The position numbers were made by a program, and so were the translations under genes. This document shows, piece after piece, positions 1 through 34,332 of a DNA stretch of 34,332 nt (its first letter is position 1; each line of letters opens with the position of its first letter). The notes below the pieces were generated by a model. The model made no database searches, was not told the DNA's origin, and worked only from the letters and a program-made list of their open reading frames with translations. This stretch comes from Armatimonadota bacterium (GTDB lineage Bacteria; Armatimonadota; UBA5829). Location: the NCBI GenBank assembly GCA_012522575.1, contig JAAYKE010000020.1, forward strand, positions 1-34,332. Reading direction: 5' to 3'.

Positions 1-85
1 CGGCAAGACCAACTACCAGAAGAGCCGGCACAGGCCGTGCCATTAGCGCTACAAGGATAGCATAAGCTAAAATTAAAAGGGACAT
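1..85 (-). CDS. Possible start of a membrane protein, cut by the window edge
   Basis: From the ATG at 83-85 a minus-strand frame stays open to the window edge (28 residues). It begins MSLLILAYAILVALMARPVP and is almost entirely hydrophobic, as expected for the first membrane helix of a membrane protein. It has the same orientation as all other large genes here. The ATG lies inside a palindromic repeat (76-94) and is preceded only by a weak AAAGGG-type ribosome site. A chance open frame of this length is quite possible. No family can be named. Confidence 0.25.
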   Translation of the reverse strand, partial: MSLLILAYAILVALMARPVPALLVVGLA

Positions 86-120
86 TTTCCCTTTGCAAAA
101 AGGGGACATAGTCCCTCTGC
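75..120. repeat. Two adjacent copies of a palindromic GGGACAT repeat
   Basis: Two units of about 22-23 bases stand side by side (75-96 and 98-120). Each starts with an A-run, continues GGGACAT and ends CCCTTTGC or CCCTCTGC. Unit 1 folds as AAAGGGA (76-82), a 5-base loop and TCCCTTT (88-94). Unit 2 folds as GGGAC (103-107), ATA and GTCCC (111-115). The arrangement resembles REP/MITE-like intergenic repeats. It could also serve as a termination structure. Confidence 0.6.
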
Positions 121-128
121 TATAACAA

Positions 129-269
129 CTCAGCAATAAGGTGATCTTCGCGCTGGATTCAGGAGGGACACCCACAAAACGAGTGATCTCCGAATCCGCA
201 GGGGATTATACCCGCTTTGAGATAGGGCCGGACTATTCGACCGTATGGTATCTGGCAATCAGACGATAA
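129..269 (+). pseudogene. Possible C-terminal remnant of a plus-strand gene
   Basis: A frame with no ATG runs from just after the TAA at 126-128 to a TAA at 267-269. A GTG at 141 is the only start-like codon. The translation reads like the end of a beta-rich secreted domain: FALDSGGTPTKRV near the start, then DYTRFEIGPDYSTVWYLAIR before the stop. It is the only plus-strand candidate in the window and lies immediately beside the palindromic repeats at 75-120. It could be a decayed 3' end cut off by them, or a chance frame. Confidence 0.3.
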
Positions 270-319
270 ATGGGCCGAGAAAGATTCCCAGCCCACAATT
301 GCGCATTATACTGTCGATG

Positions 320-1402
320 TCAGATCGTTTCCGTGCCGGGGTCTCCGTGGATCGCCGGAAGCGGATGCGGTCGAACAAGCGCCCCGCCCTGCTCGTAGGA
401 ATCGATCGCCGCGAAGATATACTCCATCGTCGCCAGCGCATCTCGACCGGACGCGCGAAGGTGTTCGTAGTGAACCTTGTTGGTCACGTCCTCGATAAAC
501 GCATCGATTCTATTCGAGAAGGTGGCATCGAAATTGGTAATGCCGGTGTTGAACGTCTCAGGTTCATCGGGCTTGGCGGCATCCCACATCGTGAGCTTTT
601 CGACACAGTTTTCAATGACAAAAGTGCCCTTGCTGCCCGCAACCTCAACGCTCCACCATCCTCCAAGTCCCCAGGCCGCATCCCCGCGATGGCTCAGCAG
701 GTAGCCCACCGTGTCATCAGCAAAACGGACGTGAATGCTGTTGATGGACAGCAGCAGGTCCCCGGCGTTTTTGCGGTAGCCGGGCTTGCCGACAAATGCC
801 TGGATGTCCTTGATGTCTCCGCAAAAATATCGCATGACGCTGAACGGATGGGTTAGAAACGCCTTCATGTGAGCGTAAGGCTGATTGAAGCGCGGGGAGG
901 GATTGAATCCATAGCCGCCTTCGCCGCCGTTAAAGCCCATCTTAAACAAAAGGTAGATCGTCTCCCCGATCCTGCCATCCTTCAGAGACTGCTTGGCCTT
1001 TGAGGCCGGCTCGGTAAAATAGTGATTGAGGTTGCAGCCCAGGTATAGTTTTTTCTCTGCGGCAAAGCGCACCATTTCGCGCGCTTCTATGATATCGTTT
1101 GACAGCGGCTTCTCGCACAACACGTGTTTGTTGGCCGCCAGAGCCTCCATCGTAGGCTCGAAGTGCCAGCTTCCGTTTTCATAACCGCCAGTGGTCACAT
1201 CGACTACGTCGATCTCTTCGTTGGCCAACATGTCTTTGAGTGAATAATAGGCCTTCACGCCATACTTCTCAGCGGCTGCATCGGCCTTTTGCTTGACTAT
1301 GTCGCATACGGCAACGAGTTCGGACAACGGATTTTTCTTGTGACAATCGGAATGGGTATTGCCAATTCCACCCAGACCGACAACTCCGACTTTCAGAGCC
1401 AT
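320..1402 (-). CDS. Gfo/Idh/MocA-family NAD(P)-dependent oxidoreductase
   Basis: The 360-residue protein starts with a Rossmann fold, dinucleotide motif VGLGGIG at residues 8-14. The family's CEKPLSND segment follows, with the cofactor/substrate-contacting EKP at 97-99. The C-terminal half is the usual alpha/beta substrate domain. Members oxidise or reduce sugars, inositols and related compounds; the substrate is not predictable here. Length is normal and there is no signal peptide, so it is cytoplasmic. The ATG at 1402 has AAAGGA about 8 bases upstream. It is the last gene of the run beginning near 13.8 kb, 60 bases after the ABC ATPase. No terminator hairpin separates the two, so read-through is likely, but its metabolic role looks unrelated to the transporter. 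Confidence 0.93.
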   Translation of the reverse strand: MALKVGVVGLGGIGNTHSDCHKKNPLSELVAVCDIVKQKADAAAEKYGVKAYYSLKDMLANEEIDVVDVTTGGYENGSWHFEPTMEALAANKHVLCEKPLSNDIIEAREMVRFAAEKKLYLGCNLNHYFTEPASKAKQSLKDGRIGETIYLLFKMGFNGGEGGYGFNPSPRFNQPYAHMKAFLTHPFSVMRYFCGDIKDIQAFVGKPGYRKNAGDLLLSINSIHVRFADDTVGYLLSHRGDAAWGLGGWWSVEVAGSKGTFVIENCVEKLTMWDAAKPDEPETFNTGITNFDATFSNRIDAFIEDVTNKVHYEHLRASGRDALATMEYIFAAIDSYEQGGALVRPHPLPAIHGDPGTETI

Positions 1403-1462
1403 TACTTTATCCTTTCAAGGCATAAATAAAAAATACAACTAGCGAGCATATAACTTACCTGA

Positions 1463-2212
1463 CTAATGCTCCTCGTTTTCCATGACGCCGACCTGCAGTT
1501 GAACGTCTGCGCGCTCCTCAATTCTCTCTACATAACCGTCTCGAATCCACACAATGCGGTCGGAGATGTCGAGCATCTTGAGGTCGTGGGTCGCGGGGAT
1601 GATAGTTACATTGTTCTCCTTATTGAGCTTCTTGAGCAGGTCGATAATTTCCTTGCCCGTCTTTAGGTCGAGGTTTCCAGTAGGTTCGTCGGCAAGGATA
1701 ATGCTAGGTGCATTGGCCAACGCCCATGCGCATGCCACGCGCTGCTGCTGTCCGCCGGAAAGCTCCGTGGGCTTGTGGTGGTAGCGATCCCCCAGCCCCA
1801 CCATATTGAGCAGTTCCATTCCGCGCTCATTACATTCATCCTGAGACAGCCCCGCAAATACCATCGGCAGGGTGACGTTTTCCAGGGCAGTCATAACCGG
1901 AATGAGGTTAAAGCTCTGAAATATATAGCCGATTGTGCGACATCTAAGGAAAGCGAGTTCCTGAGCATCGAGCTGAGCCATATCCACGTCATTGATAAAC
2001 ACAGTGCCATCTGTCGGCTTATCAAGACCGCCGACCATATTGAAAAGCGTGGACTTGCCGGATCCGGACGGGCCCATAATGGATATGTATTCGCCCTTGT
2101 AGATATCGAGCTGGATTCCCTTCAGGGCGCGCAGCGTCTGGCCGCCCATAGTGAACTCTTTTACGAGGTCCTTTGTGCGAACTACATATTCTTTCTTATC
2201 AACTGTTGCCAT
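1463..2212 (-). CDS. LolD/MacB-type ABC transporter ATP-binding protein
   Basis: This 249-residue cytoplasmic ATPase powers an FtsX-type permease. Visible motifs are Walker [10 protein letters not shown] (47-55), a Q-loop at YIFQSFNL (about 97-104), signature LSGGQQQRV (151-159), Walker B IILADEP (171-177) and the switch histidine in ATHD (near 209). The sequence after the signature reads [10 protein letters not shown] instead of the more usual ARALANDP, a small deviation. A start at 2212 is supported by AGAGGT about 9 bases upstream. It lies 31 bases after the 623-residue permease and is the only ATPase in the run. It therefore probably serves that permease, and perhaps also the giant permease at 7564-13812. 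LolD and MacB relatives extrude lipoproteins, peptides or drugs; the substrate here is unknown. Confidence 0.93.
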
Positions 2213-2243
2213 TTATGAATACCTCTTCACAGTGTAAAGCCGA

Positions 2244-4115
2244 TTATATTTCCGAACGCAGCGCCATCGCCGCAGGCATCCTTGCAGCCTGCATAGCCGG
2301 CAGTATTGTAGCCACCAAAGTCAGCACCATTCCGGCCACAACACATACGCCCAACGAACCAAGGACCAGCCACGGATTCATAGTGGCCACCACATCCCAG
2401 CCCTTGGTAAATCCGGCGAGCAGAACCATAGAAACAAAGCCCAGCAGCCAGCCCAGCCCCGATGCGCATATTCCGAGGAGGCTGGACTCCAGAACAAGCA
2501 GCAAAACAACAAAGCTGTCAAGCGCGCCCAGACACTTCATCGTGCCTATTTCCTTGAATCGTTCAGTAACAGCCATCAACATACTATTGGTGATACCCAC
2601 CATGCACACCAGCAGGGACATGCCAACCAGCCACCACATTCTGTAGAAACTGTTGATATCCGGGATAAACACATAGTCCCCGCTTACCAAAGGAGTAGCC
2701 GCAGCCAGCGCAGGCTCCCTGTTCAGGTTCACTTTTACTTTGCGACCGTCAGCGTTGACGATCATCAAATTGCCAAGGTTAGCCGACTTCGCATCAGGGC
2801 CTTTGCCCTCGTCGAGCGCCTCTTTGAGACTGATGGAATAGGACTTCGCCAGCTTATCAATGGCAGCCTGCGGAGCCGTATCAAAGATCGCGTTGCGGCT
2901 CACTCGCGCCGTCCAAATCTTTATCCAGCGCGGGTGATCTTTGATCAGATCATTAAGGGAACTGCCCTTGAACGCCTTGCCGCTGCCCGCCAGTTTCTTT
3001 GCGATGGCGATCGGGATGTCGGCGCGAACAGCATCTTTGATGGTGATATCCTGATCCAGCGCCGTCGCCAGATATATGGGCTTGATGCCATCGGTTTGCT
3101 CTCTGAATATATCTATCAGGTCTGCGCCCTTGAACGTAGGGTATTGCGAGGCCATTTTTTCGGCGACTTTTCTGGGCAGTCCCGCTTTAACCGCCTCTTC
3201 GACCCGAATATCTTTTTCGGCGGCCATATCCGCATAAACGGGCAGAACCTTTCGCAGGTTGTTTACATATCTGAACTCCGTCCAAAAGTCCGGGTTCTCG
3301 TCGAGCACTTTGGCCAGCAACGTCCCTCTGAAAGCGCCCGGTTTAGGGGGTGGCGGGCCGGAGTCTTCTGACTCTTCTTCATCTTCAATTTCGCGCGGCA
3401 CAGCCATCACCGCATCGACCAGGTCTTTCGGGATACCCGCGCTTATGGCCTGGGCAGGGGTGATGTCCTTGTTCAGAGCCGTGGCAAGGGTGATGCTATC
3501 GGGCTTGCCTGTGCGTTGAAGTTCTTTGAATAGCCTGGCCCACTCGATAGTCTCTCCGTGCACCACAGCCTTTGCGACGATTGCCTTCGGGACTCCCGCC
3601 TTGACAGCGTCGCCGATCTTAATATCCTTGCCGCCGAGAATATCCACATACAGCGGCAGGTCCTTTTCGTATTTAGAAAGGGATTGCCATTCTTTTTTGA
3701 CCCTGGCCAGGTTGCGCACCGCCCGTTTTTCCTGAAGCTGGCCCTGGATTATCTCCGTCAGGCTGAAGTTGTTGCCATCCTTGAGCTGGACTCGTTTGAT
3801 CACTTCTTCGGGAATACCCGCCTGCACGCCCGCTTCGACAGGGACAGGTTTATACACATCATAGTCCCCAGGGCCGTTGATCTGGCCGTCGAGCCGTATG
3901 AATCCGGCATCAACTTTTGGAGCGACCGGCCACTGCATAAGCCATTGCGTAAGCACGGTTGCAAGGAATGCAATGCCCAGAAAGATGCCACCGGCTGTTA
4001 CCATCGACCGCCAGAATCGAATCCGGAGACTATTCATACTAATTTTGAAAGCGCGTCCCAGCGGTAGCTGGGCCTGTCTTCCCACGGTGGTCTTATTTGC
4101 GCTTGTTGTTGACAC
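2244..4115 (-). CDS. FtsX/MacB-type ABC permease with a repeat-built external domain
   Basis: The 623-residue protein has MacB-like topology: one membrane helix near residues 40-60, a large external domain (about 61-490), then three helices (about 491-515, 535-568, 585-607). The C-terminus is family-typical, ILPAMQAARMPAAMALRSE. In place of a standard MacB periplasmic domain, the external part contains five copies of a KDI..AV.AGIP motif, with the AG(I/V/L)P core at 99, 173, 226, 311 and 365 (ADIP). Residues about 141-236 and 279-376 form a clear tandem duplication. An acidic then proline-rich linker (EDEEESED, GPPPPKPG) sits near 244-260. The start is GTG at 4115, with GGGAGG upstream. It overlaps the end of the PqqD-like gene by 23 bases, suggesting translational coupling. 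Confidence 0.88.
   Translation of the reverse strand: MSTTSANKTTVGRQAQLPLGRAFKISMNSLRIRFWRSMVTAGGIFLGIAFLATVLTQWLMQWPVAPKVDAGFIRLDGQINGPGDYDVYKPVPVEAGVQAGIPEEVIKRVQLKDGNNFSLTEIIQGQLQEKRAVRNLARVKKEWQSLSKYEKDLPLYVDILGGKDIKIGDAVKAGVPKAIVAKAVVHGETIEWARLFKELQRTGKPDSITLATALNKDITPAQAISAGIPKDLVDAVMAVPREIEDEEESEDSGPPPPKPGAFRGTLLAKVLDENPDFWTEFRYVNNLRKVLPVYADMAAEKDIRVEEAVKAGLPRKVAEKMASQYPTFKGADLIDIFREQTDGIKPIYLATALDQDITIKDAVRADIPIAIAKKLAGSGKAFKGSSLNDLIKDHPRWIKIWTARVSRNAIFDTAPQAAIDKLAKSYSISLKEALDEGKGPDAKSANLGNLMIVNADGRKVKVNLNREPALAAATPLVSGDYVFIPDINSFYRMWWLVGMSLLVCMVGITNSMLMAVTERFKEIGTMKCLGALDSFVVLLLVLESSLLGICASGLGWLLGFVSMVLLAGFTKGWDVVATMNPWLVLGSLGVCVVAGMVLTLVATILPAMQAARMPAAMALRSEI
2988..3281 (-). repeat. 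Second copy of an internal duplication in the FtsX permease
   Basis: This encodes residues about 279-376 of the permease. It aligns with residues 141-236 (3408-3695). Shared landmarks are LP.YAD....KDI, AVKAGLP, then LATALDQDI and ADIP at equivalent spacing: 54 residues between the two cores here, 53 in the other copy. Boundaries are approximate. Confidence 0.7.
3408..3695 (-). repeat. First copy of an internal duplication in the FtsX permease
   Basis: This encodes residues about 141-236. Landmarks are DLPLYVDILGGKDI, AVKAGVP, then LATALNKDI and AGIP. The corresponding cores of the two copies are about 138 residues apart. Confidence 0.7.
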
Positions 4116-4545
4116 TCTTCTTGCCTCCCGCAGACATCAGGCCGATAAAGTTTTTTTTAGCCAGGGTTTGCAGAAACATAGTCACCGATGCCTCCGCCTC
4201 CCTGCGAGTCAATTTATATTCTCCGGTCACAGATTGGACCACGCCGTCGATTGTGCGCTCGCCGTCGCAAAGCTCCCATACGCGCGATCCAACCTCGTCC
4301 AGCGCCAGTTGCCTGTATTCCGGCAGTTCCTTGGCCATTCTAGTGGCCTTCATCAAAGATTTGATAAGTCTGGCAAATTTGTCGTCAGGCATCGGAATCG
4401 ACAACACCACTTCCTCTTCCCTGCGCTCCCATTTTATCAGCGGATGTCGCACGGGAATAATCGCCAGAGCTTCTTGACGTTCAATCTTGGGCTTTCGACC
4501 CGCCAAAGGAATATATCTTTTTATCGTATCGCCAAGCTGTCTCAT
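4093..4545 (-). CDS. PqqD-like (RRE-fold) protein
   Basis: The 150-residue protein has a PqqD-type domain over about residues 75-135. The segment LDEVGSRVWELCDGERTIDG is followed by a V...TGEY.L.REEA-like helix and a final helix ending KKNFIGL. In this family the winged-helix fold binds leader peptides of ribosomally made peptides or hands substrates to a partner enzyme. An N-terminal extension contains a basic stretch and a lysine-rich helix (KFARLIKSLMKATRMAKEL) that splits the usual N-terminal beta hairpin from the helical part. No radical-SAM partner or precursor peptide is visible nearby. It overlaps the permease start by 23 bases, so the two proteins are probably made together. Its ATG has no clear ribosome site. 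Confidence 0.82.
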   Translation of the reverse strand: MRQLGDTIKRYIPLAGRKPKIERQEALAIIPVRHPLIKWERREEEVVLSIPMPDDKFARLIKSLMKATRMAKELPEYRQLALDEVGSRVWELCDGERTIDGVVQSVTGEYKLTRREAEASVTMFLQTLAKKNFIGLMSAGGKKSVNNKRK

Positions 4546-4601
4546 TATTATAAATTACATATATCAGCAACCCGTTGCGTCCAGTTCGCATATCTTGTGC
4601 T

Positions 4602-5510
4602 TCAGGGCGCAATTATCGAATCGCGTATCTTTTCGGCCACATGCGCATTTGCCGAGTGCGTGACTCTCACGCTGAAGAGTCGATTGGCCTCAGGCTGATG
4701 CCACACAAATCCGGTCAGCAGACTCGGAAACGGGTTCAGGGTCAATGAATATGCCAATGCTTTGACCGCAGAGACAATTCCCTTGCGCCGCCCGCTAATT
4801 CTAAGCCCCTCGCCTCCCGCTATGGTCTCGGCCTCGACGCTGACCGTATAACCCTTTATATCCGGCATTGCATCCTTGCGATACCACGTCGCCATATCGT
4901 CTTTGGCGAGCAATGTGCCGGCCAGTCCCCATCGCTCGACCACAATGGTATGCGCCCCTTTTTTATAGTTGAGCGCCAAATATCCCGACATCAAGGTCTG
5001 TTTCTGAATGCCGTATCCCGGCGGTATCGCGAATCCGAGTCCGTAAAGGCCCCATTCGACCCACCCGTCATCGCGATGATCCCTAATCGAATCCAGTATT
5101 TCAGACGCTGTTTTGGAGACGTTTTCCTGCCGGGTCGATATTACCTGCGCGATCATCATACGCTCGCACTGCGGGCAGTATACCAGTTTGCCCTGTCCCA
5201 GTCGATCCGATCTCCAAAGGAACCGCACCGAATATGGGTCTGCTTTATCGACCTTTATATCCTTATCGAATTTGAGCTTTTTCTTGCGAGCGGATTTCTC
5301 TATGTTCGCCAAAAACTCTTTGGCCTTCGCCTCCAGATCCGGTCCCTTGCCGGATATTTTTTCCCATTTTACTTCCAGCGCCGATGCGATAGGGCTGTCT
5401 ACTCTGAAATAGCCTTTTCTCGTATCGCCATTAACTCCGACCAGACTCCAGTCAGTCGGTGCATCGACCACAATTCCTTGCCAGCCCACAGGGGCGGTAT
5501 TTAACGCCAT
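4602..5510 (-). CDS. Duplicated two-domain soluble protein, possibly PsbP/DcrB-like
   Basis: The protein is 302 residues, without signal peptide or membrane helix, so probably cytoplasmic. I do not recognise a named family. The two halves (about 1-147 and 151-302) look like tandem copies. Each begins with a beta segment leading into AP.DW or PPGYG, followed by GYFRV or GYLAL, a strand ending KW or ERW, and a closing helix: ILDSIRDH in the first, KIRDSIIAP in the second. This order of strands and a final helix recalls the PsbP/Mog1/DcrB fold, which is an inference. The first half carries CPQC (112-115), a possible metal or redox site; the second half has WHQPE at the matching place. It lies between the OPT-like and PqqD-like genes in the same run. 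The ribosome site is weak. Confidence 0.8.
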   Translation of the reverse strand: MALNTAPVGWQGIVVDAPTDWSLVGVNGDTRKGYFRVDSPIASALEVKWEKISGKGPDLEAKAKEFLANIEKSARKKKLKFDKDIKVDKADPYSVRFLWRSDRLGQGKLVYCPQCERMMIAQVISTRQENVSKTASEILDSIRDHRDDGWVEWGLYGLGFAIPPGYGIQKQTLMSGYLALNYKKGAHTIVVERWGLAGTLLAKDDMATWYRKDAMPDIKGYTVSVEAETIAGGEGLRISGRRKGIVSAVKALAYSLTLNPFPSLLTGFVWHQPEANRLFSVRVTHSANAHVAEKIRDSIIAP

Positions 5511-5553
5511 AATATATAAGTCGCCACCTTATAAGCCGCGACCACCTATTCCA

Positions 5554-7527
5554 TTAGAACGGCAGATAGTTGACGGATTTGGTTATCAAAGCGACCGCAA
5601 TGCCGGTCATAGCGGTCAAGCCGGTGCCGCATCCGAACCCGGCGGCAAGCACCGGAGCATACTGCCCCCATCGCACATCGCCGAATCTCTTGCGGAAATA
5701 GAACCTGCCAAGACAAGCTCCGGTAAACAAAGGAACCGTGTTCATCGGCGCGCCCTGAATGCCGCCCATAAATCCATAGAAGAAGAGTATCGGAACCTTG
5801 AACAGGCTAGATATGCCAAACAATACGAGCGTCCCTACCCCGGAGCCAACAATCACGCTTGGTCTCAACGCCCTGAACAACCAGTTATCCGCAAGGCTCT
5901 GAGTATTGGCAGTCCACCAGATCGAACCCATAGTAGCGTTGATCGGCCACATTCTCTGAACGAACGGATACTGAGCAGACGGGATCGGGCTTGTCTTCCA
6001 GAAGAAGCTCCAGAACATAAAGCTAGCGGGAAGAACGATAATCAGCTTCAGGACCTCGGCTTTGATGATATTGTTGAATTTCACGCCGACAAGCTCCAGT
6101 TCACGGAAGAACTGCGCCTGGCCGCCGAGATCGTGCATCGGCATCGGCACGAACCAGATATCCGCGCCCTTGTATCCGCTCTTGATGATCGTCGCTTCCT
6201 TAAGATATGGAAAGCCGACTCCCTGACCGGTCAGACCGATCAAACGGCCTGATACATAGGATATTACCGGAGTATAGATGAGTCCGTAGAAGCAGAATAT
6301 CCACCAAGGGAAGCTGGGAACCAGGAAGTGGGCAACAACAATCTGCGCCAGGGTAGCCGCTCCCCATACAGCCAGAGACCACTTTATAGCCCAATCCCCT
6401 CGATTGACAGCTACGGTGCGGTTCATAGTGGGCCTGTTTGATTCCCGTCGAACTTTAAGCAGGCTGAAAATGACGCTTCCAAGACCTATAACACCGATTC
6501 CAAGCGCGGTTCCAATACCGACGCTCATCCAGAAGTCGATCGAAGTCGACAACTGTGTCTGCGGATACGGCGTTCCGTAGGTCCAGTCAGGGAACATGCC
6601 CAAGTGGTAAAGTATCGGGTTAAGCCCGATCTGACAGGTGATCGAACTGATGAACTGCCCAAGAACGATAGGGAACGGGATGACGAAGCCGATTATAACG
6701 GATGTAATATCGCCGGACAGAGCCGACCACGCCGCAGGCAGAAGGCGTTCCGTGTTGGCGGTAAAGTCTATAAATGGAATAGGTATCAGCGTCACAGGTT
6801 TGGGGAATATGACGCCCGTTACCACCGGTATGAATAGATATATCATACCAAACAGCAGACCGATCACAGTCCCGGTGGAAAACACCTGCCATCGCCAGGA
6901 TTCTTCCTTGGTTCCCGCCTCGGCAAGAGCCGTAGCGCCTGCCGCAGCGATGGGAGCCATAGGGAACGGCAGCTTTTCGACGTCGGATGTGATCTTAAAG
7001 ACGCAGAAACCGCCGCCAATGGAGATCATTCTACTGGTGATTTCATAAAACACCATCAGCAGAATCGGGATGACCCACGCATGTGTCAGGAATGTCCTCT
7101 GCGCCAGTGAAGGGTCATTGGCGTGAGGCGCAACCCACGTGGGGATCAGTTTGGCCAGCTCTCCGATCTGCGGACATTGAACCAGATACTGGTTCCAGAT
7201 CATACCCGCGACGCCGCCTGCTCCACCTACAACGCCGCCGGCGATATAGATGAGCATGTACAGTTCCTGCCGTTTGAGTGGCTGGAAGGAACGCCGAGCA
7301 AGCTCGGCAAACAGGACAACCGTAACCCACGACGCTGCAGTCCCCAATCCCTGTCCGGCAACCAATCCCAAATACATGGCTCCCGGCATCATGATCAGGC
7401 CGACAAACAACGCGCCGATCACTGTCCGGATCGTAAACCCGTCTTCAAATTCCTGATGCTTTACGTCGTCCCCGGAGACTTCCTCCAGAGCTTCACGCGC
7501 TCGTTTGATATCGTTGATTTCAGCCAA
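5554..7527 (-). CDS. OPT-like polytopic membrane transporter
   Basis: This 657-residue protein is hydrophobic almost throughout, with more than a dozen likely membrane helices and a short charged N-terminus. Glycine-rich segments (for example GGVVGGAGGVAG near 97-108), the block ITSDVEKLPFPMAP (179-192) and the long C-terminal hydrophobic half recall the oligopeptide transporter (OPT) superfamily. OPT members take up peptides or metal-chelator complexes without ATP. Assignment rests on pattern recognition, and it could belong to a related uncharacterised membrane family. The start is TTG at 7527, with AGAGG 8 bases upstream. It follows the giant permease by 36 bases and precedes the duplicated soluble protein by 43 bases, fitting one transcript. 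Confidence 0.72.
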   Translation of the reverse strand: MAEINDIKRAREALEEVSGDDVKHQEFEDGFTIRTVIGALFVGLIMMPGAMYLGLVAGQGLGTAASWVTVVLFAELARRSFQPLKRQELYMLIYIAGGVVGGAGGVAGMIWNQYLVQCPQIGELAKLIPTWVAPHANDPSLAQRTFLTHAWVIPILLMVFYEITSRMISIGGGFCVFKITSDVEKLPFPMAPIAAAGATALAEAGTKEESWRWQVFSTGTVIGLLFGMIYLFIPVVTGVIFPKPVTLIPIPFIDFTANTERLLPAAWSALSGDITSVIIGFVIPFPIVLGQFISSITCQIGLNPILYHLGMFPDWTYGTPYPQTQLSTSIDFWMSVGIGTALGIGVIGLGSVIFSLLKVRRESNRPTMNRTVAVNRGDWAIKWSLAVWGAATLAQIVVAHFLVPSFPWWIFCFYGLIYTPVISYVSGRLIGLTGQGVGFPYLKEATIIKSGYKGADIWFVPMPMHDLGGQAQFFRELELVGVKFNNIIKAEVLKLIIVLPASFMFWSFFWKTSPIPSAQYPFVQRMWPINATMGSIWWTANTQSLADNWLFRALRPSVIVGSGVGTLVLFGISSLFKVPILFFYGFMGGIQGAPMNTVPLFTGACLGRFYFRKRFGDVRWGQYAPVLAAGFGCGTGLTAMTGIAVALITKSVNYLPF

Positions 7528-7563
7528 TGAACTCGCCTCTTAAGAGTTGTCGGTGTTTTTCGC

Positions 7564-10500
7564 CTACGCCGGCGCGGCTTCGCCACTCGCTGACGGATGA
7601 GCCGTATCAGTAGTAGCTGTGAGATATTTTTCTCGCTCGTCGGCGCGCATTGTCCTCCAGATGAGGAACTGTTTGCGCAGCGTATTAAGGAAGCGTCTGT
7701 TAACGCGCTTCCAGTTTGATATGTCTCCGCTCTCTCGTGTGATCAGCAGATTGACCTCGAATACGTCCTCCATCGCGGTAGGCTCCGTACTGAGGGTGAC
7801 CAACTGGCTGACTCCAAGGTCGAACGGGGCAAGCCACGCCTTACACGAAATGGTATGCGCAGTGCCAAATTCATTGCTCGCTTCGCCGGCTTTCACGTCC
7901 TGAGTGACAAAGTCTCCTATGGAATACTCCTCATAAGCTCCGAACCACTCCTGCAGGAATCCGTTGACGCCCTTTGCCTGCGCTCCTGTAACCGCAAAGG
8001 GCAGCGTGATTCTCCAGTTGTCCCCATCCGGCTCAGGAACCTTCCAGGAGCGATCGATAGCCGGAGTAGCGACCTCGGAGGCCTTTCTTGCAGGATACAT
8101 CGTGCTGAGCAGAACGACCGCAACAACCACCAAAGTCGAGCTTACCGCCGACATAGAAGAGAAGTTGAGATACAACCCCGGCAGCCAGCCCGTTGCGCTT
8201 AGCACCTTGCTGACCGTCTGGCCAATTACATAACCGGCAACTGCGCCGAGGTTCGCATATACCATTGATTCGGCAATGAACAGAATCGCGATATGGTTAG
8301 GAGCCAGGCCGATAGCGCTGAAGATGCCGATCTCCCGAACGCGCTCGAATACCGATCCGAGCATGGTGTTGAGAACGATCAACGCCGCGATCAGCACAGG
8401 GATAAAGACGTTACTGAATCCCTTTGAGGCACTTGAGCCGATTGAGCTGTAGCGATAGATCGAGCTTCCCACTCCCGCGTAGAGGTTCAATCCCAGCCTG
8501 GGCATCAACGAATCGAGTTGATCCTGCACTTCCTCGGCTGTCGCATATTTTATGGCGATAGACTTCAGCTCGCCGCCGATTCCCATCAGCGTTTCGTATG
8601 GCACGATGAAGCAGTTGGCTGGCTCGTGGTGCACGTATTCTCTAAACCCTGCCTCGCCTCCGGATTGCTGGCCTCCCTGTTTGCTCATCAAAATGAAGTC
8701 AACAGGGGTCGTCGGCTCGTTATCGAGGTCCTTTATCTTTTTGAAGACGTCATTTTTGACGATGGCGATAACGGTATACTGCGCGCCGCCAAACATAACC
8801 TTGACCTTGCCGACATCGGAAGCGGTAATCGACAGTTTTTCGGCCATCGTATCCGGTATGATCATACTGAACGGATCGACCGGCCCATCAACTCGCTTGC
8901 CGTTTTTGTATCCGAACCAGTCCCCTGCCAGAAACGCTCTCTTATTGGAGGTTTCGAGGTCCATAATCTCGGCCTCGTCCGGTAACATTCCGACCGCAGC
9001 GCGAGCATCATAGCTGAACTTACCCTTGCGCACGGTGAGGAACGACTGCTCCCCGAGGGTAGTGCCAAAGAACCAGGCCCTTGGCGCGACGGGATAAACC
9101 TTGCCTCGCTTGCCCTCGTTGCCGAACTCATCTTTGAGCAATCTGTAGGCGATCTCCTGCTGAGATTCCCACATCGCTCCTCGGATCATAATGCCGTCGT
9201 AGATATGCGTGTCGGCGTCCTTGCGGGCAGGGACCTTGTTGAACCTGAGCGTCGAAACAATCGAAGTAAACGAAAGCACGGTAAACGTGAGCAGCACCAA
9301 CGTGATGCATGTGAGCACCGTTCTTGCTTTTCGCCGCCTCATGTTCGAGATACCCAGCGAGAATGCAGCAGCGGCCACGCTCATTCGACCAATGTCGGCC
9401 TTGTGAACTCCGCTGACAGAGCGATTGAACTGCTTAAGCTGCTCCTCGAATTTGCTGGTTACAATAAATATGACCAGAATGCTGAGAGCAAGCATGATGA
9501 ATGCGATCAGGATGATAAAGGAGTTGCCAAGCAGCCTGAACGCCGGGTGCACGAGGTAGAACACCAGGAAGATGAACGCAAATATAAGGAAGAACGCAAG
9601 AATCTGCTTATACAAATCCGGGAACGCAAAGAACAAGCGCTCGATAAAGAATGCAAACGGCAGAATCAGGAACAGATAGAAGATGACTCCGTTTACAACG
9701 TCCTGAGCGGTGCTGAATATCCCCGGATAGGCTCTGGCTTCGTATCCCCATGAAGCGCGGCAGTAGGAGTCAAAGACGCTGTAGTTTAAGCTGCCTTTAG
9801 CTGCGTCGGCTCTATTGAGCAGTTTTTTGGCCTGACCGTGGAGTTCGCTAAGTCCCTCATTGATAATGCCCTTATCCTCGAGACCCGACAGTCTATACTC
9901 GTCGATATTCCACATGTCATTGGCGACTTTGTATGCTGTTTCATTGAGCGTGCCGCCATCGCTGACGTCATAGCCTATGCCCTCAGGGGCCGGCATCGGC
10001 TGCACGAAAAGCTGCTTCGTCCCTTCGGGGAGCGGCTTGGTGAGCTGAATTGCGCCATGCAGCAGCGACGGGTCGTTGTAGGCAAGTTTGAACTGGCAGT
10101 AGTTAGCGCCCTGGCACTTCTCGTCCGTAAAGACACCCTGCACGAATACCTGCAGCGGGTCGCTCACAGATACGAAGCGGGCGGCAGTGGCCTCAAACGG
10201 ATCCATTGCGCCGGTCTTGATCCAGACGGACTCCGACTTAGGCATCTGAGTCAGAATCGGCCCGCCATCCGGCAGCGAATTCTCCTGGCCGGGTTTCATA
10301 TAGTTGACGCCGGTACATTTCTTGTTGTCGTAGACGCCCTTTACGCGCGACCGCACAGGATTGGCCCCGACGTCGGCTTTATTGGCTACCGTGACGATAT
10401 TGGCCGGCAGTATCTTGTCATCTGAGGTCTTAACGTAAACCTTTGTTACATCCGGAACCAGCTTGACCGGAAGAGCATCCCCCGGCTTCCAGTCCCTGTG

Positions 10501-13500
10501 GAGCTTTTTGGTGGTATCTCGCACATATTTGCTGTCAGGGAAGTCCGCCGGCACGCAGATATCAGCGCTGCCCAGGCTCCTTGCCAGATTCTCATTGAGC
10601 GAAGTCAGGTAGTAATCCCTGCCCTTGCACTCCTCATCCAGATATAGTCCCTTGGCAGTGACATACCATGGCTTGTCAATTGTCAGTATCTTAAACGGCT
10701 TGGCCGGCATTATGAGGAACGGCTCTGCGCCCTCCGTGCCCTGACGGATATTGACAAATACATAATCCAGCGAGACCGGCACGGGGTGTGGGTCTGGAGT
10801 GGACCTGGTCGGCTCATATATATTTCGATCAATGCTGACAATGCCAGCCAACTGCAGAGCGGAATCGGCCCCGGTGAGGTCCCTCAAATAGAAGTTCTTC
10901 GACCTATCCTCTCCGTAAGCTGTGCCCTTCTTGACCGCCTTATGTATGCCGGATATCTCAAACTGCCAGGCAGGAGTAGTCGGCAAAGCCCTCACATAGG
11001 AGTCGGTTATCGTTGTGGGAATAACTTCGTTATCAAGGGTGGAGTTCAGCAGCAAAAGCCTGTTTGCAGCCGGCCCCGCACTCATAATCATCTTGAGTCG
11101 AATGCGCTTTGTATCGGTAGACTGCGCGGCTTTTTGTCCGCTTTTGACCGTATCTTCGGTAAAGATATCGGCCATATCCTCAACGTGCGGGTTCTGCGGT
11201 TCCGGCACGGCAACTGCGACGCCGAACTGCTTGGGAGCGGCGTTGGTGTCCCCTTCATATATACTCATCCCGCCCAGCGCCCTCAGTGACTGCGGGTCGA
11301 TGAGGTCATATATCGAAGTCGCCTTGCAGTGGAAGACGATAATGGGCATATCCTTGAAGCCGGTCGTGATGGGGAAGCTGGTGGGATAGAACTCACCGTA
11401 AGAACCCTGATCCGGCGCGCAGATAATATCCCCGTTGACCGGGTCGAGCTTATATGCGCCGATGGATGTCGGCTTTTGGAAGCCATACGCCGTCAGAGGA
11501 GCAACGCCCGATATTTCGAAGTAGCCCTGATCCCTGGAAGGGTTGCGGGAGTCAAATACCGGCGTAGTCTTGTCGATAATGTTGGCGCGAACTCCCATAA
11601 ACGATTTATGCGGGCTGCGCACTACCGCCAGGCAGTCCCCTACTCTGAGGTTGGGCACAAAGCTCTTGCGAGGGTCATATTGGACAACGTTGCCGCTGAG
11701 CCTCGCAAATCCGCCCTGAAGTCCCATTCTGGTAAACCTCGACGGATCCTGCGAACCGAACTTTGTAATGGGTTTATGCAGAACGTAGACCGTCTTCGTC
11801 CCCGTAGGCAAAGACTCGGTCAGCCTGATTGAACCGTCGGCCTTCGCCGCAAGCTGCTTTTCGTCCCTGGGCTTGTAATAAGTTTTACCCTTGGCGTTCT
11901 TACTGACAAATACGCCGCGCACATAGCCCAAAGTCAGCGGATCCGATACGCGGATGCTCTTTGAATCTATAACGCTGGCGGTCATAATCTCTTCGTCGAG
12001 GGTGAGGTTGGAATCGTGGAACCACTGATCGATGAGACAGCCCAGCAGCGTCACCTGCTTATTGAGGTTTTCGATATTGACCTTGTCGCGCGTATCGAAC
12101 GGCGTGTCGGTCATCTGGCGACCGTCGTCAATCGATACGAACGAAACGCCCTTGCCACCCGCAAGCGTGACAACCTCGCTGTCGAGTGCAAATTTACCGG
12201 GAATAAAGTTACGCCAGTTTTTGCCGGATATGGGGTTGACGCCATCAGCAAATCTTGAGGCTTTGTCGTCGAAAAAGCCCAGAGCAGCGGCTATTCTCTC
12301 GGAATTCTCACGGCTGCGTCCCGCAATGTCGGAGAACTTGCCCTGGATATCCTCTCGATAGTCGTAGAAATATCCCTTGTAGAATAACCCAACTCCCTGA
12401 GTCTGGCTGCTGAGGTCAAGGCCACTCCACAGATAGTAATCCCTGGGCTGGTTGACCGGGGCATAGCCCTTTGCCAGCCTGGCGTATATCCCGCCAGTGC
12501 CGCATAGCGACAGAACCAATAACAGCACGGGCAGACCAACGATCCACGGCTTTTCCTCGCGCGCCAGTTGCACTCTGCGCCATGTCCTGCCCACGAACCA
12601 AAGCAGAATCAGCAGAACCAGAATTGAAACAGCAGGGGCTGTCCAGGTTTTTCCGCTGGCCGGGAATGTTTTTGCAAGCCAGATGCTCAGACCGCTCGGC
12701 GCGACATAGGAATCGATATGGCCTTCCATGTACGACCGCATACCTGCCAGTCCCTGATAGTGCCCGCTGGTGGCTATAAACATAACCGATCGCTTCGGCG
12801 CAAATCTGGGGTCTTTGTAGAGTCGTGCAAGTTCGAGCAGTCCCGATACTCCGCACGTCGCCTCGGCGCTTGGAGCGAGAGACGGAACCACAGAGGTCCC
12901 ATCGTATGAAGCATGCAGAACAATCCACTGCTTTTTGAGCTTGGGGTCGGAGCCTTCGATCTCACCTATGATGTTTCTTGCTTCAACTTTTTCCCAAGGC
13001 ATCTTGCAGAATACCCGCGCTTCAAGCTGCGGTCGCTTGGAGGCATCGATATCCTTATATTTGGCATCAAACTCAGAGAGCATCGCCCTGATCCGGGCTG
13101 CGTGATCTTTCGAAATCCAGAACCTCGGCATCGACACCGGTATGGCGCTGAACTTGGCTTCCGCCTCGCCTCGCATGGTGGAATCCGGTTCGACAAACAG
13201 CAGCACCTTAGCGCCGAGTCGCGGCGCATTCAGCCACTCTGTGCCGGAATTGAAATCGACCAGTGCTGCGCTGCCTGCGACAACCTTGGAGTCAAAGTCC
13301 GGCAGCCGTCCGCTCTTGCCATCGATAATATGCACCGAAAGGCCCTCCGGAGGCAGATGGCTGGTGCGGACGAGGTTCGGCCACAGCGCATAAATCGGAA
13401 TCTCGCGGCCATTGATGACGATTTTGGATCCCTGGTCAATCGGGACAGTAACCTTAAACTTTTCGGCCTTAACATTGGAAAGCCCAATGCTGCGGAACTG

Positions 13501-13812
13501 CTTCTCCACATGGTCGGCCGCCTGCTCGCATCCGGGATAGCCCACCACGCGAGACGGATAAGCCGACAATGTGGTTACATCATCCGCAATGCGTCCTGAA
13601 TCGATGGATGCGGCGATTTCTCTGTAGCGGTCCTTGACTGCAGCGGCGCAATCCGGAGTCGGCTCCGCCGGTTTGACTACTGTCTTTGCGGCTCTGACAA
13701 CTTCCTGTTTGCCTTGTCCGGGCAGATAGTTCCAAAAACATAATACAAGAAAAGTCAGAACGATTATCGCAAGGATTAATATATTGGAGGTTCTATATTT
13801 ACTGATCGCCAT
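7564..13812 (-). CDS. Giant FtsX permease fused to a degenerate M28 peptidase domain
   Basis: This protein has about 2082 residues. A membrane anchor lies at 10-28. An M28-like domain with a PA-type insert follows (about 60-370), then two membrane helices (about 394-408, 424-440), and the M28 C-terminal part resumes (about 540-600, DTPFDTRDKVNIENL). A long beta-rich extracytoplasmic region (about 615-1290) holds four copies of a small module. Next come hydrophobic helices (1370-1452), an FtsX helix (about 1495-1520) and an external domain. FtsX helices at about 1800-1900 contain FERVREIGIFSAIGL. A soluble tail of about 180 residues ends the protein. The M28 metal and catalytic residues are mostly replaced. 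The ATG at 13812 is preferred because GGGGAAGGAG precedes it and a membrane anchor follows at once. An ATG at 13848 adds 12 residues but has no ribosome site. Confidence 0.9.
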   Translation of the reverse strand: MAISKYRTSNILILAIIVLTFLVLCFWNYLPGQGKQEVVRAAKTVVKPAEPTPDCAAAVKDRYREIAASIDSGRIADDVTTLSAYPSRVVGYPGCEQAADHVEKQFRSIGLSNVKAEKFKVTVPIDQGSKIVINGREIPIYALWPNLVRTSHLPPEGLSVHIIDGKSGRLPDFDSKVVAGSAALVDFNSGTEWLNAPRLGAKVLLFVEPDSTMRGEAEAKFSAIPVSMPRFWISKDHAARIRAMLSEFDAKYKDIDASKRPQLEARVFCKMPWEKVEARNIIGEIEGSDPKLKKQWIVLHASYDGTSVVPSLAPSAEATCGVSGLLELARLYKDPRFAPKRSVMFIATSGHYQGLAGMRSYMEGHIDSYVAPSGLSIWLAKTFPASGKTWTAPAVSILVLLILLWFVGRTWRRVQLAREEKPWIVGLPVLLLVLSLCGTGGIYARLAKGYAPVNQPRDYYLWSGLDLSSQTQGVGLFYKGYFYDYREDIQGKFSDIAGRSRENSERIAAALGFFDDKASRFADGVNPISGKNWRNFIPGKFALDSEVVTLAGGKGVSFVSIDDGRQMTDTPFDTRDKVNIENLNKQVTLLGCLIDQWFHDSNLTLDEEIMTASVIDSKSIRVSDPLTLGYVRGVFVSKNAKGKTYYKPRDEKQLAAKADGSIRLTESLPTGTKTVYVLHKPITKFGSQDPSRFTRMGLQGGFARLSGNVVQYDPRKSFVPNLRVGDCLAVVRSPHKSFMGVRANIIDKTTPVFDSRNPSRDQGYFEISGVAPLTAYGFQKPTSIGAYKLDPVNGDIICAPDQGSYGEFYPTSFPITTGFKDMPIIVFHCKATSIYDLIDPQSLRALGGMSIYEGDTNAAPKQFGVAVAVPEPQNPHVEDMADIFTEDTVKSGQKAAQSTDTKRIRLKMIMSAGPAANRLLLLNSTLDNEVIPTTITDSYVRALPTTPAWQFEISGIHKAVKKGTAYGEDRSKNFYLRDLTGADSALQLAGIVSIDRNIYEPTRSTPDPHPVPVSLDYVFVNIRQGTEGAEPFLIMPAKPFKILTIDKPWYVTAKGLYLDEECKGRDYYLTSLNENLARSLGSADICVPADFPDSKYVRDTTKKLHRDWKPGDALPVKLVPDVTKVYVKTSDDKILPANIVTVANKADVGANPVRSRVKGVYDNKKCTGVNYMKPGQENSLPDGGPILTQMPKSESVWIKTGAMDPFEATAARFVSVSDPLQVFVQGVFTDEKCQGANYCQFKLAYNDPSLLHGAIQLTKPLPEGTKQLFVQPMPAPEGIGYDVSDGGTLNETAYKVANDMWNIDEYRLSGLEDKGIINEGLSELHGQAKKLLNRADAAKGSLNYSVFDSYCRASWGYEARAYPGIFSTAQDVVNGVIFYLFLILPFAFFIERLFFAFPDLYKQILAFFLIFAFIFLVFYLVHPAFRLLGNSFIILIAFIMLALSILVIFIVTSKFEEQLKQFNRSVSGVHKADIGRMSVAAAAFSLGISNMRRRKARTVLTCITLVLLTFTVLSFTSIVSTLRFNKVPARKDADTHIYDGIMIRGAMWESQQEIAYRLLKDEFGNEGKRGKVYPVAPRAWFFGTTLGEQSFLTVRKGKFSYDARAAVGMLPDEAEIMDLETSNKRAFLAGDWFGYKNGKRVDGPVDPFSMIIPDTMAEKLSITASDVGKVKVMFGGAQYTVIAIVKNDVFKKIKDLDNEPTTPVDFILMSKQGGQQSGGEAGFREYVHHEPANCFIVPYETLMGIGGELKSIAIKYATAEEVQDQLDSLMPRLGLNLYAGVGSSIYRYSSIGSSASKGFSNVFIPVLIAALIVLNTMLGSVFERVREIGIFSAIGLAPNHIAILFIAESMVYANLGAVAGYVIGQTVSKVLSATGWLPGLYLNFSSMSAVSSTLVVVAVVLLSTMYPARKASEVATPAIDRSWKVPEPDGDNWRITLPFAVTGAQAKGVNGFLQEWFGAYEEYSIGDFVTQDVKAGEASNEFGTAHTISCKAWLAPFDLGVSQLVTLSTEPTAMEDVFEVNLLITRESGDISNWKRVNRRFLNTLRKQFLIWRTMRADEREKYLTATTDTAHPSASGEAAPA
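9991..10176 (-). repeat. Module copy 4 in the giant permease
   Basis: Residues about 1213-1274 contain VSDPL, VQGVFTDEKCQGANY, then IQLTKPLPEGTK and a strand ending in proline. It matches copy 1 (11770-11955) most closely, including the leading VSDPL and the LP.GTK turn. Confidence 0.7.
10198..10371 (-). repeat. Module copy 3 in the giant permease
   Basis: Residues about 1148-1205 contain VKGVYDNKKCTGVNYMKPG, then ILTQMPKSESVWIKT. The GV(Y/F)....C.G.NY signature is shared with copies 2 and 4. Confidence 0.65.
10549..10677 (-). repeat. Module copy 2 in the giant permease
   Basis: Residues about 1046-1088 contain VTAKGLYLDEECKGRDYYL. It is shorter and more divergent than the other copies, but keeps the G(L/V)(Y/F)....C.G..Y signature. 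Confidence 0.55.
11770..11955 (-). repeat. Module copy 1 in the giant permease
   Basis: Residues about 620-681 contain VSDPL, VRGVFVSKNAKGKTYYKP, then IRLTESLPTGTKTVYV. The cysteine found in copies 2-4 is alanine here. Confidence 0.65.
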
Positions 13813-13959
13813 TCTCCTTCCCCTAGGTGAAATGGAAAAGGATTCCATCCGATGTGACGCGCCCTACAATCAACGCAAAACATACGGGAATCTTGAGACG
13901 CCTTCAAAATTCGAATTGCCCGAAGTGGAGTAACCGACGATAGGCAATCGCGTTGATGC

Positions 13960-13989
13960 ATTATAGCACAGCCATATCCAGAGACGCAA
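13960..13989 (-). promoter_or_regulatory. Likely promoter of the giant-permease operon
   Basis: On the minus strand TTGCGT (13984-13989) lies 18 bases before a perfect TATAAT (13960-13965). TGC directly before the hexamer makes an extended -10 element. Transcription would start near 13953, about 140 bases before the preferred start codon. The site lies between the pyruvate phosphate dikinase terminator and the giant gene. Confidence 0.45.
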
Positions 13990-14087
13990 CAACCCTTATC
14001 ACAGTATTTTTCGATGATTTTTTATAGGTGACTCCCGTACAAATCGGTGCGGATGCACGCACCCGCGCATTTCATTTCAGGGCAAAG
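13990..14087. other. Intergenic spacer between ppdK terminator and promoter
   Basis: Together with 13813-13959 this makes a gap of about 330 bases with no gene. Apart from the promoter and terminator listed separately, it holds one small hairpin, GGTGCG (14046-14051) paired with CGCACC (14058-14063), of unknown role. I see no small gene or riboswitch. Confidence 0.5.
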
Positions 14088-14112
14088 CCCCCGGCGAATA
14101 ATCCGCCGGGGG
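14088..14112 (-). terminator. Terminator-like hairpin after ppdK
   Basis: A perfect 9-base GC stem, CCCCCGGCG (14088-14096) with CGCCGGGGG (14104-14112), closes a 7-base loop 32 bases past the stop codon. On the minus strand it is followed by CTTTGCCC, a short T stretch, so intrinsic termination may be incomplete. Confidence 0.6.
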
Positions 14113-14143
14113 TCTGGTTGTATGTTGAAAGCCCTTTTGAGAC

Positions 14144-16822
14144 TTATTTGTCTCTGGATACAGCCTTGCCGGACTCCTCGATGACCGCCTGGGCAGCCGC
14201 GAGTCGAGCGACAGGGGTGCGTTTGGGCGAACAGGAAACATAGTTCAAGCCGAGCTTGTGGCAGAACTTAACTGAATCCGGATCCCCGCCGTGCTCGCCG
14301 CAGATACCGAGCTTGATCTTCGGGTTGACCTTGCGAGCATCCGCAACGCACATCTCCATCAGTTTGCCGACGCCCTTGATGTCGATTGTCTCAGTCAGGT
14401 CGGTCTTGAATATCTGCTTGTCGATATAGACCGGCAGGAATCTGCCAGCGTCGTCACGAGAGATACCATAACCCATCTGAGTCAGGTCGTTTGTGCCGAA
14501 GCTGAAGAACTCCGCCTCAGGCGCGATCTCGTCGGATGTGATGGCGGCACGTGGAATCTCGATCATTGTGCCGATCATATAGTCGACCTCGACGCCCTCG
14601 TCCTTCATCGTCTGCTCCGCGATCGGAATAAGCTGATCTTTCAGATAGGTCAGCTCGTTGACGGTGGCGATCAGCGGGATCATGATCTCAGGATGCACTT
14701 CCAGGCCGGCTTTCTTAAGCTCGCATGCGGCTCCGATGATCGCTCCGACCTGCATATTTACGATGCCGGGGAAGTAGATCGAGAGTCGGCACCCGCGCAG
14801 ACCCAGCATCGGGTTGGCCTCGTGCATATCCAGCACCTTTGCCAGCAACTCCTCTTTTTCCTTGAGAGCCGAAGAGTTCGGGTCCTTGCATCGCAGCTCG
14901 GTGACTTCGACGAGAAGCTCGTTTGCCGGCGGCAGGAACTCGTGCAGCGGCGGGTCGATCAGCCTGACTGTGACCGGCTTGCCCTTCATCGCCTTGAAGA
15001 TGCCGACAAAGTCTTTGCGCTGCTCGATAAGCAGTTTAGCCAGCGCGGCATCACGAATTTCTTCGTTGTCCGCCAGGATCATATCACGAACGTAAGGCAC
15101 GCGATCCGAACCGAGGAACATATGCTCCGTGCGGCAGAGTCCGATGCCTTCCGCGCCGAGGCTAAGCGCCAACTCAGCATGCTCAGGAGTATCGGCGTTT
15201 GCTCGAACGCCCAGCTTGCGGTACTCATCCGCCCAGCCCATAAACGTGCCGAAGTCTCCGGTCACGGAAGCAGGCTCGGTCTCAAGCTCGGCGTCATAGA
15301 CGAGTCCGAGAGTGCCGTCTATAGTGATGACATCACCCTCTTTGATGGTGACGCCTTTGGTAGAAAATGAGCGCGAACCCATATCGATTTTCAGCGCACT
15401 GCATCCGCAAACCGTCGGGATACCATACTGGCGAGCGATAAGAGCCGCATGGCTGGTCCGTCCGCCGAGTTGGGTAAGAACGCCCTTGGACGCCAGCATC
15501 CCGCCGAGATCGTCAGGGTTGGTCTCTTTTCTGACCAGAATCACGTTCTTTCCGGCAGCCGCCATCTCTACAGCAGTCTTGGAATCGAGCGCAACGTGTC
15601 CGGAGGCTCCGCCAGGGCCTGCATTCAGACCTTTGGCGATTTCCTTTGCGCCTTTGGTGCTCTTGATTCGAGGATTAAGAAGCTGGTCCAACGCTTCCGG
15701 CGGGACGCGGGTCAGGGCTTCCGCCTTTGTGATAAGGCCTTCGTTGACCATATCGACAGCGATCTTTACCGCCGCTACGCCGGTGCGCTTGCCTGCTCGA
15801 CACTGGAGAATGAACAGGCGGCCTTTCTCAATGGTGAACTCGATGTCCTGCATATCGCGATAGTGGTCTTCAAGGCTCTGTGCGATACGTGCGAACTCAT
15901 CATAAACAGCCGGGAACTCTTCTTTCAGGTGGCTGATTTCTTCCGGAGTCCGTACGCCGGCGACCACGTCCTCGCCCTGTGCGTTCTTCAAAAACTCGCC
16001 GAACAGATGATGCTCGCCAGTGGCAGCGTTGCGGGTGAACGCCACGCCGGTTCCGCAGTCATCTCCCATATTGCCGAACACCATAGTCTGGATGTTTACC
16101 GCAGTGCCGAGGTCGTGGGAGATCTTCTCGCGATTTCGGTAGATGACGGCGCGCTCATTGTTCCAGCTCTTGAATACCGCGATAGTAGCCAGCTTGAGCT
16201 GCTCCATCGGGTCGACTGGGAAGTCTGAGCCGGCGATTTTCTTGAAGTATTCCTTATACTGCCCGACAAGCTCTTTGAGGCCGGCAGCGTCCACATCCGT
16301 GTCGGAGGCAGCGCCTTTCTTGGCCTTGAGTTCGTCGAAGATGTGCTCGAAGTTGTGCTTGGCCAGTTCTGGATAATCATCGGAGAGAACGATGTCCGAG
16401 AACATCATCAAAAATCGGCGATATGCATCGTATGCGAATCTTTCATTGCCGGTTCCCTTGATGATGCTCTGAAGCGTATCATCGTTAAGCCCAAGGTTAA
16501 GGACAGTGTCCATCATACCGGGCATGGAGAACTTCGCGCCGGAGCGGACAGAGAGGAGAAGCGGATTTGCTACATCTCCGAGTTTCTTGCCCATATCTTT
16601 TTCGACATCGGCCAGTGCGGAGAGGACTTCTTCCCAAAGTCCGTCCGGGAGCTTGCCGAGCTTACTATACTCATTGCAGGCCTCGGTGGTGATGGTGAAA
16701 CCTGGGGGGACATTCAGGCCGATGTTGGTCATCTCGGCCAGATTGGCGCCTTTGCCGCCAAGCAGGTCCCTCATCGTCGCGTTGCCCTCTCGGAAGAGGT
16801 AGACGCGCTTCGTGTTTGTCAT
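14144..16822 (-). CDS. ppdK: Pyruvate, phosphate dikinase
   Basis: This 892-residue cytosolic enzyme interconverts pyruvate, ATP and phosphate with phosphoenolpyruvate, AMP and pyrophosphate, linking glycolysis and gluconeogenesis. The order is the normal one. The N-terminal nucleotide-binding domain begins FREGNATMRDLLGGKGANLAEM-like (the first 31 residues). The central phosphohistidine domain carries GGRTSHAAL, with catalytic His457 and the neighbouring Thr455 that is a regulatory site in plant enzymes. The C-terminal PEP/pyruvate barrel ends with YVSCSPKRTPVARLAAAQ, with Cys864 matching the catalytic cysteine. Length and motifs are complete, so it should be active. AGGAGG lies 10 bases before the ATG. 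It is preceded by a MoxR gene 212 bases away and followed by its own terminator, so it is probably a single-gene unit. Confidence 0.98.
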   Translation of the reverse strand: MTNTKRVYLFREGNATMRDLLGGKGANLAEMTNIGLNVPPGFTITTEACNEYSKLGKLPDGLWEEVLSALADVEKDMGKKLGDVANPLLLSVRSGAKFSMPGMMDTVLNLGLNDDTLQSIIKGTGNERFAYDAYRRFLMMFSDIVLSDDYPELAKHNFEHIFDELKAKKGAASDTDVDAAGLKELVGQYKEYFKKIAGSDFPVDPMEQLKLATIAVFKSWNNERAVIYRNREKISHDLGTAVNIQTMVFGNMGDDCGTGVAFTRNAATGEHHLFGEFLKNAQGEDVVAGVRTPEEISHLKEEFPAVYDEFARIAQSLEDHYRDMQDIEFTIEKGRLFILQCRAGKRTGVAAVKIAVDMVNEGLITKAEALTRVPPEALDQLLNPRIKSTKGAKEIAKGLNAGPGGASGHVALDSKTAVEMAAAGKNVILVRKETNPDDLGGMLASKGVLTQLGGRTSHAALIARQYGIPTVCGCSALKIDMGSRSFSTKGVTIKEGDVITIDGTLGLVYDAELETEPASVTGDFGTFMGWADEYRKLGVRANADTPEHAELALSLGAEGIGLCRTEHMFLGSDRVPYVRDMILADNEEIRDAALAKLLIEQRKDFVGIFKAMKGKPVTVRLIDPPLHEFLPPANELLVEVTELRCKDPNSSALKEKEELLAKVLDMHEANPMLGLRGCRLSIYFPGIVNMQVGAIIGAACELKKAGLEVHPEIMIPLIATVNELTYLKDQLIPIAEQTMKDEGVEVDYMIGTMIEIPRAAITSDEIAPEAEFFSFGTNDLTQMGYGISRDDAGRFLPVYIDKQIFKTDLTETIDIKGVGKLMEMCVADARKVNPKIKLGICGEHGGDPDSVKFCHKLGLNYVSCSPKRTPVARLAAAQAVIEESGKAVSRDK

Positions 16823-17034
16823 GTAAGTTGATCCTCCTGTTATATTACCGATAACACCGTCGTTTACAAGAAAGGTTGAGTGTCCGCCACATTCTTACGA
16901 CGACGATTATGTACCAAATTTGCATCTTAGTCATAGCCGCCCGGAAATCCTTCCTTACCTGGATATATGACGAAGATTTAATGCATGGGACAGCAATGGG
17001 TTGCCAATGACGCTTGAATCGGAATTCCGACAAG

Positions 17035-18003
17035 CTAATGACGGGGCACTTCCACCTCAGAGAGCGTGGATTCTATGACTCGGTCCGCTGTCAGAGCTTC
17101 TATCTCGGCTTCCGGACGCAGCAAAAGCCTGTGTCGCAGCACCGGGGCAGCAAATCCTTTCACATCGTCCGGAATGACAAAATTGCGACCCTGCATCGCC
17201 GCCGAGGCTTTTGCGGCTCCAAGCAGCCATATCGACGCCCTTGGGCTGGCTCCCAGAATAAGGGCCGGATTCTCCCGCGTGCGCCTGACCAGCCCGGCTA
17301 TGTAGTCGATGATAGACCTCTCCGCCGCAACCGACATCACCGCGCGACGCATCCGGGTCAGTTGATTCTCATCGACAACAGTCTCTATCCCGACATCGTC
17401 CAGACGAATGGAGTTGAAACCCGCATTATATCGAGCCAGCATGCCCGTCTCCGTATCCAGAGAAGGATATGGGACAATCGTCTTGAACATAAATCGATCG
17501 AGTTCAGCTTCCGGCAGCGGATAGGTTCCCTCATACTCAATCGGGTTCTGCGTTGCGATGACTGTGAATGCGGGGCTGAGCGCGTGCGTCTCGCCGTCTA
17601 TCGTGACCCTGCGCTCCTGCATGGCTTCAAGCAGCGCCGCCTGGGTCTTGGGAGGGGTGCGATTTATCTCGTCGGCCAGCAAAACGCCTGTAAATACAGG
17701 CCCTTTGCGCAGGCTGAACTTGCCGCAAGAAGGATCAAAGACGTTGGTTCCGATCACATCTGACGGCATCAGGTCCGGGGTAAACTGTATCCTGCTGAAG
17801 TCTGCCGATATGGTCAATGCGATGCAGCGGGCGATGAGAGTCTTTGCCACTCCGGGCACGCCTTCGAGCAGCACATGGCCTTCGCAGAGCAGCGCCGCCA
17901 GAATCTGGTCGATCACATCCTCCTGTCCGACCACGGCTTTTGCGACTTCGGCCTTAATCTTATCTGCGATCTCAGGAACTGCGGTAACGTCGAGATTGGG
18001 CAA
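17035..18003 (-). CDS. MoxR-family AAA+ ATPase
   Basis: The 322-residue protein is a MoxR-type AAA+ ATPase. Walker A is GVPGVAKT (48-55), Walker B is VLLADEINR (107-115) followed by the typical TPPKTQAALLEAMQE, and the sensor region contains ATQNPIEYEGTYPLPEAELDRF-like sequence. The C-terminal lid domain is present. MoxR proteins act as chaperones that insert cofactors or assemble complexes, usually with von Willebrand A and DUF58 partners. No such partner is encoded in the window. The start is TTG at 18003, with a strong AAGGAG 6 bases upstream, which decides the start. Upstream lies a triple hairpin repeat that separates it from the sugar transporter genes. Confidence 0.93.
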   Translation of the reverse strand: MPNLDVTAVPEIADKIKAEVAKAVVGQEDVIDQILAALLCEGHVLLEGVPGVAKTLIARCIALTISADFSRIQFTPDLMPSDVIGTNVFDPSCGKFSLRKGPVFTGVLLADEINRTPPKTQAALLEAMQERRVTIDGETHALSPAFTVIATQNPIEYEGTYPLPEAELDRFMFKTIVPYPSLDTETGMLARYNAGFNSIRLDDVGIETVVDENQLTRMRRAVMSVAAERSIIDYIAGLVRRTRENPALILGASPRASIWLLGAAKASAAMQGRNFVIPDDVKGFAAPVLRHRLLLRPEAEIEALTADRVIESTLSEVEVPRH

Positions 18004-18030
18004 AGGGCGCTCCTTGGTAAATTGCCTGTG

Positions 18031-18129
18031 TGGCCGGGACAGAGACCGGCCACTACGTTTTTTTGAACTGGCCGGGACAGAGACCGGCCACTACGGTTTA
18101 TTTAACTGGCCGGGATAGACAACCGGCCA
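18031..18129. repeat. Three tandem palindromic hairpin repeats, 38-base period
   Basis: Copies lie at 18031-18052, 18069-18090 and 18107-18129. The first two are identical, TGGCCGG, a GACAGAGA-type loop and CCGGCCA; the third has a changed loop one base longer. The 16-base spacers also resemble each other (CTACG, T-rich, AAC), so the whole 38-base unit was repeated. The array sits just after the last sugar-permease gene. A related single copy lies before the same operon at 21252-21276. It may work as a terminator or RNA-stabilising array, or be a REP-like element. Confidence 0.8.
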
Positions 18130-18147
18130 CGGAATTTCGTTATGTCC

Positions 18148-19014
18148 TCAGCCTTTGACTCCCGATATGACGACCCCCTGAATAAAATACTTCTGGCCGC
18201 AGAAGAAGAGTATAAGCAGCGGCATCATGACCACAGCCGACGCAGCCATAAGGTAGTTCCAGTCGGTGGCGTATTGTCCCTGGAATGCATACAAGCCGAG
18301 TGCGAGCGTGCGCTTGGCCGGGCTTGACAGATAGATCAACGGCCCAAGGAAGTCGTTCCAGTTGTTCATAAACGAGAAAATCGCCAGAGTAGCCAGGGCG
18401 GGCTTGATCTGCGGCAGCAGAACCTTATAGAACACCTGCATGGTGCTCGCGCCGTCGATTCGCGCGGCCTCGTCCATCTCGTGCGGAACCGTCATATAAT
18501 ACTGCCGCAACAGGAAAATAAAGAACGCTGAGCCGAAGAAACTTGGCAGAGTCAACGGTACAAAAGTATCGTAGAAGCCCAGAGTCGACCAAATCTTAAA
18601 GACCGGAATCATCGTAACCTGCGCCGGCAGCATCATTGTGGCAAGCAGGGTCACGAACAACACGTTTCTGCCGGGGAATCGCATGCGAGCGAACCCGAAA
18701 GCCACAAGTGCGCACGACAGCATCTGTCCAAACATAGAGATCGCTGTGATGAGACAGGTATTGAACGTGTACTGCGCGAACGGCAGCTTGGAGAACGCCT
18801 TCGCGTAGTTGCTCCACAGCCACGGCTTCGGCCATATCTGGATGGGGTCCGCAAACACATTCGCTGGATCCTTGAATGAGGTCCCCAGCATCCATAAGAA
18901 AGGAATGAGTGAGATCATCGACCCGACTATCAGGGTCGTGTATGCTATGGCACGCCACGTTTTCTTTTGAGCGGCCCCGGGCCTTGCCTTTTTCTTGACT
19001 GCAACAGTGCTCAT
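18148..19014 (-). CDS. Sugar ABC transporter permease, MalG type
   Basis: This 288-residue inner-membrane protein has about six helices. The cytoplasmic EAA loop that docks the ATPase reads DEAARIDGASTMQVFYKVLLP, starting at residue 181. A basic N-terminal tail precedes the first helix (about 24-44). Together with the MalF-type partner it would form the channel of a CUT1-family carbohydrate importer. Its ATG overlaps the stop codon of the partner by 4 bases (19011-19014), so the two are translationally coupled. It is the last gene of the importer operon and is followed by the triple hairpin array. Confidence 0.95.
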   Translation of the reverse strand: MSTVAVKKKARPGAAQKKTWRAIAYTTLIVGSMISLIPFLWMLGTSFKDPANVFADPIQIWPKPWLWSNYAKAFSKLPFAQYTFNTCLITAISMFGQMLSCALVAFGFARMRFPGRNVLFVTLLATMMLPAQVTMIPVFKIWSTLGFYDTFVPLTLPSFFGSAFFIFLLRQYYMTVPHEMDEAARIDGASTMQVFYKVLLPQIKPALATLAIFSFMNNWNDFLGPLIYLSSPAKRTLALGLYAFQGQYATDWNYLMAASAVVMMPLLILFFCGQKYFIQGVVISGVKG

Positions 19015-19925
19015 CGCTTCAACTCCGCTTCATAATAGACCCACCTGCGCGAGCTTGTCATAACCAACAGCGTGAGCGCAAGGATGATGGCGAACAATAT
19101 CCACGCCAGCGCGCAGGCATAACCCATCTGCAGGTATTTGAACGCCTTCTGATATAGATATAGAACATAGAATAATGATGCGTTTGCCGGGCCGCCCTGC
19201 GTCATAATGAACGAACTGGTGAAGACCTGGAAGCTGCCTATGATTCCCATAATGAGGTTAAAGAACAACGTCGGGGATATCATCGGTAGGGTAACGTTGC
19301 GAAACTTCTGCCAGCTTCCCGCGCCATCTATCTCCGCGGCCTCGTATAGCTGAGTAGGCACTCCCTGCAAACCGGCCAGATAGATGATCATCCCTCCGCC
19401 GACGCCCCATAAGCTCATAATAATAAAGGAATTGAGCACCCAATCCGGGCTGGTGAGCCAGGGTATCGGCTCGATGTGAAACAGTTTTCCTAATATAGCA
19501 TTGAAGATGCCGCTGGACTGCGGGCGCAAAACCATCTGCCACACCATAGCGACAGCCGCTCCGGGCAGAATAGCGGGGATATAGAAAATCGACCTGAACC
19601 ACTGCATCCCCTTGACGTTGAGGTTGAGCAGCATAGCCAGAGCCAACGAGCAGACCAGACCAAGCGGAACCGAGAATCCCGCGTAGATCGCAGTGACCTT
19701 CAGAGACTGCCGAAACCTGTCATCGTCGAACATTATGGTCGAGTAGTTGGCAAATCCGACAAACTTGGCGGGATTGATCATATCCCATTTGGTGAGGCTC
19801 ATAAAAAACGAGAACAACACAGCTCCGAGGGTGAGGAATATGAAACCAAACAACCACGGAGCTATGCACAGATAGCCTTCTATCGCCTCTTTGCGCTGGA
19901 GTCTTGATGTGTGTGTTTTTGCCAT
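19011..19925 (-). CDS. Sugar ABC transporter permease, MalF type
   Basis: This 304-residue inner-membrane protein has about six helices, starting with APWLFGFIFLTLGAVLFSFF (22-41). The EAA loop is EAAEIDGAGSWQKFRN, starting at residue 195. It forms the permease heterodimer with the product of 18148-19014. Its ATG lies two bases after the stop of the solute-binding lipoprotein, and its own stop overlaps the next start. The sugar is not predictable. No ATPase of the MalK/MsmK type is encoded nearby, so a shared ATPase from elsewhere in the genome is implied. Confidence 0.95.
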   Translation of the reverse strand: MAKTHTSRLQRKEAIEGYLCIAPWLFGFIFLTLGAVLFSFFMSLTKWDMINPAKFVGFANYSTIMFDDDRFRQSLKVTAIYAGFSVPLGLVCSLALAMLLNLNVKGMQWFRSIFYIPAILPGAAVAMVWQMVLRPQSSGIFNAILGKLFHIEPIPWLTSPDWVLNSFIIMSLWGVGGGMIIYLAGLQGVPTQLYEAAEIDGAGSWQKFRNVTLPMISPTLFFNLIMGIIGSFQVFTSSFIMTQGGPANASLFYVLYLYQKAFKYLQMGYACALAWILFAIILALTLLVMTSSRRWVYYEAELKR

Positions 19926-19927
19926 AT

Positions 19928-21217
19928 CTATTCCCTGTGCCTCAGCAACTGATCGACTTTTGGCTTGACCTTTTCCATCCCTTCCCTGGCGGATTCGCGA
20001 CCAAGACGCACCAGATCAAGCTCGCTTTGGATGATCTGAGTCATCTCCGGCGCACACGAAACCGCGGGCACCGACTTGCCAAATGGGATCATATATAAAA
20101 ACGCCTGCCGGTTTTTGGGATCGGCGTCGAGATGCAGATATGCGCCGGACTCCGCGACCGACCGTCGGCTGGGAATGATCTGCGAGCGCATCGCCGCCGC
20201 ACGCTGATATTCCTTGCCCGTCATCCATTTTACCAACTCCCACGCCTCTTCCTTATGTTGCGATCTCTTCAGCACAGCATAGGCCGCGCCGCAGATAATC
20301 GATACACGGGTTTCAGGCCCTTTAGGAATGGGTGCGACATCATATTTGAACGTGGTGATCTCATTTTTATAAATTAGCTCAGCAGCCCAACTGCCGGAAA
20401 TGGTCATCCCTATCCTGCCTGAAGTAAAGAGCTTGCTGGTTCCCTGGTTGGCGGCCTCCTCGGCGGTAGGGGAGACATGGTATTTATTTATCAGGTCGGC
20501 CATAAACTGCAGGCCTTCATAGGCGGCGGGCTGATCGAGGGTGCACTGCACATCCCCGGTATCGGGATCCGGGCCGATTATAGTGCCGCCATTGGCATAA
20601 ACATAGTCCTGCCACCACATATCAAGCGTGGTCCCCCATTGGTCGATCTGACCGTCTCCATTGGTATCCAAAGTCAGTTTTTTGGCGACTTCGAGATACT
20701 TATCCCAGTCCCAGGTCTCATCGGGGTATGGCAGCTTATACTTATCGAACATATCCTTGTTATAATACATCGCGTAGATATCGATGTCGGTTGGAATCTC
20801 AAGGATTTTCCCCTCCCATACTCCCCAGCCTTCGATTGATTCCGGGTAGAAGTCGTCGAGGTCGTAGTTATCGCGTTCGATGTATTTATCGAGCGGTTCG
20901 AGCAGACCTTTGGCGGCGATAGGGGGGAACCATTCGGAGCTTATGCGCGTGACATCCGGTGGCCGCCCGCCAGCTGACGATATCATCAGCTTGTCGAGCA
21001 TCCTGGCCCAGGGAGTGATTTCCACCTCGACTCGTATGTGAGGATTGCGTTTTTCGAACTCCTTGATGAGAGCGCGAAGGCTCTGTTCCTCAACGTCGTT
21101 TCCCCAGGACGTGAAACGAATGGTGGTTACGCCGGGTTTTTTATTCCCACAGCCGGCAGCAAGCACGGTGACTGCGATCAACGCCACAATGCCGATTATT
21201 ATTATTCGCGATTTCAT
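19928..21217 (-). CDS. Sugar ABC transporter solute-binding lipoprotein
   Basis: The 429-residue family 1 extracellular solute-binding protein is the receptor of the importer encoded by the next two genes. A basic start and hydrophobic stretch lead to LAAGC, with Cys23 as likely lipid-attachment site; alanine at -3 is acceptable but not the commonest residue. The mature part starts with the family pattern IRFTSWGND, then ALIKEFEKRNPHIRVEV. The ATG at 21217 is preferred because GGAGG lies just upstream and the lipoprotein signal follows directly. An ATG at 21241 would add eight residues without a ribosome site. A single copy of the hairpin repeat lies upstream at 21252-21276. Confidence 0.94.
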   Translation of the reverse strand: MKSRIIIIGIVALIAVTVLAAGCGNKKPGVTTIRFTSWGNDVEEQSLRALIKEFEKRNPHIRVEVEITPWARMLDKLMISSAGGRPPDVTRISSEWFPPIAAKGLLEPLDKYIERDNYDLDDFYPESIEGWGVWEGKILEIPTDIDIYAMYYNKDMFDKYKLPYPDETWDWDKYLEVAKKLTLDTNGDGQIDQWGTTLDMWWQDYVYANGGTIIGPDPDTGDVQCTLDQPAAYEGLQFMADLINKYHVSPTAEEAANQGTSKLFTSGRIGMTISGSWAAELIYKNEITTFKYDVAPIPKGPETRVSIICGAAYAVLKRSQHKEEAWELVKWMTGKEYQRAAAMRSQIIPSRRSVAESGAYLHLDADPKNRQAFLYMIPFGKSVPAVSCAPEMTQIIQSELDLVRLGRESAREGMEKVKPKVDQLLRHRE

Positions 21218-21251
21218 ATTCCTCCAAGAGACCATAATCACTGCGCACCCG

Positions 21252-21276
21252 CTGTCCGAGACGGAGATCGGACACT
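21252..21276. repeat. Single hairpin repeat upstream of the sugar importer operon
   Basis: The stem is TGTCCGA (21253-21259) with TCGGACA (21268-21274) and the loop is GACGGAGA. Aligned to the copy at 18068-18092 it differs at 5 of 25 positions. Four of these form two compensated base pairs (T-A to G-C and A-T to G-C); the fifth is in the loop. It would lie in the leader or promoter of the operon. Confidence 0.75.
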
Positions 21277-21309
21277 ATATGAAATAACCAACCCGCGCAA
21301 TCCCACGCG

Positions 21310-22011
21310 CTACGCCAGATTCTTCAATCGACGGGTTTTTGCGCCCTCCGGCAACTCCAGGGTCACGGCGTAGGGCATGTATTTCTCAATGCCTCGCACG
21401 CGCGCCAGTTTCTCGTAATATTCAACATAGGGAAATGACACCACCTCGCCGCGAAACAGAGCATGCTTTGACGCCATTTCTTTCCACAACGCAATATCGT
21501 CGGCGGTGACTTCCAGGTATATATCGGGCTTGTAACCTTCTTTATCCTCCCAGTTCTCCGCGAAGTAGAGCGCAGGGCAATAGTGAGGATCCTTGCCGGT
21601 TTTTATGGTGGCAAGCCCGGCATAAAACATCGCATCCGGCACGTTGAGATTGCAATTAACGTGATCTTTGTGGATGCTCTTAAAATGATGAGTGATGATT
21701 GCGCCGGGTTTGCAGTCGCGGATGACGTCGGCTATGGCATACTTGACCTCATCAGACACCGGCAACTCCGCATCGCACCACGGCAGCACATAGCACTGCG
21801 CGCCTATCACGTCGGCGGCGGCTTGCACCTCTAGCCGGCGCTGCTCCGTGTATTCGTCAATCGGCATTTTAGGGTTGCCCTTTTCACCCAGGGTGAGGTG
21901 GCACATTGCGACCTTTTTGCCGCAATTTACTTCGTGGGCAAGAGCAATTCCGGAGGCAATTTCCGCATCTCCAGCGTGCGCTCCGATAGAAAGTATATCA
22001 ACCTTTGTCAT
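21310..22011 (-). CDS. PIG-L (LmbE-like) family deacetylase
   Basis: This roughly 233-residue cytoplasmic protein belongs to the zinc-dependent N-acetylglucosaminyl deacetylase family, which includes BshB and MshB. The first zinc motif, normally AHPDD.E, reads AHAGDAE (11-17). His12 and the zinc-binding Asp15 remain, but the aspartate that acts as base in MshB is glycine. The second motif, HHFKSIHKDH (108-117), keeps the terminal zinc histidine. Some PIG-L subfamilies share such altered first motifs, so activity is possible but not assured. The ATG at 22011 is preferred over 22104 because the family sequence starts there and the longer version would run into fabZ. It lies 11 bases after fabZ, so the two are probably co-transcribed. 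Confidence 0.88.
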   Translation of the reverse strand: MTKVDILSIGAHAGDAEIASGIALAHEVNCGKKVAMCHLTLGEKGNPKMPIDEYTEQRRLEVQAAADVIGAQCYVLPWCDAELPVSDEVKYAIADVIRDCKPGAIITHHFKSIHKDHVNCNLNVPDAMFYAGLATIKTGKDPHYCPALYFAENWEDKEGYKPDIYLEVTADDIALWKEMASKHALFRGEVVSFPYVEYYEKLARVRGIEKYMPYAVTLELPEGAKTRRLKNLA

Positions 22012-22022
22012 CAAATTCTCTT

Positions 22023-22454
22023 TTAATATTCGACCAGCGCACAGGTTAGCTCGCCGCGGCAGACCAAATCGTCTCCGACTTTCGATTCCGCGCTGATCTT
22101 CCATATCCCGCGCCGCCCGCTCAACAATCTGACGGTGGTCACGATAGTATCTCCCGGTATGGCAGCCCGCTTGAATCTGACGCCGTCAATCGCTGCGAAA
22201 TACGCAAGTTTGCCCTCGGCCTCCGGCTTGGTCATTAGAAGATAGCATCCCACCTGGGCCATGTGCTCGACAATCAAAACGCCGGGAAATATCGCCTGTC
22301 CCGGCAAGTGCCCCTGCAGAATCTTCTCGTTGGCAGTGACATTTTTGATGCCCACGCAGTAGTCGCCATCCTCGGAGACCTCAACGATGCGGTCGACGAG
22401 CAAAAACGGATACCTGTGCGGGATAGTGTCTCTTATTGTTTCAATATCGATCAT
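22023..22454 (-). CDS. fabZ: 3-hydroxyacyl-ACP dehydratase FabZ
   Basis: This 143-residue hotdog-fold enzyme removes water from 3-hydroxyacyl-ACP in fatty-acid elongation. It begins with the family-typical HRYPFLLVDRIVEV (13-26). The catalytic histidine is His49 in QGHLPGQ, and the catalytic glutamate is Glu63 in PGVLIVEHMAQ. The usual GHFPG is GHLPG, a mild change. Length is normal for the stand-alone enzyme. In many diderm bacteria FabZ genes neighbour lipid A genes; here the neighbour is a PIG-L deacetylase instead. No strong ribosome site precedes the ATG. A TATAAT with extended -10 lies about 55 bases upstream. Confidence 0.94.
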   Translation of the reverse strand: MIDIETIRDTIPHRYPFLLVDRIVEVSEDGDYCVGIKNVTANEKILQGHLPGQAIFPGVLIVEHMAQVGCYLLMTKPEAEGKLAYFAAIDGVRFKRAAIPGDTIVTTVRLLSGRRGIWKISAESKVGDDLVCRGELTCALVEY

Positions 22455-22505
22455 AGGCTATGTCTGTTCTCGGTTGCAAGTTGTCAGCCTTTCGGCTGCG
22501 AATAG

Positions 22506-22514
22506 ATTATAGCA
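22506..22514 (-). promoter_or_regulatory. Extended -10 promoter element before fabZ
   Basis: On the minus strand TGC (22512-22514) directly precedes TATAAT (22506-22511). No good -35 hexamer is seen at the right distance. Transcription would start about 45 bases before fabZ. Confidence 0.4.
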
Positions 22515-22565
22515 TAATCGAGTTGATCGTTATGCGACATCCGGCTCTTTGGCATATTATACGCT

Positions 22566-22982
22566 TCACTGCTCCTGCGAATCGGTCTGGCCGGCGATAA
22601 ACTCGTTGAGTTCCTCGGTGAGCTTAAACATATCGCTCTGGATTTTCTGCTGAATGACCCCGTGCTTTGCCAGATATCGAATGCCCTCGTTGAGCGGATC
22701 CATTGTGACCACGGCCTCTTCAGCCAAAGCGACTATTTCGGCATCCTGATCTGATATAAACAGCCCAAGCTTTGAATATGCCTCTTGAAGCCGCATATAT
22801 TGCTCATCGAACTTGGAAGTGTTGACCAGCATATACTTGATAGCGTCTTTTATGAGCGACTGATCACACGGCAGCTTCGATTCCGGGGCTCCTGCGATGA
22901 GGTGAGAGGTCTCCTCCAGCGCAGTCAGATAACGCTCCACGATCATCCCCGCAAGCTCCGGTTCCATATTGTTGTTGTTCAT
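22566..22982 (-). CDS. Small acidic helical protein of unknown function
   Basis: The protein is 138 residues and I do not recognise a family. It is acidic, rich in predicted helix, and has no signal peptide or membrane segment, so it is probably cytoplasmic. Features that stand out are an Asn-rich start (MNNNNME) and a central VALAEEAVVTMDPLNEGIRYLAKHG. Its spacing to the glycosidase gene upstream is only 30 bases, so it may be transcribed with it. No ribosome site precedes the ATG at 22982; a second ATG at codon 6 is possible. The coding call rests on frame length, codon use and a fit between neighbouring genes. Confidence 0.75.
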   Translation of the reverse strand: MNNNNMEPELAGMIVERYLTALEETSHLIAGAPESKLPCDQSLIKDAIKYMLVNTSKFDEQYMRLQEAYSKLGLFISDQDAEIVALAEEAVVTMDPLNEGIRYLAKHGVIQQKIQSDMFKLTEELNEFIAGQTDSQEQ

Positions 22983-23012
22983 ACTAAATATATCAGCACA
23001 AGGCCCAACGGC

Positions 23013-25367
23013 CTATTTGCGTACTTTCCTTGCATTAACGATCGCCTCTGCCACCTGGCTTCTTTTTGCGCGAACCGATTGCGGCGATTTTGTGAAGTTG
23101 CTCAGGCTCCCCACCAGGTCTGTTCCTATATCCATCGCCTTTTCCGCTTTTACGAGCGCCTGTGCAGCCGCAGGGCCGGATAGCTTCTTCAATCGTTGGA
23201 TTTCCTGTTCCAAGACCCAAAAATACTCGTAGTCCTCGATGCCGTCCCGGATATTTTCCAGCCTGATTGTGGGCAGCGGGCCATGAGGGCCAGCGCAAAT
23301 TATACTGCCGTCGCCGTTATTATCCCAGAAACTGGCAGGCGGCCAATCGGTGTATGGGCCAAACGTGATCGGCTTTTTGGTAAGCGGCCATCGCATCATG
23401 GCGTAGTAGAGATATCCATCAGGTCGATATTTGGCGGTCTGCAAACCCATCAGAACGCGGGCGTCAATGGCGTCATACTCTATCAGCCAGTTTGCCCACG
23501 GCTCTTTCGGTGAAATGCAGGTATACCACCAGATCTGCTTGCCGCGTGCGCGTGCGTCCTCGACGCGCTTGAGATCGTATTTCGGGGTCAGCGGACACCA
23601 CGCATCCATCGCGTCGACTTTGCTGGTGATACCGAACGTGTCGTCATATCCGGTGGTCAGCGTCAAAAGGTCCGGGTGGCGTCTCTTGACCTCGCCAAAG
23701 ATGTCCTGCATAGCGGAAAAAGACTCCGGGCCGATCTCATCGAAGCCGTATAGATATGCCTTATCGAACAGACCATTAGCGCGGAGAAGAGCCACAGATT
23801 CATCGACTTTTCTCAGCAGCAACTCTCTTTGCTCAGCGGGAAATGGGTCTCCCGCCTTGATGCCATCGGGCTTCTGAACATAGAGGATATTGAACGCGTT
23901 CAGGCCCTTTTTGTCCCATCGCTTGAGGCTCTCAATCGGCGGCATCTCCGGTCGGTAGATGTTGTCCGGGTTTATGCGATAGGATAGCACGAAGTCTTCG
24001 TATTTCTGCCGCATAGGCTCGGTCAATTTGCCGTAGGCGTAGGGCAAATACACGTCATACAGGGACATCGCAGTTCGCAGATGACGTTCCTGCGGCACGT
24101 CAAAATCCCACACGCGCACTTTTAGAGTTAGTTTGACAGGGTTGACGTCAGCGGCTTTTACGGTGACCTGAGCTTTATATTCCCCCGCAGGAGTTCCGGC
24201 AGGCGCGGTGATTCGAATCCATACCGGCTGCACTTCGCCTTCTTTGATGTTATAACCTTTAAGGAAGTCCAGAATCGGGTCAGGATGCCAGCCGACGTAT
24301 TTTACAGGGTATGGCGGTCTTTGCGTTTCAACAAAACCTACCGGGGACGCCTCGACGGTCGGGCCCGGCTTGCCGTTTTTCATCAGCGCGCCAACCGAGA
24401 CATTCGCGCCTTTCAACTCACGGTCGAACGCATATATCAGCAATTGGATGGACTCGGTCTCGTTGCCCGCAAGCTCAACGGTTGCTTCATTATCGGCGCT
24501 GCAAGTGAATCCCACATCCTTGGGGAATATCTTCTCCATGCTCGACGCCCACCCACAGGCAAGCGCAGCATTGGGATCGCTCTTCCTTGCAGATCTGCGC
24601 AGCTTTGCCTCCGTAACGGCGCGTGCGGCATCTCTTCTGACGCGATCTCTCAGAGCAATTACATCCGGCCTTATTTCGGCAAGATCGGAAGCGCTTTTAG
24701 CTTTGGAGGCTTCGTTCATAAGAACGCCATACTGCGCATCCAGACTGGCCATAATATGGGTCATCTCTTCGGGATATTGCCTGGCTTCTTTGCGCAGAGT
24801 TTCTATGCTGGCTCCTATGGCCTCCAACCATCGCGGCACGCCGTTTTCGAGTCGAAGATTGGCGACCACGAGCGACATATCATCCGGCGGTCGGGTGCCG
24901 TGGATATGTATCTGCCATATTTGCGAAAGGTCCAATTTGGCGGGAGCAACTTCAAAAGCCATCTGAACGGCCCTGGTCTCACCCGGAGCGATAACCTCGC
25001 TTGCGGTCAGAGAAGCCCCTTCAGGGTCGCGAATATACATCAACACGGTGCAGGTTTTATCACCCACATTGCGAACATCGCAAACGGCGAAATCGTAGTC
25101 CGTAAAGTCTTTAGGCAGTCCCTTGTCGTTGGTAAGGATTGCCGCAGGCCACTGCACGGAATCCTGCTGCCACTTGGGAAAGAATATGGAAGCTGTTCCG
25201 TCTGCGTTGGCAACCATAGAGGACGGCGGAGTAGACTCGCGCACGTCAAATCGCTCGACATCGGACGGCTTGTCAAAATCACACAAAACCAGAGCGCCAA
25301 TGGGTAAAGCGGCAGCGGACACTGCCAGCGACAGCATAATTATTGCAAAGCAAAACAGTTTTCTCAT
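23013..25367 (-). CDS. Secreted GH123/DUF4091-like glycosidase, copy 1
   Basis: The 784-residue protein has a signal peptide (about 1-20, ending AAALP). Then come a beta-sandwich like a carbohydrate-binding module (about 25-175), a helical linker (about 178-262), a second beta domain (about 285-420), a barrel domain and a DUF4091-type C-terminus with GPHGPLPTIRLENIRDGIED (693-712). The barrel contains YGFDEIGPE, with Asp543-Glu544 matching the catalytic Asp-Glu pair of GH123 beta-N-acetylgalactosaminidases. It probably cleaves a glycan outside the cytoplasm; the substrate is uncertain. GGGGAG lies 7 bases before the ATG and a perfect TATAAT about 40 bases upstream. It is collinear with the next gene over its whole length. 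Confidence 0.88.
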   Translation of the reverse strand: MRKLFCFAIIMLSLAVSAAALPIGALVLCDFDKPSDVERFDVRESTPPSSMVANADGTASIFFPKWQQDSVQWPAAILTNDKGLPKDFTDYDFAVCDVRNVGDKTCTVLMYIRDPEGASLTASEVIAPGETRAVQMAFEVAPAKLDLSQIWQIHIHGTRPPDDMSLVVANLRLENGVPRWLEAIGASIETLRKEARQYPEEMTHIMASLDAQYGVLMNEASKAKSASDLAEIRPDVIALRDRVRRDAARAVTEAKLRRSARKSDPNAALACGWASSMEKIFPKDVGFTCSADNEATVELAGNETESIQLLIYAFDRELKGANVSVGALMKNGKPGPTVEASPVGFVETQRPPYPVKYVGWHPDPILDFLKGYNIKEGEVQPVWIRITAPAGTPAGEYKAQVTVKAADVNPVKLTLKVRVWDFDVPQERHLRTAMSLYDVYLPYAYGKLTEPMRQKYEDFVLSYRINPDNIYRPEMPPIESLKRWDKKGLNAFNILYVQKPDGIKAGDPFPAEQRELLLRKVDESVALLRANGLFDKAYLYGFDEIGPESFSAMQDIFGEVKRRHPDLLTLTTGYDDTFGITSKVDAMDAWCPLTPKYDLKRVEDARARGKQIWWYTCISPKEPWANWLIEYDAIDARVLMGLQTAKYRPDGYLYYAMMRWPLTKKPITFGPYTDWPPASFWDNNGDGSIICAGPHGPLPTIRLENIRDGIEDYEYFWVLEQEIQRLKKLSGPAAAQALVKAEKAMDIGTDLVGSLSNFTKSPQSVRAKRSQVAEAIVNARKVRK

Positions 25368-25407
25368 TTGTGACTCCCCAAGTTCTTATTAAATCGTTAG
25401 ACACGAG

Positions 25408-25413
25408 ATTATA
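25408..25413 (-). promoter_or_regulatory. -10 element before glycosidase copy 1
   Basis: A perfect TATAAT lies on the minus strand, about 40 bases before the start codon. No convincing -35 hexamer is visible. Confidence 0.35.
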
Positions 25414-25474
25414 TCTTCCCTTCCTTTGAAGCGATTTTACGTAACAGCTCACCAATGATATCTAGAGGTTGGAA

Positions 25475-25493
25475 GTTAGAGGTTAGAGGTTAG
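25475..25493. repeat. Short 7-base tandem repeat
   Basis: GTTAGAG is repeated about 2.6 times. It forms the left edge of the repeat-rich gap between the two glycosidase genes. Confidence 0.6.
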
Positions 25494-25496
25494 GGA

Positions 25497-25630
25497 AGCA
25501 GATTTCTCACTACGTTCGAAATGACAAGGGTTGACGTTCGAAACAACAAGGGTTGAGGGCAGAGGCCGTCCATTGCGCACGAATGCGTCCGGTAAATTGT
25601 CATTCCGAGGCGAACGCCGAGGAATCTGCT
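25497..25630. repeat. Inverted-repeat intergenic element (MITE/REP-like)
   Basis: The left arm (25497-25527) starts AGCAGATTTCTCACTACG and ends AAATGACAA. The right arm (25597-25630) starts TTGTCATTCCGAGGCG and ends GAGGAATCTGCT, matching the left arm in reverse complement with a few changes. The outer flanks (GGGAAG; TTTTTCCC) continue the symmetry. Short repeats of this TGTCATT...ATCTGCT type occur as dispersed intergenic elements in several bacterial phyla. Inside lies a 22-base tandem duplication (25513-25534, 25535-25556). No gene is present in 25368-25793. Confidence 0.7.
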
Positions 25631-25690
25631 TTTTCCCTTCCCTTTTCTGGGTTTCGCTTCTTTCGGGCTTTCGCGATTTACGGAAAGAGG

Positions 25691-25718
25691 TTCGGACCTC
25701 GGACTTCGGACCTCGGAC
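25691..25718. repeat. Perfect 14-base tandem duplication
   Basis: TTCGGACCTCGGAC occurs twice in a row. It is itself built of near-identical 7-base pieces (TCGGACC or TCGGACT), pointing to slippage. Confidence 0.75.
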
Positions 25719-25722
25719 ATCG

Positions 25723-25759
25723 AAAAAAGCATATGGGCGGCGATGGCATATCACCGCCC
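25723..25759 (-). terminator. Intrinsic terminator after glycosidase copy 2
   Basis: On the minus strand a 10-base stem, GGGCGGTGAT with ATCGCCGCCC (one T-G pair) and a 5-base loop, is followed by ATATGC and six T. It starts 35 bases past the stop codon. This ends the pentose/glycosidase transcript before copy 1 starts. Confidence 0.75.
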
Positions 25760-25793
25760 GCGCTTAACACGTAAATTGCGTTATTTGGCCAGC

Positions 25794-28154
25794 TTATTTG
25801 CGCACTTTTCGGGCAGCCAGTATCGCCTCGGCGACCTGTCGTCTCTTTTCGCTGAGAGCTTGCGGGGATTTCGAGAAACTCCTCGTGCTCTCGACAAGGT
25901 CATCGCCGATAATCATTGCCCTCTGCGCCTTATCCAATGCACCGGCAGCCGCAGGGCCGGATAGTTTTTTTAGGCGATTGATTTCCTGTTCGAGCAGCCA
26001 GAAATACTCAAAGTCCTCCAGCCCGTCGCGGATATTTTCCAGCCTAATTGTAGGAAGCGGCCCATGCGGCCCTGCGCAGATAATGCTGCCGTCACCATTC
26101 GCATCGTGGAAACTGGCTGCCGGCCAGTCCGTATATGGCCCGAAGGTGATCGGCTTTCTGGTCAGCGGCCAGCGCATCATCGCATAATAGAGATAGCCAT
26201 CCGGGCGAAACTTCGCCGTTTGCAGACCCATAAGTGAGCGAGCATCGATGAGATCGTATTCGATCAGCCAGTTCGCCCACGGAGCCTGCGGCCCGATGCA
26301 GGTATACCACCAGACTTGTTTGCCTCGAGCGCGCGCCTCCGCAACGCGCTTGAGATCATATTTCGGAGTGAGCGGAATCCAACCGTCGATAGCATCGACC
26401 TGACTCGCAACGCCGTATGTGTCATCATAGCCGGTCGTAGTTGTCAGCAGATCAGGATGTCGAGCCTTGATCTCACTGAATATATCCTGCATGGCAGCAA
26501 AAGATTCCGGCCCGATCTCGTCGAAGCCATACACATAGGCCTTATCATAGAACCCGTTTGCCTTGAGCAGCGCGACTGATTCATCGATCTTTTTCAGCAA
26601 CTCTGCTTTGCGCTCGGCAGGGTATGGCTCACCTTTTTTTATGCCGTCCGGCCTTTGCACGTAAAGGATGTTGAATGCATTGAGGCCCTTTTTGTCCCAA
26701 CGCTGCAGGCTCTCGATAGAAGGCATCCCTGATCGATAGATGTTGTCCGGATTGATGCGATATGAGAGCACGAAGTCCTCATACCTCTCCTGCATCGTCT
26801 GCGACACCCGCCCTTTTCCATAGGCATTTGGCAGGAAATTGTCGTAAAGGGACATCGCCGTGCGCAGGTGGCTTTCTTTGGGCACGTCAAAATCCCAGAC
26901 GCGCACTTTTAATGTAAGCTGTGTCGGTTGTACGCCGTTCGCTTTTACTGTTATGGGAGCCGTATAGTCTCCCGCAGCAACGCCGGCAGGTGTGGTGACG
27001 CGAATCCAGATCGGCTGCACTTCGCCTTTTTTGATGTTGTAGCCCTTCAAAAAATCTAAGATAGGGTCAGGATGCCATCCGATATATCGCACAGGGTATG
27101 GCGGCTTTTTTGTCTCCACAAAGCCTACAGGAGACGCCTCAACAGTCGGACCCGGCTTGCCGTTTTTCGTCAGAGTCCCAACGGATACGCTCGCGCCATT
27201 TAGATCCTGGCCGAACGCATAGATCAACAGTTGGACGGATTCAACTTCATTGCCCGCCAGCTCCACCGTCGCTTCTCGTGCAACGCTGCATTCAAACGCG
27301 ACATCTTTGGGGAATATCTTAACCATACTCGACGCAAATCCACAGGCGAATTTCGCATCAGGGTCCAACTTTCGGGCGGCGACTCGCATTCGAGCCTCGG
27401 GAATCGCACGCGCGGCTTCTCTGTTGACCTGATCATGCAACGCTATTACATCGGGTTTGATCGCGCCAAGCGCAGCAGCGTTGGTCGCCTGGGAAACTCG
27501 ATTGATGAGAAGGCGATGCTGTGAAGAATAATGATTCAGCAGAGGGTCTATTTCGGAGGCGTACTCTCGAGATTCGCTGCGCAATTTTTGTATCGCCTCC
27601 GCGATTTTTTCCAAGCGCGGCATAACGTTGCTTTCCAGTCGGATATTGTCGATTACAAGTGACATATCATCCGGCGGACGAGTGGCATTTACATGAAACT
27701 CCGAGATGCGTTTGAAGTCCAACTTGGATGGCGCGACCTCGAAATCCATACGCAGTTGTTTCAACTCTCCGGGCTTAATGACGCCGCTGACGGAGTAATG
27801 CTCCCCATCGGGATCACGAATATACAGCGACACCGTGCAATCTTTGGTCCCAACATTGCGAACATCGCACAGGGCATAGTCATAATCAGACCAGACCTGC
27901 GGCATGCCTTTATCGTTAGCATAGATTACCGCAGGCCACTCCTCGGAGCCTTGCTGCCACTTTGGAAAGAAGATAGACGCGGTTCCGTCTGCATTGGCAA
28001 CAAATGAGGATGGCGGATTGGTGGTGCGGACGAAAAACCGATCTACATCGGAAGCATTTTCAAAGTCACACAGAATAAGCGTGTCGATCGGAGCGGCGAT
28101 GGCAACCGATACCAGCAACGTAAATAAGCAAGCGTAACGCAGGACTCTGAACAT
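25794..28154 (-). CDS. Secreted GH123/DUF4091-like glycosidase, copy 2
   Basis: This 786-residue protein is a full-length paralogue of copy 1, with the same domain order and long shared blocks such as FVANADGTASIFFPKWQQ (51-68). The signal peptide is about 1-20 (MFRVLRYACLFTLLVSVAIA). The catalytic-type pair Asp545-Glu546 in YGFDEIGPE is kept, as is the DUF4091 C-terminus. The ATG at 28154 is preferred because AAGGAG precedes it and the signal peptide starts there; an ATG at 28214 would put a non-signal stretch in front. It follows ribulokinase by 81 bases, suggesting pentose-containing or related glycans are degraded together. Its own terminator follows. Confidence 0.88.
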   Translation of the reverse strand: MFRVLRYACLFTLLVSVAIAAPIDTLILCDFENASDVDRFFVRTTNPPSSFVANADGTASIFFPKWQQGSEEWPAVIYANDKGMPQVWSDYDYALCDVRNVGTKDCTVSLYIRDPDGEHYSVSGVIKPGELKQLRMDFEVAPSKLDFKRISEFHVNATRPPDDMSLVIDNIRLESNVMPRLEKIAEAIQKLRSESREYASEIDPLLNHYSSQHRLLINRVSQATNAAALGAIKPDVIALHDQVNREAARAIPEARMRVAARKLDPDAKFACGFASSMVKIFPKDVAFECSVAREATVELAGNEVESVQLLIYAFGQDLNGASVSVGTLTKNGKPGPTVEASPVGFVETKKPPYPVRYIGWHPDPILDFLKGYNIKKGEVQPIWIRVTTPAGVAAGDYTAPITVKANGVQPTQLTLKVRVWDFDVPKESHLRTAMSLYDNFLPNAYGKGRVSQTMQERYEDFVLSYRINPDNIYRSGMPSIESLQRWDKKGLNAFNILYVQRPDGIKKGEPYPAERKAELLKKIDESVALLKANGFYDKAYVYGFDEIGPESFAAMQDIFSEIKARHPDLLTTTTGYDDTYGVASQVDAIDGWIPLTPKYDLKRVAEARARGKQVWWYTCIGPQAPWANWLIEYDLIDARSLMGLQTAKFRPDGYLYYAMMRWPLTRKPITFGPYTDWPAASFHDANGDGSIICAGPHGPLPTIRLENIRDGLEDFEYFWLLEQEINRLKKLSGPAAAGALDKAQRAMIIGDDLVESTRSFSKSPQALSEKRRQVAEAILAARKVRK

Positions 28155-28235
28155 TAACACTCTCCTTGGGATGCTGTTTACGATATTAGGCAAGTAAACG
28201 GCCGTTACCTTCACGGCGGCAAAATGAGCCAGCCG

Positions 28236-29900
28236 TCAGCTTAGCGTCTTCATCTCCTTAAGCCGTTTCATAACGTCGTTTTCGCCGCGTCCGAAGTAGT
28301 CGTGGAGTTTTTTATAATCGTCGAACAATCGAGCGTAGACAGCGTGGGCGGAGGGATCGGGGAGGTAGGACTTGTCTTTGACTCGCGCCATTTTAGCCAC
28401 AGCTTCGTTTATGGTATCGTAGCCGCCACGCGATTTGCCCGCCGCAACCGCACCCCACATAGCCGATCCAAGCGCGCAGGTTTGGGCGGACTCGGCCACT
28501 TTGAACTCCCGATTTGTCACGTCGGCATATATCTGCATCAGCATTTCGTTTTTGTCCGCCAACCCGCCGCAGGCGATGATCTCGTTGACCTCCACCCCGC
28601 CCGCGTGCAAAGAGTCGATGATTATGTTGGTTCCATAGGCTGTTGCCTCGATAAGCGCGCGATATATCTCCTCCGGCCGCGTCGCCAGAGTCATTCCGAG
28701 AATCATCCCGGTGAGATCGCCGTCCTCAAGCACGCTGCGATTGCCGTTCCACCAGTCCAGCGCAAGCAGGCCGCTTTGACCGGGCTTTAGCTTCGATGCC
28801 TTCTCGGTAAGCAAATCTTGAATGCCGATTGCGCGTGACCTGGCCTCAGCAGTATATGATTCCGGAACGCAATTTTCCGCAAACCACGCGAAATGATCGC
28901 CGACGCAGCTCTGTCCCGCTTCAAAGCCGAAATAACCCGGCAATATTCCATCCTCGACACAGCCGCTGATCCCCTCGACGATTTTCGGACTTTTGCCCAA
29001 CACCATGTGGCAGGAGCTGGTTCCCATAATGGCGACCATGCTGCCTTCTTTTGTCACCGTGGCAGCAGGGGTCGCAACGTGCGCATCGATTACCGCCACC
29101 GCGACAGCGATACCCGGCATCAGGCCAAGTTTGGCCGCCATCCCATCGGTCAACTCCCCGGCTTTTGCTCCCACCGGCAGTATTTTGCGACTCAGCTTCT
29201 CATCGACAACACGTTCAAAACGAGGATCCAAAGACCTAAAGAAATCGCCGGATGGGAAGCCATCGGCCTTATCCCACATCGCTTTGTAACCTGCAGCACA
29301 CGCGCTGCGAGACTCAATTCCTGTCAACTGAAGGGTAAGCCAGTCCCCGGCTTCGATAAACTTATCCGCCGCCGAATAGATTTCCGGAGCTTCGTTGAGA
29401 ATTTGCAGGAGCTTGGGAAACAGCCATTCCGAACTGACCTTGCCGCCATATCTGTGCAGAAACTTCTCCCCGCGAGCATCGGCAATCTCGTTTATTTTGC
29501 TTGCTTCGGGCTGGGCTGCGTGGTGTTTCCAGAGCTTTACCCAGGCGTGAGGATTGGACGCCCACCTGCTGTCGAAGCAAAGCGGCTGGCCGGATTTATC
29601 GATCGGCATTATCGTGCAGGCAGTAAAGTCTATGCCAATCCCGATAACATCGCTCGGCTGCGCTTTCGACTGCTTCATGACGGCAGAAACCACTTTTTGC
29701 AGCGCGTCAAGATAATCCTGCGGATCCTGCAGCGCCCAGTCCGGAGGCAGTTTTTCGCCGGTCGATGGCAAATGATCGTCGATCACCGCGTGCGGATATT
29801 CGCAGACATCTGAGGCAACCTCCCGCCCGGTATCGATATCGACGAGCAGCGCACGCGCACTGAGTGTTCCAAAGTCGATTCCTAAAGAATATGTAGCCAT
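28236..29900 (-). CDS. araB: Ribulokinase (FGGY family)
   Basis: This 554-residue cytosolic kinase phosphorylates L-ribulose, and often other ketopentoses, with ATP in arabinose use. The N-terminal ATP-binding lobe begins GIDFGTLSARALLVDI (7-22), which is characteristic of AraB. DFTACTIMP and a C-terminal FGGY-type segment GLLALDWWNGNRS are also present, as well as the nucleotide-binding EIIACGGLADKN. Length is that of AraB. No araA isomerase or araD epimerase is encoded in the window, so the pathway must be completed elsewhere. The ATG at 29900 has AAAGGA 11 bases upstream and lies 26 bases after the orphan ABC ATPase gene. Confidence 0.95.
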   Translation of the reverse strand: MATYSLGIDFGTLSARALLVDIDTGREVASDVCEYPHAVIDDHLPSTGEKLPPDWALQDPQDYLDALQKVVSAVMKQSKAQPSDVIGIGIDFTACTIMPIDKSGQPLCFDSRWASNPHAWVKLWKHHAAQPEASKINEIADARGEKFLHRYGGKVSSEWLFPKLLQILNEAPEIYSAADKFIEAGDWLTLQLTGIESRSACAAGYKAMWDKADGFPSGDFFRSLDPRFERVVDEKLSRKILPVGAKAGELTDGMAAKLGLMPGIAVAVAVIDAHVATPAATVTKEGSMVAIMGTSSCHMVLGKSPKIVEGISGCVEDGILPGYFGFEAGQSCVGDHFAWFAENCVPESYTAEARSRAIGIQDLLTEKASKLKPGQSGLLALDWWNGNRSVLEDGDLTGMILGMTLATRPEEIYRALIEATAYGTNIIIDSLHAGGVEVNEIIACGGLADKNEMLMQIYADVTNREFKVAESAQTCALGSAMWGAVAAGKSRGGYDTINEAVAKMARVKDKSYLPDPSAHAVYARLFDDYKKLHDYFGRGENDVMKRLKEMKTLS

Positions 29901-29926
29901 AATCCATCAGTCCTTTGGTCTTATTG

Positions 29927-30712
29927 TCAGGCCATCAGGTGATAATATCCGTTCCTTTGAATCACCGTGACCGGAATAGCGAACAATTCGGACAGACTTT
30001 CAGATGTGAGCGCCTCTTGCTTCGGCCCATCGGCGAATATGCGCCCGTCTTTGAGCATAATCACCCGCGATATCTCCGGGAATATATCGGGAAGATGATG
30101 GGTGACTAAAATGACGCTTTTGCCTCCGCCTGCGATCTTGCGCAGCGAATCGACAAACTTGCGGGCGGCACGAGGGTCGAGGCCGTTTGATGGTTCATCA
30201 AGAATCAACGCTTTCGGCTCGTGAACCAGCGCACGGGCAATCAGCATTCGCCGCGCTTCACCGGTAGACATCTCCGTCATATACTTCGACGCCAAATGCT
30301 CGATCGACAGAAATTGCAGAAGTTCATCCGCGCGCAACTGCATTTGACCGGTGACCTCGTGGTGCGGATAAAGCCCTACGCTGCCGAAGAAGCCGGATAA
30401 AATAACGTCGCGACCTATCAGAGGCCGGCGGAAGAAATCCTGTAAATCGGCGGAAACAATGCCGAAAAGCGAACGCAGCTTAAAGACATCCCACGCGCTT
30501 TCGCCGAGGATTTTCACCGGCGTATCACCGTTGCCCGCAAGCGGGTAAAGCTCGCGGGTGATCAGCTTGATGAGCGTAGACTTGCCGGAGCCGTTCGGGC
30601 CGATGATCGCAACGTTTTCGCCGGCTCGTATGGTTGTCGTGATCGAATCAAGCGCCCGAACTCCTCCAAACAGCACCGTAGCGCCATGAAACTCCAGCAG
30701 CGGGTCTATCAT
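29927..30712 (-). CDS. Orphan ABC ATP-binding protein
   Basis: This 261-residue single-domain ABC ATPase has Walker A GPNGSGKST (38-46), signature MSTGEARR (148-155), Walker B ALILDEP (168-174) and switch THH (204-206). The signature departs from LSGGQ in the way seen in the YlmA/ModF-like group of ATPases, which often lack a membrane partner. No permease or binding protein is adjacent. The ATG at 30712 is preferred because the fold starts there; the 30745 start adds 11 residues of unlike composition. The ribosome site is weak in both cases. It sits between a polyol dehydrogenase and ribulokinase. A regulatory role or partnership with a distant transporter are both possible. Confidence 0.88.
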   Translation of the reverse strand: MIDPLLEFHGATVLFGGVRALDSITTTIRAGENVAIIGPNGSGKSTLIKLITRELYPLAGNGDTPVKILGESAWDVFKLRSLFGIVSADLQDFFRRPLIGRDVILSGFFGSVGLYPHHEVTGQMQLRADELLQFLSIEHLASKYMTEMSTGEARRMLIARALVHEPKALILDEPSNGLDPRAARKFVDSLRKIAGGGKSVILVTHHLPDIFPEISRVIMLKDGRIFADGPKQEALTSESLSELFAIPVTVIQRNGYYHLMA

Positions 30713-30754
30713 ATTATTCAGCCTGACACAAGCGCGCCACAGCACGCAAATTCA

Positions 30755-31789
30755 TCAACTAACCGCTATTATCGCGCGGATCACGCCGTCTTTTTTCGCC
30801 ATAGCAAGTTCCATTGCCTCGGCGGTTTTCTCCAGCGGGAAACGATGGGTCGCCATCGATTTAGCGTCGACTTTGCCCTCGGCAATCCACTCAATGGCGG
30901 TCTCAGCGGCCACATTGCTTCGTCTGCAGAATACAACGCTGAGTTCTTTGCGACGAGTGGTGGACGCCGCAAATGTATAGATATCCTCGTCCGGAATGCC
31001 GACCACGACTATCTTTCCGAGAATGCGGACGATTTTAGACGCTTCCAAAGAGGCTCCATCCTCGCCGATGCATTCAAATACCACATCCGGCCCGAGATCG
31101 TTTGTCAGCCGACAGAACTCTTTCTGAGCGTCGCAAGCGGATGGGTCAATGACTTCGTCTGCGCCGAGCTTGCAGGCAAGTTCGCGCCTTTCCTTTACAG
31201 GCTCGCTGACGATGATGCGCCCTGCTCCTGAAACTTTAGCCGCCTGCAAAACGGACAGCCCAATCGCGCCGGCTCCAAGCACGGCGACGTTCTCTCCGCC
31301 GGACAACTGCGCCAGGTTGACCGCGTGGACACCCACCGCCATAGGCTCGACTATCGCGGCCTCGTCATGAGAGATCGAGTCCGGTATCTTTATAGCGAGT
31401 TTAGCAGGCCACGTGAGATACTCTCGGAAGCATCCGTCCTGAGGAGGCGTGCCGAAGAATTCCACGTTAGGGCACACATTAAAATGTCCGGATTTACAAA
31501 AAAAGCACTCTCCGCAGGCATTTGTAGGCTCTATCGCCACTTTTTCACCGACCTTACAATCGGTTACGCCTTCCCCAACGGCGTCGATGATCCCCGCCGC
31601 CTCGTGTCCGATCACCAGCGGCTCGGTGATAAGCGTTGTGCCGATGCGGCCATCGCGATAGTAGTGCAGATCGGAAGCGCAGACCCCAACGGAAGTGACC
31701 TTAAGTCTAACTTCACCGGCTGCGGGTTCGGGAACAGGTTCTTCGTGCATTCGCAGGTCTTTGGGACCGTGTAGACGTAAAACACGCAT
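30755..31789 (-). CDS. Zinc-dependent medium-chain (polyol) dehydrogenase
   Basis: This 344-residue NAD(P)-dependent alcohol dehydrogenase resembles sorbitol and xylitol dehydrogenases. Likely catalytic-zinc ligands are Cys37, His62, Glu63 and Glu148. Structural-zinc cysteines are 92, 95, 98 and 106 (ACGECFFCKSGHFNVC). The nucleotide fold contains GAGAIG (172-177), and an acidic residue follows strand two (VSEPVKERR), favouring NAD. The ATG at 31789 is preferred: AAGGAG lies 11 bases upstream, whereas the GTG at 31801 would sit directly on that ribosome site. Together with ribulokinase downstream it suggests pentose or polyol oxidation. Confidence 0.93.
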   Translation of the reverse strand: MRVLRLHGPKDLRMHEEPVPEPAAGEVRLKVTSVGVCASDLHYYRDGRIGTTLITEPLVIGHEAAGIIDAVGEGVTDCKVGEKVAIEPTNACGECFFCKSGHFNVCPNVEFFGTPPQDGCFREYLTWPAKLAIKIPDSISHDEAAIVEPMAVGVHAVNLAQLSGGENVAVLGAGAIGLSVLQAAKVSGAGRIIVSEPVKERRELACKLGADEVIDPSACDAQKEFCRLTNDLGPDVVFECIGEDGASLEASKIVRILGKIVVVGIPDEDIYTFAASTTRRKELSVVFCRRSNVAAETAIEWIAEGKVDAKSMATHRFPLEKTAEAMELAMAKKDGVIRAIIAVS

Positions 31790-31818
31790 AATATTAGTCA
31801 CTCCTTCTTCTGAGATTC

Positions 31819-31847
31819 ATTGTAACGCAAATGCAGCCTTCATGCAA
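31819..31847 (-). promoter_or_regulatory. Likely promoter of the pentose/polyol genes
   Basis: On the minus strand TTGCAT (31842-31847), a 17-base spacer and TACAAT (31819-31824) lie about 30 bases before the dehydrogenase start. Confidence 0.45.
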
Positions 31848-31881
31848 AACGGAAAGAAACGTTGTGACATCAGGCTGCAAG

Positions 31882-31898
31882 GCAGGTAAGGAACCTGC
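31882..31898. repeat. Small perfect inverted repeat
   Basis: GCAGGT and ACCTGC are separated by five bases, 35 bases upstream of the likely promoter. It could be an operator or just a small hairpin. Confidence 0.3.
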
Positions 31899-31957
31899 TC
31901 TTTGGCGGTCAAAAGCAGATTCCTATCGTTAATTGTTTTAATACCCGCAAACAGGGG

Positions 31958-32623
31958 TTATTGCTGCTCGTTTTGTTCGGCAGGCTCCTTTGGGAAATCC
32001 GGGACCGGGATATCCAATGAATTCATGTGAGGCGCAGCCGCTTTTGCCGCGTTGCCGGCAAACTTGATGAACTCCTCCACGTTAAACCCGCCCACTATTC
32101 GCACTGCATAGGCCGTGTTTTCTGCGGGCATATACAAAAACCCCATCCACCCGGCGTTGTCCGGAAGGGCATAGAGCGCTTTTACCCCGGGCGCCTGCGC
32201 GATATCGAGCATAACCCTTCTAAATGGCCCCGCTTTGGCTGCCCCGGACGTAAACTCAGCTAAAAACTTGTCGCTTTCAATTGCCTTGGGGTATTTGACC
32301 ACGATCACTCTAATGTTGCGGATGTCGCGAATCGCCGAAGAAAGCAGCTCCAAATCGACTTTTTCTATTGCGCTCAGGGCAGAGGAAAATTGTGCGTTAG
32401 TATTCGCATCTGCCGATTGGCTCAATTCTTTTGCAACGTCGGCTAGGGCCGGAATGGCACGCTTCACTATACCCAAAACATCGTCGTCGCTTGCATTGAT
32501 CTCAGTCACAATCTTTCCGCCCGCAGGCATATATATGGCAGGAGGAGGAACAAGCTCGGCCGCGCACACAGGCAGAGCAACTGCAATCGTCAGAAGAATT
32601 GCCAACATAATTTTCTGTCTCAT
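31958..32623 (-). CDS. Secreted protein of unknown function
   Basis: This is a 221-residue protein with a clear signal peptide (MRQKIMLAILLTIAVALPVC, then AAE). There is no lipobox at a usable place. The mature part alternates helices with strands such as IRVIVVKYP, and ends with a proline- and glutamine-rich tail (DFPKEPAEQNEQQ). I do not recognise the family. The ATG at 32623 is preferred over an upstream ATG at 32668 because GAGGT precedes it and the signal peptide starts there. It stands alone between the porin terminator and the dehydrogenase promoter. Confidence 0.8.
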   Translation of the reverse strand: MRQKIMLAILLTIAVALPVCAAELVPPPAIYMPAGGKIVTEINASDDDVLGIVKRAIPALADVAKELSQSADANTNAQFSSALSAIEKVDLELLSSAIRDIRNIRVIVVKYPKAIESDKFLAEFTSGAAKAGPFRRVMLDIAQAPGVKALYALPDNAGWMGFLYMPAENTAYAVRIVGGFNVEEFIKFAGNAAKAAAPHMNSLDIPVPDFPKEPAEQNEQQ

Positions 32624-32768
32624 ATCGTTACCTCGCGTTATAGCTATTCGGATACCGCTGATAATCACGCCGTCCCTGCAAGAGATTGGGCAGCTTCAGA
32701 TGGCAGCAGATATAATATGTTTCCCCTCAAATATCGTTTTTCCTTCACCAGCCGGCCTACAGAGGCAT

Positions 32769-32799
32769 TAAAAAAGCCCCCGGATTGCTCCGAGGGCTT
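32769..32799 (-). terminator. Intrinsic terminator of the porin gene
   Basis: On the minus strand a stem starting AAGCCC and ending GGGCTT, with CGG pairing CCG inside, is followed by a run of six T. It begins about 20 bases after the porin stop. Confidence 0.85.
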
Positions 32800-32817
32800 G
32801 AGTTTGCGACAAAGAGC

Positions 32818-33174
32818 TTAGAAGCTCACGCCGAACTGAGCGACTGCAATGCCGCCCTTGTAGGTGTCGCCATAGGGATTGCTGAAAGTATTTTCGCCAG
32901 TATCCCACTTAACAAACTGGTATGAGAGCCTGAGGCCGGCATTGTCGGTAAACTGGTGATTCCAACCGGCAGAAATGTAGCTCTCTCTGAAATTATCCCA
33001 GCCCGCCGCAACGGGATTGAGTTTGTTCCACTCATAACCGAGAAGCAACGCATCTTTGGCTGAAACATCAAACTTCAAGGCAGCTTCAGCCACGGTAATC
33101 TTGTCGCCCTTGTCAAAGAACCAAGTATCATCAATCGCCTTTAGGAACTCGCCATTCAGGGCAACATTCAACTT
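32818..33174 (-). pseudogene. C-terminal part of the porin, after an in-frame stop
   Basis: Starting right after the TGA at 33175-33177, the same frame stays open for 118 codons to a TAA. The sequence has alternating strands typical of a beta-barrel (YISAGWNHQFTDNAGLRLSY, QFVKWD) and ends in GVSF, the terminal phenylalanine expected for outer-membrane insertion. It is therefore the missing end of the porin upstream. A TTG at 33169-33171 could serve as start of a separate peptide, but no ribosome site or signal peptide supports this. Confidence 0.85.
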
Positions 33175-34332
33175 TCAAGCAATGGGGATGTTGATGTCGA
33201 CGTATGGCCCCTTAATGTTGGTGGGGTTGGTCCAACGGCCAATCTTATCCCATGCGCCTGCGGCAGCAAAGTTTCTGCCGATATGCTTGTAACCAGCCCC
33301 GATGCCGAAGCTGCCAAAGTTGCCGGTAAGCTTGCCGTCCCAGGCAGTATTTTTATCTTTGACGTTGGGATAGCCTGTCCCGGAAACAGCAAGGGTATCG
33401 CTCTTTGTCCAGTTGCCGGCAAATCCGAAGTTGCCAAACGGAATGTTGAGATCGGCGCCATATACTCTGGCTTGATCAAATAGATAAAAAGCAGGGCCAT
33501 AGCTAGAATCTCTTGTCCACGCCTGGTAGAACGACAGACCAAGGATTCCTTTTCCTGGTGTGCCAATTTCCGCACGAGCGCCGGCCGTTTGGGTGACTTC
33601 ATGTTTAAGTCCGCCCACATTGGTCCCACCTATGAAGTGATTGCTCATCAACCCCGCCTGGCTTGCAAGCCCTGCAGCGAAGTAGTTGTTCTGGTCATTC
33701 TTTGCAGCAAAAAGGGTAAGGTCTACGCCACCGAAGTTGCAGCCAAGCTTGGCGCCATCCATCATGTAGTTGCCGTCATCGGTCTTGATGTTGCTGGTAT
33801 AGCTGTCCACATCGATTTTCTTGAGCGTATACGGAGTCCACTGGATCGGGAATCGACCGACAGTCAGTTTCCCCTTGCTTCCAAGCGCAGTGTCGATGTA
33901 GAGGCAGTATGGGAAGAATGAATCTGCCTGCATCGTTTGGGATGAATATGAGTCAACAGAACCCAGATAGTTGAGATAATCGCCATAGTTGATCATAGCA
34001 ACCGCAGTAGTGGAGTTGCTGACTCGACCAGTAATAGTAAGATCGAAGTCCTTGATAACTGCGATATTTCTCATCAATTTGTCGCCTAACAGCCTGCTGT
34101 CCATATCATATGCATTTGGCTGCCAACGATCCACGACTATGTCACCTTCGAGTTCTTCTTCCCACTTAGAACGGTTGGAAGTCGCAATAGCAAAGACGTT
34201 GGCTACGCCGGTAATGCGGACTCTGTTCTGCTCGGCCTCAAGAGCATCGACGCGGGCGGACAGAGCCGCTACGTCTCTCTTGAGAGCGTCAACATCGACG
34301 CCCAGCGCTGCCAGCTCATCGCGGAACTCGTC
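33175..34332 (-). CDS. SLH-type outer-membrane porin, 5' end missing, in-frame stop
   Basis: The frame is open to the window edge, giving 385 codons before a TGA. The N-terminal visible part is a coiled coil (DALKRDVAALSARVDALEAE), which in SLH-type porins links the peptidoglycan-binding SLH domain, here outside the window, to the beta-barrel. The barrel follows from about RITGVANVFAIAT, with many amphipathic strands. Such porins join the cell wall and outer membrane in diderm bacteria such as cyanobacteria, Deinococcus relatives and Negativicutes. The TGA at 33175-33177 cuts the barrel before its last strands; the frame continues at 32818-33174. The GTG at 34134 is not a credible true start because the frame extends well beyond it. 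Confidence 0.85.
   Translation of the reverse strand, partial: DEFRDELAALGVDVDALKRDVAALSARVDALEAEQNRVRITGVANVFAIATSNRSKWEEELEGDIVVDRWQPNAYDMDSRLLGDKLMRNIAVIKDFDLTITGRVSNSTTAVAMINYGDYLNYLGSVDSYSSQTMQADSFFPYCLYIDTALGSKGKLTVGRFPIQWTPYTLKKIDVDSYTSNIKTDDGNYMMDGAKLGCNFGGVDLTLFAAKNDQNNYFAAGLASQAGLMSNHFIGGTNVGGLKHEVTQTAGARAEIGTPGKGILGLSFYQAWTRDSSYGPAFYLFDQARVYGADLNIPFGNFGFAGNWTKSDTLAVSGTGYPNVKDKNTAWDGKLTGNFGSFGIGAGYKHIGRNFAAAGAWDKIGRWTNPTNIKGPYVDINIPIA

Follow-up and report, generated by a model that had tools for sequence, protein, structure and literature searches.

What does a peptidase fold do when it is built into an ABC permease and most of its catalytic residues have been exchanged? This question is raised by a giant gene of an Armatimonadota bacterium (UBA5829; assembly GCA_012522575.1), located on contig JAAYKE010000020.1, of which positions 1–34,332 were analysed (the whole stretch is called the window here). 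A sequence-only reading had described the product as an FtsX permease containing a catalytically dead M28 peptidase domain. The open reading frame is real and extends over 7564–13848 on the minus strand; the Met codon chosen in that reading, at 13812, yields a protein of 2082 aa, and an alternative in-frame Met is located 12 codons upstream. Features of the gene and its neighbours are listed in Table 1.

Table 1. Coordinates of the giant gene, its domains and pocket residues, and of neighbouring genes in the window. Residue counts are from profile alignments with 60 homologues (59 at position 569); ligand numbering is that of AAP.
Feature	Position	Strand	Evidence
Giant pseudo-M28/FtsX permease, 2082 aa (alternative start 13848)	7564..13812	-	ORF and Pfam
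N-terminal transmembrane helix, residues 8-26	13735..13791	-	Hydropathy
M28 domain, first half with PA-type insertion, residues 60-385	12658..13635	-	Pfam, profile, AF2, fold search
Ser302, position of zinc ligand His97	12907..12909	-	Tyr 49, Phe 6, Ser 3, His 1, Asn 1 of 60
Glu317, position of bridging Asp117	12862..12864	-	Glu 54, Asp 6 of 60
His351, position of general base Glu151	12760..12762	-	His 60/60
Tyr352, position of zinc ligand Glu152	12757..12759	-	Phe 51/60
Membrane hairpin of two helices, inserted in M28 domain, residues 390-442	12487..12645	-	Hydropathy
M28 domain, second half, residues 456-605	11998..12447	-	AF2 model and profile alignment
Asp466, position of zinc ligand Asp179	12415..12417	-	Asp 60/60
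Asp569, position of zinc ligand His256	12106..12108	-	Asp 56/59
Extracytoplasmic region, conserved, without known family, residues 606-930	11023..11997	-	Homologue alignment
Lineage-specific insertion, residues 931-1275	9988..11022	-	Homologue alignment
Permease half (TM bundle, FtsX core, conserved C-terminal domain), residues 1276-2075	7588..9987	-	Profiles; PADLOC CARF_LolE_TM match
FtsX C-terminal permease domain, residues 1803-1912	8077..8406	-	Pfam PF02687
OPT-like (oligopeptide-transporter-like) membrane protein, 657 aa	5554..7527	-	Family profile, Pfam in relatives
Soluble 302-aa protein, PsbP/Mog1-like fold, conserved CxxC	4602..5510	-	Structure model
Second FtsX permease, large insertion here	2244..4115	-	Pfam, relatives
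LolD/MacB/FtsE-type ABC ATPase	1463..2212	-	Walker A, signature and Walker B intact

The domain is a genuine M28 peptidase fold. The Pfam model PF04389, proposed earlier as a check, matched residues 280–363 with 28.2 bits (cut-off 21.3); a profile of 41 homologues retrieved M28 aminopeptidases from the PDB at 3e-23, and the confident AF2 model (pLDDT 89.6, pTM 0.85) had as its nearest solved folds in Foldseek the PA-domain M28 aminopeptidases 2ek8 (5e-22) and BSAP of B. subtilis (3e-21). Weaker matches of the profile were transferrin receptor 1 (TfR1; 7e-12), nicalin (1e-9) and nicastrin (only 0.4), and TfR1 was also among the closest folds. The interruption of the domain by two membrane helices is real in this protein, but the hairpin occurs in only part of the family, is missing from many relatives and is lineage-specific. 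The basic N-terminus suggests that the domain following the first helix would be extracytoplasmic. Residues 606–930 gave no match in the PDB. The insertion at residues 931–1275, which has a median length of about 1 residue in relatives, explains much of the size of the giant. In the permease half, PF02687 (FtsX) was found with 52.8 bits (4.9e-14), and a profile of this half retrieved MacB from the PDB (2.7e-17), and also LolF, YtrF and LolC. The giant is an M28 ectodomain on an FtsX permease of the MacB/LolC type, and the fusion claimed from the sequence is borne out.

In active M28 enzymes (AAP numbering) the metal ligands are His97, Asp117, Glu152, Asp179 and His256, and Glu151 is the general base. 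The motifs quoted earlier for the giant, ASYDG (301), SAEATCG (315), SGHYQGL (349) and DTPFDTRDKVNIENL (569), are all at their places, and the profile alignments agree with the assignment of Ser302 to the zinc histidine and of His351 and Tyr352 to the general-base and zinc glutamates. The bridging aspartate, which had been equated with Ala316, corresponds instead to Glu317, one residue past a deletion, where all 60 homologues have an acidic residue. Asp179 alone among the five ligands is kept unchanged, and Asp117 is replaced by Glu (or remains Asp); almost no relative retains His97 or Glu152, their usual substitutes being Tyr and Phe, and the general base is absent, since His takes its place throughout. 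Because His97 and Glu152 are lost and His256 has become Asp, the canonical dinuclear-zinc site cannot form as known. The dinuclear-zinc/EE set is broken, but a scaffold that is simply "dead" is not supported: Asp466 is retained without exception and His351, Glu/Asp317 and Asp569 are near-invariant. The comparison of these positions among the 60 homologues, which had also been proposed, showed that the replacements themselves are nearly fixed across the phylum. Among 257 positions ranked by conservation, 351 and 466 showed zero variation, and the pocket residues were among the most conserved of the domain. The site was remodelled and maintained under selection, not simply lost.

With the PA-domain M28 aminopeptidases (B. 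subtilis YwaD/BSAP, 6hc6; Aneurinibacillus, 2ek8) the giant shares the fold, the PA-type insertion, the Asp179-like ligand and the position of a DTPxDT segment; unlike them, it has His97, Glu151, Glu152 and His256 replaced, is fused to a permease and carries, in some members, the hairpin insert. An M28 fold without the normal catalytic set and anchored in a membrane is also known from TfR1, nicastrin and nicalin, which lack peptidase activity, although these are eukaryotic proteins outside ABC permeases.

The giant was present in 200 of 291 Armatimonadota genomes and absent from a third, among them near-complete genomes belonging to the same family. Counted without regard to kinship, 190 of the 291 genomes contained both the giant and the OPT-like protein, 10 the giant alone, 5 the OPT-like protein alone and 86 neither. 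The two genes adjoin in 33 of 40 regions; since the OPT-like gene is missing beside the giant in the other 7, the genes are not obligatorily paired. Frequent companions are the PsbP/Mog1-fold protein, the second FtsX permease and the LolD-like ATPase, the ATPase and small FtsX protein being linked to the giant in 26 of the 40 regions, in two different gene orders. A search of a plasmid collection gave generic M28 or FtsX matches only and none for the OPT-like protein; a scan of genome contigs with a single sequence as query yielded near relatives only, and says little on other phyla. Literature searches pairing FtsX and M28 produced nothing relevant.

Only 2 of 24 members of the OPT-like family matched PF03169 (OPT; best value 7.7e-8), the protein in the window itself having no Pfam match, and the family profile found no match in the PDB. 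The OPT assignment is weak for the protein in the window itself, a likely peptide transporter. The 302-aa protein probably consists of two tandem domains, according to its model; searches of sequence families assigned it to no family, and its PsbP/Mog1-like character is by fold alone. The second FtsX permease is minimal in most relatives (about 200–270 aa). Other proteins of the window (sugar ABC genes, a GH123 pair, PPDK) look unrelated, and the genome encodes two further FtsX permeases (L132, L134) that appear from their sequences to be ordinary and MacB-like.

The FtsX core and the linked ATPase of the MacB/LolD/FtsE class, with intact motifs, are features of Type VII ABC systems such as MacB, LolC/LolF, YtrF and YbbP; unlike these, the giant carries an M28 ectodomain as part of the permease chain itself, and its partners include the OPT-like and PsbP/Mog1-fold proteins. 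It is commonly a periplasmic partner that gives a Type VII system its function, and in YbbAP-TesA this partner is a hydrolase (PMC12646458). This system resembles ours in that a Type VII transporter works with an extramembrane partner of hydrolase fold, although TesA is a separate, active esterase, whereas the M28-derived domain is fused and without the usual catalytic set. Nicastrin offers a precedent for an M28-type ectodomain serving as a substrate receptor (PMC2647162).

We tentatively prefer, at somewhat less than even probability, a Type VII (mechanotransmission) complex in which peptides, or molecules that bear them, are caught by the pseudo-peptidase ectodomain for ATP-driven hand-over to the OPT-like transporter; complex formation, the peptide as ligand and the hand-over are what we infer here. 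The permease pair would consist of the giant and the small FtsX protein, and the ATPase would be the LolD-like protein, with the rebuilt M28 domain, devoid of the two-zinc aminopeptidase site, lying outside the cell membrane. Glu317, His351, Asp466 and Asp569, which by analogy with M28 templates should cluster in the old pocket, could bind a peptide or lipopeptide by its amino terminus or some other cationic portion, perhaps with the help of a single metal ion. Permease motion driven by ATP might then open and close the ectodomain, and cargo would be released to the adjacent transporter. Sensing or capture of peptides, suggested earlier, is a plausible role in keeping with the OPT-like neighbour; glycan sensing, suggested alongside, finds no specific indication in any of the results.

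It is unlikely, but deserves consideration, that the domain is still a hydrolase, re-engineered perhaps as a single-metal enzyme, in which Glu317, Asp466 and Asp569 would hold the metal and His351 would act as base, so that one complex would both extract a substrate and cleave it. The invariance of His351 and Asp466, and of an acidic residue at position 317, would suit such an enzyme. In addition, 2anp is a crystallised AAP variant with Glu changed to His exactly at the general-base position, as its PDB sequence shows. This E151H variant is reportedly described as functional in the title of the matching paper (Bzymek 2005), and His351 alone is thus no proof of inactivity. In YbbAP-TesA, an analogous case, a Type VII permease likewise works for a hydrolase (PMC12646458). 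Against this weigh the loss of the canonical site in essentially all members and the Phe prevailing at position 352, a bulky hydrophobic side chain where a ligand should be.

A structural or docking module, positioning a partner protein in a TfR1-like manner with the pocket unused, is rather improbable: the proximity to TfR1 in fold and profile and the PA-type insertion common to both would agree with it, but an unused pocket does not predict zero variation at 351 and 466.

Still less probable is a lipoprotein sorter of the LolCDE type specific to Armatimonadota, with the M28-derived domain as its periplasmic chaperone-docking part. LolD is the best NCBIfam model for the ATPase (4.2e-68), LolC and LolF are among the PDB entries retrieved with the permease half, and two unlike permease subunits are reminiscent of LolC and LolE. 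However, the LolD score of 229.2 bits is below the cut-off of 307.75, scores for LolC/E likewise stay under their cut-offs (LolC, 18.7 bits vs 473), the giant is missing from a third of the phylum, and the OPT-like partner would be left without a role.

The PADLOC profile PDLC01991 matched the protein of the window with 181 bits (7e-54; best member 1e-66). The similarity to the CARF_m8 proteins CARF_LolE_TM and CARF_Beta-galactosidase_LolE_TM takes in the TM bundle, the FtsX core and the post-permease domain, over about positions 28–684 of 810 at best; unlike those proteins, the giant has M28 in place of their ectodomains, and no CRISPR context was seen. Since the matches listed end at or before about position 700, leaving the last ~125 positions uncovered, the terminal part is missing; the link to CARF comes from PADLOC model names, and the missing part is presumed to be the CARF sensor from the family name. 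A membrane-bound defence effector or sensor, akin to these ancillary proteins of CRISPR type III, is very improbable. In its favour, the profile matches the C-terminal half in all 39 members tested, far above a generic FtsX match. Against it, the presumed sensor part is missing among the matches listed, the proteins of the window that were scanned included no recognisable cas product, and most defence genes are not conserved phylum-wide in one operon.

Returning to peptide capture and hand-over, a broader formulation, offered with low confidence, would be an undescribed, phylum-wide, ATP-driven peptide machine, in which a Type VII ABC system with a re-evolved His/carboxylate M28 site, acting as receptor or as new hydrolase, is coupled to an OPT-like transporter. 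A peptidase domain has here been rebuilt, not just lost, within an ABC permease, with replacements fixed across most of a phylum. The domain is a new type of ectodomain for the Type VII ABC superfamily, in which function is determined by partner domains. It also has a eukaryotic parallel in nicastrin, whose M28-type ectodomain is used as a receptor. For the Armatimonadota, a little-studied phylum in which most bacteria carry the giant protein, a conserved set of genes can now be given a clear, testable prediction, namely that peptides may be bound in the old active-site pocket.

The window is contig G000:C152 of a 3.06-Mb genome, related to genomes recorded as Armatimonadota. Similarity of its giant protein to M28 peptidases, proposed in the sequence-only reading, was borne out: besides a Pfam match above the cut-off, a profile of residues 46-620 from 41 homologues matched PDB aminopeptidases (2ek8, 3e-23; 6hc6, the B. 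subtilis enzyme BSAP, 3e-19) and, more weakly, transferrin receptor 1, nicalin and Aeromonas aminopeptidase (AAP). In a Foldseek search with an AF2 model of the M28 stretch (mean pLDDT 89.6, pTM 0.85), 2ek8 (4.8e-22) and BSAP (3.1e-21) ranked top, followed by TfR1, Shewanella M28, PaAP and GCPII. Thus, by profile matches and Foldseek order, the domain is of M28 type with a PA insertion. The two-helix hairpin of this domain is absent from many relatives.

Features of the giant protein and its surroundings, and positions equivalent to catalytic residues of AAP
Feature	Position	Strand	Remarks
Giant protein gene	7564-13812 (alternative start 13848)	-	2082 aa
N-terminal end			one helix
M28 domain			two-helix hairpin in the window's clade
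Peptidase_M28	residues 280-363		Pfam, 28.2 bits (cut-off 21.3)
Conserved region	residues 606-930		type not assigned to known family
Lineage-specific region	residues 931-1275		median in relatives, one residue
Membrane bundle	from residue ~1370		followed by FtsX core and conserved C-terminal domain
FtsX	residues 1803-1912		Pfam, 52.8 bits (cut-off 25.5)
AAP His97	Ser302		profile alignment
AAP Asp117 (bridging)	Glu317		profile alignment
AAP Glu151	His351		profile alignment
AAP Glu152	Tyr352		profile alignment
AAP Asp179	Asp466		profile alignment
AAP His256	Asp569		profile alignment; PDB profile alignments agree (vDTPfDT vs yHTPnDT)
OPT-like membrane protein		-	downstream of giant
302-aa protein	4602-5510	-	downstream of giant
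Second FtsX permease	2244-4115	-	downstream of giant
LolD-class ATPase		-	downstream of giant; motifs intact
Two adjoining GH123-like glycoside hydrolases	23013-28214		near sugar ABC transporter, PIG-L deacetylase, FGGY kinase

Catalytic positions were mapped by aligning the giant-family profile to ordinary M28 proteins of the same genomes; the residue numbering and catalytic roles of AAP are established. The motifs quoted earlier (ASYDG, SAEATCG, SGHYQGL) are present at the residues named. The bridging aspartate had been placed at Ala316, which is off by one: the alignment opens a one-residue gap immediately before Glu317. The known two-zinc site cannot form.

A census of 60 homologues from many families of Armatimonadota, with identities to the window sequence down to 34%, showed Asp at 304, His at 351 and Asp at 466 in all 60, Glu (54) or Asp (6) at 317, and Asp at 569 in 56 of 59; most have Tyr at 302 and Phe at 352. 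Among 257 domain positions ranked, 351 and 466 had zero variation. Such near-fixed substitutes at these identities form the pattern of a selected site re-equipped with new residues. One homologue (L040, 11893-13350) keeps His302 (AHYD) alongside His351, Phe352 and Asp569; it may represent an intermediate state or have reverted.

The main rival to substrate capture is a remodelled hydrolase. AAP structure 2anp has His at the Glu151 position (AAHEVG), and the title of the matching paper describes AAP E151H as "functional"; therefore, His351 alone does not demonstrate loss of activity. Loss of His97, Glu152 and His256 is the stronger argument for inactivity.

The OPT-like (oligopeptide-transporter-like) gene adjoins the giant gene in 33 of 40 genome regions, and the ATPase gene together with the small FtsX gene does so in 26 (some regions end at contig ends, three duplicate other loci); in some families this pair lies upstream, not downstream. 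Among 291 Armatimonadota genomes, 200 have the giant and 195 the OPT-like protein, with both in 190, the giant only in 10 and the OPT-like only in 5 (raw tally, uncorrected for kinship). Both are missing from several close relatives in the window's own family (G235, G236, G237, G240-G242, G244), most of them near-complete genomes, which amounts to a patchy joint loss. Two genomes carry a second copy of the giant (L059, G264:C38; L061, G246:C28); these copies keep His351 and have no adjacent OPT-like gene. Whereas most relatives encode a minimal second FtsX permease (~200-270 aa), that of the window carries a large insertion. For the 302-aa protein no family was found by sequence; its AF2 model (pLDDT 89.8) is PsbP- and Mog1-like, and the protein is cytoplasmic-looking, with a conserved CxxC, and kept in the operon. 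The glycoside hydrolase region likely serves amino-sugar or glycan utilisation.

The half from residue 1276 gave profile matches to MacB, LolF, YtrF and LolC. It also matches the CRISPR-ancillary profile CARF_LolE_TM of PADLOC (7e-54, window 7588-9987), as do 39 of 39 scanned members; however, none of the matches listed runs past about position 700 of 810, the last ~125 positions being absent, and thus the giant lacks the presumed CARF part. The CARF_Beta-galactosidase_LolE_TM profile likewise matches this half. The CARF_LolE_TM likeness points to a broader family in which ectodomains are exchangeable.

Type VII ABC systems spend ATP on moving their extramembrane parts, and what they do is defined by partner proteins, a hydrolase in the case of YbbAP-TesA (PMC12646458). 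The M28-type ectodomain of nicastrin is able to act as a substrate receptor (PMC2647162). Beyond fold, residues and gene linkage, we infer the following from this partner logic, nicastrin and the OPT-like neighbour: on the simplest account, the rebuilt pocket would capture a peptide or peptide-bearing molecule, which the permease would then pass on.
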